Source: Brachybacterium tyrofermentans (GTDB lineage Bacteria; Actinomycetota; Actinomycetes; Actinomycetales; Dermabacteraceae). Taken from it: DNA of 64,000 nt. The DNA is taken from the NCBI RefSeq assembly GCF_014897585.1, contig NZ_JABUXW010000003.1:62001-126000 (forward strand), in the 5' to 3' direction. The notes below the pieces were generated by a model. That model saw only the letters and a program-made list of their open reading frames with translations, ran no database searches and was not told where the DNA came from. A program made the translations under genes and the position numbers. Of the stretch, positions 1 to 64,000 are shown one piece after another; the stretch's first letter is position 1, and every line of letters begins with the position of its first letter.

Positions 1-34
1 CGTGATCAATCCCGACCTCCAGGAGCTCCCATGA
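1..34 (+). CDS. C-terminus of an upstream protein (partial)
   Basis: The first bases form an open frame ending [10 protein letters not shown] and a TGA at 32-34, which overlaps the globin ATG by the ATGA arrangement seen at many junctions here. It is probably the 3' end of a gene lying left of the window and co-transcribed with the globin gene. Ten residues are too few to assign a family. Confidence 0.4.
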
Positions 35-471
35 CCACCCCGCCTGCTCAGATCAGCTTCTACGAGGCCGTCGGCGGCCACCCCACGTTCGAGGCGCTCA
101 TCGACCGCTTCTACGAGGGCGTCGCCGAGGATCCGGTGCTGCGCCCGATGTATCCCGAGGAGGACCTCACCGGGGCGAAGGACCGCTTCCGCACCTTCCT
201 CGAGCAGTACTGGGGCGGGCCCAAGACCTATGGCGAGCAGCGCGGCCACCCGCGGCTGCGGATGCGCCATGCCCCGTTCCCGGTCTCGCCGTCGGCCCGC
301 GACGCCTGGCTGCGGCACATGCGCACGGCGATCGACTCCCTCGACCTGCCGCCGCTGCACGCCGACACCCTGTGGGACTACATGGACCGGGCCGCGCAGT
401 CGATGGTGAACACGGTCGACGGCGGCGAGGCCCCGGCTGCCGGGCGGACCATCCCGGACCATCTGACCTGA
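31..471 (+). CDS. glbO: Group II truncated hemoglobin (trHbO)
   Basis: This 146-residue heme protein matches the actinobacterial trHbO pattern, which binds oxygen and may handle NO or peroxide. Expected heme-pocket residues are present: Tyr28 (B10), Tyr41 (CD1), proximal His80 in RMRHAPF, and Trp93 (G8) in DAWLRHM. The conserved block [17 protein letters not shown] precedes the proximal His. An AGGAG at 21-25 lies 5 nt before the ATG and supports this start. It appears co-transcribed with the gene ending at 34 and converges with the thioesterase gene ending at 499. Confidence 0.93.
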
Positions 472-498
472 GGGCGTCCGGCGCCCGGGGCGAGCCCG

Positions 499-1080
499 TC
501 AGTCGCGGAAGGTGAGCCCCTCGCCCTGGAACCGCTCGAGCTGCGCGCGTGTCGCGGCGTCCAGCCGCATCGGGGTGCCGGCCTCGGCATCGATCATCAC
601 CACCACGGTGCGGGCACGGGCGTAGGGCGCCGCGCCGTCGGGATCATCGCGCGTGAGCACGAGGTAGTCCACGCTCAGGCTCGCCCCGCCCAGGCGGGAG
701 ATCCACAGGCGCACCACGGCCCCGTCGCGGCGGTGACCCATGGATCGCACGTACTCGATGCGCTGCGAGGCGATCACGGTGCTGATCGTCGAACCGACCC
801 CGCCTCCGGGCAGCGCGGCGGCCGGCGCCGGAGCACCGAGCGCGATCTGCTCCTCGGGCGCCGGCCAGAAGGCCCCGATGCGGGCCTCCTCCAGCAGCCG
901 CACCATCGCGGCGTTGTTCACGTGCCCGTAGGCGTCCAGGTCGGTCCAGCGGACGGGGACCGCGATGTCGACGTGCGCCGCGCCCCGGATCTGCTCGACC
1001 TGCTCTGCCTGCTCGACCCGGGGAGCCGGTTCTGGATGCCCACGATGGTCACTGCGGTTCGTTGATGTGGTGTCGGCCAT
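499..1080 (-). CDS. Acyl-CoA thioesterase, single hotdog fold (FadM/4HBT family)
   Basis: This 193-residue hotdog protein likely hydrolyses acyl-CoA thioesters in the cytosol. The signature WTDLDAYGHVNNAAMVRLLEEAR carries the catalytic Asp and the D-x-GHVNN block of the 4-hydroxybenzoyl-CoA thioesterase superfamily. The N-terminal 45 or so residues are polar and probably disordered. An upstream in-frame ATG at 1089 lies inside a TACGAT -10 element (1088-1093), which is 7 nt from the ATG at 1080, so 1080 is the likelier start and the mRNA should be leaderless. The gene diverges from the TesB-type thioesterase gene. The natural substrate is unknown. Confidence 0.85.
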   Translation of the reverse strand: MADTTSTNRSDHRGHPEPAPRVEQAEQVEQIRGAAHVDIAVPVRWTDLDAYGHVNNAAMVRLLEEARIGAFWPAPEEQIALGAPAPAAALPGGGVGSTISTVIASQRIEYVRSMGHRRDGAVVRLWISRLGGASLSVDYLVLTRDDPDGAAPYARARTVVVMIDAEAGTPMRLDAATRAQLERFQGEGLTFRD

Positions 1081-1149
1081 GGTCAGCATCGTATTGCCTG
1101 TGTCGGTCCGTGCCGTCCCCCGTCGAGATGGACCAGTACGATCAGTCCT

Positions 1150-2106
1150 ATGAGCGCACCCCTCCATGACCCGGCGGCTGTCGCAGCGGGCCTGATCGAG
1201 CTGCTGGACCCGCGCGCGATCGAGATCGCCCCGGACTTCGCCACGCCCGCGACCGTGGCCGCCTTCCAGGCGGACTCCTCCCCGCAGCCCGGGGGCCATG
1301 TGTTCGGCGGGCAGGTGATGGGCCAAGCCGTGACCGCTGTGGGCCGGACCGTGCCCGAGGGGCGCCGCATCCATTCCATGTACTCGTACTTCCTGGCCCC
1401 GGGCGATCCGGCGCACCCGATCCGTTTCCAGGTCGATGCGCTGCGCGACGGGAACTCCTTCTCGGTGCGCCGCGTGCTGGCCACCCAGCCGGGCCGCACC
1501 CGGGCCGACGGGACCACCGAGGGCGAGCGCACCATCCTCGCGATGACCGCCTCGTTCCAGGAGCAGCAGGAGGGTCTCGAGCATCAGGAGCGCGCCCCCG
1601 AGGCCCCGGATCCCGAGGGGCTTCCGACCACCGCCCAGGTGCTCGAGGGGATCGACCACCCGGTGGCCCGCTACTGGGCCACCCAGCGACCGATCGACAT
1701 CCGCCACGTCACCGACCCGATCTACCTGCGCCCGGATCCCACCTCGGAGTCCCCGGAGGCCACCGAGACGCAGATGGTGTGGATGCGCATGATCGCCCCG
1801 GTCCGGGCGGAGCCGCTGCTCCACGACGCGATCCTCGCCTTCGCGAGCGACTACACGCCCTTCGAGCCGATCCTGCGCCGGCAGGGTTTGAGCTGGATGA
1901 CGCCCGGTCTGCGCATGGCCACGATCGACCACGCGATCTGGTGGCACCGGCACGTGGATACCAACGAGTGGCTGCTGTACGTGCAGCGCTCCCCCTCAGC
2001 CTCCGGCGGGCGCGGCCTGACCCACGGCCAGCTGTTCGACCGCTCCGGCGACCTCGTCGCGACCGTGACCCAGGAGGGCATGATCCGGGTGAAGGACGGC
2101 TCCTGA
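1150..2106 (+). CDS. tesB: Acyl-CoA thioesterase II (TesB)
   Basis: This 318-residue double-hotdog thioesterase cleaves medium and long acyl-CoAs. Residues matching the E. coli TesB catalytic triad are visible: Asp234 in FASDYT, Thr258 in MATIDHAIWWH, and Gln308 in TVTQEGM. The substrate-binding FGGQVMGQA stretch is at about 52-60. Length fits the family. A TACGAT at 1137-1142 lies 7 nt before the ATG, predicting a leaderless transcript. The gene is divergent from the FadM-type thioesterase gene, so two structurally different acyl-CoA thioesterases share one 69-bp promoter region. Confidence 0.93.
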   Translation: MSAPLHDPAAVAAGLIELLDPRAIEIAPDFATPATVAAFQADSSPQPGGHVFGGQVMGQAVTAVGRTVPEGRRIHSMYSYFLAPGDPAHPIRFQVDALRDGNSFSVRRVLATQPGRTRADGTTEGERTILAMTASFQEQQEGLEHQERAPEAPDPEGLPTTAQVLEGIDHPVARYWATQRPIDIRHVTDPIYLRPDPTSESPEATETQMVWMRMIAPVRAEPLLHDAILAFASDYTPFEPILRRQGLSWMTPGLRMATIDHAIWWHRHVDTNEWLLYVQRSPSASGGRGLTHGQLFDRSGDLVATVTQEGMIRVKDGS

Positions 2107-2110
2107 GCCG

Positions 2111-2809
2111 TCAGGACTGGGCCGCGACCACGTCCCGGGCAATGCCAGCTGGGTCCTCGGCGTCCATGATCGCGCGCACGAGCGCCACCCCGGCGATCCC
2201 GATCCCGGCCAGCGCCGGGACGTCCGCGGGGGTGATGCCGCCGATCGCGACGACCGGGAGCCGCGTCGCCGCGACGAGGGCCGCGCAGCCGTCCACGCCG
2301 AGCGGCTCGCGACCGGAGTCCTTCGTCGGGGTGGGGCGGAACGGGCCGGCGCCGACGTAGTCGAGCAGGTGGTGGATCTCCTCGGCCCCGCGCACGGTCG
2401 CCAGCGTGCCCGTGGTCAGGCCGATGATCGCCTCCGGTCCCAGGAGGGCTCGGGCCTCGGCCACGGGCAGGTCGTCCTGCCCCAGGTGGACGCCGTGCAC
2501 CTCGGCGCCCCGACGCCGCGCCGCGAAGGCCACGTCGGCGCGGTCGTCCACGACCACCCGGGTCGCGGGCCGCGCCTCGTGGACGGCCGCCGCGAGAGTG
2601 CAGGTGAGCTCGAGCAGCTCAGCGGTCGAGGCGTCCTTGGCGCGGACCTGGATCATCCCGGCACCGCCGGCCGCCGCGGCCGCGGCCGCCTCGACCGTGC
2701 GTCGGCCCGTACCGGAGGTCACCAGGTAGCAGCGCAGGTCCAGAACCTTCGGAGCTGCCGTCGGGACTCTCTGCGTGGCAGTCATCGTGAGGGGCCGCTC
2801 CCGGGTCAT
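2111..2809 (-). CDS. thiE: Thiamine-phosphate synthase
   Basis: ThiE joins HMP-pyrophosphate and hydroxyethylthiazole phosphate to give thiamine monophosphate. The 232-residue TIM barrel shows IQVRAKD near residue 57, VHLGQDD, the phosphate-contacting loop GAGPFRPTPTKDS, and VAIGGI near the C-terminus. Its ATG overlaps the thiM stop as ATGA, so it is translationally coupled as the last gene of the thiamine operon. It ends 4 nt from the end of convergent tesB. Regulation should come from the TPP riboswitch at the operon head. Confidence 0.93.
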   Translation of the reverse strand: MTRERPLTMTATQRVPTAAPKVLDLRCYLVTSGTGRRTVEAAAAAAAGGAGMIQVRAKDASTAELLELTCTLAAAVHEARPATRVVVDDRADVAFAARRRGAEVHGVHLGQDDLPVAEARALLGPEAIIGLTTGTLATVRGAEEIHHLLDYVGAGPFRPTPTKDSGREPLGVDGCAALVAATRLPVVAIGGITPADVPALAGIGIAGVALVRAIMDAEDPAGIARDVVAAQS

Positions 2810-3624
2810 CGCCCCACCTCGTCGAGGGCGTCGAGCAGGTGGAGGCGGAAGGAGCCGGGCCGGGAGGACCGCTCCTGCGCCGTCTCCCCCGCCAGCGCCA
2901 TCCAGGTGCTCGCGGCGAGCGCCGCCGTCAGATCGTCGGTCTCGACCGCCCGGCACGCGGCGGTCAGCGCGGCGAGCAGGCATCCGGTGCCGGTCACCCT
3001 GGTCAGCAAGGGCGTCCCGCGCTCCAGACGGAAGCGACCTCGGGTCGACACGATCAGGTCAGCGGCCCCCGAGACCGCGACGGCGCCGCCGGTGCGCGCC
3101 GCGATCCGGGCGGCGGCGTCCTCGGCGCTCCCGGGATCCGCACCGGAATCTGCACCGCGACCGCCGTTCCCCTCGCCGGCCAGGGCGAGCACCTCGGAAG
3201 CGTTTCCCCGCACCACCGCTGGGGACGAGGCGAGCAGGGTGCGCGCCAGCGGGGTGCGCACCGGGGCGATCCCGATCGCCGTCGGGTCCAGCACCCAGGG
3301 GCGGCCATCCCGCACCGCAGCCTCGACCGTTGCCGGGATGCCGTCCATCGCGTCGGTGCTGAGGGTCCCGAGGTTCACCACGAGCGCGTCGGCGAGGGTG
3401 GTGAGCGTCGGTGCCTCCTGGAGGGTCTCGGTCATCATCGGGCGGGCGCCCGCGGCGAGCAGGCCGTCCGCGACGAGGCCCATGGAGACGGTCGCGGTCA
3501 GGCAGTGCACGAGCGGTTCGCGCCGTCGGACCGCGTCGAGGACGTGCGCGATCGGCTCGAGGTCCGCGTCAGGGGCGCTATCAGGGGCACCGACGCGGGC
3601 TGGATCGTGCTGCAGGGGACTCAT
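2806..3624 (-). CDS. thiM: Hydroxyethylthiazole kinase
   Basis: ThiM phosphorylates salvaged 4-methyl-5-(hydroxyethyl)thiazole. The 272-residue ribokinase-fold protein has VHCLTATVSMG near residue 40, VLDPTAIG, RGNASEVLAL and the ATP/anion-hole motif RVTGTGCLLAAL containing the catalytic Cys. The common VHxxTN reads VHCLTA, so the Asn is replaced. Its ATG overlaps the stop of the transporter gene by 4 nt and its own stop overlaps thiE. A stretch rich in Gly, Asp and Ala around GEGNGGRGADSGAD is an insertion relative to the usual family. Confidence 0.9.
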   Translation of the reverse strand: MSPLQHDPARVGAPDSAPDADLEPIAHVLDAVRRREPLVHCLTATVSMGLVADGLLAAGARPMMTETLQEAPTLTTLADALVVNLGTLSTDAMDGIPATVEAAVRDGRPWVLDPTAIGIAPVRTPLARTLLASSPAVVRGNASEVLALAGEGNGGRGADSGADPGSAEDAAARIAARTGGAVAVSGAADLIVSTRGRFRLERGTPLLTRVTGTGCLLAALTAACRAVETDDLTAALAASTWMALAGETAQERSSRPGSFRLHLLDALDEVGR

Positions 3625-5054
3625 CGGGAGGTCTCCTTCTCGCCGGCGGACGGGTAGGTGGGGTCGACGGTGGTGGTCGGTGCACCGACGACGCGGTCGA
3701 GCTCGGCGTCGACCTCTCCCGGCCCGAGCCGTGGCCCGAGTGCGGCGCCGAGGATGAGCAGCGCGCCGCCGAGGGAGATCAGCGCCATCACGGACCCGTC
3801 GCGGCCGAGGAGGGCTTCGATCCCCGGCAGGTAGAACGGATACAGCGCCGGGATCACGAGGGAGAGGCTGTAGCCCATGCCGTAGCCGGTGGAGCGGACC
3901 TCCGTCGGGAACCGCTCGGAGAGGTAGGCCGCCACGGGCCCGTAGGCGGCGACGGTGATGACCTGCAGCAGGGCGGCGAAGACCGCCGCCCGCCCCACGC
4001 TCTGCGAGGTGACCGCGAGCCACCACAGCAGGGGGCCGAGCGTGGCGGCGCAGGCGCCCCAGACCAGGAACACCCGGCGTCGGCCGATGCTGGTCGACAG
4101 GTGCCCGGCGATCGCCATCACGATCGCCTGCGCGATCGACGCGATCCCGATGGCCAGGGAGACCCCGGTGGCGGGCAGCCCGGTGTCCGTCGCGAGGCGG
4201 CCGGTCAGCAGCAGCACGGTGGTGTTCGTGAGCAGCCACAGCCCCGTCATCAGCACGAAGACCTGCCAGAAGGTCCGTGCCCAGCGGCCGACGAACATGT
4301 CGCGCAGCCCGGCTCGTGGTCGCGCGGCGGCTGTCCGGTCCAGCTCCGCCCGGTCGCGCTCCGCCCTGTCCTGCTCCCTGCGGGCCTGCCGGTGGAAGAC
4401 CGGGGCGTCGGCCACCTGCCGGCTGTAGTAGATCAGCATGCCGAGCGAGGCGACCGCCCCGAGCACGAACAGCAGCCGCCAGCCCCAGGCGGCGTAGGCG
4501 TCCGGGCCGAGGATCACCAGCAGCATCGCGACGGCGAAGGCGATGCTCGCCTGCGCCCACGGGGCCATCGAGAGGATCAGCCCGCTCAGGAGCCCGCGGC
4601 GGCGCGGCCTCGACCACTCCATGGCCAGCGGGATCGCCGCGGAGTACTCGCCGGCCACGAAGATCCCGCCGAGGAATCTCAGCGCCAGGATCAGGGCGAT
4701 CGTGCCGACGCCGAGCACCTCGTGGGTGGGCATGGCGGCAATCACCAGCGCGCAGGCGGCGGTGCCGGCGATCGCGACCCGCGTGGTGCGGGTGCGCCCG
4801 AGCCGATCGGAGATGCGTCCGAAGACGACTCCGCCGATCGGACGGCCCAGCAGCATCGCGACGACGATCAGGGACCCCGTCGAGGCCGCCGCCGCGGGAC
4901 CGGCGAGCACGATCATCGCGGGGGCGAGCGCGGTGAGCGGGAGGAACACGTGGATGTTGTCGATCCAGTTGCCGACCACTCCGGCCCGCAGCGCTGCCCG
5001 TCCCTGGGGAGGGAGTCGCTCGACGTCGGGTCGGGGCGTGGCGGGGGCGCTCAC
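3621..5054 (-). CDS. MFS transporter in the thiamine operon, predicted thiamine-precursor uptake
   Basis: This 477-residue major facilitator has about twelve hydrophobic segments and the loop 2-3 motif GGVVFGRISDRLGRTRT, closest in style to the metabolite:H+ symporter branch. A charged central loop (REQDRAERDRAELDR) separates the two halves. The GTG start overlaps the thiD-tenA stop as GTGA and its stop overlaps thiM, so it lies inside the riboswitch-controlled unit. The operon context (salvage kinases only) suggests it imports HMP, hydroxyethylthiazole or thiamine. That substrate is inference; the sequence alone does not show it. Confidence 0.85.
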   Translation of the reverse strand: MSAPATPRPDVERLPPQGRAALRAGVVGNWIDNIHVFLPLTALAPAMIVLAGPAAAASTGSLIVVAMLLGRPIGGVVFGRISDRLGRTRTTRVAIAGTAACALVIAAMPTHEVLGVGTIALILALRFLGGIFVAGEYSAAIPLAMEWSRPRRRGLLSGLILSMAPWAQASIAFAVAMLLVILGPDAYAAWGWRLLFVLGAVASLGMLIYYSRQVADAPVFHRQARREQDRAERDRAELDRTAAARPRAGLRDMFVGRWARTFWQVFVLMTGLWLLTNTTVLLLTGRLATDTGLPATGVSLAIGIASIAQAIVMAIAGHLSTSIGRRRVFLVWGACAATLGPLLWWLAVTSQSVGRAAVFAALLQVITVAAYGPVAAYLSERFPTEVRSTGYGMGYSLSLVIPALYPFYLPGIEALLGRDGSVMALISLGGALLILGAALGPRLGPGEVDAELDRVVGAPTTTVDPTYPSAGEKETSR

Positions 5055-6727
5055 AGCGCACCGTCCAGAGCGAGGGCGCGGTGCCTCTGGGGAGCCGGCG
5101 CCGCCAGGCGCAGTGCCTGGTCGAAGAACTCGAGCTCGTGTCGGCAGGCGACGAGATAGGCGCGAAGGGCTGCGGAGCGTGCCGCCGGCGCGGCGGCGGA
5201 GAGCTCCCGTTCGATCAGGTCGAGGGCGCCCTGCGTCGCGGTGACGAAGTCGGGATCGCGGTAGGTGTCGAGCCAGTCCGCATACGGGTGGCCCTCCGGG
5301 ACAGCCGGCAGCGTGGCCCCGGTCTGGGCGTAGAGCCAGTAGCAGGGCAGCACGGCGGCTGCGGCGACGACGCGGTCCTCGCCCTGGGTCGCGGCCAGCA
5401 GGAAGTCGGTGTACGCACTGGTCACAGGCGATATCTCGGGTTCCTCCCGGTCGCCGTTCCAGCTGCGGTGCAGAGCGGACTCGACGGTGAGGCAGTTCGC
5501 CGCGCCATGCGCCCAGAACACCTGAGCCTCGGGCTCGCTCGACGCAGCGGACAGCGCCGCGAGCGCCCGGGAGTACCGGCGCAGATACAGCGCGTCCTGA
5601 GCCAGGTAGAAGGAGAACTCCCGGTCGGGGAGGCTGCCGTCGACCAGGGCGCGCACGAAGTCCGAGTCCGCGACGGCTCGCGCGAGGGACTCCCCCGCCG
5701 ACCAGAAGGCGCGCGTCCAGGGTCCGGCCGGTGCGACGGCGGGCTCTAGGGCAGGTCCGACTGCGCCGGCGTCGGTGGGATCCGGGGTGCCCGCGTGAGG
5801 ACCGACCGCCGCGAGGGCCGGCACGTCCTCCGGGGTCTCGAGCGTCACCGGGATCCGGCCGGGCTCGAGCCAGGGGGTCGACTCCCCTGCCGCCTCGAGG
5901 CTGCGGGCGCGGTGGGAGTGGTCCACGGGACCGTGGCCTGTTCCGACACGCAGCGCCTCCCCGTGGGCGATCGCCTCGTGGAGCCACTGCGTGGCCCAGG
6001 TGAGAGCCGCCTGCGGGGTCCCGCCGCCGCCCAGCCGTGTCGCGAGCGCTGAGGCGAGGGAGCATCCGGTGCCATGGGTGCTGGTCGAGGTCAGGCGCGC
6101 CGAGTCGACCCGGTGCTCGAGACCATCGGGCTCCACCCACGTGTTCGTGACCTGCGGAGCCTCGAGATGACCTGTCTTCACCACCACGGCGACCCCGGTC
6201 CGTGCGGCCCACTGCCGGGCCTGCGCGAGCGCCTCCTGCTCGTCGGCCGCGCGCTCCGTCCCCGCCAGCCGGGCGAGCTCCTCGATGTTCGGGGTGACCA
6301 CGGTGGCGCGGGCGCAGAAGTCGATCATCGCCTGCTCCGCGTCCGGCTCCAGGAGGCTGTCCCCGCTGGTCGCGACCATCACCGGATCCACCACCAGGAT
6401 GTGCGGCGGATGCTCGTCGAGCCAGGCGGCGACGGTCGCGATGATCGCGGCGGTGCCGAGCATCCCGGTCTTGACCGCATCGATCTGCACGTCATCGCTC
6501 ACGGCGCGCAGCTGCTGGTCGAGGAAGGCGACCGGCGGCACGTGGATATCGCGCACTCCGCGGGTGTTCTGCGCGACCAGCGCGGTCACCACGCTCATGC
6601 CGTAGCCGCCGGCCGCCGTGATGGATTTGAGGTCCGCAGCGGTGCCGGCTCCTCCGGAGGGGTCGGTGCCGGCGATCGACAGCACGCGGGGAATTCGGGC
6701 AGGGTACGACGGAGCCACTGAGGACAT
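5051..6727 (-). CDS. thiD: Fusion of HMP/HMP-P kinase (ThiD) with TenA thiaminase II
   Basis: This 558-residue protein makes HMP-PP and recovers HMP from degraded thiamine. The N-terminal ThiD domain (about 15-290) has LSIAGTDPSGGAG, VVDPVMVATSG and THGTGCSLASAL with the catalytic Cys. After an Ala/Pro-rich linker, the TenA domain (about 340-550) shows LPCYWLY, carrying the TenA nucleophile Cys, and HELEFFDQAL with the matching Glu, so it looks like the Cys class. The ATG at 6727 is the first in-frame start after the aptamer core but abuts GAAGGG; a GTG at 6718 has better spacing and is a real alternative. Confidence 0.92.
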   Translation of the reverse strand: MSSVAPSYPARIPRVLSIAGTDPSGGAGTAADLKSITAAGGYGMSVVTALVAQNTRGVRDIHVPPVAFLDQQLRAVSDDVQIDAVKTGMLGTAAIIATVAAWLDEHPPHILVVDPVMVATSGDSLLEPDAEQAMIDFCARATVVTPNIEELARLAGTERAADEQEALAQARQWAARTGVAVVVKTGHLEAPQVTNTWVEPDGLEHRVDSARLTSTSTHGTGCSLASALATRLGGGGTPQAALTWATQWLHEAIAHGEALRVGTGHGPVDHSHRARSLEAAGESTPWLEPGRIPVTLETPEDVPALAAVGPHAGTPDPTDAGAVGPALEPAVAPAGPWTRAFWSAGESLARAVADSDFVRALVDGSLPDREFSFYLAQDALYLRRYSRALAALSAASSEPEAQVFWAHGAANCLTVESALHRSWNGDREEPEISPVTSAYTDFLLAATQGEDRVVAAAAVLPCYWLYAQTGATLPAVPEGHPYADWLDTYRDPDFVTATQGALDLIERELSAAAPAARSAALRAYLVACRHELEFFDQALRLAAPAPQRHRALALDGAL

Positions 6728-6798
6728 CCCTTCGCTAGTACGAACTAGATCAGGTTCCACGGGTGTGATCTCAGCGCCGGACGGCGCACCCCGTGTCC
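6722..6798 (-). promoter_or_regulatory. TPP riboswitch (THI element)
   Basis: Read on the minus strand, the region has the conserved TPP aptamer blocks in order: GGGGTGC, GCTGAGATCACACCCG, GAACCTGATCTAG, then TACTAGCGAAGGG. P1 can form between GGACA (6798-6794) and TGTCC (6726-6722). The 3' side of P1 contains the first start codon of thiD-tenA, and the SD-like GAAGGG lies just before it, so ligand binding should hide the initiation region. This implies translational control of the whole coupled operon. Confidence 0.95.
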
Positions 6799-6805
6799 GC
6801 GGGCC

Positions 6806-6811
6806 AGTATA
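6806..6811 (-). promoter_or_regulatory. -10 element of the thiamine operon
   Basis: TATACT on the minus strand places the transcription start near 6799, the first base of riboswitch helix P1, so the mRNA would begin directly with the aptamer. No good -35 hexamer is seen at 16-18 bp. Confidence 0.55.
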
Positions 6812-6900
6812 GGCAGGCCCGTGGTCCGGCCGGCGAAGGGTCCGTCAGCGCGGCCACGGTGGCGCCCGACGGTCCTCGGCCCCCGCCGTACGATGACCGC

Positions 6901-7287
6901 ATGAGGATCGTGACCCTTCCGAGGCAGCAGATCACCGCCTTCGCCAGCAGCGGCGTCGCGATGGACTTCCTGCCGCGGATCACGGACGCGGAGCGCGCAC
7001 ATGTCCAGATCGCGCACCTCGCCGCCGGTGGGACGCTCGGCGAGCACCCGGCCGGGATGCGGCAGGTCTTCGCGGTCCTCAGCGGGCACGGGGAGGTCTC
7101 GGCCGACGGCGGCTCGCGCCGACCGATCTCCGCGGGGCAGGCGGCCTTCTGGGAGCCGGGAGAGGTGCATCAGACCTGGGCGAGCTCGGACATGGTCGTC
7201 GTGATCGTGGAGACCGCGGGACGGCTCGACCCCGATGAGCTCTTCATCGAGGTCCGTGCCACCCGCGAGGGTCCTGCCACGGACTGA
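6901..7287 (+). CDS. Small cupin-domain protein
   Basis: This 128-residue single-domain cupin has a first motif GGTLGEHPAGMRQVFAVLSG and a second motif PGEVHQTWA. One His is kept in each motif, but the usual Glu of motif 1 is absent, so metal binding may be altered. The role is unknown; small cupins of this size are often sensors or sugar/auxin-type binders. A TACGAT at 6889-6894 lies 6 nt before the ATG, predicting a leaderless mRNA divergent from the thiamine operon. It converges on the lipoprotein gene with a 5-nt gap. Confidence 0.8.
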   Translation: MRIVTLPRQQITAFASSGVAMDFLPRITDAERAHVQIAHLAAGGTLGEHPAGMRQVFAVLSGHGEVSADGGSRRPISAGQAAFWEPGEVHQTWASSDMVVVIVETAGRLDPDELFIEVRATREGPATD

Positions 7288-7292
7288 GCGGA

Positions 7293-8618
7293 TCAGCCGG
7301 TGGCGTCCTCCGCCGCGTCCTGAGCCTTCGGCAGCGCATCGGCGGCGGTCGCTGTGCCGGTGAAGACCTCGGCGATGATCGGGAGCGCTGCCCCTGTGCC
7401 CTCCGCCGAACGGTTCCCGGTCTCCGGGAGGGCCACGTCACCGGGCGCCTCCGCCAGGACGGAGACGTCCACGCCGTCGGCCTTCCACTCCTCCTGCCAG
7501 ACGCTGTGGAGATCGCGGTGGGCGGGGATGCCGAGGCGGTTCTCCGCGAGCGGCCGCTGTCCCTCCACGCTCCCCAGCCAGCTCAGCAGCTCCCCGATCG
7601 CCTCCTCGCGCTCCTCATCGTCGTCGGGCGTGATCCCGACCGCCGCGACCGCGTGCACCAGTGGGCGCGGCCCCTCGGCCCCGGCGACCGGTGGGTGGAC
7701 GGACCAGGGGAACGCCTCCTTGATCCCCTCGGCGAGGACATGGAGGTCGTAGGTTCCCGTCTGCAGGAGGCCGAGCTTGCCCTCGACGAACAGGCTCTGG
7801 CACAGGGTCTCGTCGGTGACCGCTTCGGCGCCGTCGGGCGCGAGATGGCCCGCCGTGAGGTCCGCGAGGTACTGCACGGCCTCGATCCCCTCCTGCGAGG
7901 CGAAGGTGAAGGCGCCCTTCTCGTCCTGCCAGGCGCCGCCGTGGCCGGCGATGAAGGGTCCCAGCACCGCCGATCGGTCCGGATGCGCGCTGAACCCGAA
8001 CGCCGCGCGAGCCGCGGGGTCGAACCCCTTGTCGCCGGGATGCAGGCCCTCACCGTCCACCGTGATCTCTCGGGCGAGGTCACGGAGGCTGTCCGTCTCG
8101 GCGCCGGGCTCGAAACGCAGCTCCGCGGCGTCCCCTCCCGCGGCCTCGACCAGCTCCTGGTGGGCGACCAGGATGCTCCGGTCCCAGACCTGCGGCACGC
8201 CCCACAGGGCGTCGTCGATCCGATAGAGGTCGGTGGCGGACTCCTCCCACTGCGCGGCCGCATCGGCCACGACCTCCCCGACCTCGATCAGCTGACCGCT
8301 GGCATGAGCCTCCGCGAGATTCGCCGTGTTCATCCACAGCACATCCGGCAGGGACTCCCCCGCGACATCCAGCGGGAGCTGCTTCCAGTAGTCGTCCCAG
8401 CCCATCACCTCGACGTGCACGTCGATGCCGGACTCCTTCGAGAAGGCGGCCATGGACGTCTCGTAGGCGGAGGCCGCGGCGTCGTCCCACACCCGCATCC
8501 GCAGGGTGTCGGCATCATCGACGTCCGGGGGAGCCTCCTCGGAGCACCCGGTGAGGGCCCCGATCCCGGCCACCCCCATCGCCGCGGAGGAGAGCAGGAG
8601 CTGACGACGAGTCGGCAC
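7293..8618 (-). CDS. Extracellular solute-binding lipoprotein (family 1, sugar type)
   Basis: This 441-residue protein looks like the binding component of a carbohydrate ABC importer. The signal peptide contains a twin-arginine TRRQLLL start and a lipobox LTGC, so Cys25 would be lipidated after Tat or Sec export. The mature part has typical family 1 features such as LPDVLWMNTANLAEAH and FVEGKLGLLQTGTYDL. The GTG start has GGAAGG about 10 nt upstream. No permease or ATPase gene lies next to it; the downstream neighbour on the other strand is a cupin and the upstream one is glgP. It is therefore an orphan binding protein here. Confidence 0.85.
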   Translation of the reverse strand: MPTRRQLLLSSAAMGVAGIGALTGCSEEAPPDVDDADTLRMRVWDDAAASAYETSMAAFSKESGIDVHVEVMGWDDYWKQLPLDVAGESLPDVLWMNTANLAEAHASGQLIEVGEVVADAAAQWEESATDLYRIDDALWGVPQVWDRSILVAHQELVEAAGGDAAELRFEPGAETDSLRDLAREITVDGEGLHPGDKGFDPAARAAFGFSAHPDRSAVLGPFIAGHGGAWQDEKGAFTFASQEGIEAVQYLADLTAGHLAPDGAEAVTDETLCQSLFVEGKLGLLQTGTYDLHVLAEGIKEAFPWSVHPPVAGAEGPRPLVHAVAAVGITPDDDEEREEAIGELLSWLGSVEGQRPLAENRLGIPAHRDLHSVWQEEWKADGVDVSVLAEAPGDVALPETGNRSAEGTGAALPIIAEVFTGTATAADALPKAQDAAEDATG

Positions 8619-8654
8619 GGGGTCGGGACCTTCCGTTCGGATGCTGCGGGCTGC

Positions 8655-11294
8655 TCAGGCGGTCGCGACCAGGCCGAGCTCTGCACGGTGCGCGAGCACC
8701 GGATGCTGCGGGGTGACCCGCACGGTGTATCCCACCTCGCCGGGGACGGAGAGCGCAAGACGAGCGGTCCACCGGCCGTTCTCCTCACTCTGCAGCGGGA
8801 TCAACTGGGCGTCGATGATCTCACCCTCGGCGTCGACCGCGCCCAGGACCGCCTCGACCAGGACGTCCTCAGCGCGAAGACCGGCGAGATCTACCTGGGC
8901 CACGAGGGAGATCTCGGCGCCGCTGGTGATCTCGGCGCCGCTGGTGATCTCGGCGCGGCTGGAGCTCTCGGAGCTGCTGGAGGCCGCACGATCGACGGCG
9001 CCCTCGAGCGACACCGCGGAGACGCGCACGCCGGACCAGGCCGCCTGCACATCGGCCTTCCACGCCGTGAACGTCGAGGCGAGCGAGAGATCCGAGCGGA
9101 ACGCGGAGGCGGCGCGGGCGGCGGGGAGGTACAGCTCCGTGACGTAGTCGCGCACCATGCGGGCCGCGGTGATCTGCGGAGCGATCGCCACCAGCGAGGA
9201 CCGGACCGTGGTCATCCAGGTGTGCTGCAGGCCCCGGGCGTCGCGCTCGTAGAACTGCGGCACGATGCGGCCCTCGAGGATCTCGTAGAGCGCCTCGGCC
9301 TCGAGCCGGTCGCGCTCGGACTGGTCCTCGACGCCCGCGGTGGGGATCGTCCAGCCGGCCTCGTCGTCCTTCATCTCGTCCCACCAGCCGTCGGAGACGG
9401 AGAACGTGAGGCCGCCGTTGAGCACGGCCTTCATCCCGGAGGTGCCGGAGGCCTCCTCGGGACGGATCGGGTTGTTCAGCCAGACGTCGGATCCGGCGAT
9501 CAGCACGGAGGCCATCGCGATGTCGTAGTCGGGCAGGAACGCGATCCGGTGGCGCACCCCGTGGTCGTCGGCGAACTGCACCAGCTGCTGGAGGAACTCC
9601 TTGCCGGGGCGGTCCGCCGGATGGGACTTGCCGGCGATGACGATCTGGACCGGACGCTCCGGGTCCAGCAGGATGCGCTTGAACCGCTCGGGGTCGCTGA
9701 GCATCAGGGTGAGCCGCTTGTAGGTGGACACGCGACGGGCGAAGCCGATGGTCAGCGCCTTGGGATCCAGGATGTGATCGGTCCAGGCGAGCTCGGCCGC
9801 GTCCGCGCCGCGGCGCAGCCAGGACTCCCGGACATGGGAACGCGCCATGGTCACCAGGGACTCGCGCAGCGTGTCCCGGGCCTCGGTGAGCTCGTGGTCG
9901 CTAAGGGTCGACAGCGCGCTCCAGTCGCTGAGCGAGGAGACGTCGACATCGCCGAGGGCCTTCTTGAACAGGTCGTCCATGACCGACGAGGTCCAGGTGC
10001 GGCGGTGCACGCCGTTGGTGACCGACCCGATCGGGACCTCCGGCACGTCGAAGCCGGGGTACAGATCCTGGAACATGGCGCGGGAGACGGCGCCGTGGAG
10101 CTTCGCGACGCCGTTGGAGCGCTGGGCGATGCGGAAGCCGAGCTGGGCCATGTTGAAGATGTCCCCGCCCTCCTCGATGCCCAGGGCGAGGGCGGCCTCG
10201 ACCGGCAGCGCCGGGATCAGCCGGGAGATGCCGGAGTCGTCGGCGCCGAGGTACTGGCGCAGGCGATCCGCCTCGAAGCGGTCGATGCCCGCGGGCACCG
10301 GCGTGTGGGTGGTGAACACGGTCCCGGCTCGCACCTCGGCGACGGCCTCGGAGAAGCCCGCGCCGCTCTGCATCAACCGGCCCACGCGCTCGAGACCGGA
10401 GAAGCCGGCGTGGCCCTCGTTGAGGTGGAAGACGGTCGGGGCGGGGACGTCGGTCGCGGCGGCGAACGCCTCCACGGCGCGCACGCCGCCGATGCCCAGC
10501 ACGATCTCCTGGACGATGCGGTGCTCGTGGTCGCCGCCGTAGAGGCGATCGGTGATCTGCCGGGCCTCCTCGTCGTTGACCTCGAGGTTGGTGTCCAGCA
10601 GGAGCAGGGGGATCCGGCCCACCTGGGCCTTCCACAGCGCAATCGTGACCTCGCGGCCGTCGGGGAGGACGACCGCGACGGTCAGCTGCTCGCCGTCGGC
10701 CCCGTGCACGGGCTCGACGGGGAGCTTCTCGGGGTCGTTGTGCTTGTAGTTCTCCTGCTGCCAGCCCGAGCGGTCCAGCGACTGCGAGAAGTAGCCCCAC
10801 TGGTAGAGCAGACCGATGGCGACCAGCGGCACGCCGAGGTCCGACGCGGACTTCAGGTGGTCACCGGCCAGGATGCCCAGGCCGCCGGAGTAGATCGGCA
10901 GCGTCGGGCTGATCCCGAACTCCATGGAGAAGTAGGCGACCGACGGGGTCCCAGTGGCACCGGTGGCCGTAGCGCCGGAGGCCGAGGCGCCGGGGACCAT
11001 GCGCTGGAACCAGCGGCCGGACTCCAGGTAGGTGCGCAGGTCGCCGACCTCGGAGCGCATGCGGCCCAGGAAGGACTCGTCACGGGCGGCCTCGGCGAGC
11101 CGTCCCGCCGACACGCGCGAGAGCATCGCGATCGGGTTCTCGCCACTCGCGGTGAAGGCGTCGGCATCGAGGGCGCGGAAGAGGTCGGCGGTCTGGCGCC
11201 GCCAGGTCCAGCGCAGGTTCAGGGCGAGCTCGCGCAGGGGCTCGAGGGCACCGGGGAGTTCCGAGGACACCGTGATCGTGGAGAGCGGCTTCAT
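8655..11294 (-). CDS. glgP: Alpha-glucan (glycogen) phosphorylase
   Basis: This 879-residue GT35 enzyme releases glucose 1-phosphate from glycogen-type glucans using PLP. It is the actinobacterial form with an N-terminal DUF3417 region (residues 1-110, with LALNLRWTWR). Features seen are YFSMEFGI, GGLGILAGDHLKSASDLG, and the PLP-lysine region EASGTSGMKAVLNGGL. The C-terminal 120 or so residues form a separate beta-rich region joined by a Ser/Glu-rich linker encoded by an 18-bp repeat. TACCCT at 11301-11306 lies 6 nt before the ATG, predicting a leaderless mRNA. Confidence 0.93.
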   Translation of the reverse strand: MKPLSTITVSSELPGALEPLRELALNLRWTWRRQTADLFRALDADAFTASGENPIAMLSRVSAGRLAEAARDESFLGRMRSEVGDLRTYLESGRWFQRMVPGASASGATATGATGTPSVAYFSMEFGISPTLPIYSGGLGILAGDHLKSASDLGVPLVAIGLLYQWGYFSQSLDRSGWQQENYKHNDPEKLPVEPVHGADGEQLTVAVVLPDGREVTIALWKAQVGRIPLLLLDTNLEVNDEEARQITDRLYGGDHEHRIVQEIVLGIGGVRAVEAFAAATDVPAPTVFHLNEGHAGFSGLERVGRLMQSGAGFSEAVAEVRAGTVFTTHTPVPAGIDRFEADRLRQYLGADDSGISRLIPALPVEAALALGIEEGGDIFNMAQLGFRIAQRSNGVAKLHGAVSRAMFQDLYPGFDVPEVPIGSVTNGVHRRTWTSSVMDDLFKKALGDVDVSSLSDWSALSTLSDHELTEARDTLRESLVTMARSHVRESWLRRGADAAELAWTDHILDPKALTIGFARRVSTYKRLTLMLSDPERFKRILLDPERPVQIVIAGKSHPADRPGKEFLQQLVQFADDHGVRHRIAFLPDYDIAMASVLIAGSDVWLNNPIRPEEASGTSGMKAVLNGGLTFSVSDGWWDEMKDDEAGWTIPTAGVEDQSERDRLEAEALYEILEGRIVPQFYERDARGLQHTWMTTVRSSLVAIAPQITAARMVRDYVTELYLPAARAASAFRSDLSLASTFTAWKADVQAAWSGVRVSAVSLEGAVDRAASSSSESSSRAEITSGAEITSGAEISLVAQVDLAGLRAEDVLVEAVLGAVDAEGEIIDAQLIPLQSEENGRWTARLALSVPGEVGYTVRVTPQHPVLAHRAELGLVATA
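8911..8982. repeat. 18-bp tandem repeat inside glgP
   Basis: Four head-to-tail 18-bp units start at 8911, 8929, 8947 and 8965. The first two are identical, the third differs at two positions and the fourth is more diverged. On the minus strand they encode a repeated AEITSG-type hexapeptide in the linker before the C-terminal region. The unit length keeps frame, so copy-number change would lengthen or shorten the linker without disrupting the enzyme. Confidence 0.85.
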
Positions 11295-11557
11295 GCTCGT
11301 AGGGTACCCGGGATCACCGTTCCCCTTGCGCCGATCTTGCGCGCGGACGGCAGGCCGCGCACGCCGCCGAATCCTGGTTCACAGCCTGCGTCGATGCGAG
11401 GCTCGCGGCCGTCGGTCGGACGCGCCGAACGCCCCTCTCCTGCAAGAACTTTCTGGACGGATGGCGAGGTGGTTCCCGCCTGCAGGAACGGACAGCATCC
11501 GGCCCGTCGGCCCGATGGCTTGACAGCTCGACGGCACAACGGCACGACGACTCAACG
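11295..11557. other. Gene-free spacer upstream of glgP
   Basis: No supported gene is seen in this spacer. It contains the glgP -10 element (11301-11306, minus strand) and a TTGACA at 11520-11525 on the plus strand that lacks a partner -10 at the right distance. The rest is GC-rich without clear structure. Confidence 0.5.
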
Positions 11558-11606
11558 CCGAGCGCCCCACGGCCGATCACCAGGTGATCGATCGTGGGGC
11601 GCTCGG
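11558..11606 (-). terminator. Terminator-like hairpin downstream of ettA
   Basis: Arms at 11558-11570 and 11594-11606 pair over 13 bp, and an inner GATCAC/GTGATC stem extends the hairpin to a 3-nt loop. It begins about 30 nt after the ettA stop. No clear U-tract follows, so termination strength is uncertain. Confidence 0.65.
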
Positions 11607-11636
11607 CAAGGGATTCTCTCCGCGAGGAGCGGGCCC

Positions 11637-13319
<1,683 letters not shown>

Positions 13320-13407
13320 CGCGTGTTCCTGTTCGGAGAGGGGTCTGGTGGATTCTCACCGGCGCGCCGCGACGCGGTGCCGCACGGGATGTGTCGCCTG
13401 CCCGACT

Positions 13408-13989
13408 CTACCCCGACGTCGCCGGATCGAGCCCCAGCAGGTTCACCGCCAGAGCGAGGCCGTTGACGAACCACCAGACGCTGAAGAACGACACCACGAG
13501 CGCCGAGCCCGCGGCGAGCAGGAGCATCGCCCGGCGCCGTTGCGAACGGGCGATGGAGAGGTAGCCGGAACCTGCCAGGCAGGCCAGGAGCACCAGCGAG
13601 GTGAGGAGGCTCATCGCGTCCCCGGCCTGAGGGAGCAGAGACCCCATGGTGAGGAGCCCGGCCAGGGCGATGAGCGCGGTCGGTACGGCACTCGCCACCA
13701 CCCCGATGCTGTGCGCGAGCAGGCGCGCCCCTCGTGTGGCGACGCTCGGCACCAGGAGCGTCGCCACCTGCAGGGCGAGGGAGAGCAGACCACCGGCCAC
13801 GGCGACGAGCACGAGGAGCTCCAGAGCGGTCGCGTCAGCCTCGGGCTGGGTACTCGCATGGAAGGACCAGCGGGCGAGATAGCCGCTGGAGGCCGCGAGC
13901 ACCACGGCGACCAGGTGCAGGCCCACGAGCAGCGCGTCACCACGGGGGCTCGAGGGCTCGCTCGGAGATGTCACAGGGGGTTCGTCCAC
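13408..13989 (-). CDS. Four-helix membrane protein, member of a divergent paralog pair
   Basis: This 193-residue protein has about four hydrophobic helices after a polar N-terminal tail and belongs to no family I recognise. It shares spaced blocks with the divergent neighbour at 14036: LQVATLLVP at 73-81 and a C-terminal LLLAAGSALVVSFFSVWW ending at 173. The GTG start has a TAGGCT -10 (13996-14001) 6 nt upstream, so it should be leaderless. The short overlap-free intergenic region with its paralog suggests joint regulation. Confidence 0.75.
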   Translation of the reverse strand: MDEPPVTSPSEPSSPRGDALLVGLHLVAVVLAASSGYLARWSFHASTQPEADATALELLVLVAVAGGLLSLALQVATLLVPSVATRGARLLAHSIGVVASAVPTALIALAGLLTMGSLLPQAGDAMSLLTSLVLLACLAGSGYLSIARSQRRRAMLLLAAGSALVVSFFSVWWFVNGLALAVNLLGLDPATSG

Positions 13990-14035
13990 GACTGGAGCCT
14001 AGGCGCTGCTCTGTTCCAGCCGCTACGGTGCCGCC

Positions 14036-14575
14036 ATGATCGAGACCGCACCGCGCCGAAGCCGATTGCCCCTGCTGCTGTGCTGCCATGTCCTGGCGGC
14101 GATCCTGGCGATCCTCGGCGGGGTCGGCTCGATCTGGGTGATGCTCGAGAACCTCGGGTGGGACCGGGGCAACGATCTGGCCGTCATGGTCCTGACCTCG
14201 GCGACGGCGCTCGCTGGGGTGATCTCCGTGGTGCTCCAGCTCGGGTCCCTGCTGGTGCCGGACCGCACCGCCTGGTGGGAACGTCTGATCGCACTGGTGG
14301 CCGGTTCCGTGATCGGAGGGATCGGAGCCGGGGTGGTGCTGCTCTCCGCCGCGGCGACCTTCGGTGTCATCGCCGGCCCGGCGGGCCTCCTGGTCGGCGG
14401 GGCGGCGCTGGTCCTGTTCCTGCTCCTTCTGATCGCGGCGCTCGTGGTCCGTGCCACGAGCCGCGACACGCGCTGGCCCGTGCTGCTGGTCGCGGCAGGG
14501 AGCCAGGTGGCCGTCGCCCATTTCGTGCCGTGGTGGGTCCTCGGCACGGTGCTGATGGGCGGCGAGATCCTCTGA
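14036..14575 (+). CDS. Four-helix membrane protein, paralog of the divergent neighbour
   Basis: This 179-residue integral membrane protein has an N-terminal basic stretch and four predicted helices. LQLGSLLVP at 67-75 and LLVAAGSQVAVAHFVPWW ending at 167 align with the divergent neighbour. The LQ-to-WW distance is 99 residues in both proteins. TACGGT at 14024-14029 lies 6 nt before the ATG, predicting a leaderless mRNA. Function is unknown. The pair could be two subunits of one membrane complex formed by duplication and inversion (inference). Confidence 0.75.
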   Translation: MIETAPRRSRLPLLLCCHVLAAILAILGGVGSIWVMLENLGWDRGNDLAVMVLTSATALAGVISVVLQLGSLLVPDRTAWWERLIALVAGSVIGGIGAGVVLLSAAATFGVIAGPAGLLVGGAALVLFLLLLIAALVVRATSRDTRWPVLLVAAGSQVAVAHFVPWWVLGTVLMGGEIL

Positions 14576-14601
14576 CCCAGCGCGGCTCAGTCCAACGGGG
14601 C

Positions 14602-15294
14602 TCAGTCCAGCGGGACGCCCCGTTCGGTGAGCACGCGGCGCGCGATCGCCGCCCCGTGCTCGGCGCCGTCGGCCTGCTCCTCGCCGTTGCGCGGCCACAG
14701 ATGCGCATCGATCCCCAGCGCCCGAGCGGCGGCGACGTTCTCCTCGCGGTCGTCGAAGAAGACGACGGCCGACGGGATCGACACTCCCCCGGTCTCGTGC
14801 GCCAGCACGTCCAGCAGGATCTCGTAGATCTCCCGCCCGGGCTTGACCGCCCGCTCCTCGCCGGAGATGACCGCGAGGGTGAAGGCCTCGAACCAGTCGG
14901 CGCGACGCACCGCCTCGCCGAACGCCTCGGAGGCATTGGACAGCAGCGCCAGGCGCACGCCGTTGCGGGCGAGGTCGTGGAGCAGCTCCCGGGACGCTGG
15001 GTCCAGTCGCAGGAAGTACCGGTTGTCCGCAGCCTGGAGCTCGCCGACCTCGGTCTCGGTGAGGTGCTCGACGCCGGCGGCCATGGCCACCGAGCCCCAG
15101 TACTCCTCCGGCGTGCTGGCACCCCGGTCGTAGCTGTCGCGGTGGGCCCAGAGGGCCTCGCGGACGGCGCCGATGTCGCCGCCGAGCAGGTCGTGGATGC
15201 CCGGAACCGGGTCGTGTCCGGCGCTGAGCACTCCCCCGTAGTCGAAGACCACGGTGGGGCTCGGCGGGGTGCGGCGGCGGTTGCGCTTACTCAT
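14602..15294 (-). CDS. HAD-family hydrolase
   Basis: This 230-residue protein is a HAD superfamily phosphatase-type enzyme of unknown substrate. Motif I reads VFDYGGVL, with the nucleophile Asp kept but the second Asp replaced by Gly, as is usual in the subfamily IA variant 3 (YihX-like) proteins. Motif II is LLSNAS, motif III KPGREIY, and motif IV FFDDREENV. Its ATG overlaps the stop of the Lon-like protease gene by one base (TGATG), so the two genes are co-transcribed and coupled. Confidence 0.85.
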   Translation of the reverse strand: MSKRNRRRTPPSPTVVFDYGGVLSAGHDPVPGIHDLLGGDIGAVREALWAHRDSYDRGASTPEEYWGSVAMAAGVEHLTETEVGELQAADNRYFLRLDPASRELLHDLARNGVRLALLSNASEAFGEAVRRADWFEAFTLAVISGEERAVKPGREIYEILLDVLAHETGGVSIPSAVVFFDDREENVAAARALGIDAHLWPRNGEEQADGAEHGAAIARRVLTERGVPLD

Positions 15295-16460
15295 CAGTCC
15301 TCGTTCTGCGACGTCTTCGCGACGTCGTCACAGGTGGGGAGACCGTCGGTGCTGCCGGTCTCGGCGATGGTCTCGGTGGCCTTCAGGGCCCCGTCGAAGT
15401 CGGAGACCGCGACGACGTCCAGTCCGTCGGGCTCGTAGCCGACGACCTCGTCGCAGTTCGCGGCAGGGGCGAGGAAGTAGTCGGCCTCGGAGTCGTGCGC
15501 ACCGACCATCTTCTGGCGGATCCCGCCGATCCCGCCGACCGTGCCGTCCGCGGCGATGGTGCCCGTCCCGGCGATCTGGTGGTCACCGGTTAGGGCGCCC
15601 GGGGTCAGCTCGTCGTAGACCGACAGGGAGAACATCATCCCGGCGCTGGGGCCGCCGATGTCCCCCACGGCGATCTCGACGTCGATCGGGAAGTCGTACC
15701 CGGAGGTGAGCACGACGCCCATCTTCGGGGCACCGTCCACCATCTCGGCGGGCACCTCCAGGTCGAGCTCCTCACCGTCGCGACGAACGGTCATCGGGAC
15801 GGGTTCGCCCTTCGGCGTGCCGAGGACCAGCTCCTGGTAGCCGGCGACATCTGTCGCGCTGCGTCCGTCCACAGAGACGATCACGTCACCGGCCTCGAGG
15901 GTGCCGTCGGCCGGAGCGTCCTGCTCGACCCCGCCGATCATGATCACGGGGTCGAAGTCGATGTCGAGCTCCTCGAGGGCGACGGCGACCGCACCCTGCT
16001 GGGACGAGCCCATCGCGACGGAGTTCGTCAGCACGGTCTGCTCACGGGTCTGCCCCTCGGGGAAGACCGCCTCGCGGGGCAGCACGGACTTCGTGGGATC
16101 GAACCAGGAGGCGACCACCTCGACCGGGGTCACCCGGTAGCCGGGCCCCCCATCGACGGAGACGGTGGTCATCATCAGCGTCCCCTCGGTGGGGTACGTC
16201 TTCGCGCCGTCGATCACGATGATCTGCTCATCGTCATAGGAGCCCAGCACGTCGATCGCCGGGCCCGGCTGCTCGATCACGTACGGCACCGGCATCAGCG
16301 AGGCGCCCAGGATCATCAGGCACAGCACCACCATCGAGACCAGGGCCACCACCGGGCGGGCGAGCTGCGCGTCCTCGACCTGGCGCGAGAGCAGTGCGCG
16401 GGCCCGCCGGGTTCGGGAGGGCCGGGACTGGTCGTCTATCACCCCGACATTGTGCCTCAC
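15294..16460 (-). CDS. Membrane-anchored PDZ/Lon-like serine protease (YlbL type)
   Basis: This 388-residue protein has a basic N-terminus, one membrane helix (about 35-57), a PDZ domain (about 175-245) with LEAGDVIVSVDG, and a C-terminal S16 Lon-type proteolytic domain. The catalytic Ser lies in GGPSAGMMFSL and the Lys in GIRQKMVGA. It should act outside the membrane on envelope or membrane substrates. The GTG at 16460 has GAAGG 6 nt upstream; a GTG at 16442 is possible. Its position beside the DUF2342 gene is the conserved actinobacterial order. Confidence 0.88.
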   Translation of the reverse strand: MRHNVGVIDDQSRPSRTRRARALLSRQVEDAQLARPVVALVSMVVLCLMILGASLMPVPYVIEQPGPAIDVLGSYDDEQIIVIDGAKTYPTEGTLMMTTVSVDGGPGYRVTPVEVVASWFDPTKSVLPREAVFPEGQTREQTVLTNSVAMGSSQQGAVAVALEELDIDFDPVIMIGGVEQDAPADGTLEAGDVIVSVDGRSATDVAGYQELVLGTPKGEPVPMTVRRDGEELDLEVPAEMVDGAPKMGVVLTSGYDFPIDVEIAVGDIGGPSAGMMFSLSVYDELTPGALTGDHQIAGTGTIAADGTVGGIGGIRQKMVGAHDSEADYFLAPAANCDEVVGYEPDGLDVVAVSDFDGALKATETIAETGSTDGLPTCDDVAKTSQNED

Positions 16461-16528
16461 GCGAAGCCTTCACCCTGTTCCCGGATGCGCTCGGTACGCT
16501 GGGCGCCCACGGACTGCTGGAGGTGGCC

Positions 16529-18199
16529 ATGAACACTGATCCGATCCCGGGTGGACCCGGCGATATGGACGAAGAGGCGCTCAAGCGCTTCCTCAAGGAG
16601 ACCTTCGGGGACGCGCTCCCCGAAGGCGCCCTCGACGGGCTGGACCTGTCGGCGCTCGCCGAACAGGCGAACCTGCCCCAGGACCCTGCGCAGCTGCGTG
16701 CCGCCGCCGCGCAGATGCAGAGCATGTTCGCCGCCCAGGGCGACAACCCGGTGAACTGGCAGATGGCCGAGGACATCGCCCGGCGCACCGCCGCCGGCAT
16801 GGCCGGCGTCCCCGGCGCACCGGAGCCCACCGGCACCCCCGGGGACCCCAATCCGACCGACGCCCAGATCCACGATCTGCGCCAGGCCGCCCAGGTCGCA
16901 CGGCTGTGGCTGGACCCCGTGATCGCCTTCGACGTGCCCACCGCCGAGCTGGCCGTGTTCAGCCGCGGCACCTGGCTGCATCGGACGCTGCCGCATTGGA
17001 AGACCATCGTCGAGCCCGTCGCGAAGTACATGGCCGGAGCGATCGGCGAGGCGATCGCCTCCCAGATGGGCCAGATGGGCGACCTCTCCGCGATGGGCGG
17101 GAACGCCTCCGGGCTGCCCGGCGATCCCGCCGGCATGATGGAGCGCATCGGCGGCACGATGTTCGGCGTCCAGTTCGGTCACGCCATCGGCTCCCTGGCC
17201 CGCGAAGCCTCGGGCACCACCGATCTGTCGCTGCCGCTGGGTCGCGACGGCGAGCCGGCGCTGGTCGCCGCGAACGTCGACGACCTGATCTCGTCGCACA
17301 CCCTGGATCCCTCCGCCGCACGGATCTTCCTCGCCACCCGCGAGATCGCCCACACCGCCCTGTTCAGCGCGGCCCCGTGGCTGGGCAAGGCGCTGTTCTC
17401 CGCGATCGAGGACTTCGCCCGCGGCATCACCCTGGACCTCGACGCCCTCGACGAGATGGTGCGGGACCTGGACCTCTCGGACCCCCAGGCCATGCAGGCG
17501 AAGCGCCCCGAGGAGATGTTCGTCTTCACCCGACGGGCCTCCCAGGAGCGTGCGCTCGAGGAGCTCGCCACGACCTTGGCGCTGATCGAGTCGTGGGTCG
17601 ATCACGTCACGACCAAGGCGCTCGAGGGGAAGCTCCCTGAGCTCGAGGCGATGCGCGAGGTGCTGCGGCGTCGCCGCGCCGCCGGCGGCCCTGCCGAGCA
17701 GATGCTGGCCCGGACGATCGGCATCGAGCTGCGCCCCCGGCGCGTGCGCGAGGCCCTCACCTGGTGGGACAGCGTGCTGGCCACCGAGGGCGAGCAGGGC
17801 CGCGAGGCGACCTGGGATCACCCGGATCTGCTGCCCACCGCCGAAGTGCTCTCCGGGCGCCCGCAGGCACCGCAGACCCCGCAGGCTCCGCAGGGAGCTG
17901 CGCAGGACGTCCCCGACGGCATGGCAGACGTGGAGATCCCCACGGACTTCGACGCCGAGCTCGAGAAGCTCCTCAGCGGCGCCGACTCCGGCTCCGCGCC
18001 CCGGGAGGACGACAAGGGCGGCCTGCGCCGGGACGCCGACGGCGGCAGCCCTCGTGACGGCGAGGACTCCGCCGATGGGGACTCCGGCACTGGAGACGCC
18101 AGCGATGGGGGCTCCAGCACTGGGGGCTCCGGCGATCAGGCCCCCGACGAGGGGACGTCCGGCGAGGACGAGGAGCCGGGAACTCCCGATGGGCGCTGA
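16529..18199 (+). CDS. DUF2342 zinc-metalloprotease-like protein
   Basis: This 556-residue actinobacterial protein belongs to the DUF2342/zinicin-2-like family, with the conserved segment FGVQFGHAIGSLAREA and the helix LATREIAHTALFSAAPWL. At the expected HExxH site the sequence is REIAH (Arg271, Glu272, His275), so the first metal ligand is missing and protease activity is doubtful. The C-terminal 100 residues are acidic, Gly/Ser/Asp-rich and probably disordered. GGAGG at 16519-16523 sits 5 nt before the ATG. It is divergent from the Lon-like protease gene and overlaps the NUDIX gene by 11 nt. Confidence 0.85.
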   Translation: MNTDPIPGGPGDMDEEALKRFLKETFGDALPEGALDGLDLSALAEQANLPQDPAQLRAAAAQMQSMFAAQGDNPVNWQMAEDIARRTAAGMAGVPGAPEPTGTPGDPNPTDAQIHDLRQAAQVARLWLDPVIAFDVPTAELAVFSRGTWLHRTLPHWKTIVEPVAKYMAGAIGEAIASQMGQMGDLSAMGGNASGLPGDPAGMMERIGGTMFGVQFGHAIGSLAREASGTTDLSLPLGRDGEPALVAANVDDLISSHTLDPSAARIFLATREIAHTALFSAAPWLGKALFSAIEDFARGITLDLDALDEMVRDLDLSDPQAMQAKRPEEMFVFTRRASQERALEELATTLALIESWVDHVTTKALEGKLPELEAMREVLRRRRAAGGPAEQMLARTIGIELRPRRVREALTWWDSVLATEGEQGREATWDHPDLLPTAEVLSGRPQAPQTPQAPQGAAQDVPDGMADVEIPTDFDAELEKLLSGADSGSAPREDDKGGLRRDADGGSPRDGEDSADGDSGTGDASDGGSSTGGSGDQAPDEGTSGEDEEPGTPDGR

Positions 18200-18791
18200 T
18201 CCGCTCGAGGCGGCGTTCGCGGAGCTGCAGCTCGCCCGCGACGCCGCCTCCGGCCCCGAGATGGCCGCGGAGTACACGGCGCTGCTGCAGGGCTCCCCGA
18301 ACGCCCTCTATCGCGAGGGCGGCCCCCGCCACCTCACGGCGAGCGCCGTGGTGATCGACGCTCCCGGAGAGCACATCGCTCTGGTGTGGCATCGCAAGGG
18401 CAGCTTCTGGGTGCAGCCCGGCGGACATCTCGAAGCGGGCGAGACGAGCTTCGAGCTCGCCGCGCGCCGCGAGGTCGCCGAAGAGGTCGGCCTGTCCGCG
18501 CTGGAGCGCGTGGGGCCGGGCCCCGCGGTCCTGCACAGTCATCAACTCGATGCGGCCTTCGGTGCCTGCGCGGAGCATTGGGACGTGCAGTTCCTCCTGC
18601 GCGCCCCCGGTCCGGCCTCTGCGACGCCCCTGGCCACGAGCGACGAGTCCCCCGAGGTGCGCTGGATCCCCTGGCCGCTCCTGGATGGCGGCCCGTCCCG
18701 CTCCACCGCGCACCTGCCCGAGGGCACCGTGCCCGATATGGCGGCGAAGCTCGACGCGCTCGCCCCGATCCTGGCCAGCTACTCGGACTGA
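18189..18791 (+). CDS. NUDIX hydrolase
   Basis: This 200-residue protein has a complete NUDIX box, GGHLEAGETSFELAARREVAEEVGL, starting at about residue 79, so it should hydrolyse a nucleoside diphosphate linked to another moiety. The substrate cannot be read from sequence. The ATG lies 11 nt inside the end of the DUF2342 gene, which implies translational coupling. Its 3' end overlaps the convergent YgjP-like gene by 13 nt. Confidence 0.88.
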   Translation: MGADPLEAAFAELQLARDAASGPEMAAEYTALLQGSPNALYREGGPRHLTASAVVIDAPGEHIALVWHRKGSFWVQPGGHLEAGETSFELAARREVAEEVGLSALERVGPGPAVLHSHQLDAAFGACAEHWDVQFLLRAPGPASATPLATSDESPEVRWIPWPLLDGGPSRSTAHLPEGTVPDMAAKLDALAPILASYSD

Positions 18792-19414
18792 GCCTGCGTT
18801 CGTCGCTCCGGATCCCGGACCGAGTCCTGGTCCGGCTCGTGCTCCAGATCTCCGTCCAGCTCCGCGGACGGCAGGCTCCGCGCCCAGGAGAACCCGTCCA
18901 GGAAGCCCTGCGCCTTCTGCGCCTGGGGGTACAGCGCCATCAGCGCCTGGAACTCCTTGCCGTGGCCCGGCACGAGGAGATGGACGAGCTCGTGCATCAT
19001 CACCGAGCGCACGACGTAGTCCGGCATGTCCTGCAGCTGATGCGAGAGCCGGATCGTGCCGTCGGCCGGCGTGCAGGACCCCCAGCGGTGGTTCTGGCGG
19101 GTGGACCACGTGACCGAGGACGGGTGGGCCCGGCCCCCGAGATATGCCTCACTGACTTCTCGGGCCATCCGGGCGAGAGCCTCATCACCGCGCCGGGTCC
19201 TCGTGGTCCGAGCCTCTTTCCTGACCAGCTGGTCGACCATCTTCGTGACCCAGTCCCGTTCCTGCCGCGCGCTGAACGTCGCGGGGATCGCGATCACGAG
19301 ATCCCCGTCGCGCCGGCTGATCGACACCGTGCGGCGCCGGCGCGCCGACCGACGGACCATCACCCGCTCCCCGCGAGGGCCGGCGACGTTCTCCTGGAGG
19401 ACGAGATCACTCAT
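18779..19414 (-). CDS. YgjP-like (DUF45) zinc metallopeptidase
   Basis: This 211-residue protein is related to SprT/YgjP metallopeptidases. The zinc site is HELVHLLVPGHGKEF (about residues 142-156), preceded by the family motif RWGSCTPADGTIRLSHQL. The last 35 or so residues are acidic and charged and look disordered. The start at 19414 begins a 530-bp gene-free region on its upstream side. Family members are often near uvrD or type I restriction genes; the physiological substrate is unknown. Confidence 0.87.
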   Translation of the reverse strand: MSDLVLQENVAGPRGERVMVRRSARRRRTVSISRRDGDLVIAIPATFSARQERDWVTKMVDQLVRKEARTTRTRRGDEALARMAREVSEAYLGGRAHPSSVTWSTRQNHRWGSCTPADGTIRLSHQLQDMPDYVVRSVMMHELVHLLVPGHGKEFQALMALYPQAQKAQGFLDGFSWARSLPSAELDGDLEHEPDQDSVRDPERRTQAQSE

Positions 19415-19450
19415 GGGGAGAAGCCTGGCACGATCCGGGGCAGAATATCT

Positions 19451-19574
19451 TCATCCACAACCGAGCCCGCGAGAGGAAACCTTTCGGGGCCGTGACCTGC
19501 AGGAATGCATCTTCCTCCACAGTCGCCGCCGCACCGTCCCGAACCTGTCCACACCCATTGCGGGGTTGTCCACA
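19451..19574 (+). promoter_or_regulatory. Cluster of four DnaA-box-like 9-mers
   Basis: Four same-strand motifs occur in 124 bp: TCATCCACA at 19451, TCCTCCACA at 19513, CTGTCCACA at 19545 and TTGTCCACA at 19566. The last is the exact high-GC actinobacterial DnaA-box consensus, and 19451 and 19545 differ by one base from TTATCCACA or TTGTCCACA. The cluster lies directly upstream of the promoter at 19594. Binding by DnaA is inference. Confidence 0.5.
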
Positions 19575-19593
19575 GTCGGTCCCCGACGGCCCT

Positions 19594-19623
19594 TTGACCG
19601 GTGCCGCTCCCAGGGGCTAGGTT
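19594..19623 (+). promoter_or_regulatory. Strong housekeeping-type promoter before the hairpin RNA
   Basis: TTGACC (19594-19599) and TAGGTT (19618-19623) are separated by 18 bp. The predicted start site is 19630-19631, just before the first base of the long stem at 19632. No protein-coding gene begins soon after it. Confidence 0.65.
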
Positions 19624-19630
19624 TCCCTGC

Positions 19631-19724
19631 ACGTGGGACCCCGGGATAACTAGCAGGACGCACACGGGGAAGGTGCGCGTGGTGCTGAGCGCCCCCGGGG
19701 TCCCACGGCCCTTCAGGCCTCTTT
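19631..19724 (+). ncRNA. Candidate small structured RNA (about 76-nt hairpin plus 3' hairpin)
   Basis: A perfect 14-bp stem joins 19632-19645 and 19694-19707. Inside it, UAGCA pairs with UGCUG and CGCAC with GUGCG, giving one long irregular hairpin with an apical loop containing GGGGAAG. It is followed by a GGCC-CTTCA-GGCC hairpin and TCTTT (19707-19724) that could terminate transcription. A good promoter ends 7-8 nt upstream. There is no reading frame or SD. It could instead be the 5' leader of the DUF5679 gene 220 bp downstream. It does not show the conserved SRP RNA core. Confidence 0.55.
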
Positions 19725-19944
19725 GCGCCTACGGGGCCTCCGTTGTCGGTTCGTCGCGCGCACTTCCTCGGCTCTCCGTTGAGCCTCCTGATCCCGAAGC
19801 GCGCGACGGGCCGCCCCGTTCGGAGCATCCCTCGATTCGTTCGGCTCCACCGCCCCCCGTTACAGTGGATCGATCCCGGCCTCGCGGCGAGAGCTGCGCG
19901 TCCGGGGAACCGAACATCACCATCGATTCCCACAAGGAGCGGAT

Positions 19945-20103
19945 ATGGCCGACGAGACCTATGCCGGAGAGTTCTACTGCGTCAAGTGCCGCGAGAAGCG
20001 GGAGGCCGAGGGCAACGTCGTCGTCTCCAACGGTCGCCGCATGGCGAAGGCTGTGTGCCCGGAGTGCGGCACGAAGCTCAACCGCATCCTGGGCAAGGCC
20101 TGA
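19945..20103 (+). CDS. Small zinc-ribbon protein (DUF5679)
   Basis: This 52-residue actinobacterial protein has two CxxC pairs, Cys12-Cys15 and Cys38-Cys41, with a basic loop between them, consistent with a zinc ribbon. The sequence CVKCREKREAEG and CPECGTKLNRILGK is typical of the DUF5679 family. AAGGAG at 19934-19939 lies 5 nt before the ATG. A possible -10, TACAGT, is at 19861-19866. Its function is unknown; nucleic acid or ribosome binding is plausible for a small basic ribbon. The stop codon lies inside the first 40-bp repeat. Confidence 0.88.
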   Translation: MADETYAGEFYCVKCREKREAEGNVVVSNGRRMAKAVCPECGTKLNRILGKA

Positions 20104-20139
20104 TCGACGTACCGCGAGGTACGAGCGGTAGGAGATCAG
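20100..20139. repeat. 40-bp palindromic repeat, copy 1
   Basis: The unit is bounded by CTGATC and GATCAG and contains an inner GTACC-GCGA-GGTAC hairpin. It overlaps the DUF5679 stop codon. It is identical over 40 bp (41 with one flanking G) to copy 2. Confidence 0.9.
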
Positions 20140-20154
20140 GCGATCCTGACACTC

Positions 20155-20194
20155 CTGATCGACGTACCGCGAGGTACGAGCGGTAGGAGATCAG
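20155..20194. repeat. 40-bp palindromic repeat, copy 2
   Basis: This copy is identical to the unit at 20100-20139 and lies 15 bp after it in direct orientation. Each copy can fold into a cruciform, like REP-type intergenic elements. Confidence 0.9.
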
Positions 20195-20233
20195 GGGCTG
20201 GAGACAGCCTGATCCGACCGGCCTGATGCACGA

Positions 20234-20270
20234 CGAGGGGCGAGACACCATGACGGTGTCTCGCCCCTCG
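20234..20270. terminator. Bidirectional terminator between DUF5679 and whiB7 genes
   Basis: A perfect 16-bp stem joins 20234-20249 and 20255-20270 around the loop ATGAC. It sits between convergent genes and can serve both. No strong U-tract is seen on either side. Confidence 0.8.
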
Positions 20271-20293
20271 TGCATGCGGCCTCGGGCGGTGCC

Positions 20294-20416
20294 GATCCGC
20301 CCGTGACCGCTCCGGGTCGCCCACTGACGTTGCGGGCCGCCCGTGAGCGTTGCCGGCCGCTCTGGGGACGCTGCAGGCCGCCCCGGGCTGTTCCAGGCCG
20401 GCCTGCAGGCCCCTTC
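20294..20416. repeat. Degenerate tandem repeat of about 20-21 bp
   Basis: About six GC-rich units begin near 20294, 20315, 20335, 20355, 20376 and 20396, several opening with GGCCGCCC. They lie between the whiB7 stop and the shared terminator. The copies are diverged, so this may be an old microsatellite-like tract in the whiB7 3' region. Confidence 0.5.
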
Positions 20417-20440
20417 GGCGATCCGGGACCGTCACGGTCC

Positions 20441-20734
20441 TCATGCCGCGTTCTGGTCGGGATTCTTCCGTGGACGGCCGCGACCGCGCTTGACGGCGAT
20501 GATGCGGCCGGAATCGAAGATCGAACCGCCCCAGACGCCCCAGGGCTCTTCGCGCTCGAGAGCGCCCTGGCGGCACTCCTGGAGGAGCGGGCAGTCGGCG
20601 CACAGGCTCTTGGCCTGCTCCAGATCAGCCGGACGCTCGGAGAAGAAGAGGTCCGCGGCGGCGGTGTCGTGGCACGGCAGCAGATGCGCTGCGGTGTCGG
20701 CGGGGTTCAGGAATGTGGTGAGTAGAGAAGTCAT
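20441..20734 (-). CDS. whiB7: WhiB7 family redox-sensing transcription activator
   Basis: WhiB7 activates intrinsic multidrug resistance genes with SigA in actinobacteria. This 97-residue protein has the four Fe-S cysteines Cys21, Cys45, Cys48 and Cys54, the turn EPWGVWGGSIFDSG (63-76), and the C-terminal AT-hook GRGRPRK (84-90), which separates WhiB7 from other Wbl proteins. A longer frame begins at 20803, but alignment and leader layout favour the Met at 20734. No strong SD is seen. The upstream 300 bp hold a uORF, hairpins and an AT-tract promoter typical of whiB7 attenuation and autoregulation. Confidence 0.92.
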   Translation of the reverse strand: MTSLLTTFLNPADTAAHLLPCHDTAAADLFFSERPADLEQAKSLCADCPLLQECRQGALEREEPWGVWGGSIFDSGRIIAVKRGRGRPRKNPDQNAA

Positions 20735-20767
20735 CGTCTCGCTGCTTTGAAGATCGTCGGGGGACGA

Positions 20768-20804
20768 GCCCTTTCGGGCGGAGGTGCGGCGGCGGTGCCG
20801 CACC
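20768..20804 (-). promoter_or_regulatory. Attenuator hairpins in the whiB7 leader
   Basis: Two stems lie between the uORF stop and whiB7: GGTGCGGC/GCCGCACC (20783-20804) and GCCC-GAAA-GGGC (20768-20779). Their position suits a transcription attenuator whose folding depends on ribosome progress through the uORF. A terminating U-run is not evident. Confidence 0.5.
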
Positions 20805-20824
20805 GGCAGCGAGGGGAGGCCTCG

Positions 20825-20932
20825 TCAGCTCAGGCTGGGCACCGCGGGGGCATAGCCCCGTACGCGCGGCAGAAGGGAGGGCGCGCCGAGGGGGCGCAGT
20901 CCATCTCCTGCGAGATTCCTGATGATGTTCAC
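20825..20932 (-). CDS. whiB7 leader peptide (uORF), 35 residues
   Basis: A GTG at 20932 with AAAGGGGG 8 nt upstream opens a 35-codon frame beginning MNIIRNLAGDG and ending AVPSLS. It stops 90 nt before the whiB7 start and just before the leader hairpins. In mycobacteria and Streptomyces whiB7 leaders, translation of such a uORF controls readthrough: slowed ribosomes release transcription. Peptide sequence is not conserved across genera, so the call rests on position and SD. Confidence 0.6.
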   Translation of the reverse strand: MNIIRNLAGDGLRPLGAPSLLPRVRGYAPAVPSLS

Positions 20933-21002
20933 TGAGGCCACCCCCTTTCGAATGCGCGCGTCCCGGTGTCCCGGACCACGACGTGGACGATTGACAAGCA
21001 TG

Positions 21003-21040
21003 AGTCTACACACGTTCACCAGAAGTCACATCTATTTTTT
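21003..21040 (-). promoter_or_regulatory. whiB7 promoter with adjacent AT-tract
   Basis: On the minus strand, TAGACT (-10, 21008-21003) lies 16 bp from TGTGAC (-35, 21030-21025), and an A/T-only decamer region (21031-21040, mostly T on the plus strand) directly abuts the -35. An AT-rich block just upstream of -35 is the known WhiB7 AT-hook target, so autoactivation is likely. The predicted leader is about 260 nt. Confidence 0.7.
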
Positions 21041-21142
21041 GACCTGCGGTTTCAGGACTTCCGGAGCGGCTACGCACGGGGTCCGGCCGAGGCAGTTCGA
21101 GCCCGCAGTGGCCGGCAGTGGCCGCTGCAGCCCGATGGAGCC

Positions 21143-23263
21143 TCAGGCCGGGTGCTCGGCGAGGAGGGCGAGGAGCGCAGGACCGAACCGCTCTGCTTTG
21201 CCGGGGCCGATGCCCGGCACGGCGAGCAGCTCGCGCTCGGTGCCCGGTCGCCGCTCGGCGAGCGCCTCGAGGGCCGCATCGGTGAGGACGGAGTAGGCCG
21301 GGGCGCCGTTCTCCCGTGCGCGGTCCAGCCGCCAGGACCGCAGCGCCTCCAGGAGCGCTGGGTCCGCGGTGGGAGGGCACCCTTCGTGCCGGCCCAGGCG
21401 CTGCTCCCGGGCGGAGACCAACCCCTGGGAGCACACCCTGCACTCGGAGTAGACGGTCGCGCTGCGGCGGCCGGTGCGGCGGGCGTCGGCTCCCGGGCGC
21501 TTCCCGCCGGCCTCGGGATGATCGAGCGCGCCGTCCAGGAAGCGGGAGGCTCGACGGCTCCCCCGGGCTCCCGGGGTGCGGGCGGCGGACCAGCTCACGG
21601 TGAGCAGGTCGCGGGCCCGGGTCAGAGCCACGTAGAACAGTCGCCGCTCCTCCTCGACCTCTGCCGGGGTCGAGGCCATGGAGATCGGCATCAGCCCGTC
21701 GCTCGCTCCCACCAGGAACACGACGGGCCACTCGAGACCCTTCGCGGCGTGCACGGAGGCGAGGGCCACGCCGTCCACGACCGGGGCCGACTGCGCCTCG
21801 GCGCGCTCCTCGAGCTCGCGGACCAGATCGGTCATCGTGGCACCGGGCCGGGCGGTGACGGTGTCCGCCAGGCCCACCAGCGCGTTCAGGGAGTCCCAGC
21901 GGTCCCGGATCGCCCCGGTGGTCTCCGGGGCCGTCTCGGACCATCCCTGCTGCGAGAGGATGTCGCGCACGGCGCGGCCGGGGTCGAGCTGCTCGACCCG
22001 GGTGGCGGCCCGCAGCGAGACCATGGCGCGCCGCACCTCCTGGCGCTCGAAGAAGCGGTCGCCGCCGCGCACCAGGTAGCCGATGCCCCGGGCGGTCAGC
22101 GCCTGCTCGAAGGCCTCGGACTGGCTGTTGGTGCGGAACAGGATCGCGATCTCCGCGGCGGTGCGGCCCTCGGCGATCAGCGCCCCGATGCGGTCGGCGA
22201 TGCCGTCGGCCTCCGCCGGATCGTCGGGGAAGGACTCCACCAGGGGCGGGGGGCCGTCCTCCCGCTGGGCGACCAGGGTGAGCCGGTTGTCCCGGGTGCG
22301 CCCGCGGGCGCCGTCCAGGACCGTGTTGGCCAGGCGCACGATCTGCGGGGTGGAGCGGTAGTTCCGCTCGAGCCGGATGGTGCGGGCCCGTTTGAACTCG
22401 CTGCGGAATCCCAGCAGGTAGGAGGCGCGCGCACCGGCGAAGGTGTAGATGGTCTGGGCCGCGTCGCCGACGACGCAGACGTCGTCGGTGGTCCCGAGCC
22501 AGAGCCGCAGCAGGGTGTGCTGGAGCGCGGAGACGTCCTGGTACTCGTCGACGACGAAGTGCTTGTACTGGCCGCGGATCTCCCGGGCGACGTCGGCCCG
22601 CTCGGAGAGGAAGCCCACGAGGTGCAGCAGGACGTCCTCGAAGTCGATGACCCCGCGCTCCTTCTTGACCTCCTCGTACTGGGTGAGGATCCGGGAGATG
22701 GACCGCGAGTCGAAGCCGGCGACGCCGGGGCGCTTCGCGGCGGCGGCCGCCTCGGGATACGACTCCGGGGTGAGCATCGTGACCCGGGACCACTCCACCT
22801 CGGAGACGATGTCCCGCAGCGCCGCCCGGTCCACGCTCAGGTGCAGTCGCTGGCAGGCCTCGCCCACGCCGGCGAACTTGTTCGCCATGATCTCCGGGAC
22901 GGGCCCGCCGACCACCCGCGGCCAGAAGTGACGCAGCTGGCGCAGTGCGGCGGAGTGGAAGGTGCGCGCCTGCACGGCGGGCACGCCGAGATCCCGCAGC
23001 CGCGAGCGCATCTCCGCGGCGGCCTTCGCGGTGAAGGTCACCGCGAGCACGTGGCGCGGGTTCAGCTGCCCGGTGGCCACCCCGTACGCGATGCGGTGGG
23101 TGATGGCGCGGGTCTTGCCCGTTCCCGCGCCGGCGAGGACGCACAGGGGCACGCCGAAGGTGCTGGCGACCTCACGCTGCTCCGGGTCGAGCGCGGCGAG
23201 GATGCTCTCGGCGTCACCCGGGGTGGGAGTCGTCGGGGCGGGGGGCAGGGCTGATTCGGTCAT
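21143..23263 (-). CDS. uvrD2: UvrD2-type ATP-dependent DNA helicase with HRDC domain
   Basis: This 706-residue SF1A 3'-5' helicase acts in DNA repair. Motif I is AGAGTGKTRAITHR, motif II FVVDEYQDV, motif III VVGDAAQTIYTFAGA, motif IV RTIRLERNYRST, and VHAAKGLEWPVVF and YVALTRARDLL follow. The C-terminal region has cysteines in CRVCSQGL and HEGCPP, a zinc module typical of UvrD2, and then an HRDC domain (about 620-700). The start at 23263 follows a GGCAGG 9 nt upstream; 23272 is an alternative. It sits between whiB7 and nudC as in mycobacteria. Confidence 0.93.
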   Translation of the reverse strand: MTESALPPAPTTPTPGDAESILAALDPEQREVASTFGVPLCVLAGAGTGKTRAITHRIAYGVATGQLNPRHVLAVTFTAKAAAEMRSRLRDLGVPAVQARTFHSAALRQLRHFWPRVVGGPVPEIMANKFAGVGEACQRLHLSVDRAALRDIVSEVEWSRVTMLTPESYPEAAAAAKRPGVAGFDSRSISRILTQYEEVKKERGVIDFEDVLLHLVGFLSERADVAREIRGQYKHFVVDEYQDVSALQHTLLRLWLGTTDDVCVVGDAAQTIYTFAGARASYLLGFRSEFKRARTIRLERNYRSTPQIVRLANTVLDGARGRTRDNRLTLVAQREDGPPPLVESFPDDPAEADGIADRIGALIAEGRTAAEIAILFRTNSQSEAFEQALTARGIGYLVRGGDRFFERQEVRRAMVSLRAATRVEQLDPGRAVRDILSQQGWSETAPETTGAIRDRWDSLNALVGLADTVTARPGATMTDLVRELEERAEAQSAPVVDGVALASVHAAKGLEWPVVFLVGASDGLMPISMASTPAEVEEERRLFYVALTRARDLLTVSWSAARTPGARGSRRASRFLDGALDHPEAGGKRPGADARRTGRRSATVYSECRVCSQGLVSAREQRLGRHEGCPPTADPALLEALRSWRLDRARENGAPAYSVLTDAALEALAERRPGTERELLAVPGIGPGKAERFGPALLALLAEHPA

Positions 23264-23322
23264 CGGGGCCATCCTGCCAGCGGCGCCCGACGTTCCGGGC
23301 ACCGCTGTGGATGGCGAGTCCC

Positions 23323-24240
23323 TCACGCCTCGGCGGAGCGGCCGTACCAGTCGTCGATCAGCGCACGACCGAGGGAGGCGTTGTTGGGGATCTCGATCTC
23401 CTCGGCCGCGAGCGCGGCGGCGAGCTCCTCGCGGGTGAACCAGCGCGCCTCGGCGATCTCGTCCTCCTGGAGCGTGAGCTCGACCGCCCCGGGGACCCAG
23501 GCCCGGTAGCCGAGCATCAGGGAGCGGGGGAAGGGCCAGGGCTGGCTGCCGACGTACTCGACCTCCTCGACCGTGATCCCGACCTCCTCGGCGACCTCAC
23601 GGGCCACAGCGTTCTCGAGGCTCTCGCCCGGCTCGACGAAGCCGGCCAGGACCGAGTAGAAGCGGTTGCGGAAGTTCGCGTTGCGGGCCAGGAGCAGGCG
23701 GTCCTCGCTGTCGCGCACGGCCATGATGACGGCCGCGTCGGTGCGCGGGAAGTGCTCGGAGCCGTCGTCACGGCAACGCAGCACCCAGCCGCCCACCTCG
23801 GCCTCGAGCAGTGCGCCGCACAGGGGGCAGTGCCGCATCGACCGATGCCAGGCACCCATCGCCACCGCGGTCAGGGCGAGGTCGGCGTCGGCCGGATCGA
23901 GCTGATCGGCGATGCGCCGGAGGTCGCGGAGGTCACGGCCGGGATCGTCGATCTCGGCGCTGGTCTCGAGGATCTCGACGGCGAGGATCCGCAGCCCGTC
24001 CCGCACTCCCAGCAGCACGAGCGGCTGGGTGCCGCCGGCGCGGGGGTCCGCGGTCTCCAAGGCCAGCTGGAGGGAACCGTCCTCCGCTTCCTGGAAGGCC
24101 GTCTCGCCGGCTCGGGAGACCAGGTACCTGGCGTCGTCGCCGGGGGCGACCATCGCCGGGTCGACGCGGCTGAGCGCGTCCCGGTCGGAGCTGAGGAGGG
24201 TCAGAGGGGTGTGCAGATGCGGGCCGCGGAGATTCGCCAT
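23323..24240 (-). CDS. nudC: NAD(+) diphosphatase / NADH pyrophosphatase
   Basis: NudC splits NAD(H) into NMN(H) and AMP and can remove NAD caps from RNA. The 305-residue protein has an N-terminal domain, a zinc ribbon (CPLCG then a single later Cys in RCRDD), the NUDIX box GFVEPGESLENAVAREVAEEVGI, and the diagnostic SQPWPFPRSLM after it. The second zinc pair looks incomplete compared with E. coli NudC. TAGGCT at 24248-24253 lies 7 nt before the ATG, so the mRNA should be leaderless. It diverges from the phosphotransferase-like gene. Confidence 0.93.
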   Translation of the reverse strand: MANLRGPHLHTPLTLLSSDRDALSRVDPAMVAPGDDARYLVSRAGETAFQEAEDGSLQLALETADPRAGGTQPLVLLGVRDGLRILAVEILETSAEIDDPGRDLRDLRRIADQLDPADADLALTAVAMGAWHRSMRHCPLCGALLEAEVGGWVLRCRDDGSEHFPRTDAAVIMAVRDSEDRLLLARNANFRNRFYSVLAGFVEPGESLENAVAREVAEEVGITVEEVEYVGSQPWPFPRSLMLGYRAWVPGAVELTLQEDEIAEARWFTREELAAALAAEEIEIPNNASLGRALIDDWYGRSAEA

Positions 24241-24289
24241 ACCCGGAAGCCTACGTGGATCGGGCCGACCACCCGGGTACGGTGGACGC

Positions 24290-25270
24290 GTGCATCGCAA
24301 CTCGTATTCCCTGGCTGCTCTCGCCGCGGCAGCGGTCCCCGGTCTGATCCCGGTCAGGACCACCCCGATCGCGACCCCGATCGATGACCTCGACGTGGCC
24401 GGGGTCATCGGCGAGCAGGGCCGCCGCGTCATGGTCCTCTCCCCCTCCTCGACCGCCTCCGGGGTGCGCCTGGAGCGTGATCTGAAGGTGGCGGACGCCC
24501 TCTCCGGCACCCCGCTGCACGGCATCATCCCCCCGGTGCTGGGGTTCGTGAAGCTCTCCGAGGGCGGCCGCGCAGCCGTCACCGAGGCCCCGGTGGGCCG
24601 GCCGCTGATGCTCGATGATCTCCAGCACTCCCCCGAGCTGGCCCGGTCGCTGGGGCGGGTCCTGGCCCGCATCCATACCGTCCCGCGCTATGCGGCCGAA
24701 GCGGCGGGGGTGGAGTCCTTCACCCCGGAGGTGCTCCATGCCGAGCACCGCACCCGCATCGCCACGGCCGCGGAGAGCGGACATCTCCCGGCGGCCGTCT
24801 CCCAGCGGTGGGAGGCCCTGCTCGAGGACCAGGAGCTGTGGGACATCTCGGCGCAGTTCATCCACGGCGATCTGTCCGAGGAGAGCCTCTTCGCCTCCGG
24901 CGATGACGTCAGCGCCATGCGCGACTGGTCCTCGTCCCGTGTCGCGGACGCCGCCTCGGACCTGGCCTGGTTGATCTCCTCGCTGGATCCGGAGCGCTTC
25001 GACGACCTGTACGCCGCCTACTGCGAGGAGCTGCCCACCGCGCCGCATCCGCGTCTGGTGGAGAGGGCCCAGGCCCTCGGCGAGTTCGCGGTCGCCGAGT
25101 GGCTCGCGCACGGGCTGGAGACCGGCGACGAGTCGATCGTCTCCGATGCCCGCGGCATGATCGCCGACCTCGACGCCGATCTCGCGCAGCTAGCCCGGGA
25201 CGAGGCCGAGCGCGCCTACGAGGAGATGAGCTCCCGCGAGGAGACGGGCTCCCGCAGCGAGCAGGCCTGA
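24290..25270 (+). CDS. APH-fold phosphotransferase-like protein
   Basis: This 326-residue protein has the aminoglycoside/macrolide phosphotransferase fold. The catalytic loop reads FIHGDLSEESLF, keeping His and Asp but with Ser where APH enzymes have the Mg-binding Asn, and the second metal site reads RDWSSSRVADAASDLAWL. Activity as a resistance kinase is therefore doubtful. The start GTG follows TACGGT (24278-24283) by 6 nt, indicating a leaderless message. The C-terminus is Glu-rich. It is divergent from nudC and converges with adnB; a housekeeping role is more likely than resistance. Confidence 0.75.
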   Translation: MHRNSYSLAALAAAAVPGLIPVRTTPIATPIDDLDVAGVIGEQGRRVMVLSPSSTASGVRLERDLKVADALSGTPLHGIIPPVLGFVKLSEGGRAAVTEAPVGRPLMLDDLQHSPELARSLGRVLARIHTVPRYAAEAAGVESFTPEVLHAEHRTRIATAAESGHLPAAVSQRWEALLEDQELWDISAQFIHGDLSEESLFASGDDVSAMRDWSSSRVADAASDLAWLISSLDPERFDDLYAAYCEELPTAPHPRLVERAQALGEFAVAEWLAHGLETGDESIVSDARGMIADLDADLAQLARDEAERAYEEMSSREETGSRSEQA

Positions 25271-25355
25271 GGCAGAGCCCGACGGCAGGGCCCGGGCACG
25301 ACGCCCGAGGTGGGCACCTGAGCGAGGACGCGCGGGACAGCAGGTCCCGGGGTGA

Positions 25356-28300
25356 TCACCCCCCGGTGAGCATCTCCGCGATCCGTTCGCGGGACGGATG
25401 CCGCCGCACCTCGTGGGTGACGTCGTCGGCCACGAAGTGGAACGCCGTGCGGATCCGCTCCAGCGGGAGCCCCGTGCGTTCGTGCCAGGCCAGCCGGTAC
25501 AGCGACAGCTGAAGGGCTCGCTCCCGCAGCTGAGCGGGGCGCGGCACCCGGCCGGTCTTCCAGTCCACGATGATCACGCCCCGAGCTCCGGGACGCTCGC
25601 TGTCGGTGCTGTCAGAGTTCTCGGGGCTGTCGGGATCCTCGAAGACCGCATCGATGACGCCTCGCACGGCGATCTCCCCTACCCGGGTCTGCACCGGGTG
25701 TTCGACGACGATCGGGGTGCGCTGCGCCCACTGCGAGGAGTCGAAGGCCTCGCGCAGGGCGAGGTCGTCGCGATGCGGGCCCTCGTCCTCCCCCAGGTCC
25801 AGGACGTCCTCCAGATCCAATAACGCCGTGCTGTCGTACCGGGACTCGAGCCAGGCGTGGAAGGCGGTCCCGCGGGCGGCGGCCGGGGACGGCCGGCGGG
25901 GCAGCGGACGCAGCAGATCGATCGCCGCGCCGCGCGGATCCTGCGCCTGGTGCACGACCTGGGAGGCGGACAGCCTCGGCGGGGAGTGCACGAGCGGGGG
26001 CGCGGCCTGCTGCTCGAGGTCGTCGATCGCCCGCCGCACGATCTCGGCGAGCGCCGGGTCGGTGACCTCCGGGGCCGGCCCCTTCGTCGCCGCCTCGGGG
26101 ATCGCGTCCAGCATCCCGGCGGCGCGGGCACGGCGCCGCTCGGGCTCCCCCGGCGGCGGCGGCCACTGCGCCTGAGGCCGCTCCGACTCCAGCGGATTGG
26201 TCTCGGGCACCTCCTGGACCGTGCGGAACTGCTCGGGGACCAGGTCATGGATCTCGACCAGATAGCGGGAGCGGGGTCGTGCGGTGGCCAGCCCTGCGCG
26301 CCAGGCGGCGGAGGTCAGCAGCAGGCGCCGCCGGGCCCGGGTGACGGAGACGTACATGAGCCGGCGGTCCTCCCGCAGGGACTCCTCGCCCTGGGCGAAG
26401 CGGTAGTCCTCGATGAGCCCCTCGGCATCGACCTGGGTGTCCGCCTCGGCCCAGGCCAGCTCGGGCAGGGTGTCCGCATCGCCGCGCAGGGCGGTGGGGA
26501 CCGACGCCGAGGCGAGCTTGTCCAGCCACCCGTTGTCCGGGACCCGCACCCGGCCCGCCTCGTCCGTCTTCGCCCGTCGCAGGTCGTAGGAGGGCACGGA
26601 CCCCTCGGTGAGGCCGGCTACGGCCACCAGGTCCCACTCGAGCCCCTTCGCGGAGTGCATGGTCACGATGGTCACCGCGCCGGAGTCGCCCTCCTCCTCG
26701 GTGTGCTCGGGCGAGGCGGAGACGGCGAGCCCCGCTTCCTCGTCCTCGCTGATCTCGAGCAGGTCGAGATAGGCGCCGAGCCCGCCGCGCTGAGCGGTGC
26801 GGTCGAAGGCCGCGGCGTGGTCGCGCAGCGCCTCGAGGTCCGCCAGCACGCTCGAGCCCGGGTCCGCGGCGAGCAGGGTGAGGTCCACGTCGAGAACCCG
26901 CACGGCGGCCGTCACGAGGTCCGGCAGGGGCAGCGGCAGCAGGCGCCGCATCTCCCTCAGGATCTGCTGGATCTGCCGCAGACGGTCCCGGCCGGTGGTG
27001 GACAGGGAGCGGCCCGACGGGTCGGTCCAGTCCGCGGGCGGGAGGTCGTCGACGGCGTCCACGAGGGAGACGGACTCGGCCTCGTCCTCGCCGCCGGGGG
27101 CGTCGGCCGTGCGGCGCAGGCGTGAGCCCATCCGGTCCCGCCACCGGCCCAGCACGGAGAGGTCACGGGCTCCGAGCCGGAAGCGCGGCCCGGTGAGCAG
27201 GCGCATGAGGGCGTCACCGCGCCCCGGGTCGTGCGCGCACTGCAGCACGGCGCGCACGTCGGCCACCTCGGGGCGATGCAGGAGCCCGCCGAGGCCGACC
27301 ACGTGGACCGCGAGGCCGCGCTCCTCGAGCCCCTCGACGAGGGCGGGGATCTGGCGGCGGGCGCGCACCAGCACGGCGGCCGACGCCTGCTCCGCAGCCT
27401 CTGCCGAGCCCCCTGCGCGGTCTGCCCCGTCCGCCCCGGCGGGCACCGCCTCGGAGATCTCGGCGCGGCGGGCGAGGATCCAGTCGGCGATGGCGCGCGC
27501 CTCCGCCCGTTCGTCGGAGGCCTCGAGGATCTCCGCGGCGCCCTCACCGGCGCCGGGGCGGGCCTGGAGCTCGGGGATGGTGAGTCCGGCGTCGGCCGAG
27601 CGCAACGGCGCGGCCAGAGTGTTCGCCACGGCGAGCACGGCCTGGTCGTTGCGCCAGGAGGTGGACAGGGTGCGCTGCAGCACGGGCTGCTCCGGGGTGG
27701 CGAACGTCGTCGCGAAGCCGGCGAGGGAGGCCGCCGACGCGCCGCGCCACCCGTAGATGGCCTGCTGGGGATCCCCGACCGCGCACGCGGCATGCCCGGG
27801 GCCGAACAGGTCCGTGAGCATCTGCAGCTGGGCGACGGAGGTGTCCTGGAACTCGTCGAGCAGGACCACGCGGTGCATGCGTCGGGCGAGCGCGCTCGCG
27901 GCGGGCACCTCGCGCGCCACCCGGGCCGCGAGGGAGACCTGGTCGGCGAAGTCCATGGCGGAGCTGTCGGTCCGCAGCTGGGCGAAGCGCTCGAGCAGCG
28001 GGATCAGGGCGAGGCGGGACTCGAGGGAGGTGAGCACGGAGGCGACGGCCTTGGGTGTGGTGCGTCGGCGTCCTTCGACCTGGAGCGGGATCCCGCCGAG
28101 GTGGTCGTGGATCTCCTGGAGATGCTCGCGCAGCTGCTCGGGGGTCACGAGGTGGTCGGCGATCGAGGAGGTCAGCGACAGCAGGGCGGCGGTGAGCGTG
28201 GCCGGCGAGGCCTCGAGGTCCAGCGAGTCGTCCCAGCCCTCGACGATCGAGTGCGCGAGCTGCCAGGACGCCGAGGTCGACATCATGGTCAGCTCGGGGT

Positions 28301-28748
28301 CGATGCCGACGGCGAGGGCGTGCTCGCGCACCAGGTCCAGGGCGAAGCCGTTGTAGGTGTGCACCAGGGGGCGCTGCCCCACCAGCTCGTCGTGGCCGCG
28401 TTCGAGCCCGGGCGGCAGCGTGAGGCCCTCGGCGCGCATCGCGGCGGCCAGGGCGGTCAGCCGGGCGGAGATCCGGGCGGAGAGCTCGTGGGCGGCCTTG
28501 CGGGTGAACGTCAGCCCGAGCACCTGGCGCGGCTCGACGATCGCGTTGGCGATCAGCCACACCACCCGCGAGGCCATCGTCTCCGTCTTCCCGGAGCCGG
28601 CGCCGGCCACGACCAGCATCGGTGCCAGCGGGGCTTCGATGACGGCGACCTGCTCGGGCGTGGGCGGGGGCTGGTCCAGCAGGGCGGCGAGGGTCCCTGC
28701 GCTGAGCCGCCCGGGGCTGGTGGGCTCGGGGCCGATGTGCTCTGTCAT
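25356..28748 (-). CDS. adnB: AdnB-type helicase-nuclease subunit
   Basis: AdnAB resects double-strand breaks in actinobacteria in place of RecBCD/AddAB. This 1130-residue subunit has an intact UvrD-like motor: Walker A VAGAGSGKTETM (about 55), LLDEFQDTS, AVGDPQQAIYGWRGA, TIVTMHSAKGLEWDLV and YVSVTRARRRLL. The C-terminal RecB-like nuclease (about 900-1130) shows VRGVIDAVFED and IIVDWKTGRVPR. The ATG overlaps the adnA stop (ATGA) and has GGAGG 7 nt upstream, so the two subunits are made in balance. Assignment as AdnB follows the mycobacterial gene order. Confidence 0.9.
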   Translation of the reverse strand: MTEHIGPEPTSPGRLSAGTLAALLDQPPPTPEQVAVIEAPLAPMLVVAGAGSGKTETMASRVVWLIANAIVEPRQVLGLTFTRKAAHELSARISARLTALAAAMRAEGLTLPPGLERGHDELVGQRPLVHTYNGFALDLVREHALAVGIDPELTMMSTSASWQLAHSIVEGWDDSLDLEASPATLTAALLSLTSSIADHLVTPEQLREHLQEIHDHLGGIPLQVEGRRRTTPKAVASVLTSLESRLALIPLLERFAQLRTDSSAMDFADQVSLAARVAREVPAASALARRMHRVVLLDEFQDTSVAQLQMLTDLFGPGHAACAVGDPQQAIYGWRGASAASLAGFATTFATPEQPVLQRTLSTSWRNDQAVLAVANTLAAPLRSADAGLTIPELQARPGAGEGAAEILEASDERAEARAIADWILARRAEISEAVPAGADGADRAGGSAEAAEQASAAVLVRARRQIPALVEGLEERGLAVHVVGLGGLLHRPEVADVRAVLQCAHDPGRGDALMRLLTGPRFRLGARDLSVLGRWRDRMGSRLRRTADAPGGEDEAESVSLVDAVDDLPPADWTDPSGRSLSTTGRDRLRQIQQILREMRRLLPLPLPDLVTAAVRVLDVDLTLLAADPGSSVLADLEALRDHAAAFDRTAQRGGLGAYLDLLEISEDEEAGLAVSASPEHTEEEGDSGAVTIVTMHSAKGLEWDLVAVAGLTEGSVPSYDLRRAKTDEAGRVRVPDNGWLDKLASASVPTALRGDADTLPELAWAEADTQVDAEGLIEDYRFAQGEESLREDRRLMYVSVTRARRRLLLTSAAWRAGLATARPRSRYLVEIHDLVPEQFRTVQEVPETNPLESERPQAQWPPPPGEPERRRARAAGMLDAIPEAATKGPAPEVTDPALAEIVRRAIDDLEQQAAPPLVHSPPRLSASQVVHQAQDPRGAAIDLLRPLPRRPSPAAARGTAFHAWLESRYDSTALLDLEDVLDLGEDEGPHRDDLALREAFDSSQWAQRTPIVVEHPVQTRVGEIAVRGVIDAVFEDPDSPENSDSTDSERPGARGVIIVDWKTGRVPRPAQLRERALQLSLYRLAWHERTGLPLERIRTAFHFVADDVTHEVRRHPSRERIAEMLTGG

Positions 28749-31700
28749 AGCTGGCCTCCTTCGGGCTGCAGCGGGCAGCTGCTGCGCACGGCGCAGTGGG
28801 AGCAATGGGAGTTCAGGCGTGCGGTGACCGCGCGGCCGGCGACGTCCTCGGAGACCTGGGCGACGAGGGAGTCGAACCAGGCAGGGTCCTCCGCCTGGCC
28901 CAACGCGATCTGGGTGCGCACGGCGGCCTTCTTCCCGCCGGTGCCGACGTAGACCAGCTGGGCCCCGTTCAGCCGCTCCGGGGCGTCGTCCCCGAGCTGC
29001 TCGGCGAGCGCGCCGTCACGTACCGCGGCCTGGTAGGCGGCCAGCTGGAGGTCGTCCTGCGCAGCGGCCGCGGACTTCGCGTTCTTCCCCGATTTCAGGT
29101 CCACGACCCGCAGTCCGGTCGCATCCCCCTCGATCCGGTCGATGCTGCCGCGCAGCCGTACCCGCCCGAGGTCCACCTCGAAGGGGACCTCGACGGCGAG
29201 CGCCTCGGGCGCGGTGCGCAGATGCTCGGCGAGCAGGCGCGCGGCGTCCTCGGCCCGGCGCACCCGGCGGCGCCCGGACCAGGTCTCGGTGCCGGGCACC
29301 GATCGCAGCAGGGTGTGCAGCTCCTCGAGCAGGTCCTCGGCCCCGCCCTCGGGGCCCTGCGGATGGATCTGCGCGAGATGGTGCAGTGCGGTGCCGATGA
29401 GCTGCGCGGGCCCGCCGGAGCGGGTGCCGCCGGCGCGCTCCATGAGCCACGACTGCGGGCAGTCCACCGCCCGTTCGAGGGCCGACGGGGACAGGCCGAT
29501 GACGGAGCCCTCGTCGTGCAACGGCGCGGTGCTGCTGGGATCCTGGTGGTACCAGCTGCTCGGATCCGTCCCGGGCGCGCCAGCGCGCGAGAGGGCGTGC
29601 AGGGCCAGCGCCGCATCGTGCGCACGCTGCGGGTCCTCGTCATGGAGCCTGCGGCGCAGCGCCGCGACCAGCTGTCGGGCATCAGGGGCCGGGCCCGGGT
29701 CCTGACGGAGCCGGTCGAGGTCGATCCAGGGCTCGCCGGCGCGCGCCGCGAGCGACGCGATCGCCTCGTGCAGGGCCGACGGCTCGAGCTGCTCGTCCTG
29801 GACGGCGGTGACCAGCACCCGGGTGCTGGCCCGGGCCATGGCGCTGATCGCGAGCCGCAGCTCGTCGGCGATCACCTGGCTGCGCTGGATGGCCCGCAGC
29901 GACTCGGGATCCGAGGGCAGCTCCGCGCCCGGCCGGGCGGCGGCCAGCAGGGAGAGCTCGGCCGCCCCGAACAGCGTCGAGCGCAGGCGCAGGTCGGGCC
30001 AGGCCCCCTCCTGGAGCCGGGCGAGCACGACGGTGTCGCGATGCTCGCCGGCGATCTGTGCGGGGGTGAGCACCGCGATCCGGCCGCGCGGGGCAGCGGC
30101 GGGGGCCAGCGTGTCCTCGACGACGGCCTGCGAGCGGATCTGCTCGACGAGGTCGAGGGCCCCCGCACCGGGGCGGCGCGCGGTGAGCCGCTCGGCCGCG
30201 GCGAACAGCTCGAGCAGCGCATCCAGTCGGGAACCGGCGAGCCGTGCACGGGCCCCGTCGACATCGCCCGGGGCCCCGAGCGCCGCCCGGCGCCAGCCAC
30301 CGGCGAGCGCTGCGGCGTCCCAGGCCTCCCAGATGATCTGTTCGGCATCGGCCGTGCGATGGTCGCGCACGGCCCGGATCATCGCGCGCACCCGATGCAC
30401 CGGGGCGGCGGCGCGGTCCCGGTCCTCGGGGTCCGGGAGGCCGGGGACCTCCGGCTCCACGAGCGCCCGCGCGAGCAACTGGTCGCTGGGGATCTCCGAG
30501 GCGGGGTCCAGGGAGCGCTGCGCGCTCAGCAGGAGGCGCCGGATGCGCCGCAGCCGCAGCGTGTCCGCGTCGCCGAAGGGACCGCGCAGCAGGTCACCGG
30601 CCACCTGCGGGTCCACGGGAGTCCCCTCCGGAGCGAGTCCGACCTCCAGGACTGTGAGGAGGTCCGCGATGACCGGCACCTCCCGCAGGGGCTGGGGTCG
30701 GCGCGGCACGCGCACGGGCAGACCGGTGCGGGAGAGCAGATCGGCGACGTCGGCGACGGCGGAGCCGGAGCGGCACACCACGGCCATGTCGTCGTAGTCG
30801 ATCTGCTCGCGGTGGTGCAGATCGCGCAGGGCGGAGCCGATCAGGCGCGCCTCATCGAGCGGGTCGTCGGCCTGGAGCACGGCGATCCCGGGGCCGTCGG
30901 CCGCTCGGGGGCGGCGGGAGTCCGCCGTGGCGCCGGCCAGCGGGAGCCGGCCGCGCAGGGAATCGACCCCGGCCACGATGCCCGGGGCGATCCCCGGGGA
31001 ACCGGTGAGGGTGATCTCGGACAGCGGCCGACGCAGGAGATCGCGCAGTCGGTCCGCGGCATCCGGCAGGGCGCCGCGGAAGGTATCCACCGCGGAGTCC
31101 GGGCTGCTGCAGATCATCACGCTCGACCCGGCCGCGGCGAGCGCCGCCACGAGGGCGACGCCGGCGGTGGTGAGGTCCTGGGCGTCGTCGACCACCACGG
31201 TGTCGAAGGGGGCCGCGGTCCGGGGGTCCTCGAGCAGGCGGACGGCGCGGCGCACCAGGCCCCCGGAGTCCAGGCGGGGCCCGGCATCCAGAGCAGCAGA
31301 GGCCTCGAGGTCGAGCACACCGAGGTAGTCGCGCAGGATCGCCGCGGCGTCGCACCAGGCGGGCCTGCCGCGCTCACGACCGAGGCGGTCCAGATCGCCC
31401 GGCGCCAGCCCGAGCTCCGTGGCGCGGGTGATGAGGTCGCGCAGCTCGGTGCGGAAGCCGGGCAGGGTGCGGGCTCCCGGATCGACCTCGAGGTTCCAGC
31501 TCTCGCGCCCGGCGATCAGCTCCGCCAGCAGGGAGTCCTGCTCCGCCCCGGTGACGAGGTTCGGCTCGCCGAGACCGCGGGAGAGGGCGTCGGCCCGCAG
31601 CAGGGCATGGCCGAGGGCGGGCGGCGTCATCGCCCGCACCTCGCCCGCTCCCTGCACGGCGAGAGCGTCGCGCAGGCGCCCGGCGGCGTGGCGTCGCGGC

Positions 31701-31942
31701 GCCAGCAGCAGAGTCCTCTCCCCGGCCTGCGCCGCGGCCGCGAGGGCGAGCGTCGTGCGCCCGCTCGCGGGCCCGCCGTGCACCATGACGTCGGCCCCAC
31801 CGAGCAGCAGCTCCAGCGCATCCTGCTGCGGGCCGTCGAGCTCCCCGGCGGGGAGGACCGCCGGGAGGGCGGCCAGGTCAGGTCCGAGCAGACGGATCCC
31901 CTCGCTCGGGCTCCGCCCCGCACCGCTCGTCGTCCTGCTCAT
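28745..31942 (-). CDS. adnA: AdnA-type helicase-nuclease subunit with degenerate motor
   Basis: This 1065-residue partner of AdnB carries a UvrD-like motor and a C-terminal nuclease. The motor is unusual: Walker A reads GGPASGRTTL with Arg62 in place of the Lys, and motif II reads VVDDAQDL with Asp252-Asp253 rather than DE. The nuclease retains GSIDRIE and VVDLKSGK. Four cysteines (VDCPQSW, then CSHC and SSCP at the end) match an Fe-S clamp as in AddB-type nucleases. AGGGGA 6 nt before the ATG at 31942 favours this start over 31948 or 32020. Confidence 0.88.
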   Translation of the reverse strand: MSRTTSGAGRSPSEGIRLLGPDLAALPAVLPAGELDGPQQDALELLLGGADVMVHGGPASGRTTLALAAAAQAGERTLLLAPRRHAAGRLRDALAVQGAGEVRAMTPPALGHALLRADALSRGLGEPNLVTGAEQDSLLAELIAGRESWNLEVDPGARTLPGFRTELRDLITRATELGLAPGDLDRLGRERGRPAWCDAAAILRDYLGVLDLEASAALDAGPRLDSGGLVRRAVRLLEDPRTAAPFDTVVVDDAQDLTTAGVALVAALAAAGSSVMICSSPDSAVDTFRGALPDAADRLRDLLRRPLSEITLTGSPGIAPGIVAGVDSLRGRLPLAGATADSRRPRAADGPGIAVLQADDPLDEARLIGSALRDLHHREQIDYDDMAVVCRSGSAVADVADLLSRTGLPVRVPRRPQPLREVPVIADLLTVLEVGLAPEGTPVDPQVAGDLLRGPFGDADTLRLRRIRRLLLSAQRSLDPASEIPSDQLLARALVEPEVPGLPDPEDRDRAAAPVHRVRAMIRAVRDHRTADAEQIIWEAWDAAALAGGWRRAALGAPGDVDGARARLAGSRLDALLELFAAAERLTARRPGAGALDLVEQIRSQAVVEDTLAPAAAPRGRIAVLTPAQIAGEHRDTVVLARLQEGAWPDLRLRSTLFGAAELSLLAAARPGAELPSDPESLRAIQRSQVIADELRLAISAMARASTRVLVTAVQDEQLEPSALHEAIASLAARAGEPWIDLDRLRQDPGPAPDARQLVAALRRRLHDEDPQRAHDAALALHALSRAGAPGTDPSSWYHQDPSSTAPLHDEGSVIGLSPSALERAVDCPQSWLMERAGGTRSGGPAQLIGTALHHLAQIHPQGPEGGAEDLLEELHTLLRSVPGTETWSGRRRVRRAEDAARLLAEHLRTAPEALAVEVPFEVDLGRVRLRGSIDRIEGDATGLRVVDLKSGKNAKSAAAAQDDLQLAAYQAAVRDGALAEQLGDDAPERLNGAQLVYVGTGGKKAAVRTQIALGQAEDPAWFDSLVAQVSEDVAGRAVTARLNSHCSHCAVRSSCPLQPEGGQL

Positions 31943-32062
31943 CGTCATTCCCCTATTCCACCTCACGCGGAGGACGTTCGAACCGTCCCGGCGGGCGGTG
32001 ACGGGGCGGTAGAGTGTCACGCATCACTCGGACCCCGTCATCCCCTCCGGAGGTCGATGAGC

Positions 32063-32713
32063 ATGTCTCCGTCACCCACCACACGGATGCCTCGCGCCCA
32101 GCGTCGCACCCAGCTCCTGGAGCTCGCCACACAGGTGTTCACCCGGAAGGGCTATCACGGCACGTCGATGGACGACATCGCGGCGGCCGCCGGGGTCACC
32201 AAGCCCGTTCTCTACCAGCACTTCGACTCGAAGGTCACGCTGTACCTGGAAGTCATCGACATCATCGCCGTGGGCCTCCTGGCGGAGGTGAGGGAGATCG
32301 GCGCCTTCGAGGGCGACACCACGCAGCGGGTGCGCTACGGGATCACCCGTTTCTACGAGCTGATCTCCGTCCAGAACGCCTTGAGGCTGTTCACCGGCAA
32401 CGAGTCGATCTCCGACGAGGTGCAGGAGCGGGCGAGCGCGGTGCTCGACCAGATGGCGATCGACCTGGCCGAGGTGCTCACGGCATTCCGCGAGATGAGC
32501 ACGGCGCAGTCGAGGATCATCGGACGGGGGCTCATCGCCGCCACCCAGACCACGGCGCTGCTGCTGCACGACGCGCAGGATGATGTCGAGCGCGAGGAGA
32601 TCCTCGAGGTCATGTCCACCTTCATGGTGCACGGACTGGCCGGTTTCACGCCTCGGGAGGGCACGGCGGCCACCGGCTCTGCGCTGGGAGCGGACGCCCC
32701 CGCCTCGTCCTGA
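32063..32713 (+). CDS. TetR-family transcriptional regulator
   Basis: This 216-residue regulator has an N-terminal helix-turn-helix, ELATQVFTRKGYHGTSMDDIAAAAGVTKPVLYQHF, at about 16-50 and a helical ligand domain. GGAGG at 32049-32053 is 9 nt from the ATG at 32063 but only 3 nt from one at 32057, so the later start is preferred. A -10 candidate TAGAGT lies at 32010-32015. The gene is divergent from adnA and precedes the DUF3107 gene, the order seen in mycobacteria. Target and ligand are unknown. Confidence 0.88.
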   Translation: MSPSPTTRMPRAQRRTQLLELATQVFTRKGYHGTSMDDIAAAAGVTKPVLYQHFDSKVTLYLEVIDIIAVGLLAEVREIGAFEGDTTQRVRYGITRFYELISVQNALRLFTGNESISDEVQERASAVLDQMAIDLAEVLTAFREMSTAQSRIIGRGLIAATQTTALLLHDAQDDVEREEILEVMSTFMVHGLAGFTPREGTAATGSALGADAPASS

Positions 32714-32784
32714 TCCGCCGGGTAGGCTTTCTGACATTTAGCATCGGACGTCCCCGCCTCAGAGGCGGAGGGAAGGACATCGCC

Positions 32785-33006
32785 ATGGAGATCCGCATCG
32801 GCATCCAGCACTCGCCCCGCGAGATCGTCATCGAGTCCACGGAGAAGGCGGAGGAACTGCTCGAGCGTCTGAACACCGCCGTCGCCGAGGGCTCCCCCGT
32901 CACCCTGGTCGACGACAAGGGCCGCACCGTGCTCGTCCCCGGCGCCAAGGTCGCGTACGCGGAGCTCTCCACCGAGGAGCCCCGCCGCGTCGGCTTCCTC
33001 GGCTGA
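32785..33006 (+). CDS. DUF3107 protein
   Basis: This 73-residue actinobacterial protein begins MEIRIGIQHSPREIVIES, the signature of the DUF3107 (TB9.4-like) family. It has no membrane segment or cysteine pair and no known function. A purine-rich GGAGGGAAGGA upstream supports the ATG. It lies 6 nt before the metallophosphoesterase gene and is likely co-transcribed with it. Confidence 0.9.
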   Translation: MEIRIGIQHSPREIVIESTEKAEELLERLNTAVAEGSPVTLVDDKGRTVLVPGAKVAYAELSTEEPRRVGFLG

Positions 33007-33012
33007 GCATCC

Positions 33013-34779
33013 ATGACCTCGTCGTCAACGGGGAACGGTCCGTCAGGATCGGCGGGCTCGGCGGGTACTCCTGGGGGCGCAGAATCCCCCACAGGCACGG
33101 ATCATGCCGTCCCGACGTCGGAGGACACCGCCGCTGACCCGGAAACGGCAGCGGAGGCCGCGGCGCGGCATCGCCGTCGCCGGGTGCGCACCCTCCGAGC
33201 CCTGCACGTCTCGACCACGACGGTCGTGGCCCTGCTGGGAGCGATCGTGGGCCTCATGCTGGTCCCCGCGACCCGGGTCGACATCGGCCCGCTGACCGCG
33301 AGCGTGCACCTGCGCCCGTCGCTGACCTCGGAGACCGTGCTCCTGCTGCCGCCGGTCGGCGAGGTCTCCTTCGACACCCACACGGCCCCCGTGCGCATCG
33401 AGACGCGTGTGCAGGGCGTCGACATCGCCAAGGCCGAGGCGCTCTTCTACTCCAGCACGGGCTTCACCGAGCTCACCCGCACCGCGCCGGAGGCGATCAT
33501 CCGCGCGGCCGCCCTCAATGCCGTCCTGAACGCCCTGTTCGCGGCCGCCGGCGCCGGTCTCATCGTCGGCCTCACCTTCCGTCGGGTGCGGCGTGCGCTC
33601 ATCGCCGGCGGCAGCGCCGTGGCGCTGGTGGGCGTCTCGGTCGCGATGACCTCCGTGACGTTCCGACCCGATTCGCTGTACCAGCCGAAGTTCGACGGCC
33701 TGCTCTCGCAGGCGACCTACATCGCAGACATCGGCCAGGCCACGGCCGCCGACTACCAGAACTATCGCAGCACCCTCGCGGAGTTCGTGGGTCAGGTCTC
33801 CGCCCTGTACATCGCCGCGGACTCCCTGCCCGTGGGACTCGACGAGGACAACCTGATCTCGGTCCTCCATGTCTCCGACATCCACGACAACCCCCAGGCC
33901 TACGACGTCATCGAACAGCTGCACACGCAGTTCGCGATCGACATGGTCATCGACACCGGCGACATCGTCTCCTGGGGCACCCCGGTGGAGACCCAGCAGC
34001 TGAGCGTGATCGGCGGGCTCGGGATCCCCTATGTCTACGTCAGCGGCAACCACGACGGTGCGGCGTCCGCGGCGAAGATCGCCGAGCAGCCCAATGCGAC
34101 CGTCGTGGACAACGAGGTCGTCGAGGTCGCCGGCCTGCGGATCGCCGGGATCGGCGATCCCCGCTTCGCCGCGGACGACGACTCCGACGCCGGCGGCTGG
34201 CGCGAGGGCACCGAGGCGATGGCCGCGAGCGGATTCCAGCTCGGGGACACCATCACTGCCTACGACGAGGCGCACCCCGATGCTCCGGTCGACCTCGCCC
34301 TGATGCATGATCCGACGCAGCCCCAGGGACTCGAGGGTCGCGTGCCGATGGTGCTCTCGGGCCACATGCACACCTCGAAGGTGGAGCTGGACCGGGATGG
34401 CTCGGGCACGGACTGGTTCACCGTCGGCTCCACCGGCGGCGCGCTCGCCTCAGGCGGCGTGCTGCCCGTGCTGAAGGGTGACGCCCCGCTCGACCTCACC
34501 GCCAGGATGCTCTACTTCGACAAGGACACCCGGCGCCTCGTCGCGTACGACGACATCGTCATGGGCGGCCTGGGCCTGGTCTCGGTATCCATCCAACGCA
34601 CCCAGATGCCCACGGAGGTCCCGGAGCTCGAGGTCCCCGACGGCGCCGAGACGCCCGAGGCCCCGATCCCCGAGGACCAGGAGGTCGAGCCGGGCAAGGG
34701 CCTGCCGGACGAGGAACGCGTCACCCCGACGGATCCGGTCAGTCCGCTCCCCGAGGTCAGCGACGCCGGCGAGGGCTGA
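33013..34779 (+). CDS. Membrane-anchored metallophosphoesterase
   Basis: This 588-residue protein has a disordered N-terminus (1-60), a membrane helix at about 67-86, a soluble stretch, a second hydrophobic helix pair near 160-205, and an external calcineurin-like phosphoesterase domain. Metal-binding motifs are HVSDIHDNP, DTGDIVSWG, SGNHDG, LMHDP and LSGHMHTSK in the expected order. The last 70 residues are Pro/Glu-rich. The catalytic domain should face outside the membrane, so a cell-envelope or periplasmic phosphodiester is the likely substrate (inference). Confidence 0.85.
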   Translation: MTSSSTGNGPSGSAGSAGTPGGAESPTGTDHAVPTSEDTAADPETAAEAAARHRRRRVRTLRALHVSTTTVVALLGAIVGLMLVPATRVDIGPLTASVHLRPSLTSETVLLLPPVGEVSFDTHTAPVRIETRVQGVDIAKAEALFYSSTGFTELTRTAPEAIIRAAALNAVLNALFAAAGAGLIVGLTFRRVRRALIAGGSAVALVGVSVAMTSVTFRPDSLYQPKFDGLLSQATYIADIGQATAADYQNYRSTLAEFVGQVSALYIAADSLPVGLDEDNLISVLHVSDIHDNPQAYDVIEQLHTQFAIDMVIDTGDIVSWGTPVETQQLSVIGGLGIPYVYVSGNHDGAASAAKIAEQPNATVVDNEVVEVAGLRIAGIGDPRFAADDDSDAGGWREGTEAMAASGFQLGDTITAYDEAHPDAPVDLALMHDPTQPQGLEGRVPMVLSGHMHTSKVELDRDGSGTDWFTVGSTGGALASGGVLPVLKGDAPLDLTARMLYFDKDTRRLVAYDDIVMGGLGLVSVSIQRTQMPTEVPELEVPDGAETPEAPIPEDQEVEPGKGLPDEERVTPTDPVSPLPEVSDAGEG

Positions 34780-34842
34780 TGACGGATGCACGGCGGCCCC
34801 GGGGGCTACCATGGCAGTGCTTACCCATGACCAGAGAGTTGA

Positions 34843-36825
34843 ATGGTGCCTGAATCCATCCCGCACATCGATGAGGCCGTGTCGGCCTCCCCCGCCGTCG
34901 AGCTGAGCTCCGGCACCCCGAACACGAACGAGGCTCCTGTCGCCGTCGAGCCTCAGCAGACCTTCGCGGACTTCGACGTCCGCTCCGACATCGTCGATGC
35001 CCTCGCGGCGAAGGGGATCATCCATCCCTTCCCGATCCAGTCGATGACCCTGCCGATCGCCCTGCGCGGGCGCGACATCATCGGCCAGGCGAAGACGGGC
35101 ACCGGCAAGACCCTCGGCTTCGGCATCCCCCTGCTGCAGGCGGCGATCGCCCCCGGCGAGGACAACCCGGACGACCGACCCATCGGCAAGCCGCAGGCCC
35201 TCATCGTGCTGCCCACGCGCGAGCTCGCGGTGCAGGTGGCCGAGGATCTCATCGCCGCGTCGGCCAAGCGGCCGGTGCGCATCCTCACCGTCTACGGCGG
35301 TCGCGCCTACGAGCCCCAGATCGAGGCGCTCGAGCGCGGCGTCGAGGTGGTCGTCGGCACCCCGGGTCGTCTGATCGACCTCATGCGCCAGAAGTACCTG
35401 GACCTGTCCCAGGTGCGCACCGCGGTGCTCGACGAGGCCGACGAGATGCTCGACCTCGGCTTCCTCGAGGACATCGAGAAGCTCCTGCAGGCTGTGCCCA
35501 CCACGCGCCAGACCATGCTCTTCTCCGCGACGATGCCCGGCCCGATCATGGCCCTGGCCCGTCGCTTCATGAACCGTCCCACGCACATCCGTGCCCAGGA
35601 CCCCGATGACGGTGCGCGCACCAAGGCCGACATCAAGCAGGTCGTCTACCGTGCGCACCAGCTCGACAAGATCGAGGTCATGGCCCGGATCCTGCAGGCT
35701 CGTGGGCGAGGCCTGACGATCATCTTCATGCGCACGAAGCGCCAGGCGGACCGGGTGGCCGGCGATCTCGCCGATCGTGGCTTCGCCGCCGCCCCGCTGC
35801 ACGGCGACCTCGGCCAGGGCGCCCGCGAGCAGGCCCTGCGCGCGTTCCGCAACGGCAAGATCGACGTGCTAGTCGCGACCGACGTCGCCGCCCGCGGCAT
35901 CGATGTCACCGACGTGACCCACGTCGTGAACTGGAACTGCCCGGACGACGACAAGACCTACCTGCACCGCACCGGCCGTACGGGCCGCGCGGGCAAGAAG
36001 GGCACTGCGGTGACCTTCGTCGACTGGGAGGACCTGGCGCGCTGGGGGCTCATCGCCCGTCAGCTGGGGCTGGATTCTGCCGAAGCGGTCGAGACGTACT
36101 CGACGTCGGATCACCTCTTCGCCGAGCTCGACATCCCCACCGAGGCCAAGGGCACCCTGCCCAAGAACAAGCGCACCCGCGACGGTCTCGAGGCCGAGAC
36201 GCTCGAGGATCTCGGCGGGCCCGATGGTGGCCGCGGCGGTCGCGACAGCGGACGTGGCGGGCGCGATGGTGGCCGTGGCGGGCGTGACAGCGGTCGCGAG
36301 AGTGGTCGTGGCGGTCGTGAAGGTGGCCGCGGCGGACGTGACAGCGGTCGCGGTGGCCGCGACAGCGGGCGCGATGGTCGTGAGGGCGGGCGCGGAGAGC
36401 GCAGCTCCGCGCCGCGCGAGGATCGAGCACCTCGTGAAGACCGGGCTCCCCGTGAAGACCGAGCACCTCGTGAGGAGCGGGCTCCCCGCGAGAATCGAGC
36501 ACCGCGTGAGCAGTCGGCCGACGGGGCGAGCGACCGTCCCCGCCGCACCCGCTCCCGCACCCGCCGGGTGAACGGCGACGTCGTCTCCGACTCGGGTGCT
36601 TCCTCGTCGAACGACAGCTCGTCGAACAATGGCTCGTCGAACGGTTCAGCGTCCGAGAGCGCCGCGTCCAGCAATGCCTCGTCCCGCGGCTCCGGCCTCC
36701 GGAGCGAGAAGACGTCCGAGGGAAGCGGCGAGGACCGTACGCGTCGGCGTCGTTCCCGTGGCGGCCGCGGTCGCAGCCGCGGCGGCGAGGGCCAGCAGAC
36801 GCAGAACTCCGGTTCCGACGCCTGA
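34843..36825 (+). CDS. rhlE: DEAD-box RNA helicase with long RGG/APRE repeat tail
   Basis: This 660-residue RhlE/CsdA-type helicase remodels structured RNA. The core (about 40-430) has the Q motif [71 protein letters not shown] and [10 protein letters not shown]. From residue 460 the tail is a long [10 protein letters not shown]-type array, then six APRE(D/E/N)R units and Ser/Asn-rich sequence, ending in an Arg/Gly motif. An 8-codon uORF (34827-34853) overlaps the start. A TACCAT -10 candidate is at 34807-34812. The gene order after DUF3107 is conserved. Confidence 0.93.
36226..36402. repeat. RGG-type codon repeat in the helicase tail
   Basis: About 59 codons of near-repeating [10 protein letters not shown] are encoded with varied synonymous codons. 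The amino-acid pattern is conserved better than the DNA, which suggests selection on the peptide. Confidence 0.85.
36409..36516. repeat. 18-bp repeat encoding APRE(D/E/N)R
   Basis: Six in-frame 18-bp units encode Ala-Pro-Arg-Glu-(Asp/Glu/Asn)-Arg, the last one changing to Ala-Pro-Arg-Glu-Gln-Ser. Units alternate between two codon versions, as if a 36-bp pair had been duplicated. Confidence 0.85.
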
Positions 36826-36839
36826 CCTTCCAGGACATC

Positions 36840-36883
36840 ACGACGGCCCTGCGGCGAGCACCAGCTCGCGGCAGGGCCGTCGT
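36840..36883. terminator. Terminator after the DEAD-box helicase gene
   Basis: A 13-bp stem joins 36840-36852 and 36871-36883, extended by an inner CGAGC/GCTCG. A pyrimidine run (CCTGTTCCGTCTTCTCC) follows on the plus strand. It also separates the helicase gene from convergent marC. Confidence 0.8.
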
Positions 36884-36987
36884 CCTGTTCCGTCTTCTCC
36901 AAACCATCCCCAGGCCAGCTCAGGCCGACTCAGACCTGCTCAGTACCTGCTCAGGGACTGCTCACGCCGGGACAGGCATCGTGCGGA

Positions 36988-37617
36988 TCATCCGGCGATG
37001 ACGCCCCAGCTGACCAGGAACGAACGGATCGCGTCGAAGATCATCTGGGTGCTGATCGCCGCCAGCAGCACGCCGGAGATCCGGGTGACGAGTGTGACGC
37101 CGCCGTCACCCAGCACCCGGGCGATCACCCCCGCGAAACGCATCGCGAGATACATCGCCAGCGCGAGGGCCACCATGGCGACCACGAGCGAGATGACCCG
37201 TGAGGCCTCGCCGCCGGTCTGCTGCACGAAGAGCATCACGGCCACGATCGCTCCCGGACCGCCCAGCAGCGGGGTGCCCAGCGGCACCAGAGCCACGTTC
37301 ACCCCCTCGCTCGCCGCCATCTCGCCCTCCTTGCCGGCCAGCAGCTGGAGGGCGACGATCAGCAGCAGCAGGCCCCCGGAGAACTGCAGCGCCGGCAGCG
37401 AGATGTGCATGTAGTCGAGGATGAAGCGCCCGAACACCGCGAACACGGTGATGATCAGCATCGCGACCGCGACGGCGACGAGGGCCGCACGGGACCGCTG
37501 CTTCGCGGTCATGGTGCTGGTCAGGGAGAGGAAGATCGGGACGGTGCCCGGGGGATCGATGATGACGAAGAGGGTGACGAACACTCCCGTGAGGAAGCTC
37601 AGGTCGACCAGGTTCAC
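36988..37617 (-). CDS. MarC-family integral membrane protein (UPF0056)
   Basis: This 209-residue protein has about six membrane helices and the MarC family features FVIIDPPGTVPIFLSL near the N-terminus and VPLGTPLLGGPGAIVAVM mid-protein. MarC proteins have no firmly known transport substrate. The GTG start directly follows the PHP gene stop with no gap, so the two genes form a tight operon. Confidence 0.9.
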   Translation of the reverse strand: MNLVDLSFLTGVFVTLFVIIDPPGTVPIFLSLTSTMTAKQRSRAALVAVAVAMLIITVFAVFGRFILDYMHISLPALQFSGGLLLLIVALQLLAGKEGEMAASEGVNVALVPLGTPLLGGPGAIVAVMLFVQQTGGEASRVISLVVAMVALALAMYLAMRFAGVIARVLGDGGVTLVTRISGVLLAAISTQMIFDAIRSFLVSWGVIAG

Positions 37618-38499
37618 TTAGCGTATGACCTCGGTGCTGCTCGTGGCGCGGTGGGTGATCGCGGCCAGGACGTCCGGCTGCGTGAGGTTCTCTCCGAGCC
37701 GGTTGGGTTTTCCCGCGCCATGGTAATCGCTGCCGCCGGTGATCAGGAGGTCATGCGAGGCGGCGAAGTCCTTCAACCGCGTGCGTTCTGCCTCATCGTG
37801 CTCCCGGTGGTCGACCTCGACCCCCGCCAGTCCCGCCTCCACCATCTCCTCGAGCAGCTCCAGGGGCAGGTCCGCATCGCGGGTCACGGAGCCGGGATGG
37901 GCCACGATCGCCACTCCCCCGGCGTCCCGGATCGCGCGCACCGCCGCGACCGGGGACGGCGCGTAGTACGGCACGTAGTAGGGCCCGGAGGGTTTGAGGA
38001 TCTCCTGGAACGCAGCGGAGCGGTCCGTGACGGCCCCGTAGGCGACCAGGGCGTCGGCGATGTGGGGCCGTCCGATCACGGTCGACTCGCCGGCGGCCTG
38101 CGCTCGCACGTCGTCCCAGGTGATCGGATAGTCCTGGGAGATCAGTTCGACCATCGCACGGGCACGGTCGACGCGGGAGGCGCGGGCCCGGGCCATCTCG
38201 GCGGCCAGCTCGGTCTCCGGCGACGGATCCACCAGGAGGGCCAGGACATGGATGCTCAGACTCCCGTGCTCCGCAGAGACCTCGATGCCCGGCACCGCGG
38301 CGACGCCGCTCGCGGCGACCGCGGCGGGCAGCTCCTGCCACCCGGCGACCGTGTCGTGGTCGGTGAGGGCGAGGACATCCAGATCAGCCTTCCGCGCACG
38401 GGAGAAGAGCTCCCGCACATCGCAGGTGCCGTCGGACCAGGACGTGTGGGCATGCAGGTCGATGCGCGCCGCGCGGGGCTGGTTGGACCGCTCACTCAT
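37618..38499 (-). CDS. PHP-domain phosphoesterase (YciV/RnmM-like)
   Basis: This 293-residue metal-dependent phosphoesterase shows the four PHP motifs: RIDLHAHTSWSDG, LALTDHDTV, VIGRPHIADAL plus GVAIVAHPG, and LITGGSDYHG. Homologs hydrolyse 3',5'-nucleoside bisphosphates or act as 5'-3' exoribonucleases on short RNA; which applies here is not clear. TACGCT at 38506-38511 lies 6 nt before the ATG, predicting a leaderless mRNA. Only 37 bp separate it from the divergent aminopeptidase P gene. Confidence 0.87.
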   Translation of the reverse strand: MSERSNQPRAARIDLHAHTSWSDGTCDVRELFSRARKADLDVLALTDHDTVAGWQELPAAVAASGVAAVPGIEVSAEHGSLSIHVLALLVDPSPETELAAEMARARASRVDRARAMVELISQDYPITWDDVRAQAAGESTVIGRPHIADALVAYGAVTDRSAAFQEILKPSGPYYVPYYAPSPVAAVRAIRDAGGVAIVAHPGSVTRDADLPLELLEEMVEAGLAGVEVDHREHDEAERTRLKDFAASHDLLITGGSDYHGAGKPNRLGENLTQPDVLAAITHRATSSTEVIR

Positions 38500-38536
38500 A
38501 CGCCCAGCGTAGTCCGCGTCATGAGACCATCGGGGG

Positions 38537-40072
38537 GTGAGCACCGAGAGCATCGAAACCAGCACAGATCGCACGGACGACACGAAGGACCTCGCGAGCC
38601 GCGGTGACACCCGCAGCCAGCGACCCACCAACGAGGCCTTCCGTGAGTTCATCTCCTCCGGGTGGGACGAGACGGTCCCTGATGCGGAGCGTCGCGAGGC
38701 CGCGGATTTCACGCCCGCGCGACGCGATGCCCTGGTGCGCCGTCTGCCCGCGACCCGGCTGGTGCTGCCCGCCGGTGTGCTGAAGGTCCGTTCGAACGAC
38801 ACCGACTACCCCTTCCGCCCGGAGACGGCCTTCGCCTACTTCACGGGGCTCGGCACCGACGAGGAGCCCGACAGCGTGCTCGTCGTCGAGCCGTCGGCCG
38901 AGGATCCCGAGCGTGCGGTGGCGACGTACTTCTTCCGCCCGCGCGCCGGTTTCGACACCTCGGAGTTCTACGCCGACTCCCGCTACGGCGAGATGTGGGT
39001 GGGGCGGCGCCCCACCGTCGCCGAGGCCTCCCAGCGTCTGGGCATCGAGGTGCGCCACATCGACGAGCTGCGCGACCATCTCGCCAAGGACGTCGGGGCC
39101 CAGCTGTCGCTGTCGGTCATGCCCTCGGTCGATGCCGCCGTCGAGGCGATGGTCCAGGAGATCCGCACCCAGAACGGCCTCACCGACGGAGCCGACGCCA
39201 CGGCGGAGTTCGACCGTCTGAAGGAAGCCGCGAGCGAGCTGCGGCTGGTCAAGGACGAGTACGAGGTGCGCCAGATGCGCGCGGCGGTCGATGCGACCAT
39301 CCGCGGCTTCGAGGACGTCATCACCCGCCTGCCCGAGGCCGTCGGCCATGAACGCGGCGAGCGCGTCATCGAGGGCGTCTTCGCGGCCGCCGCGCGCGCC
39401 GAGGGCAACGGCGTCGGCTATGACACCATCGCCGCCGCCGGCGACCACGCCTGCACCCTGCACTGGACCCGCAACACCGGGGCGGTGCGCGGGGACGAGC
39501 TGGTGCTGATCGACGCCGGCGTCGAGATCGATTCGCTGTACACGGCGGACGTCACCCGTACCCTCCCGGTCTCGGGGAGCTTCTCCCCCGTCCAGCGCAG
39601 GGTCTACGAGGCCGTGCTCGAGGCCGCCGACGCCGCCTTCGCCGTCGCCCGCCCGGGTCTGCACTTCCGTGATCTGCACACCGCGGCGATGACGGTCCTC
39701 GCCGCCCGCCTCGAGGAGTGGGACCTGCTGCCCGGCACCGCCGCAGAGTCGCTCTCCCCCGAGGGCCAGTGGCACCGTCGCTGGATGCCCCATGGCACCA
39801 GCCACCACCTGGGCATGGACGTGCACGACTGCGCCCAGGCCCGCCGCGAGATGTACCTCGACGCCGAGCTCGAGCCCGGCATGGTCTTCACCATCGAGCC
39901 GGGGCTGTACTTCAAGGAGAACGACCTGCTGGTCCCCGAGGAGCTGCGGGGCATCGGCGTGCGTATCGAGGACGACGTCCTGGTGACCGAGGACGGCGTG
40001 GAGAACCTCTCCGCCGCCGCCCCGCGCCGGGTCGAGGACGTCGAGCGCTGGATCGCAGAGCTCCGGCGGTGA
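38537..40072 (+). CDS. pepP: Xaa-Pro aminopeptidase (aminopeptidase P)
   Basis: This 511-residue M24B enzyme removes N-terminal residues preceding proline. The pita-bread domain has metal ligands in LVLIDAGVEIDSLYTADVTRT (two Asp), GTSHHLGMDVHD (His), VFTIEPGLY (Glu) and VRIEDDVLV (Glu). An N-terminal creatinase-like domain contains FPRPETAFAYFTGL-like sequence near residue 95. The start is GTG; a weak -10 GACCAT lies 6 nt upstream at 38525-38530. The stop overlaps the GTG of the MgtE-N/CBS gene, so translation is coupled. Confidence 0.92.
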   Translation: MSTESIETSTDRTDDTKDLASRGDTRSQRPTNEAFREFISSGWDETVPDAERREAADFTPARRDALVRRLPATRLVLPAGVLKVRSNDTDYPFRPETAFAYFTGLGTDEEPDSVLVVEPSAEDPERAVATYFFRPRAGFDTSEFYADSRYGEMWVGRRPTVAEASQRLGIEVRHIDELRDHLAKDVGAQLSLSVMPSVDAAVEAMVQEIRTQNGLTDGADATAEFDRLKEAASELRLVKDEYEVRQMRAAVDATIRGFEDVITRLPEAVGHERGERVIEGVFAAAARAEGNGVGYDTIAAAGDHACTLHWTRNTGAVRGDELVLIDAGVEIDSLYTADVTRTLPVSGSFSPVQRRVYEAVLEAADAAFAVARPGLHFRDLHTAAMTVLAARLEEWDLLPGTAAESLSPEGQWHRRWMPHGTSHHLGMDVHDCAQARREMYLDAELEPGMVFTIEPGLYFKENDLLVPEELRGIGVRIEDDVLVTEDGVENLSAAAPRRVEDVERWIAELRR

Positions 40073-41397
40073 GCACCACGTCGCCGCCGCGCTTCTACGC
40101 GGCACGTCTGGTCGGCACCACCGTCTTCGATCCCCTCGGGGATGCCGTCGCACGGGTGCGGGACATCGTCGTGCTCCCGCAGTCGCGCGGCGCGGCGCGC
40201 GCCGTCGGCCTCGTGGTCGAGGTCGCCGGCAAGCGACGCGTGTTCCTCCCGATCACCCGTGTCACCGCCATCTCCCCGGGCCAGGTGATCTCCACCGGGG
40301 TGCTCAACGTGCGCCGTTTCGAGAAGCGCTCCGGTGAGCTCCTGGTGGTGGGCGACCTGCTCGATCGTGCGGTGACCCTGACCGACGGCACCGGCGGGGC
40401 GACGGTGCTGGACATCGCGCTGGACCAGAACCGGCACAAGGACTGGGAGGTCTCCCGGCTGCACCTCCGGCGCCCTCGCCGTGGCAGCTCCTTGAGCCGT
40501 CTCGTGTCCCGCGGCGAGACACTCACGGTGGAGCTGAACGAGGTCACCGGCCTCTACGGCACCCAGGAGGAGCAGTCCGCGCATCTGCTGGCCGCGTCCT
40601 ACCAGGACCTCAACCCCGCCGACCTCGCCGAGATCCTCCAGGAGCTCGACGCGAAGCGCCGCATCGAACTGGCCGGGGAGCTGGCCGACGAGCGCCTGGC
40701 GAACGTGCTCGAGGAGCTACCCGAGGACATCCGGGTCGAGGTCGTCACCGGGCTGGACGCCACCCGTGCGGCGGACATCCTCGACGCGATGGACCCCGAC
40801 GACGCCGCGGACCTCGTCCAGGAGCTTCCCGAGCAGGTCGCCTCCCAGCTGCTGAACCTCATGGAGCCGGAGGAGGCCGAGGACGTCCGTCGGCTCCTGG
40901 CCTATGACGAGTACACCGCCGGCGGCATGATGACCACGGAACCGCTCATCGTGGCCCCGGAGACCCCGGTCGCGCACTGCCTGGCCATGATCAGCCGAGA
41001 GGCGCTGCACGCCGCCCTGGCCTCGACCGTGCACGTGTGCCGCTCCCCGCTGGAGACCCCGAGCGGGAAGCTGCTGGGCATCGTCCATTTCCAGCAGCTG
41101 CTGCGGGAGCGTCCCGACCGGCCCGTGGGCGAGATCCTCGACAACGACAAGGTCGCCGTCCGCCCCACCGCACCGCTGTCCGCGGTGACCCGCGAGATGG
41201 CCACCTACAACCTCGTCTCGATCCCGGTGATCGACGAGGAGGGCCGCCTGCTGGGGGCGGTCACCGTCGATGACGTGCTGGACCACATGCTCCCCGATGA
41301 CTGGCGCGAGCAGGACGAACCCGTTCCCACCACCGGACAGATCGACCTGTCCGAGATCGCCCGGGCCACCGCCCGTGATACCGCGAAGGAGGGCTGA
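40069..41397 (+). CDS. Soluble MgtE N-domain/CBS protein with PRC-barrel-like N-terminus
   Basis: This 442-residue cytosolic protein has an N-terminal PRC-barrel-like region (1-150), an MgtE N-type superhelical domain (about 180-290, with LNPADLAEILQELD and MDPDDAADLVQELP) and a CBS pair (about 295-420). The membrane channel domain of the Mg2+ transporter MgtE is absent; the protein ends soon after the second CBS. It probably senses Mg2+ or adenine nucleotides and acts on a partner, the co-transcribed DUF1003 membrane protein being the best candidate. Both neighbours overlap it (GTGA and TGATG). Confidence 0.88.
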   Translation: MSTTSPPRFYAARLVGTTVFDPLGDAVARVRDIVVLPQSRGAARAVGLVVEVAGKRRVFLPITRVTAISPGQVISTGVLNVRRFEKRSGELLVVGDLLDRAVTLTDGTGGATVLDIALDQNRHKDWEVSRLHLRRPRRGSSLSRLVSRGETLTVELNEVTGLYGTQEEQSAHLLAASYQDLNPADLAEILQELDAKRRIELAGELADERLANVLEELPEDIRVEVVTGLDATRAADILDAMDPDDAADLVQELPEQVASQLLNLMEPEEAEDVRRLLAYDEYTAGGMMTTEPLIVAPETPVAHCLAMISREALHAALASTVHVCRSPLETPSGKLLGIVHFQQLLRERPDRPVGEILDNDKVAVRPTAPLSAVTREMATYNLVSIPVIDEEGRLLGAVTVDDVLDHMLPDDWREQDEPVPTTGQIDLSEIARATARDTAKEG

Positions 41398-42113
41398 TGA
41401 TGGCCGAGCACAACCCTGCACCGCTCGATGATCCGTCGCCCCGCCGCACCGCCCTCCTGCGCAACCCGTTCCGCGGAGATGCCTTCGGCCGCGGCGCCGA
41501 AGGGTTCGCCCGCATGATGGGCACCCCGGCCTTCCTGGTCGGGATGACGCTGTTCTGCGCGATCTGGCTGACCTGGAACTCCCTGGCCCCGGTCTCCGCG
41601 CAGTTCGATCCGCGCGCGCTGAACTTCACCCTGCTCACGCTGATCCTGTCCCTGCAGGCCTCCTACGCCGCGCCCCTGCTGCTGCTCGCGCAGAACCGCC
41701 AGGACGACCGCGACCGGGTGCAGGCCGAGCAGGACCGCCAGTCCAACGATCGCAACCATGCGACCACGGACTTCATCACCCGCGAGATCGCCTCGCTGCG
41801 TCTCGCGCTCAACGACGTCGCCACGCGCGACTTCGTGCGCGGCGAGCTGCGCGATCTGCTCGAGGACCTCGAAGCGGACCAGTCGGGGACCGAGGGCCGC
41901 AACGCGGTCGGCGGGCGCGGCTCCCGGGGGGACCGCGGCGCCGCTGGCCCGCTGGACGCGGACTCGCTGCGCACCATCCTGCGTGAGGAGATCGATGCCG
42001 TGCTGAGCGAGCGCGAACGCACCGGCTCTTCCGACGCCTCCGACAGTTCCGGCACCGCCGGCCTCCCGATCGAACTCCCGATCGAACTCCCGAAGGAGCA
42101 GAACACTCTGTGA
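41397..42113 (+). CDS. DUF1003 membrane protein
   Basis: This 238-residue protein has two membrane helices (about 44-65 and 80-100) in the DUF1003 pattern GTPAFLVGMTLFCAIWLTWN and FTLLTLILSLQASYAAPLLLLAQNRQ. A long charged coiled-coil-like segment and a disordered C-terminal tail with duplicated IELP follow. The start overlaps the MgtE-N/CBS stop and the stop overlaps mrp, so it is made together with both. The function is unknown; joint operons with MgtE-N/CBS proteins suggest a shared complex. Confidence 0.87.
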   Translation: MMAEHNPAPLDDPSPRRTALLRNPFRGDAFGRGAEGFARMMGTPAFLVGMTLFCAIWLTWNSLAPVSAQFDPRALNFTLLTLILSLQASYAAPLLLLAQNRQDDRDRVQAEQDRQSNDRNHATTDFITREIASLRLALNDVATRDFVRGELRDLLEDLEADQSGTEGRNAVGGRGSRGDRGAAGPLDADSLRTILREEIDAVLSERERTGSSDASDSSGTAGLPIELPIELPKEQNTL

Positions 42114-43258
42114 CCACCGCTGATTCCGTGCCCGCCGACGACCGTGTCGCCCAGATCCATGAGGCGCTGGCCGGGGTGATCGACCCCGAGATCCATCGGC
42201 CCATCACCGAGCTCGGGATGGTCGACTCGGTGACCGTGGATGACGAGGGCATCGCCCGCGTGCAGGTGCTGCTCACCATCGAGGGCTGCCCCATGCGCGA
42301 TCGCATCGAGCGGGACACCGCCGAGGCGACCGCGACGGTCCCCGGGCTCAGCCGGGTCGAGGTGAGCACGAGCGCCATGACCGAGGAGCAGCGGCGCGAG
42401 CTCACGGACCGGCTGCGCCAGGGGCGCCGCCAGATCCCCTTCAACCAGCCCGGTTCGCTCACCCGGATCTACGCGATCTCCTCCGGCAAGGGCGGTGTCG
42501 GCAAGTCGACGGTGACCGCGAACCTCGCCGCCGCGATGGCCGCCGACGGGATGCGGGTCGGGGTCATCGACGCCGACATCCACGGTTTCTCGATGCCCGG
42601 CATGTTCGGCATCACCGACCAGCCCACCAAGGTCTCCGATCTGCTGATGCCGCCCGAGGCGCACGGCGTGGCCGTCATGAGCATCGGGATGTTCGTGCCG
42701 GAGGGCCAGGCCGTGGTGTGGCGCGGCCCGAAGATGCATCGGGCGATCGAGCAGTTCGCCTCCGACGTGTTCTGGGGTGACCTGGACGTGCTGCTGCTGG
42801 ACCTGCCGCCGGGCACCGGCGATGTGGCGATCTCGGTCGCGCAGCTGCTGCCCGGGGCCCAGATGGTCGTGGTGACCACTCCGCAGCAGTCCGCCGCCTC
42901 GGTCGCGGAGCGGGTCGGCTCGCTCGCGAGCTCCACGGAGCAGGAGATCGCCGGGGTGGTCGAGAACATGGCCGGCCTCACCCTGCCCGACGGCACGGTG
43001 ATGGACGTCTTCGGCTCCGGTGGCGGCGACCGGGTCGCCGAGACCCTGGCGGGGGCCGTCGGTCATGACGTGCCCGTGCTGGGCCGTATCGGCCTGGATC
43101 CTGCTCTGCGCGAGGGCGCCGATCAGGGGATCCCGCTGGTGCTCTCCTCCCCGGACTCCCCCACGTCGATGGCGCTCAAGGGCGTCGCCCGGGCGCTGGT
43201 GCGCAAGCCGCGCGGCCTGGAGGGGATGAAGCTGCCGCTGACCGTGGCGCGGCACTGA
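42110..43258 (+). CDS. mrp: Mrp/ApbC-type P-loop ATPase, Fe-S cluster carrier
   Basis: This 382-residue protein has an N-terminal MIP18/DUF59 domain (about 10-95) and a ParA-like ATPase with the deviant Walker A SSGKGGVGKSTVTANLA near 125. LLLDLPPGTGDVAISVAQ and VTTPQQSAASVAERV are standard Mrp blocks. The CxxC pair that bridges the Fe-S cluster in E. coli and eukaryotic homologs is not seen; the equivalent region reads VENMAGLTLPDGTVMDVFGSGGG. The GTG start overlaps the DUF1003 gene by 4 nt. Confidence 0.9.
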   Translation: MTTADSVPADDRVAQIHEALAGVIDPEIHRPITELGMVDSVTVDDEGIARVQVLLTIEGCPMRDRIERDTAEATATVPGLSRVEVSTSAMTEEQRRELTDRLRQGRRQIPFNQPGSLTRIYAISSGKGGVGKSTVTANLAAAMAADGMRVGVIDADIHGFSMPGMFGITDQPTKVSDLLMPPEAHGVAVMSIGMFVPEGQAVVWRGPKMHRAIEQFASDVFWGDLDVLLLDLPPGTGDVAISVAQLLPGAQMVVVTTPQQSAASVAERVGSLASSTEQEIAGVVENMAGLTLPDGTVMDVFGSGGGDRVAETLAGAVGHDVPVLGRIGLDPALREGADQGIPLVLSSPDSPTSMALKGVARALVRKPRGLEGMKLPLTVARH

Positions 43259-43367
43259 GCATCACGCCGCACGCGGGGTCACCCGGTGCAGGCACGAGGT
43301 GCTGACTGCCGGGTGGTGCAGAGGGCCGGGTCCTGAGTGCTGGGTGCTGGGTGCAGGGTGCTGAGGC

Positions 43368-43793
43368 TCAGGTGGCCTCGGGGTCGAAGGGGGCCCGCTG
43401 AGGGCTGTCGTCCTTCGAGCCCTTGGAGGACTTGCCGCTCTTGGAGGACTTGGCCTTCGACGCCGCGCCGGCCGCTCCGGCCCCGGCTGCGACGGAGAGC
43501 GACTCCTTGCTGGGCAGCAGCTCCTCGATATCGGTGTCGCCCCAGGCCTCCCGGATGATGCGACGGGGGTCGTACTGGCGAGGATCGTACTTCTTGAGAT
43601 CCTCCATGGCGATGCCCATCTCGTCCTCGACGGTCGCCCGGGAATCGTCGACCCATCGACGGGCCTGGCGAACCCACTGCACGAGCTGGCGCGTGACGCC
43701 CGGGAGCCGCTGCGGGCCGACGATCACGAGGAACACGACGATGAGGATGACGAACTCCCACCCGCCGAGTCCCATGAATCCGGTGCCGCCCAT
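43368..43793 (-). CDS. tatB: Twin-arginine translocase subunit TatB
   Basis: TatB recognises Tat substrates with TatC. The 141-residue protein has one N-terminal membrane helix (about 12-30, EFVILIVVFLVIVGPQRLP) with the hinge GPQRLP, then an amphipathic helix and a Lys/Ser-rich disordered tail. Starting at 43793 gives the usual short exposed N-terminus. It faces the methyltransferase gene divergently. The twin-arginine signal on the lipoprotein at 7293-8618 is one possible client in this window. Confidence 0.9.
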   Translation of the reverse strand: MGGTGFMGLGGWEFVILIVVFLVIVGPQRLPGVTRQLVQWVRQARRWVDDSRATVEDEMGIAMEDLKKYDPRQYDPRRIIREAWGDTDIEELLPSKESLSVAAGAGAAGAASKAKSSKSGKSSKGSKDDSPQRAPFDPEAT

Positions 43794-43826
43794 GTCCCAC
43801 CTGTATGTGTCGTCCGCTGGTATGCA

Positions 43827-43841
43827 ATGCCATTATGGCAT
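43827..43841. promoter_or_regulatory. Inverted repeat between tatB and the methyltransferase gene
   Basis: The 15-bp site ATGCCAT-T-ATGGCAT is a perfect 7-bp inverted repeat with a single central base, with a further GC/GC pair one mismatch out. It lies 33 bp upstream of the tatB start and about 85 bp before the methyltransferase start. It looks like an operator for a dimeric regulator; the regulator is unknown. Confidence 0.45.
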
Positions 43842-43926
43842 CGCGCACGGCTGTGGGGTCCCAGCCTCGCCCGGTTCCTGACATAGTCTGGGCCAGATCG
43901 TATGGGCCCACGGAAAGGATGCAGTC

Positions 43927-44589
43927 ATGTCGTCGGGAAAGGTGGCCAGCTGGGCCCATGGTGAGGAGTTCGTCGACGAGTCGATCCTCTTCGCCGACGA
44001 CGGCGTCCTCGCCCGTGCCAGGGAGCGGGGCAACGAGCTCGGAGCGACTCCGGTGCTGCCCGGGGCGGGCGCCCTGATGCGCGTGCTCGCCGCGGCCGTG
44101 CAGGCGAAGGCGGCCGTCGAGATCGGCACCGGAAGCGGCGTCGGCTCCCTCTATCTGCTCTCCGGGATGCACCCGGACGGTGTGCTGACCACGATCGACC
44201 CCGAGGTCGAGAACCAGCGAGCCGCGCGGCAGTCGTTCACCGAGGCGAAGATCCGTTCGCCGCGGGTGCGCACGATCGCGGGCAACCCGCGAGATGTCGT
44301 CGGCCGCCTCACCGATCACGCCTATGACCTGGTGAGCTTCCCGGCACAGGCCCCGCATGCGGTGGATCTGCTCGCCCATGCCCGACGCCTGCTGCGCCCG
44401 GGCGGCGTGCTGGTGATCCCGCATGCGCTCTTCCACGACCGGGTCGCGGATCCGGCCTCCCGCGACGCGGATACCCGCTCAGTGCGCGCCCTGCTCAGGG
44501 CCGTCGCCGAGTCCGAGGACCTGGTGCCTGCCCTCACGGGCAGCGGCGACGGCGTGCTCGCCGCGGTCCTGCGCCCCGTCTCGCCCTGA
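43927..44589 (+). CDS. SAM-dependent O-methyltransferase (family 3)
   Basis: This 220-residue class I methyltransferase has the SAM loop AVEIGTGSGVGSLYLLSG (about 62-80), the acidic TTIDPE, and YDLVSFPAQ in place of the usual DxxFxDA. The late motif LLRPGGVLVIPHAL is standard. It matches the catechol-O-methyltransferase-like proteins found beside sigE in mycobacteria, but no sigma or anti-sigma gene lies here. GGAAAGGA precedes the ATG. Substrate is unknown. Confidence 0.88.
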   Translation: MSSGKVASWAHGEEFVDESILFADDGVLARARERGNELGATPVLPGAGALMRVLAAAVQAKAAVEIGTGSGVGSLYLLSGMHPDGVLTTIDPEVENQRAARQSFTEAKIRSPRVRTIAGNPRDVVGRLTDHAYDLVSFPAQAPHAVDLLAHARRLLRPGGVLVIPHALFHDRVADPASRDADTRSVRALLRAVAESEDLVPALTGSGDGVLAAVLRPVSP

Positions 44590-44625
44590 GCGGACCGGGT
44601 CGGCCGCGGCACGACCCTCCGAGAC

Positions 44626-44664
44626 GTCGACAGCCCCGCACCTGGTAGGTGCGGGGCTGTCGAC
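44626..44664. terminator. Bidirectional terminator, 18-bp perfect hairpin
   Basis: Arms at 44626-44643 and 44647-44664 are perfectly complementary over 18 bp with a GGT loop. The site lies between the convergent methyltransferase and DUF3117 genes, so it can end both transcripts. No U-run is present. Confidence 0.85.
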
Positions 44665-44682
44665 GGCGGCCTGGCCCGGCTG

Positions 44683-44853
44683 TCAGGACGGGATGACGCC
44701 CTGCAGGGCGTCACGAAGCTCCACGGCTTCCGACGCGGCGATCTCGACGACCAGACGGCCGCCTCCCTCGAGCGGAACCCGCATGATGATGCTGCGTCCC
44801 TCTTCCACGACCTCGAGCGGACCGTCCCCGGTGCGCGGCTTCATAGCAGCCAT
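44683..44853 (-). CDS. DUF3117 small protein
   Basis: This 56-residue protein starts MAAMKPRTGDGPLEV and contains RVPLEGGGRLVVEI, the conserved DUF3117 sequence found in nearly all actinobacteria. AAGGAGG lies 6 nt before the ATG, a strong SD. It is a soluble alpha/beta protein of unknown function. It ends 19 nt from the shared 18-bp hairpin. Confidence 0.93.
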   Translation of the reverse strand: MAAMKPRTGDGPLEVVEEGRSIIMRVPLEGGGRLVVEIAASEAVELRDALQGVIPS

Positions 44854-44931
44854 GGCGTGCCTCCTTGATGGTGTCGCTGCCCAGAGTGGCTCCCCCGGAC
44901 GGGGCCTCCGGCAGCGCGCGTACGGTGGCTA

Positions 44932-45093
44932 TTATCTCAGGTTCTTCGACCGGATCGGGCGCCTTGCCCGCCGATGCCCCCGAGGAGCCTCGATTCCGGA
45001 TCCGATCCGGCCCGTCGCGAGCAGCACCATGAGCACGGCGACCACCGCTGCGACCAGCAGGAGCAGCAGCACGATGGGGGTGGCTGCGCTCAT
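44932..45093 (-). CDS. Small single-helix membrane protein
   Basis: This 53-residue protein has one membrane helix (about 6-29, IVLLLLLVAAVVAVLMVLLATG) and a strongly basic C-terminal tail (RRARRPIRSKNLR). Its ATG overlaps the LOG gene stop as ATGA, which argues that it is really translated. In mycobacteria a DivIVA-domain protein occupies a similar place; this one may be a short version of it, but no homology can be shown from this length. Confidence 0.65.
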   Translation of the reverse strand: MSAATPIVLLLLLVAAVVAVLMVLLATGRIGSGIEAPRGHRRARRPIRSKNLR

Positions 45094-45827
45094 CTCCGTG
45101 CCGACTCGCGCAGCACGTCGAGGGCTTCCTGCGCGGTGTCCACCACGCGCAGCAGGTCGATGTCTCCCGGGTTGATCGTGCCCCCGTCGAGAACGGCGCT
45201 GGTCAGCCAGTCCAGCAGGCCCTGCCAGTAGGCGCGGCCCACGAGCACCACGGGGAACATGTCGATCTTGTGGGTCTGCATGAGGCACAGGGCCTCGAAC
45301 AGCTCGTCGAAGGTGCCGAAGCCGCCGGGCATCACCACGAAGCCGCTGGAGTACTTCACGAACATCGTCTTGCGGGCGAAGAAGTACCGGAAGTCGACAC
45401 CGAGGTCGACATACTCGTTCATCCCCTGTTCATGGGGCAGCTCGATCCCGAGGCCCACGGAGATACCACCCGCTTCCTGGGCGCCGCGGTTCCCGGCCTC
45501 CATGATGCCGGGGCCGCCGCCGGTGATGACGGCATAGCCGAGGTCCACGATGCCCTGGGCGATCTCGCGGGCGCACTGGTAGGACGGGTCGTCCTCACGC
45601 AGGCGCGCGGACCCGAAGATCGAGATGGCCGGCCCCAGCTCGGCCAGCGCCCCGAAGCCCTCCACGAACTCCGACTGGATGCGCATCACCCGCCACGGGT
45701 CCGAATGCACCCAGTCACCGGGCGCGTTCTCCTCCAGCAGCCGCTGGTCCGTGGTGCGGGCGGGGCGCTGCGTGCCGCGCAGGGTCACCGGCCCTTTGCG
45801 ATGCCGTTCTCGTTCCTCGGGAGTCAT
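45090..45827 (-). CDS. LOG-family cytokinin-riboside phosphoribohydrolase
   Basis: This 245-residue Rossmann protein has GGGPGIMEAGNRG and PGGFGTFDELFEAL, the nucleotide-phosphoribohydrolase signature of LOG/TIGR00730 proteins, which release a base from a nucleoside 5'-monophosphate. In mycobacteria Rv1205 makes cytokinins and is cleared by the proteasome. TACGCT at 45834-45839 lies 6 nt before the ATG at 45827, predicting a leaderless mRNA. The stop overlaps the small membrane protein gene. Confidence 0.9.
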   Translation of the reverse strand: MTPEERERHRKGPVTLRGTQRPARTTDQRLLEENAPGDWVHSDPWRVMRIQSEFVEGFGALAELGPAISIFGSARLREDDPSYQCAREIAQGIVDLGYAVITGGGPGIMEAGNRGAQEAGGISVGLGIELPHEQGMNEYVDLGVDFRYFFARKTMFVKYSSGFVVMPGGFGTFDELFEALCLMQTHKIDMFPVVLVGRAYWQGLLDWLTSAVLDGGTINPGDIDLLRVVDTAQEALDVLRESARR

Positions 45828-45867
45828 GGGCCGAGCGTAACCGTGCGGCCGCCCCCGCGGCGCCCGC

Positions 45868-46977
45868 TCACCGAGCGGACACGCCCAGCCAGCGGCGCAG
45901 CGCGGCGAGCGCCACCCGGAGATCCTCGAGCGGCACGTGCTCGTCATCGGTGTGGGCGAGCAGCGGGTCGCCGGGCCCGAAGTTCACCGCCGGGGTGCCG
46001 AGCGCCGAGAAGCGGGCCACGTCGGTCCAGCCCTGCTTGGCGGAGACCGGCACATCGCCGAGGGCGGCGAGGAAGTCGCGGGCCGCGTCATCGCCGAGGC
46101 CGGGCAGGGCGCCGGCAGCGGAGTCGGTGACCACGATGTCGAGGTCGAGACCGGAGAGCACCTCGCGCACATGCGCCTCGGCCTGCTCCGGGGAGGTGTC
46201 CGGGGCGAAGCGGTAGTTCAGGGTCATGCTCGCGAGGTCGGGGATGACGTTGCCGGCGATGCCGCCGGAGATCGCGACGGCGTTGAGGCATTCGCGGTAC
46301 TCGAGGCCGTCGATCACGGCGCGACGGGCCTCGTAGGCCGCGAGTCGCTCGAGCACGGGGGCGAGGTGGTGGATCGCGTTGTCCCCCACCCAGTCCCGCG
46401 CCGAATGCGCGGCGATGCCGCGGGCGGTGACCTCGAGCTTCATGGTGCCCTTGCAGCCGCCCTCGACGCCCGCCGAGGTGGGCTCGCCGAGGATCGCGAA
46501 GTCCGCCTCGAGGTAGTCGGGATGCTCGGCGGCGATGCGGGTCAAGGAGTTGTCCGCCGCTGCGACCTCTTCGTGGTCGTAGAAGATCCAGGTGAGGTCC
46601 ACCGGTGCGGCGTCGGCCTCGACGGCGAGCTGGAGGAACACCGCATCGCCGCCCTTCATGTCGCAGGTCCCGCGCCCCACGAGCTCGTCACGGCCGTCGC
46701 GGGTGCGGCGGGAGGAGGGCAGGTTGTCGGCGACCGGCACGGTGTCCAGGTGGCCTGCCAGCAGCACGCGGCGCTCCAGGCCGCGCCGGGTGCGGGCGAT
46801 GACGGTGTCGCCGTCGCGGATCACCTCGAGGTGCTCGGCGTGCTCGCGCAGCGCGGCCTCGACGGCGTCGGCGAGCGGCTTCTCGTTCCCGGAGACGGAT
46901 TCGATGTCGACGATCGCGGCGGTGAGCTCGACGATGTCGGCGTGGGGGTCCAGGGCAGGGGCGACGCTGTTGTGCAT
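45868..46977 (-). CDS. dapE: Succinyl-diaminopimelate desuccinylase
   Basis: DapE removes succinate from N-succinyl-LL-diaminopimelate in lysine and peptidoglycan synthesis. The 369-residue M20 enzyme has zinc and catalytic residues in AGHLDTVPV, GRGTCDMKGG, FYDHEEV and the late TDDEHVPLEDL. The dimerisation domain lies around 175-285. A CACAAT at about 6 nt before the ATG may be a weak -10 for a leaderless mRNA. dapD and dapC lie 5 and 10 kb away in the same window. Confidence 0.92.
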   Translation of the reverse strand: MHNSVAPALDPHADIVELTAAIVDIESVSGNEKPLADAVEAALREHAEHLEVIRDGDTVIARTRRGLERRVLLAGHLDTVPVADNLPSSRRTRDGRDELVGRGTCDMKGGDAVFLQLAVEADAAPVDLTWIFYDHEEVAAADNSLTRIAAEHPDYLEADFAILGEPTSAGVEGGCKGTMKLEVTARGIAAHSARDWVGDNAIHHLAPVLERLAAYEARRAVIDGLEYRECLNAVAISGGIAGNVIPDLASMTLNYRFAPDTSPEQAEAHVREVLSGLDLDIVVTDSAAGALPGLGDDAARDFLAALGDVPVSAKQGWTDVARFSALGTPAVNFGPGDPLLAHTDDEHVPLEDLRVALAALRRWLGVSAR

Positions 46978-47035
46978 GCGGCCATTGTGCCCCTCCGGTC
47001 GGGGGCTGCGAGCGAGGCTGCAGCGCGCGCGGGGG

Positions 47036-48796
47036 TCAGTCCGCGCTCAGCGCACCACCGGCGCGGGCGAGCCGCAGGGCGACTGCCTCGGCATGGCGCA
47101 GGAGCTGGGCGGACGTGCCCGGCTCCGCACTGATCGCCGAGCCGGGCTGCGCGGTGCTCACCGGCACGCCCACCAGCAGCCGGCGCTCGTAGACCGTGTC
47201 GTCGAGGCCGACGGGCGCGTACAGGCCGTCCACCGCGATCGAGCCGGTGAGCATCCGGCGCCGGCTGCCGCGGGAGGCCCAGGAATCCTTCTGGACCTCG
47301 CCGCGCTCGCGCCAGGCACCGAGCAGCGGGCTGCGATAGGCGGGAAGGTCCACCGGAGGCAGATGGGCCTCGAGCACGCCGTCGCACAGCGTGGTCGTCC
47401 CGTCGGCCGCACGCACCGCGAAGCGCCCTGCCTCCTCATCGATGTCCAGGTGCATCCGTGGGCCGGCGAAGCGGAGCAGACCGGCCTCCTCCAGGGCGAG
47501 CACCTGGCGGGCGCGCAGCACCGGAGGCCCCGAGGCCCAGGAGGCGAAGGCATTGCGCAGGTGCTTGTCGATGTCGCCGCGCACCGATTCGGTGGTGTAG
47601 GCACCGAGATCGACCAGGCGGTTGACCTGGACGCGCAGGGCGATCAGCACGCGGTACACGAGCAGCCAGGCAGGGTCCGGCCCCGTTGCGTCGTCCAGGG
47701 CCCGTCGCAGCACGTCGCGCGTGTGCCGATGGGGGTCGGCGCTGTCCCCGCCGCGCCGCCCGAAGGGGAACAGCAGGTGCAGCAGGGCCTCGTCGGTGGC
47801 GAGCTCGCTGTGCCCGGCCCCCTCCAGCGCGCGCCGCAGCTCAGCGAGCATGAGCGGCATGACGTCCCGTTCGTGGTCCACGCCGGCGGAGCGCACCGCG
47901 ATCTCGAGCACCCGCTCCCCGGTGAGGATCTGCGGCGTGTAGGGCTCGGGCACCTCCGCGCCGAGGTCGGGCTTGGGCCGGTAGACCATGCCGGAGCGCG
48001 AGCCGACGATCAGCACCGGCTCCTGCCCGCCCGGGAGATACCGCAGGCCCGACGGGGCCCCCTCGTCGGGGACGAACCTGCCGCCGGCGACGCTGGTGAG
48101 CATGCCGACCGCGTCGTAGAAGTTCAGCCCCATCCCCTGCACGGCGACCCGCTCCCTGCCGAGCAGGGCGGCGTAGTCCACGTCCAGCGGGTTCGCGGGC
48201 GCGAGGTGCACCAGGCCATGGCGCTCGGCGGCGTCGGCCAGCTGCTGGGAGCGGGGGCCGAGCGCGGTGGGCAGGTGCCCCAGGGCGAGCGCGACGGCGT
48301 CGGCGCGCAGCACGCGCCCGTCGTCCAGCCGCACCCGCTGGATTCCGTCGGCCAGCCCGGTGACGTCGACGGCCTCGGCTGCGTGCTGCACGATCCGCAG
48401 GCGAGCGGGGTCGGCGTCGGCCTCGGCGGTGGCCAGCACGTGGGCGAGATAGCGCCCGTGGGCCGCACGGGAGGCGAAGTCGCTCGGGGCGAGGCCCTCC
48501 GCGGCGAGGTGGTCGGCCAGGGTCTCGTGGCGCGAGGAGGGCACCAGGGGGTGGCAGGAGGCGTCGGGGTACATCGTGGTCTGGCAGGTGGTGGTGTTCA
48601 TCAGCAGCACGTCGGGCTGGTCGTGCCGCCAGACGGCCCCGCCGCGGCCGACGTACGGATCGATGAGGTGCACGGTGAGCCCGCCGTGCCACTCGTCTCG
48701 GTGCGACGCCGCGACCAGCCGTTCGATGATCGCTGTCCCCCGGGGGCCGGCACCGATCACGGCGACGGTGCGGGCGAGGTCGGTGGCGGCGGTCAT
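47036..48796 (-). CDS. FAD/NAD(P)-binding protein (NAD_binding_9 type)
   Basis: This 586-residue protein starts with a Rossmann motif TVAVIGAGPRGTAIIERL (about 9-26) and contains VLLMNTTTCQTTMYPD and VAVQGMGLNFYDAVGML, typical of pfam13454 FAD-NAD(P)-binding proteins related to N-hydroxylating or ornithine-monooxygenase-like enzymes. Its reaction is unknown. The region around 300-420 has no assignable motif. The start at 48796 is supported by CATACT 6 nt upstream and by the Rossmann fold beginning nine residues later. It is divergent from the membrane protein gene at 48859. Confidence 0.8.
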   Translation of the reverse strand: MTAATDLARTVAVIGAGPRGTAIIERLVAASHRDEWHGGLTVHLIDPYVGRGGAVWRHDQPDVLLMNTTTCQTTMYPDASCHPLVPSSRHETLADHLAAEGLAPSDFASRAAHGRYLAHVLATAEADADPARLRIVQHAAEAVDVTGLADGIQRVRLDDGRVLRADAVALALGHLPTALGPRSQQLADAAERHGLVHLAPANPLDVDYAALLGRERVAVQGMGLNFYDAVGMLTSVAGGRFVPDEGAPSGLRYLPGGQEPVLIVGSRSGMVYRPKPDLGAEVPEPYTPQILTGERVLEIAVRSAGVDHERDVMPLMLAELRRALEGAGHSELATDEALLHLLFPFGRRGGDSADPHRHTRDVLRRALDDATGPDPAWLLVYRVLIALRVQVNRLVDLGAYTTESVRGDIDKHLRNAFASWASGPPVLRARQVLALEEAGLLRFAGPRMHLDIDEEAGRFAVRAADGTTTLCDGVLEAHLPPVDLPAYRSPLLGAWRERGEVQKDSWASRGSRRRMLTGSIAVDGLYAPVGLDDTVYERRLLVGVPVSTAQPGSAISAEPGTSAQLLRHAEAVALRLARAGGALSAD

Positions 48797-48858
48797 CGCA
48801 CCAGTATGGCGCGAGCAGATCCGCTCCTGGACGGTCCCGGTCTGGGAGCATATGTGGC

Positions 48859-49815
48859 ATGACGAACATCCCGCAGCCACCGCCGAGACACCTCCAGCAC
48901 GGTGCTCCTGCCGTGTCCGGCGGCCCGTTCGGCGGGAAGCACGCCGCACGGATCCGGGCAATCGCGAGCTCGAGCCAGCTGCCCACAGAACGTGCCCGGG
49001 CGGACGCGATCGTGATGACCGCGTGGCTGACCGCCGGGCAGCGCGCCCAGTACGCCCCCTCGCTGCGCGCCGCAGGGCACGGCGAGGACTTCGTGGAGCA
49101 TCTTGCCGATGAACGGCGGGTGGTGCTCGAGGAGGGCCCCGATCCGCAGGACGACGAGCTGGACTCGGCGAGCCGGGCGGAGCGCTCCGCCCGTCAGCTC
49201 CCCCTGCGGATCCTCGAGACGCTCCTGGTGCTGGGCGCTCTGGCCTGCTTCACGGTCGCGGCCCTGCGCACCGAGTACGGCGCCGGGATGAGCCGCGACG
49301 CCCTCCCGGACGGCATCGTCCCGCTCCTGGTGGGCACCGTGCTGTGCCTGATCGCGGGGGCCGTGGTGGGCGCGGTCGCGACTCGTCGGCGCGATCACCA
49401 GCTGCTGGACTGGGCGGTCTCCCGGCCCGGCCAGCTGGGTCGGGGCCTCCCGCTGCGTCGCCCGCTGCAGGGCGGTTCCGTGGGGCCCGCCCTGCTGCGA
49501 GGGGTGGGCCCAGCCGTGCTGGTCGCCGCCGGGGTGATCGCGATCTGTGTGGGCGCCGCCATCTTGCTGATCACGCTGCTCAGCGACGCCGACTCCGAGG
49601 CCACCACGCTGGCCCTGTGGCTGCTGGGCGGCGGCGTGCTCGCTCTGCTCCTGGCCGTGATCGCGGTGCAGCTTCGCGGCCGACGCCTCGAGCAGATCGT
49701 GCGCCGGGCCCGCGCCGCGGAATGGTTCGGCGCGCAGGGCGCGGAACGGTTCGGCGCCCAGGCCGCAGAGCAGAACCCGGATCTCCTCGAGGACACGGGC
49801 CTCGGCGAGTCCTGA
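48859..49815 (+). CDS. Membrane protein of unknown function
   Basis: This 318-residue protein has an N-terminal soluble region (1-110), then four predicted membrane helices near 118-135, 150-170, 215-240 and 248-268, and a soluble C-terminus. The tail carries a duplicated WFGAQGAERFGAQAAEQ-like segment. No family is recognised. It is divergent from the FAD protein gene by 62 bp and converges on the MFS exporter gene. Confidence 0.75.
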   Translation: MTNIPQPPPRHLQHGAPAVSGGPFGGKHAARIRAIASSSQLPTERARADAIVMTAWLTAGQRAQYAPSLRAAGHGEDFVEHLADERRVVLEEGPDPQDDELDSASRAERSARQLPLRILETLLVLGALACFTVAALRTEYGAGMSRDALPDGIVPLLVGTVLCLIAGAVVGAVATRRRDHQLLDWAVSRPGQLGRGLPLRRPLQGGSVGPALLRGVGPAVLVAAGVIAICVGAAILLITLLSDADSEATTLALWLLGGGVLALLLAVIAVQLRGRRLEQIVRRARAAEWFGAQGAERFGAQAAEQNPDLLEDTGLGES

Positions 49816-49861
49816 CCCGTCGGTCGCCCAGTGCTCTGTACGGCGCTGGCGCTGGCGCTGG

Positions 49862-51133
49862 TCAGTCCCCGGCGCTCAGCCCCTGCTCTCGGGCGTAGGA
49901 CTCCCAGCGCGAGGCGACCGGCACGCGGCGCAGGTCCTTCCCGCCCAGCACCACCAGGGCACCGAGCCCGATGATCACAGCGAAGAGGATCATCGTGGGT
50001 CGAGGACCGGTCAGCTCGAGTCCCCAGCCCGCGACCGCCGGGGCGAGCGGCATGAGCCCCATCGCGACCATCCCCATCAGCGCGCCGATCCGACCCTGCA
50101 TCGACACCGGGGTGATGTGCATGAAGAAGCCCTGGGCCGCGGCGTTCAGCGGGGCGAGGCCGATCCCCATCACCGCGTAGGCCGCACCGATCGCCAGCAG
50201 CCCCGGCGCGAACGGGACGAACACCCCGGCCACCGTCATCAGCAGGATGGGCGCGGTGACCAGCATCCCGGTGGACACCCGGTCCACCAGGCGCGGTGCG
50301 AGGAATGCGCCCAGCAGGATCGAGGCTGCGAACACCGTGTTCAACAGACCGACGCGCCCTGTCGGGACGCCGCTGGCGGTGAGGTGCAGCAGCACTGTCA
50401 GCAGCAGACCGTTCATGCCGAGGTTCACCAGGGTGGCCACTCCGAGCAGCTGGATGCGGACCCGCTGCGAGAGGGTCCAGGCCACGGCCTCTCGCAGATC
50501 ATCTCGGACCCGGGTGGGGGCGTGATCCTCTGCCCGCGGGAGGTAGCGGCCCCGCATCCTCCAGGTGGCGAGCACCGAGCCGAGGTTCCCAAGCAGCTGG
50601 GCGAGCGGCGGGAACACCACGGACAGGCCGACGAGGGCGCCGCCCACCGGGCCCGCGGCCATCTCGACCGCGGCGTCGCGCCCCTCGTTGACAGCGGCGG
50701 CGCGCGCCAGCTGCGCCGGCGGGACGATCTGCTTGAGCATCGCATCAGAGGCCGCACCCAGCAGCGCGGCGCGGAATCTGTCCAGGAACGCAATCACCGC
50801 GAGCACCGCGACGCTTCCCCAGCCCGCCACGAGCACCGCGACCAGGATCGCCTGCAGGAGCACCCCGGTCGAGCCGGCGAGGAGACGCAGCCGCCGCCGG
50901 CCGAATCGATCCGCGAGGAGGCCGCCGGGGATCAGCCCCGCCAGGCCGCCGATCCCCTGGATCATCCCGACCAGGCCCGTCGCCCCGAGCGAGCCGGTCA
51001 CCACGAGGGTGACCAGCGGGAAGGCGAAGGTGCCGATGCCCGTGCCCAGCTCGAGGCAGATGTCCCCGACCAGCCAGCGGCGGTACTCGGCATTGCGGCG
51101 CAAGGGCGGCGGAGCGGGTGCGGCGGTCGTCAT
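49862..51133 (-). CDS. MFS exporter (EntS-like)
   Basis: This 423-residue transporter has about twelve membrane helices and the loop 2-3 motif GLLADRFGRRRLRL, with an overall MFS_3 (enterobactin exporter-like) pattern. A TACTGT at 51141-51146 is 7 nt before the ATG and a TTGTGC -35 lies 17 bp further (51164-51169), so the message should be leaderless. The -35 lies under the first units of the TGCGCA array. Control by the divergent ArsR-type regulator is likely. Substrate is unknown; drugs or siderophores are plausible. Confidence 0.85.
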   Translation of the reverse strand: MTTAAPAPPPLRRNAEYRRWLVGDICLELGTGIGTFAFPLVTLVVTGSLGATGLVGMIQGIGGLAGLIPGGLLADRFGRRRLRLLAGSTGVLLQAILVAVLVAGWGSVAVLAVIAFLDRFRAALLGAASDAMLKQIVPPAQLARAAAVNEGRDAAVEMAAGPVGGALVGLSVVFPPLAQLLGNLGSVLATWRMRGRYLPRAEDHAPTRVRDDLREAVAWTLSQRVRIQLLGVATLVNLGMNGLLLTVLLHLTASGVPTGRVGLLNTVFAASILLGAFLAPRLVDRVSTGMLVTAPILLMTVAGVFVPFAPGLLAIGAAYAVMGIGLAPLNAAAQGFFMHITPVSMQGRIGALMGMVAMGLMPLAPAVAGWGLELTGPRPTMILFAVIIGLGALVVLGGKDLRRVPVASRWESYAREQGLSAGD

Positions 51134-51162
51134 GCCGAGAACAGTAGACCGACTTCGCCCCT

Positions 51163-51246
51163 TGCACAACAAATGGTGCGCACTGCTTCTTGCGCAGTCT
51201 CCCGTGCGCAGCAACCCCTGCGCATCACATGGTGCACGCTTCGCCG
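51163..51246. promoter_or_regulatory. Operator array of six 14-bp-phased TGCGCA-type sites
   Basis: TGCGCA occurs at 51177, 51191, 51205 and 51219, exactly 14 bp apart, and the flanking phase positions carry TGCACA (51163) and TGCACG (51233). The other eight bases of each unit vary. The array fills the divergent promoter region, covering the -35 of the MFS gene at one end and that of the ArsR-type gene at the other. It is best read as a cooperative binding site for the adjacent regulator. Confidence 0.7.
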
Positions 51247-51265
51247 AACTCCGTACACTCGGGTC

Positions 51266-51937
51266 ATGAGCTCCACCTCGGACGACGACGCGACCACTCC
51301 CCCGCGGCACGCCACGCAGGAGCAGCTGCGAGCGCTCGCCCACCCCCTGCGCCTGGACATCGTCGAGCGGGTGGGACGTCGCGGGACGGCCCGTGCGGCC
51401 GATGTCGCCGCCGACCTCTCGATCCCCGCGAACTCTGTGAGCTACCACCTGCGGATCCTCGCTCGCGGCGGCGTGATCGAGGAGGCCCCCGAGGCGGCCC
51501 GCGACCGCCGCGACCGGGTGTGGAAGCTGACCCAGAGCTCCTTCTCCTTCCGCAGCGGCAGGCACTCGACCAACGATCCGACCAGCATCGATGCCGAGTA
51601 TCTCGCTGCCTCGGGGGCGACCTCACTCGCGGCCTTCGATCGGATGCGCTCCGCCTGGGGTGCCGAGATCGCGCGGCAGAGGGCGGCCCCGGACCACGCG
51701 GACATCACCTCGCTCTACGCCTCGGACCTCCGCCTCTCGAGGGAGCAGGCACAGGAGCTGAACGCGCTCATCCAGGCCACGCTCTCGGACTACGACACGC
51801 TCAACCGTGACGAGCAGGGCGTCGAGATCCCGGGCGACCCCGATTCCACGCACGAGGCCTTCTCGTACCAGGTCCTCTGGGCTGCGGTCCCCCTCCGCAC
51901 GGCGCCCGGCGAGCACACCGCCGGGCACCACGACTGA
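51266..51937 (+). CDS. ArsR/HTH_20-type winged-helix regulator
   Basis: This 223-residue protein has an N-terminal winged helix, LRALAHPLRLDIVERV through ADLSIPANSVSYHLRILARGGVIEE (about 18-75), and a helical C-terminal domain without the cysteines of metal-sensing ArsR proteins. The C-terminal half is probably a ligand or dimerisation domain. TACACT at 51254-51259 lies 6 nt before the ATG, so it should be leaderless. It most likely represses the divergent exporter and itself through the 14-bp array. Confidence 0.85.
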   Translation: MSSTSDDDATTPPRHATQEQLRALAHPLRLDIVERVGRRGTARAADVAADLSIPANSVSYHLRILARGGVIEEAPEAARDRRDRVWKLTQSSFSFRSGRHSTNDPTSIDAEYLAASGATSLAAFDRMRSAWGAEIARQRAAPDHADITSLYASDLRLSREQAQELNALIQATLSDYDTLNRDEQGVEIPGDPDSTHEAFSYQVLWAAVPLRTAPGEHTAGHHD

Positions 51938-52011
51938 CCCGGAGCCGCACCAGGATGTGCTGTTCCCCGCTGGTCGCTGGGCAGGACGGGCATTCCCCAG
52001 CCCGTGCTTCG

Positions 52012-52017
52012 TAGACT
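52012..52017 (+). promoter_or_regulatory. -10 element of dapD
   Basis: TAGACT ends 6 nt before the dapD ATG, so transcription should start at or next to the A of the start codon. No SD lies upstream of this ATG. It is a clear example of the leaderless layout seen at about fifteen genes here. Confidence 0.65.
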
Positions 52018-52023
52018 GACCCC

Positions 52024-53022
52024 ATGACTACGACGACGCCCTCCCCCGCCACCCACGCCTGGGGCATCGGCCTCGCCACGCTCGCCGCGGACGGCTCCAC
52101 CCTGGAGACCTGGTACCCCGCCCCGCAGCTCGGCGAGGCCCCCGCCGCCCCGGAGTCCGAGCCGCTGCACGCACAGCTGGCCGCCGCCGCCCGCACCGAC
52201 GACGTGCGCGGCACCACCCAGGAGGTCGTGGTGCGCGCGCTCGAGCTCGCCGCCGCCCCGGAGGACACCTCCGACGCCTACCTGCGCCTGCACCTGCTCT
52301 CCCACCGTCTCGTGCAGCCCAACGCCCAGAATCTCGACGGACTCTTCGGGACGCTCACCAACGTCGTGTGGACCTCCGAGGGCCCCTGCGCCGTGGCCGG
52401 CTTCGAGGAGACCCGCCTGCGCCTGATCGCCGCCGGCCGCACCCCCACCGTGTTCGGCGTCGACAAGTTCCCGCGCATGGTCGACTATGTGCTGCCCACC
52501 GGGGTGCGCATCGGCGACGCGGACCGCGTGCGCCTGGGCGCCCACCTCGCCGAGGGCACCACCGTCATGCACGAGGGCTTCGTGAACTTCAACGCCGGCA
52601 CGCTGGGCACCTCGATGGTCGAGGGCCGCATCTCCCAGGGCGTCATCGTCGAGGACGGTTCCGACGTGGGCGGCGGCGCCTCCACCATGGGCACCCTCTC
52701 CGGCGGCGGCACCGAGCGTGTGCGCATCGGCAAGCGGGCCCTCGTGGGCGCTGAGGCCGGGATCGGCATCGCGCTCGGTGACGACAGCGTGGTCGAGGCC
52801 GGCCTGTACCTCACCGCCGGCACGAAGGTCGAGGTCGTCGGCGAGAAGACCCAGCAGAGCCAGCAGGGTGCCGGCGCCGACGAACCGCATGTCGTCAAGG
52901 CCCGCGAGCTCTCCGGGGTGCCGAACCTGCTGTTCCGTCGCAACTCCCTGACCGGCGCGGTCCAGGCGGTGGCCCGCGAGGGTCAGACCGTCGAGCTCAA
53001 CGCCGCCCTGCACGCGAACTGA
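52024..53022 (+). CDS. dapD: Tetrahydrodipicolinate N-succinyltransferase
   Basis: DapD uses succinyl-CoA to acylate tetrahydrodipicolinate in lysine/DAP synthesis. The 332-residue actinobacterial form has a left-handed beta-helix region (about 160-270) with [46 protein letters not shown] and [14 protein letters not shown]. The following [13 protein letters not shown] loop and FRRNS end are typical. The mRNA is predicted leaderless (TAGACT 6 nt upstream). The lysozyme-like gene follows after 19 nt and is probably in the same operon. Confidence 0.94.
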
Positions 53023-53041
53023 TCGCACGAGGGGGCACGAG

Positions 53042-53977
53042 GTGGCGCGACGCACGGGCACACAGCGCTCGTTCACCCGCCACCTCGTCATCCCCCTGGT
53101 GATGGTGCTGCTGCTCGCCGGGATCGCGGGCGGCTCCTATCTCGCCCTGCAGCGCTACGGCTCCCCCGCGCACGCCGGGACCTGCACGGCGAGCGGGCTG
53201 GGCACCTCGCACCGCTACTCGACGGAGCAGACGGCGAACGCCGCGCTGATCAGCGCGGTGGCCGTGGACCGCGGTCTGCCCCCGCGCGCCGCCTCGATCG
53301 CTCTGGCGACCGCGTTCCAGGAATCGCGGCTGCAGAACATCGACCACGGGGACCGCGATTCCCTCGGACTGTTCCAGCAGCGACCCTCGCAGGGCTGGGG
53401 CAGCGCGGAGGAGATCCTGGATCCGGTCTATTCCACCAATGCCTTCTACGACGTGCTCGAGGAGATCGACGGATACGCCACCGCCGACATCAACGACGTC
53501 GCCCAGGAGGTCCAGCGCAGCGGCTTCCCCGAGGCCTATCGGGACCACGAGACCGAGGGGCGCCTGTACGCCTCCGCCCTGACCGGTCAGTCCGACGCGA
53601 ACCTGGTGTGCTCCCTGGACGACGTCGGCTCCACCGTCTCCCCCGAACAGCTGCGTGCCGAGCTGACCCGGCAGTTCCCGCGCCTGAGCGAGGCGGGCCG
53701 GCTCACCTCCGCGCTGTCCGGCGCCGCGGCCTCCGCCCCGCAGGTCCCGGCGTCCGCAGGCGCGACGGCGCTGGTCATCGGGGCCGACGGGGACCCGTCC
53801 GTCGGCTGGGCGGTCGCCAACTGGGCCGTCGCCCGCGCGGCGGACGACGGCGTGGTCCAGGTGTCCTACCAGGGACGCACCTGGGACCGGTCCCAGCGGG
53901 GTGAGGAGGCTGCGGCCTGGTCGGCCATCGACGGAGGCGACCCGGACCAGGTCGTGGTGCTCGTCAGCGGGTCCTGA
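53042..53977 (+). CDS. Secreted lysozyme-like protein
   Basis: This 311-residue protein has an N-terminal membrane anchor or signal helix (about 15-36, HLVIPLVMVLLLAGIAGG) and an extracytoplasmic domain with ATAFQESRLQNIDHGDRDSLGLFQQRPSQGWG, a goose-type lysozyme/transglycosylase-like motif with the candidate acid Glu in QES. The C-terminal 120 residues have no recognisable domain. The start is GTG, 19 nt after dapD. Linkage to DAP synthesis suggests a cell-wall role, which is inference. Confidence 0.75.
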   Translation: MARRTGTQRSFTRHLVIPLVMVLLLAGIAGGSYLALQRYGSPAHAGTCTASGLGTSHRYSTEQTANAALISAVAVDRGLPPRAASIALATAFQESRLQNIDHGDRDSLGLFQQRPSQGWGSAEEILDPVYSTNAFYDVLEEIDGYATADINDVAQEVQRSGFPEAYRDHETEGRLYASALTGQSDANLVCSLDDVGSTVSPEQLRAELTRQFPRLSEAGRLTSALSGAAASAPQVPASAGATALVIGADGDPSVGWAVANWAVARAADDGVVQVSYQGRTWDRSQRGEEAAAWSAIDGGDPDQVVVLVSGS

Positions 53978-54036
53978 CGACCGTGGGGCCGACGCAGGGT
54001 GACGGAGTGCGCGGGGTCCCGCGTAGCCTCTCCCCC

Positions 54037-54729
54037 ATGAGCGACGCCCTCCCCGTCCGGCAGCCCGTCCCGCAGATCGTCGCCCACCGCGGCGACCCGA
54101 TCCACGAGGTCGAGAACACCCTCGCCGCGATCCGGCGCGCCCATCACGACGGCGCGGAGATGGTCGAGGTCGACCTCCGGCTGACGGCCGACGGGGACTG
54201 CGTGCTCCTGCACGATGCGACCACCGCGCGCCTGTGGGGGATCGACCGCCCGGTGAGTGACCAGCGCACCGCAGAGCTCCCTGAGGGGGTCCCGCTGCTC
54301 CGCGACGCCCTGGCCGCCACCCCTGCACGGCTGCTGCTCGACATCCCCGATGACGACCCCGCCGACGATCTCGCGCGCGCGGCCGTGGGCGTGGCCCGCG
54401 AGGCCGGGGTGGACGTCGTGTTCTGCGGCGAGGAGACCGCGATGCAGGCGGTGCGGGCCGCGGATCCCACCGTCGAGATCCGGCTGACGTGGAAGACTCT
54501 CGACCCTCTCCCTGACGCTCTCGTCGAGCAGCTGCGGCCGAGCTCCTGGAACCCGCCGCACGAGCTGGTGGACGCGGCGTCGATCGTGCTCGCCCGGACG
54601 CAGGGCCTCGCCGTGACCTGCTGGACGGTCGACGACATCGATCGGGCGCGCGAGCTCGCCGCCCTCGGGGTCGACGCCATCACCTCGAACCGGGCCGGAG
54701 AGCTGCGCGCCGCGCTGCAGGGAAGGTGA
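54037..54729 (+). CDS. Glycerophosphodiester phosphodiesterase
   Basis: This 230-residue GDPD-family TIM barrel has IVAHRGDPIHEVENT (residues 13-27) and EMVEVDLRLTADGDCVLLHD, which hold the metal-binding Glu and Asp and catalytic His residues. No signal peptide is seen, so it is cytosolic. TAGCCT at 54024-54029 lies 7 nt before the ATG at 54037, predicting a leaderless mRNA and excluding longer upstream starts. A shared terminator separates it from convergent gltA. Confidence 0.88.
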   Translation: MSDALPVRQPVPQIVAHRGDPIHEVENTLAAIRRAHHDGAEMVEVDLRLTADGDCVLLHDATTARLWGIDRPVSDQRTAELPEGVPLLRDALAATPARLLLDIPDDDPADDLARAAVGVAREAGVDVVFCGEETAMQAVRAADPTVEIRLTWKTLDPLPDALVEQLRPSSWNPPHELVDAASIVLARTQGLAVTCWTVDDIDRARELAALGVDAITSNRAGELRAALQGR

Positions 54730-54763
54730 CCCCGGACGACGAGCTGTCCCGCCACGTCGCACC

Positions 54764-54803
54764 GACGACGAGACCCTGACCTCGACGACGAGACCCTGAC
54801 CTC
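54764..54803. repeat. 20-bp tandem duplication after the GDPD gene
   Basis: GACGACGAGACCCTGACCTC occurs twice head-to-tail at 54764-54783 and 54784-54803. The second copy supplies the left arm of the following terminator hairpin. Confidence 0.85.
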
Positions 54804-54835
54804 AGCGCCCCTCGCGGGGTGTCGTGGTCAGGGTC
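54792..54835. terminator. Bidirectional terminator between GDPD and gltA
   Basis: GACCCTGAC (54792-54800) pairs with GTCAGGGTC (54827-54835) over 9 bp, and an inner CCCC-TCGC-GGGG stem (54808-54819) completes the structure. It lies between convergent genes and 34 bp before the gltA stop. Confidence 0.7.
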
Positions 54836-54868
54836 GTCATGCGCCGTCTCGCGCGGGCAGTGCAGAGA

Positions 54869-56221
54869 TCAGTCGCGGCCGTCGAGATCCGCCTTGAGCC
54901 CTGCCAGGCGCAGCTCGCTGGTGCCGGTGCGCCCCGTCATGGGCACGTAGGACCGCTCGGAGTGACCGGTGTAGATCTGGCGCGGGCGCCCGATCTTGGT
55001 CTCGGGATCGTGGACCATCTCCTGCCACTGGGCGATCCAGCCCGGCAAGCGGCCGATCGCGAACAGGACGGTGAACATCTCCGTCGGGAAGCCGATCGCG
55101 TTGTAGATGAGCCCGGTGTAGAAGTCGACGTTCGGGTAGAGCTTGCGCTCCACGAAGTAGTCGTCCTTCAGGGCGATCTCCTCGAGCTTCATCGCGAGCT
55201 CGAGGCGCTCGTCATGGATGCCGAGGCGCTCGAAGACGTCGTCGGCGATCTTCTTCACGATGCGAGCGCGCGGATCGTAGTTCTTGTAGACCCGGTGGCC
55301 GAAGCCCATGAGCCGGATCCCGTCCTCCTTGTTCTTCACCTTCTCCATGAAGTCGCGCGGGTCCATGTTCTCGGCCTGCATCTGGTCGAGCATGTCCATC
55401 ACCGCGGCGTTGGCACCGCCGTGGGCGGGGCCCGAGAGCGCGCCGATGCCGGCGGCGATCGAGGTGAACAGGTTCGCCTGCGAGGAGCCCACCAGGCGCA
55501 CGGCCGAGGTGGAGCAGTTCTGCTCGTGGTCGGCGTGGAGAATCAGCAGCTGCTCCATCGCGCGCACCACGACCGGGTCGGCGATGTAGTCCTCGACCGG
55601 GAAGCCGAAGGTCAGGCGCAGGAAGTTCTCGATCAGCGAGAGCCGGTTGTCCGGGTACAGCAGCGCATGGCCCTGGGCGATGCGGTGCGCGTAGGCGGCC
55701 ATCGTGGGCATCTTCGCGAGCAGCCGTACGGAGGACAGCCGCACCTGCTCCTCGTCGAAGGGATCCAGGGAGTCCTGGTAGAAGGTCGACAGCGCGGAGG
55801 TGCCGGCCTGCAGCACGGCCATCGGGTGGGCGTCGCGCGGGTAGCCGTCGAACATGCGCTTGAAGCGCTCGTCGAGCAGGGTGCGGCGCTCCACCTGGGC
55901 CTCGAAGTTGTCGAGCTGGCCGTTCGTGGGCAGCTCGCCGTTGATGAGCAGGTAGGAGACCTCCAGGAAGGAGGACTTCTCCGCGAGCTGCTCGATCGGG
56001 TACCCGCGGTAGCGCAGGATGCCCTCGTCGCCGTCGATGAAGGTGATCGCCGACTTCGCGTTCGCGGTGTTCATGAAACCGGGGTCGTAGGTGACCTCAC
56101 CGGTCTCCTTGCGCAGCGGGCCGATCGAGATGCCCGAGTTCCCCTCGACAGCAGGGACGATCGGCAGCTCGAGGGACTTCTCGCCGTGCGTGAGCTGGGC
56201 AGAGGGGTTCGCGTGATCCAT
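54869..56221 (-). CDS. gltA: Citrate synthase
   Basis: This 450-residue type I citrate synthase condenses acetyl-CoA and oxaloacetate in the TCA cycle. Catalytic residues lie in SGPAHGGANAAVMDML (His), FGHRVYKNYDPRARI (His) and PNVDFYTGLIY (Asp). The N-terminus SLELPIVPAVEGNSGI and FMNTANAKSAITFIDGDEGILRYRGYPI are diagnostic. GGAGAG lies about 4-5 nt before the ATG. It follows dapC on the same strand with a 51-nt gap. Confidence 0.96.
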   Translation of the reverse strand: MDHANPSAQLTHGEKSLELPIVPAVEGNSGISIGPLRKETGEVTYDPGFMNTANAKSAITFIDGDEGILRYRGYPIEQLAEKSSFLEVSYLLINGELPTNGQLDNFEAQVERRTLLDERFKRMFDGYPRDAHPMAVLQAGTSALSTFYQDSLDPFDEEQVRLSSVRLLAKMPTMAAYAHRIAQGHALLYPDNRLSLIENFLRLTFGFPVEDYIADPVVVRAMEQLLILHADHEQNCSTSAVRLVGSSQANLFTSIAAGIGALSGPAHGGANAAVMDMLDQMQAENMDPRDFMEKVKNKEDGIRLMGFGHRVYKNYDPRARIVKKIADDVFERLGIHDERLELAMKLEEIALKDDYFVERKLYPNVDFYTGLIYNAIGFPTEMFTVLFAIGRLPGWIAQWQEMVHDPETKIGRPRQIYTGHSERSYVPMTGRTGTSELRLAGLKADLDGRD

Positions 56222-56272
56222 GGGCTCTCCGTTGTGCAGTATCGGATCGGTGGTGCGCGCAGGGCGCAGGGT

Positions 56273-57475
56273 TCAGGGGTGCGAGAGGCGCCGGGCGGCG
56301 GCGCTGATCCGCTCGTCGGTCGCGGTCAGGGCGACGCGGACGGAGTTCGCGCCCCCCTCACCATAGAACATCCCCGGAGCCACGAGGACCCCGAGGTCAG
56401 CGAGACGTTCGACGCTGGTCATCGAGTCCTCGCCGAAGCTCGTCCACAGGTACAGGCCGGCCTGGGAGCCGTGAATCGTGCCGCCGGCGGCCTGCAGCGC
56501 AGGCTCCAGGATGGCGCGGCGCGAGCGGTAGACCTCCCGCTGCGCGGCCACGGCCGCATCATCGCCGAGGGCCACGGTCATCGCGGCCTGCATCGGCCCG
56601 GGGAGCATCATGCCGGCCTGCTTGCGCACGGCCACCAGCTCCCCGACCAGCGACGGGTCACCGGCGACGAAGGCCGCCCGGTAGCCGGCCAGGTTGGACT
56701 GCTTGGACAGCGAGTACACGCACAGCACGCCGTCGAGATCGCCGCCGTTCACGCGCGGATCCAGCACCGAGGGGACCTCGTCGACGGTCCACGGCAGCAG
56801 CGCGTAGCACTCGTCGGAGGCCACGACGATGCCGCGGCCGCGGGCCCAGTCGAGGATCGCCGCCATCTGCGCAGCGGTGAGGACCTCACCGGTCGGGTTC
56901 GACGGGGAGTTCAGCCAGAGCAGTCGGATGCGGCTCGCGTCCGACGAGTCGGGCAATGCCGCATCACCGCGCGCCGCGAGGTCCGCCATGTCCACCGCCA
57001 GCGGCTCGGCGCCGACGAAGCGGGCGCCGATGTCGTAGGTCGGGTAGGCGATGTGCGGGAACGCGACGACGTCTCCTGCTCCGATGCCGAGCTGGAAGGG
57101 CAGGTGCGCGACGAGCTCCTTGGAGCCGACGGTGGGCAGCACGCCGTCGACGTCGAGCTGCTCGGGAGCGGACCGATGACGACGCACGAAGTCCACGAGA
57201 GCCGCCCGGAGCGCCGGGGTGCCGATGGTCGTCGGGTAGCCGGAGCTGTCCGCGGCGGCGGCGAGCGCCTGCTGCACCGAGGTGGGCGTGGGATCCACCG
57301 GGGTGCCCACGGAGAGGTCGACGAGGCCGTCCGGATGGGCCGACGCACGCCGCTTGGCGTCGGCCAACGCGTCCCAGGGGAAGGCGGGCAGCCGGGCCGC
57401 GAGGCCACGGCGGACGCTGCCGGCGGACGTCCGGGAAGCCGTGGAGGAGTCTGAGGTCCGGGACATGTCGCTCAT
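56273..57475 (-). CDS. dapC: Succinyldiaminopimelate transaminase
   Basis: DapC aminates N-succinyl-2-amino-6-oxopimelate with glutamate. The 400-residue fold-type I aminotransferase has the PLP lysine in VYSLSKQSNLAGYRAAFVAG, the Asn-Pro contact NSPSNPTGEV, and VVASDECYALL. Actinobacterial DapC genes lie next to a ferredoxin gene, as here, where only 3 nt separate the two. The start at 57475 could instead be 57466. It completes the dapD/C/E set in this window. Confidence 0.92.
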   Translation of the reverse strand: MSDMSRTSDSSTASRTSAGSVRRGLAARLPAFPWDALADAKRRASAHPDGLVDLSVGTPVDPTPTSVQQALAAAADSSGYPTTIGTPALRAALVDFVRRHRSAPEQLDVDGVLPTVGSKELVAHLPFQLGIGAGDVVAFPHIAYPTYDIGARFVGAEPLAVDMADLAARGDAALPDSSDASRIRLLWLNSPSNPTGEVLTAAQMAAILDWARGRGIVVASDECYALLPWTVDEVPSVLDPRVNGGDLDGVLCVYSLSKQSNLAGYRAAFVAGDPSLVGELVAVRKQAGMMLPGPMQAAMTVALGDDAAVAAQREVYRSRRAILEPALQAAGGTIHGSQAGLYLWTSFGEDSMTSVERLADLGVLVAPGMFYGEGGANSVRVALTATDERISAAARRLSHP

Positions 57476-57478
57476 CGG

Positions 57479-57808
57479 TCAGGCCAGCGGATTGGTCTGC
57501 GCGGGCAGGGCCTCGACGAGCGGGTGATCCTTGTCGATCACGCCCATCTTCGCCGCGCCGCCCGGCGCTCCGAGATCGTCGAAGAAGTCGACGTTGGCCT
57601 TGTAGTAGTCGGCCCACTGATCCGGGGTGTCATCCTCGTAGAAGATCGCCTCGACGGGGCACACGGGCTCGCAGGCGCCGCAGTCCACGCACTCGTCGGG
57701 CTGGATGTACAGCATCCGATTGCCTTCGTAGATGCAGTCCACGGGGCACTCGTCGACGCAGGCACGGTCCTTCACGTCGACGCAGGGCAGGGCGATGACG
57801 TAGGTCAT
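57479..57808 (-). CDS. fdxA: Seven-iron ferredoxin
   Basis: This 109-residue ferredoxin has the [3Fe-4S][4Fe-4S] cysteine layout: [21 protein letters not shown] near the N-terminus and [16 protein letters not shown] from about residue 36. Such proteins pass electrons to enzymes including P450s or pyruvate/2-oxoglutarate:ferredoxin oxidoreductases. An AAGGA 8-9 nt upstream fits the ATG at 57808 better than that at 57817. The C-terminal 45 residues form the usual actinobacterial extension. It is upstream of dapC in the same operon. Confidence 0.94.
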
Positions 57809-57934
57809 GGGCAGCATCCTTCCGGCAGGGAGACGCCTTCATTCTGTCATCCCCGACCTGCCCGGTCCCGCCGATCCGGGGCCCGAGCGGCGGACGTGAC
57901 ACGACGAACACCTCTGTCGCGCTAGCCTCGCAGG

Positions 57935-58327
57935 ATGACCAGGCACGACGGGCACCCCAGCGATCCCTCTGACGGCCCCCTCGACGACCCCCGGGACGTC
58001 TCTGTCCCGGGGCATCGGATGCGCGCCGGCTGGGCTCCGTTCCTCCAGGTCGGGACCCGGGTGGTGCTGCGCTACGCGATCGACCGGGAGGCCTCTCCGC
58101 ACGGGGAATCGATGAGCGATGCCCTGGGCACGATCCTGGAGGTCGACGAGGCATCCATCCAGGTGATGACCCGGCGCGGCGAGAGGCGGGTCCCGCGGGC
58201 CCTGGTCATCGCCGCGAAGGAGGTTCCTCCCCCGCCGGTGCGCCGTCCTCGGGCCGCGCCTGCTCCGGAGTCTGAGCCTGGGCCCGGTCCTGGATCTGTG
58301 CCTGAGCCGGGGCCCGGGTCGCCCTGA
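57935..58327 (+). CDS. Conserved actinobacterial protein (DUF6725-like)
   Basis: This 130-residue protein has a central conserved block VGTRVVLRYAIDREASPHGESMSDALG followed by RRVPRALVIAAKEVPPPP, as found beside ferredoxin genes in Actinobacteria. It has no catalytic motif I can name; the beta-rich core resembles the N-terminal domain of some GNAT proteins. The last 35 residues are Pro/Gly/Glu repeats. TAGCCT at 57923-57928 lies 6 nt before the ATG, predicting a leaderless mRNA. The 3' end overlaps the convergent transferase gene by 122 bp. Confidence 0.75.
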   Translation: MTRHDGHPSDPSDGPLDDPRDVSVPGHRMRAGWAPFLQVGTRVVLRYAIDREASPHGESMSDALGTILEVDEASIQVMTRRGERRVPRALVIAAKEVPPPPVRRPRAAPAPESEPGPGPGSVPEPGPGSP

Positions 58328-58847
58328 GGATGTAGTCGACAGCGGACAGCACGTGCAGCACCACCGAGATCCACAGCAGCACCCGCACCGCACCGAGCAG
58401 GCCCGGAGCCCAAGCCGCGGCGGCCACGAGCAGGAACACCGAGGTCATGAGCGCGAAGGTGCGCGCCTTCCCGATCCGGGACACCTCGAGCCGGCCTCCC
58501 AGCGCCGCGCGCGTGGCCAGGAGCACCATCGCCACATCAGCGACGACGATGATGATCAGGGCCAGCCAGGGCAGGAGTCCCGCAACCGCGAGAGTCGCCG
58601 TGATGGCGGCGAGTCCCAGCCGGTCCGCGATCGGGTCGATGATCTCGCCCGTGCGGCTGGTCTGGTCGAGCGCGCGGGCCAGCATCCCGTCGATCCAGTC
58701 GGTCGATGCCCAGGCCAGGAGGAGCACCACGGCAAGGGTGTCCGGGCCGTCCAGGAGCAGCGCGCACACCGGGGCCAGCAGCACGAACCGGACGAGGGTG
58801 ACGAGGTTCGGGATCGTCGCCCAGTCGGGACGACGGGACGTGCTCAT
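58206..58847 (-). CDS. CDP-alcohol phosphatidyltransferase
   Basis: This 213-residue membrane enzyme has the complete family motif D-x2-DG-x2-AR-x8-G-x3-D-x3-D as DWIDGMLARALDQTSRTGEIIDPIAD (about 48-73). It should transfer a phosphatidyl group from CDP-diacylglycerol to an alcohol such as glycerol phosphate or inositol phosphate; the acceptor is not evident. About six membrane helices follow. The C-terminal 35 residues are Gln/Ala/Pro-rich and lie in the overlap with the convergent gene. The ATG overlaps the upstream gene stop (ATGA). Confidence 0.9.
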   Translation of the reverse strand: MSTSRRPDWATIPNLVTLVRFVLLAPVCALLLDGPDTLAVVLLLAWASTDWIDGMLARALDQTSRTGEIIDPIADRLGLAAITATLAVAGLLPWLALIIIVVADVAMVLLATRAALGGRLEVSRIGKARTFALMTSVFLLVAAAAWAPGLLGAVRVLLWISVVLHVLSAVDYILRATRAPAQAQIQDRAQAQTPEQARPEDGAPAGEEPPSRR

Positions 58848-59284
58848 GGGCGCCGGTGTCGCCACAGCGTGATGGCCAGCAGCGCGAGGAACGGGATCGC
58901 GATCCCGAGGCCCTGCACGATCCACCCGGAGTACTGCGGCTGATCGCCGATGACGGCCGGCATCAGCACGCCGCCACCGGCGCCGTTGCCCAGGAACGGC
59001 GCCGCGAGGAGGCCCCAGAGACCGCCGAGCACCAGCAGCGGCAGCCGGGCCCCGGTCGCGGCGTAGAGGAACACGCAGGCGACGATCTGGAACAGAGCGC
59101 CGAGGAGGAGCCCGACCGGGAGGTCCAGGCCGAGCACATCCAGCTGCATCCGATGCGTCGTGATCATCAGCAGCACCGAGATCACCGTCAGCACGACCCC
59201 CATCACCACCTGGAGGATCCGGGCGGGGATGGAGGTCGTGTCGACCGTCGTGGGCCTCGTCGGCCGAGGACTCGCGTCCGTCAC
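58844..59284 (-). CDS. Four-helix membrane protein downstream of typA
   Basis: This 146-residue protein has four predicted membrane helices and no family I can name with certainty, though similar proteins sit next to typA in related actinobacteria. The start is GTG, 4 nt after the typA stop, and the gene is coupled to the CDP-alcohol transferase by ATGA. This places it in a typA, membrane protein, lipid enzyme operon. Confidence 0.8.
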   Translation of the reverse strand: MTDASPRPTRPTTVDTTSIPARILQVVMGVVLTVISVLLMITTHRMQLDVLGLDLPVGLLLGALFQIVACVFLYAATGARLPLLVLGGLWGLLAAPFLGNGAGGGVLMPAVIGDQPQYSGWIVQGLGIAIPFLALLAITLWRHRRP

Positions 59285-59288
59285 GGGA

Positions 59289-61211
<1,923 letters not shown>

Positions 61212-61301
61212 ACGCGAGGGCTCGTTTCAGGTTGCGCGTCGGGTCGGGGACCGTGCAGCGCCTGACCGCACCGCTGTGCGGCCCGCTCCAGGGCCTCGGT
61301 G

Positions 61302-61330
61302 AGTCTATCGGCCTGGAGCACAAAGGTCAG
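61302..61330 (-). promoter_or_regulatory. Promoter of typA
   Basis: On the minus strand CTGACC (61330-61325) and TAGACT (61307-61302) are 17 bp apart. The predicted start site near 61295 gives a leader of about 85 nt. The -35 overlaps the stop codon of the upstream membrane protein gene. Confidence 0.55.
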
Positions 61331-62151
61331 CGGTCTGTCGATGAGACGTTCGACGCTGTCCGACCCGCGACCACGGCGACGGTCAGCGCGATGAGCGTCC
61401 CGAGCACCAGCTGGACGGCGACCGGATGGCTCCAGACGGAGCCGGGCTCCTCCCCTGCCACGTGCTCGGCGACGGTGACCGGATCCGCGTAGAAGAAGGA
61501 GCAGGTCAGGAGGGAGACTGCGAACATCCAGGAGGCCGCGATCGCCACGAGCTCCAGCCACCTCACGCCCCTCATAAGACTCGCCCGAGCCGATCCGCGG
61601 ACGGATTCCCGACGGATCGGCGGATTCTGCACCGGTTCGTCGGCGGGAGAGTCGCCGCGGTCCGCCCCCGCCGAGGCCGCCAGCTGCCGCCGCTGACCGG
61701 CGAGCAGTGCGATCATCCCTCCGCCGAAGACCAGGAGCAGCAGTGCGAGTGTGATCGACGCCACCTCGCCCGTCAGGAGCGGACCGACCATGCTCCCGTC
61801 GGTGTCCCGCATCGCGGGGAACGCCCACCGTGGGATGACGAGAGCACCCCACAGCATCCCGACCCCGATGCCCGCGATGAGGGCGGCCGCTCGGCGGAAG
61901 GACATCCAGCGCGCGAGCAGCGGCCAGAGCGCATGAACGCCGACAGCGAGGGCGATCTCCAGCAGGAGATCGCCGACAACGCCGCCGACGCCGCTGCTGC
62001 GGGACGCGCCGAAGCCACTGCTCCGCGAACCGCTGATGCTGCGCGAGAGACGAGGTCGGGTGAGGGAGGACCAGGCAGCTTCCTTCGCCGCTCGTGCGCG
62101 GGCCGAGTCCTCGGCCCGCGCACGATCCGCCGCAGCGGGGTCCTCGCTCAT
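61327..62151 (-). CDS. Membrane protein of unknown function
   Basis: This 274-residue protein (282 if it starts at 62175) has a long polar, Arg/Ala-rich N-terminus, then about five hydrophobic helices with a charged loop near 170-195. No family is recognised. GGAG lies about 11 nt before the ATG at 62151. The upstream 30 bp contain repeated CTCACTCACTC-like sequence. It follows the ABC ATPase gene and precedes typA on the same strand. Confidence 0.7.
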   Translation of the reverse strand: MSEDPAAADRARAEDSARARAAKEAAWSSLTRPRLSRSISGSRSSGFGASRSSGVGGVVGDLLLEIALAVGVHALWPLLARWMSFRRAAALIAGIGVGMLWGALVIPRWAFPAMRDTDGSMVGPLLTGEVASITLALLLLVFGGGMIALLAGQRRQLAASAGADRGDSPADEPVQNPPIRRESVRGSARASLMRGVRWLELVAIAASWMFAVSLLTCSFFYADPVTVAEHVAGEEPGSVWSHPVAVQLVLGTLIALTVAVVAGRTASNVSSTDR

Positions 62152-62262
62152 CGGCTCACTCACTCCTGGGCTCACTCACTCTCGGGAACAGCCGCTGTGA
62201 GGAGCAATCGCTCGTGGGAGCGATCGTTCCTCGGATCAGGTGCTCGCCGGATCAGAGAGTGC

Positions 62263-64000
62263 TCAGACGTGGCCCGCCTCGGAGAACGGGTCGATGACGC
62301 CGTCGTCCTGCGGCGAACCGTCGACCTGCTCGTCCTCGACCGCCGCGTCCGGGGCGTCGACGTCGATGGTCTCCGACCCCGCGAGCGGGATGGAGCCGCC
62401 GGGGATCGCCGCCAGCAGGCGCTTGGTGTAGTCCTGCTGCGGGGCGTGGAAGACCTCGTCGGTGGTCCCCTGCTCGACGACCTTCCCCTTCTCCATGACC
62501 AGCGTGCGATCGGCGATCTGTCGCACCACGGCGAGGTCGTGGGTGATGAAGAGGTAGGACAGCCCCAGCTCGGACTGCAGATCGTTGAGCAGCTCGAGCA
62601 CCTGGGACTGGACCAGCACGTCGAGCGCGGAGACCGCCTCGTCGCAGATCACGACCTCCGGGTCCAGGGCCAGGGCACGCGCGATCGCGATGCGCTGGCG
62701 CTGGCCGCCCGAGAGCTCGTTGGGATAGCGACGCATCATCTCCGCCGGCAGCGCGACCTTGTCGAGCAGGTCGCGGACCTTCGCCTCACGACTCTTCGCA
62801 TCGCCGATGCCGTGCAGGCGCAGCGGCTCCTCGATCGTGTTGTAGATCGAGTACATCGGGTCCAGCGTGCCGTACGGGTTCTGGAAGATCGGCTGCACCC
62901 GGCGGCGCAGCGACTTCAGCTCCTTGCCCTTGTACGTGGTCACGTCCTTGCCCTCGAAGAGCACACGCCCCGAGGTCGGCTCGAGGAGCTTCAGCACCAT
63001 CTGCGCCACGGTGGACTTGCCCGAGCCGGACTCCCCCACGATCGCCGTGGTGGTGCCGCGTGCGATCTCGAAGGAGACCTTGTCGACCGCGGTGAACGGA
63101 GTGGTCCTCCAGGGCACGTTCCCGCGGATCGGGAACTCCTTGGTGAGGTCCTGCACCTGGATCACGGCATCGGAGCTCACCTCGCCGTAGCCGAACTGCG
63201 GGCCCGCGTGCTCGGCCTGCGTCGACGGGTCGGTTGGGGTGGGGCCCGTCGGGGTGGAGACCGTCAGCGACGGGACCTTCGGACCCGACAGCTTCGGGGC
63301 GGAGTACGTCGGCCGCTGCACAGCAGAGGCCCCGTCCGTCTCCTCCGCCGCGGGTGTGCCCGATCCGGAGACCAGACGACGCGACGCCAGCGAGGGCGCC
63401 GCCGCGATCAGCCGCTTCGTGTAGGGATGCTGCGGGTTCTGCAGCAGCTCGATCGCGGGACCGGACTCGACGATCTGGCCCTTGTACATGACCACCAGGT
63501 GCTGGGCGCGCTCAGCGGCCAGGCCCAGATCGTGGGTGATCAGCAGGACCGCCACGCCGAGCTCCTCGGTGAGGGTGTCGAGGTGATCGAGGATCTGCTG
63601 CTGCACGGTCACGTCGAGCGCGCTGGTCGGCTCATCTGCGATGAGCAGCTTGGGACGGGCCGCCAGGCCCATCGCGATCAGGGCGCGCTGCTTCATGCCG
63701 CCGGAGAACTCGTGAGGGTACTGGTTCGCCCGGCGCGCCGCATCGGGCAGGCCGGCCTCCTCGAGCAGCTCCACGGAACGGGCACGGGCCTTGGCCCCCC
63801 GCGCGACCCCGTTGGCGGCGAGCGCCTCGGTGATCTGGGCGCCCACCTTCCACATGGGGTTGAGGTTGCTCATCGGGTCCTGCGGGACGAGCCCGATCTC
63901 GCTGCCGCGCAGGGCGAGGATCTCCCGGGTCGGGACCGCGGTGATGTCCCGTCCGCCGAAGCGGATGCTGCCGCCGGTGATCGAGCCGTTCTTCGGAAGC
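62263..64000 (-). CDS. Dipeptide/oligopeptide ABC transporter, fused dual ATPase (partial)
   Basis: The gene runs off the right end. The visible 578 residues hold the end of a DppD-type ATPase and a whole DppF-type ATPase. Domain 1 begins after its Walker A and shows the Q-loop LVPQDPMSNLNP, FSGGMKQRALIA and LLIADEPTSALD; domain 2 has VGESGSGKSTVAQ, LSGGQRQRIAIA and VVICDEAVSALD. A Thr/Pro-rich linker joins them. The Met at 63873 is inside the Q-loop and cannot be the start. Permease and binding protein genes are expected beyond 64000. Confidence 0.93.
   Translation of the reverse strand, partial: LPKNGSITGGSIRFGGRDITAVPTREILALRGSEIGLVPQDPMSNLNPMWKVGAQITEALAANGVARGAKARARSVELLEEAGLPDAARRANQYPHEFSGGMKQRALIAMGLAARPKLLIADEPTSALDVTVQQQILDHLDTLTEELGVAVLLITHDLGLAAERAQHLVVMYKGQIVESGPAIELLQNPQHPYTKRLIAAAPSLASRRLVSGSGTPAAEETDGASAVQRPTYSAPKLSGPKVPSLTVSTPTGPTPTDPSTQAEHAGPQFGYGEVSSDAVIQVQDLTKEFPIRGNVPWRTTPFTAVDKVSFEIARGTTTAIVGESGSGKSTVAQMVLKLLEPTSGRVLFEGKDVTTYKGKELKSLRRRVQPIFQNPYGTLDPMYSIYNTIEEPLRLHGIGDAKSREAKVRDLLDKVALPAEMMRRYPNELSGGQRQRIAIARALALDPEVVICDEAVSALDVLVQSQVLELLNDLQSELGLSYLFITHDLAVVRQIADRTLVMEKGKVVEQGTTDEVFHAPQQDYTKRLLAAIPGGSIPLAGSETIDVDAPDAAVEDEQVDGSPQDDGVIDPFSEAGHV

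Follow-up and report, generated by a model that had tools for sequence, protein, structure and literature searches.

The window analysed here is a 64-kb stretch of DNA from contig C51 of genome G000 (G000:C51:62001-126000). Its DUF5679 protein has its nearest named loci in Brachybacterium, which assigns the genome to this group. A gene for a YgjP/SprT-like metallopeptidase (18779..19414, - strand; Pfam PF01863 and PF10263) is the divergent neighbour and syntenic anchor of a small RNA, which is provisionally placed at 19630..19710 of the + strand with a predicted start at 19629-19631. The next gene downstream in the window encodes a DUF5679 zinc-ribbon protein (19945..20103, + strand; PF18930), and its start at 19945 lies about 238 nt past the stem of the RNA. 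Between the DUF5679 gene and a WhiB gene (20101-20275), two near-identical copies of a stretch starting tgatcgacgtaccgcgaggtacgagcggtaggagatcagg were seen by eye, followed by a long inverted repeat (gaggggcgagacacc ... ggtgtctcgcccctc). The sole gathering-level Rfam match of the window is a TPP riboswitch (RF00059, 69.5 bits, 6710-6803, - strand), an ordinary known element.

When the RNA was folded, a hairpin was predicted at 19632-19707 of the + strand with an energy of -60 kcal/mol (z = -2.75), and 2 of 200 shuffled sequences folded equally well. The perfect 14-bp stem that had been pointed out from 19632 onwards was recovered as helix P1, in which the 5' arm (19632-19645) pairs with a 3' arm at 19694-19707 (both on the + strand) according to fold and covariation. 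Two further helices are predicted inside P1, below the apical loop. The P3 hairpin (19659..19677, + strand) is formed by pairing of 19659-19663 with 19673-19677, again by fold and covariation. It is capped by a 9-nt apical loop, ACGGGGAAG (19664-19672, + strand), in which the word GGGGAAG occupies 19666-19672. The length of the RNA is estimated at about 75-90 nt, and the shortest homologous hairpin measures 52 nt.

An internal-loop stretch, AUAAC (19646..19650, + strand), is kept in the close relatives and in several other families. However, it was rejected as a universal core of the RNA as it was not seen in L197, L199, L200, L201, L203 and L206, and thus the apical loop was taken as the core. 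All 55 RNAs in the aligned set, from which four rows had been dropped beforehand, carry the loop word GGGGAAG. The one homologous hairpin known to be without GGGGAAG belongs to G314, a genome of the window's family (L190/L207), in which the stem, the promoter and one box are kept. A likeness of CCCCGGGAUAAC to what we take to be 23S rRNA sequence near the peptidyl-transferase centre is probably due to chance because its U varies.

Alignment of 26 close-relative loci (the window and 25 named loci from Brachybacterium, Helcobacillus, Dermabacteraceae and one MAG called Actinomycetales) showed that the hairpin and the promoter are conserved compared with the diverged flanks. In 22 close relatives (20 distinct rows), 97.5 % of the pair cells are standard and both-side changes occur in 9 of 24 pairs. 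None of 500 shuffles of this set matched the observed value on four of five measures, and 44 of 500 reached it on the fifth (the number of pair types). In the case of 31 diverse loci, 96.6 % of the cells pair and both-side changes are found in 20 of 24 pairs (163 cells), in an alignment that was fitted to the covariance model and hence leans towards the structure. For these loci, 0 of 500 shuffles reached any of the five covariation measures. The signal is lost when the pairing partners are shifted by 1 to 3 columns. Both-side changes are present in 12 of the 13 modelled P1 pairs of alignment A5. The compensatory changes in relatives, which had been named as a check in the sequence-only reading, are therefore strong in both sets, and conserved helices with such changes are as expected for a stand-alone structured small RNA. 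When read on the + strand, G-U cells outnumber A-C cells by 106 to 25 across 55 loci, so the + strand is taken as the RNA strand; these loci are not independent and include several close relatives and apparent duplicates (e.g. L028/L125 and L026/L127).

The promoter proposed for the RNA, TTGACC-18-TAGGTT, was also upheld. Its -35 element (TTGACC, 19594-19599) and -10 element (TAGGTT, 19618-19623), both on the + strand and separated by an 18-nt spacer, are conserved in alignment A1. A promoter pattern scan of the window sequence found none, and the single sequence is weak by consensus. Among the homologues, however, 47 of 55 loci have the pattern TTGAC-N17/18-TANNNT with its end 2-10 nt ahead of the modelled stem, and in 41 of those 47 the distance is 7-10 nt. 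By pattern and gene order only, the RNA has its own promoter and is independent of the downstream gene, and from this we infer that it is probably transcribed as a unit of its own. The promoter and stem of the stand-alone layout described earlier are thus retained, but its terminator is not, as the scan found none and the small hairpin with TCTTT lies in a stretch that is not conserved in the alignment. TTT is found within 15 nt 3' of the stem in only 15 of 55 loci, and a plain T-rich stretch directly follows the stem in L143-L146.

No Rfam 15 family was matched in 19400-19960 at the gathering score, or even at E<=10, and 18 homologous loci, searched at E<=1, gave no match on the RNA either. 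The RNA is also not matched by the model of mraW RNA (RF01746). The lack of a covariance-model match rules out the known Rfam families and agrees with the first impression that the RNA is not SRP RNA, 6S RNA, RNase P or tmRNA. No published account of it was found in the open-licence literature searched. Within the limits of Rfam 15 and this literature, the small RNA appears to be undescribed. A novel stand-alone small RNA gene, as initially suggested, is the reading best supported by the absence of an Rfam match, the covariation and the gene context, and on these sequence data we consider the RNA gene almost certainly real.

The distribution of the RNA was analyzed with three covariance models. 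At the order level, 36 of 396 genomes matched model R1, and at the class level 32 of 296. The broader model R2 gave matches in 50 of 297 order genomes, in 7 of 246 genomes of the phylum sample, and in 108 of 296 sampled class genomes from 56 of 114 genera, a tally in which not every match was inspected and at least one (G034) is false. One genome, G565, has an R1 match at 4.5e-4 and is missing from the R2 list. In the window's family, 32 of 34 listed genomes match R1, and the other two are G174, which was found by R2, and the loop variant G314. The seven matches in the phylum sample consist of the window's own genome, two loci of family f70 outside the class (L147 and L149) and four false matches (L148, L150, L151 and L152). 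L147 and L149 are convincing by eye, with the promoter, the boxes and a YgjP-like neighbour present. The four false matches were dropped by eye from a 59-row set; they were already included in model R3, and thus their R3 scores are circular. A check after dropping showed that all ten neighbour genes are missing from them and that TCCACA does not occur in the 250 nt upstream, and open-frame length did not separate them from the retained loci.

Locus L192 was found with model R3. L178, a diverged copy without boxes, was recognised by eye, and it was also picked out when loci without the RNA were scanned for GGGGAAG in an apical loop, a scan that gave two candidates of which only L178 is convincing. 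L208 and L210 look false. L209 (G687:C1:42664-42739; E=0.002) is uncertain, being a possible homologue outside the class with a TTTGGGGAAGG loop, a T-rich tail and no boxes. In L052 (5454-5531, - strand), a weak R2 match (E=0.07) containing GGGAGAAC and AGGGGAAG lies about 2.3 kb beyond DUF5679 and is possibly a relocated homologue.

The loop word GGGGAAG is exactly complementary to CUUCCCC, which forms the loop of an Rfam family, mraW RNA (RF01746), located between mraZ and rsmH. In the window genome, mraZ, the RF01746 match (62.2 bits, above the cut-off) and rsmH are found in that order, and the match (G000:C51:163883-163984) is 82 kb from the RNA on the same contig. When the two loops were compared in 42 genomes, the window's included, both CTTCCCC and GGGGAAG were exact in all 42; these are a subset of the 79 genomes with both matches, and G034 was also pulled and then dropped as it has no RNA. 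Each of the 42 genomes therefore holds two exactly complementary loops, as a kissing contact would need, and exposure of the loops is predicted. The loop duplex has an energy of -16.4 kcal/mol, and 2 of 2000 shuffled loop pairs were equally strong. A duplex fold of the whole RNAs was set aside because it ignores internal structure. Pairing seldom reaches past the 7-mer in the 42 genomes. No compensatory change was seen across the proposed contact, since both loop words are invariant in the compared set.

A complement search was also carried out with CCTTCCCC in four small genomes of family f44, and all 66 sites, including four antisense copies of the RNA itself, were fetched and folded. An apical-loop fold was predicted at 10 of the 66 sites, and the two strongest local folds were the mraZ-rsmH hairpins: in G437 and G649, the gap between mraZ and rsmH contains a strong hairpin with one CCTTCCCC site as its loop. 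RF01746 matches these two hairpins with 39.4 bits (E 1.1e-5) and 35.5 bits (E 1.2e-4), both under the cut-off of 50, and a third f44 locus (L262) with 25.4 bits. In L241, L227 and L257, a conserved CCTTCCCC site was seen between a cold-shock-type gene (MATGTVKWFN..., identified by eye) and a divergent gene. This site is present in three of the four f44 genomes and is a possible second partner of the RNA loop.

When the 296 class genomes were searched with RF01746 at E<=0.01, 211 matched, 82 of them above the family cut-off, compared with 108 genomes with the RNA. In the control set of 14 genomes, Thermus composti and C. glutamicum also matched, and one of these two matches exceeds the cut-off. 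Both RNAs were found in 79 genomes, the small RNA only in 29, mraW RNA only in 132 and neither in 56, and no association was observed. The mraW loop is intact in 20 of 20 chosen genomes where the RNA was not found. It is also intact in the 30 of 30 top-scoring loci, among which only G023 and G487 have the RNA. Since the mraW loop is kept without the RNA, either a relocated partner exists elsewhere or the mraW loop has another partner or function. In G314, neither the mraW motif nor the mraZ-rsmH region was found in the searched parts of contig C28, which make up nearly all of it. For C. glutamicum, an observed start site listed for mraW in an excerpt of PMC3890552 (2,266,932) lies inside the motif (2,267,021-2,266,916), so the transcript starting there would lack the loop.

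These data have to be weighed against the explanation that the DnaA-box-linked small RNA is real and its loop binds a protein or other mRNAs, so that the match to mraW RNA is a coincidence or a minor contact. Such an explanation would agree with an mraW loop that is conserved regardless of whether the RNA is found, with the lack of compensatory changes across the contact and with further conserved CCTTCCCC sites such as that on the cold-shock side, but it leaves to chance both the exact 7-nt complementarity of two conserved loop words of structured RNAs in all 42 genomes and the top rank of the mraZ-rsmH hairpins among the 10 apical-loop sites. We regard it as possible and, on the whole, rather doubtful. 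On the sequence data, we lean slightly towards the mraW loop being the target of the RNA.

Upstream of the promoter, four DnaA-box-like TCCACA words are located on the + strand at 19454-19459, 19516-19521, 19548-19553 and 19569-19574, and the last one is part of a full TTGTCCACA (19566-19574). The DnaA box is TTATCCACA/TTGTCCACA. Both TGTCCACA words of the window and 4 of its 16 TCCACA words fall in 19454..19574. Neither word is in excess across the window, and it is the clustering that stands out. When TCCACA was counted at 55 loci by distance from the stem, the sense word was found 78 times in the bin -100..-1, 69 times in -200..-101 and 14 times in -300..-201. Of the other 28 bins, 23 contained 0 or 1 copies and the highest 9, and all antisense bins contained 7 or fewer. 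The copies recur near -63, -74, -85, -107/-117, -130 and -195/-205. Two or more copies are present within 250 nt at 48 of 51 loci outside family f44, and no box is found within 250 nt of the RNA at the four f44 loci, L107 and L178.

The letters flanking the boxes (YYRTCCACAG) resemble those around TCCACA at dnaA (223 words from the dnaA loci in 24 genomes), where the letter before TCCACA is more mixed than at the RNA loci. Direct triple clusters in 12 genomes gave 54 matches, partly overlapping, versus 5 for the reversed pattern. The RNA locus has such a cluster in nine of the 12, and none is found there in G004, G062 and G582. Among YgjP-anchored loci without a recognised RNA, 16 of 17 contain no more than a single sense TCCACA in the 500 nt around the anchor; four of those 16, the last ones, have weak anchor matches only (E 1e-13 to 1e-7). 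YgjP-anchored loci with a recognised RNA contain three sense TCCACA words in L192, one in L190 and none in L178. At a YgjP-like locus of G015 (L182), a five-box TCCACA array was seen with no recognisable RNA behind it. Judging from the position and recurrence of these words, DnaA boxes probably control the RNA promoter, which would involve binding of DnaA to the array.

The distance from the RNA to dnaA, in percent of the circumference, is 23-36 in the window's family, 12-21 in f44, 43-47 in f7 and 26-33 in f45; these values are approximate, with rounded genome sizes used for most genomes. A location of the RNA locus at the replication origin was rejected as it is far from dnaA. Overlapping triple TCCACA clusters were observed about 11 kb from the dnaA domain match in the window genome (G000:C11:107852-107915), with similar distances in G011, G118, G146 and G255, and because of this the Brachybacterium origin may be some distance from dnaA.

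Alternatively, the locus could mainly be a DNA element, that is, a DnaA-titrating or -reactivating cluster like datA/DARS or the Streptomyces cluster, with the transcript being secondary. It does consist mostly of two to five consecutive box-like words at recurring positions, in an intergenic cluster far from dnaA. Clusters of boxes off the origin are likewise found in datA/DARS of E. coli and in the datA-like clusters of S. coelicolor and B. subtilis, and in the latter two species they restrain initiation, according to an excerpt of PMC5742627. In contrast to datA/DARS, the present cluster of predicted boxes is tied to the promoter of a structured RNA. A role as DNA only is also difficult to combine with helices that covary at the RNA level while the loop word and the promoter stay constant, or with the f44 loci and L178, which retain the RNA without the array. 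We therefore consider this explanation unlikely.

The loop CUUCCCC of mraW RNA might also pair in cis with the ribosome-binding site of rsmH, with the small RNA competing as a mimic of that site. GGGGAAGG or AGGGGAG is indeed present near the start in some rsmH leaders (G649 and G000). However, when the best 7-nt match ahead of rsmH was taken at each of 31 loci, the mean was 5.74 pairs, compared with 5.78 for shuffled sequences, and cis pairing, which shows no excess over shuffles, was rejected; the competition model is accordingly very improbable.

The neighbourhood of the RNA is conserved. The YgjP/SprT-like peptidase was found in 45 and DUF5679 in 37 of 54 homologous loci within the stretches examined, and each of the 54 non-window loci contains at least one of ten tested neighbour proteins of the window. 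The conserved setting beside the DUF5679 gene that the sequence-only reading had described is hence confirmed by synteny. DUF5679 is the next recognised gene in many loci, a PDZ/Lon protease takes this place in L102, L103, L105, L110, L112, L113 and L115, a YgjP-like peptidase in L111, and a convergent zincin in L143-L146. Around DUF5679 in other families, 55 named loci gave no match below E=0.07. The RNA might be a leader or riboswitch of DUF5679, a long leader having been the alternative first offered, and in the window's family it does lie on the same strand upstream of DUF5679, whose match begins 172-378 nt after the RNA start, but a dedicated leader is excluded because different lineages have different genes as the next recognised one, in some of them a convergent gene, and with the 55 other DUF5679 loci lacking a convincing match this idea retains hardly any probability.

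Taken together, we propose that the locus encodes a short stand-alone structured regulatory RNA, which would be made from its own housekeeping-type promoter and whose promoter DnaA would control through the box array just upstream. The 7-nt core GGGGAAG of its 9-nt apical loop would kiss the CUUCCCC loop of mraW RNA, the cis-regulatory hairpin that heads the division and cell-wall cluster and lies between mraZ and rsmH (mraW). Such a contact could tune rsmH and the division and cell-wall genes after it in step with replication initiation or the DnaA level, and the influence on these genes may be of either sign. In our judgement of the sequence evidence, the idea of a DnaA-controlled trans-acting small RNA that kisses the mraW leader has, in its loose overall form, an even chance of being correct. 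The broadest version, in which the RNA is old enough to be shared by several classes of Actinomycetota and wires replication initiation directly to the division and cell-wall cluster by kissing the mraW leader, is put forward tentatively, as it is more apt to fail than to hold. Three features are new with respect to the sequence-only reading, namely the upstream array of DnaA-box-like words, the broad distribution of the RNA and the complementarity between its loop and that of mraW RNA.

The small RNA and mraW RNA are alike in being actinobacterial hairpins whose 9-nt apical loop contains a conserved word of 7 nt. They differ in that mraW RNA is a cis element between mraZ and rsmH with the loop CUUCCCC, whereas the RNA described here has a gene of its own and the complementary loop. 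In ColE1, the hairpin loops of RNA I and RNA II kiss through about 7 nt. RNA I and RNA II are mutually antisense, whereas the genes considered here are separate, 82 kb apart in the window genome and related only through their loop words. An antisense RNA of dnaA has reportedly been found in B. subtilis (PMC12112137) and is a precedent. EcpR1 of the Rhizobiales, in the text excerpted from PMC4414408, is a conserved trans-acting cell-cycle small RNA that pairs via a strongly conserved loop, as is proposed here too. According to the same excerpt, EcpR1 represses the dnaA and gcrA mRNAs and belongs to the stringent response. The present RNA has DnaA-type sites upstream and the mraW leader as its proposed target.

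Since 2010, mraW RNA has figured among the cis-regulatory motifs, with its switch status given as "?" (Table 1 in the excerpt of PMC2864571). No account of what acts on it was found in the open-licence literature searched. If true, a DnaA-controlled kissing RNA would explain the function of the mraW RNA motif, and genomes with mraW RNA and no small RNA at this locus would carry a relocated partner. In our own judgement, the coordination of replication and division in actinobacteria is an open question. The present data suggest an RNA link between DNA replication and cell division, and an RNA with initiator-type boxes and a loop complementary to mraW RNA makes both this question and that of mraW RNA directly testable.
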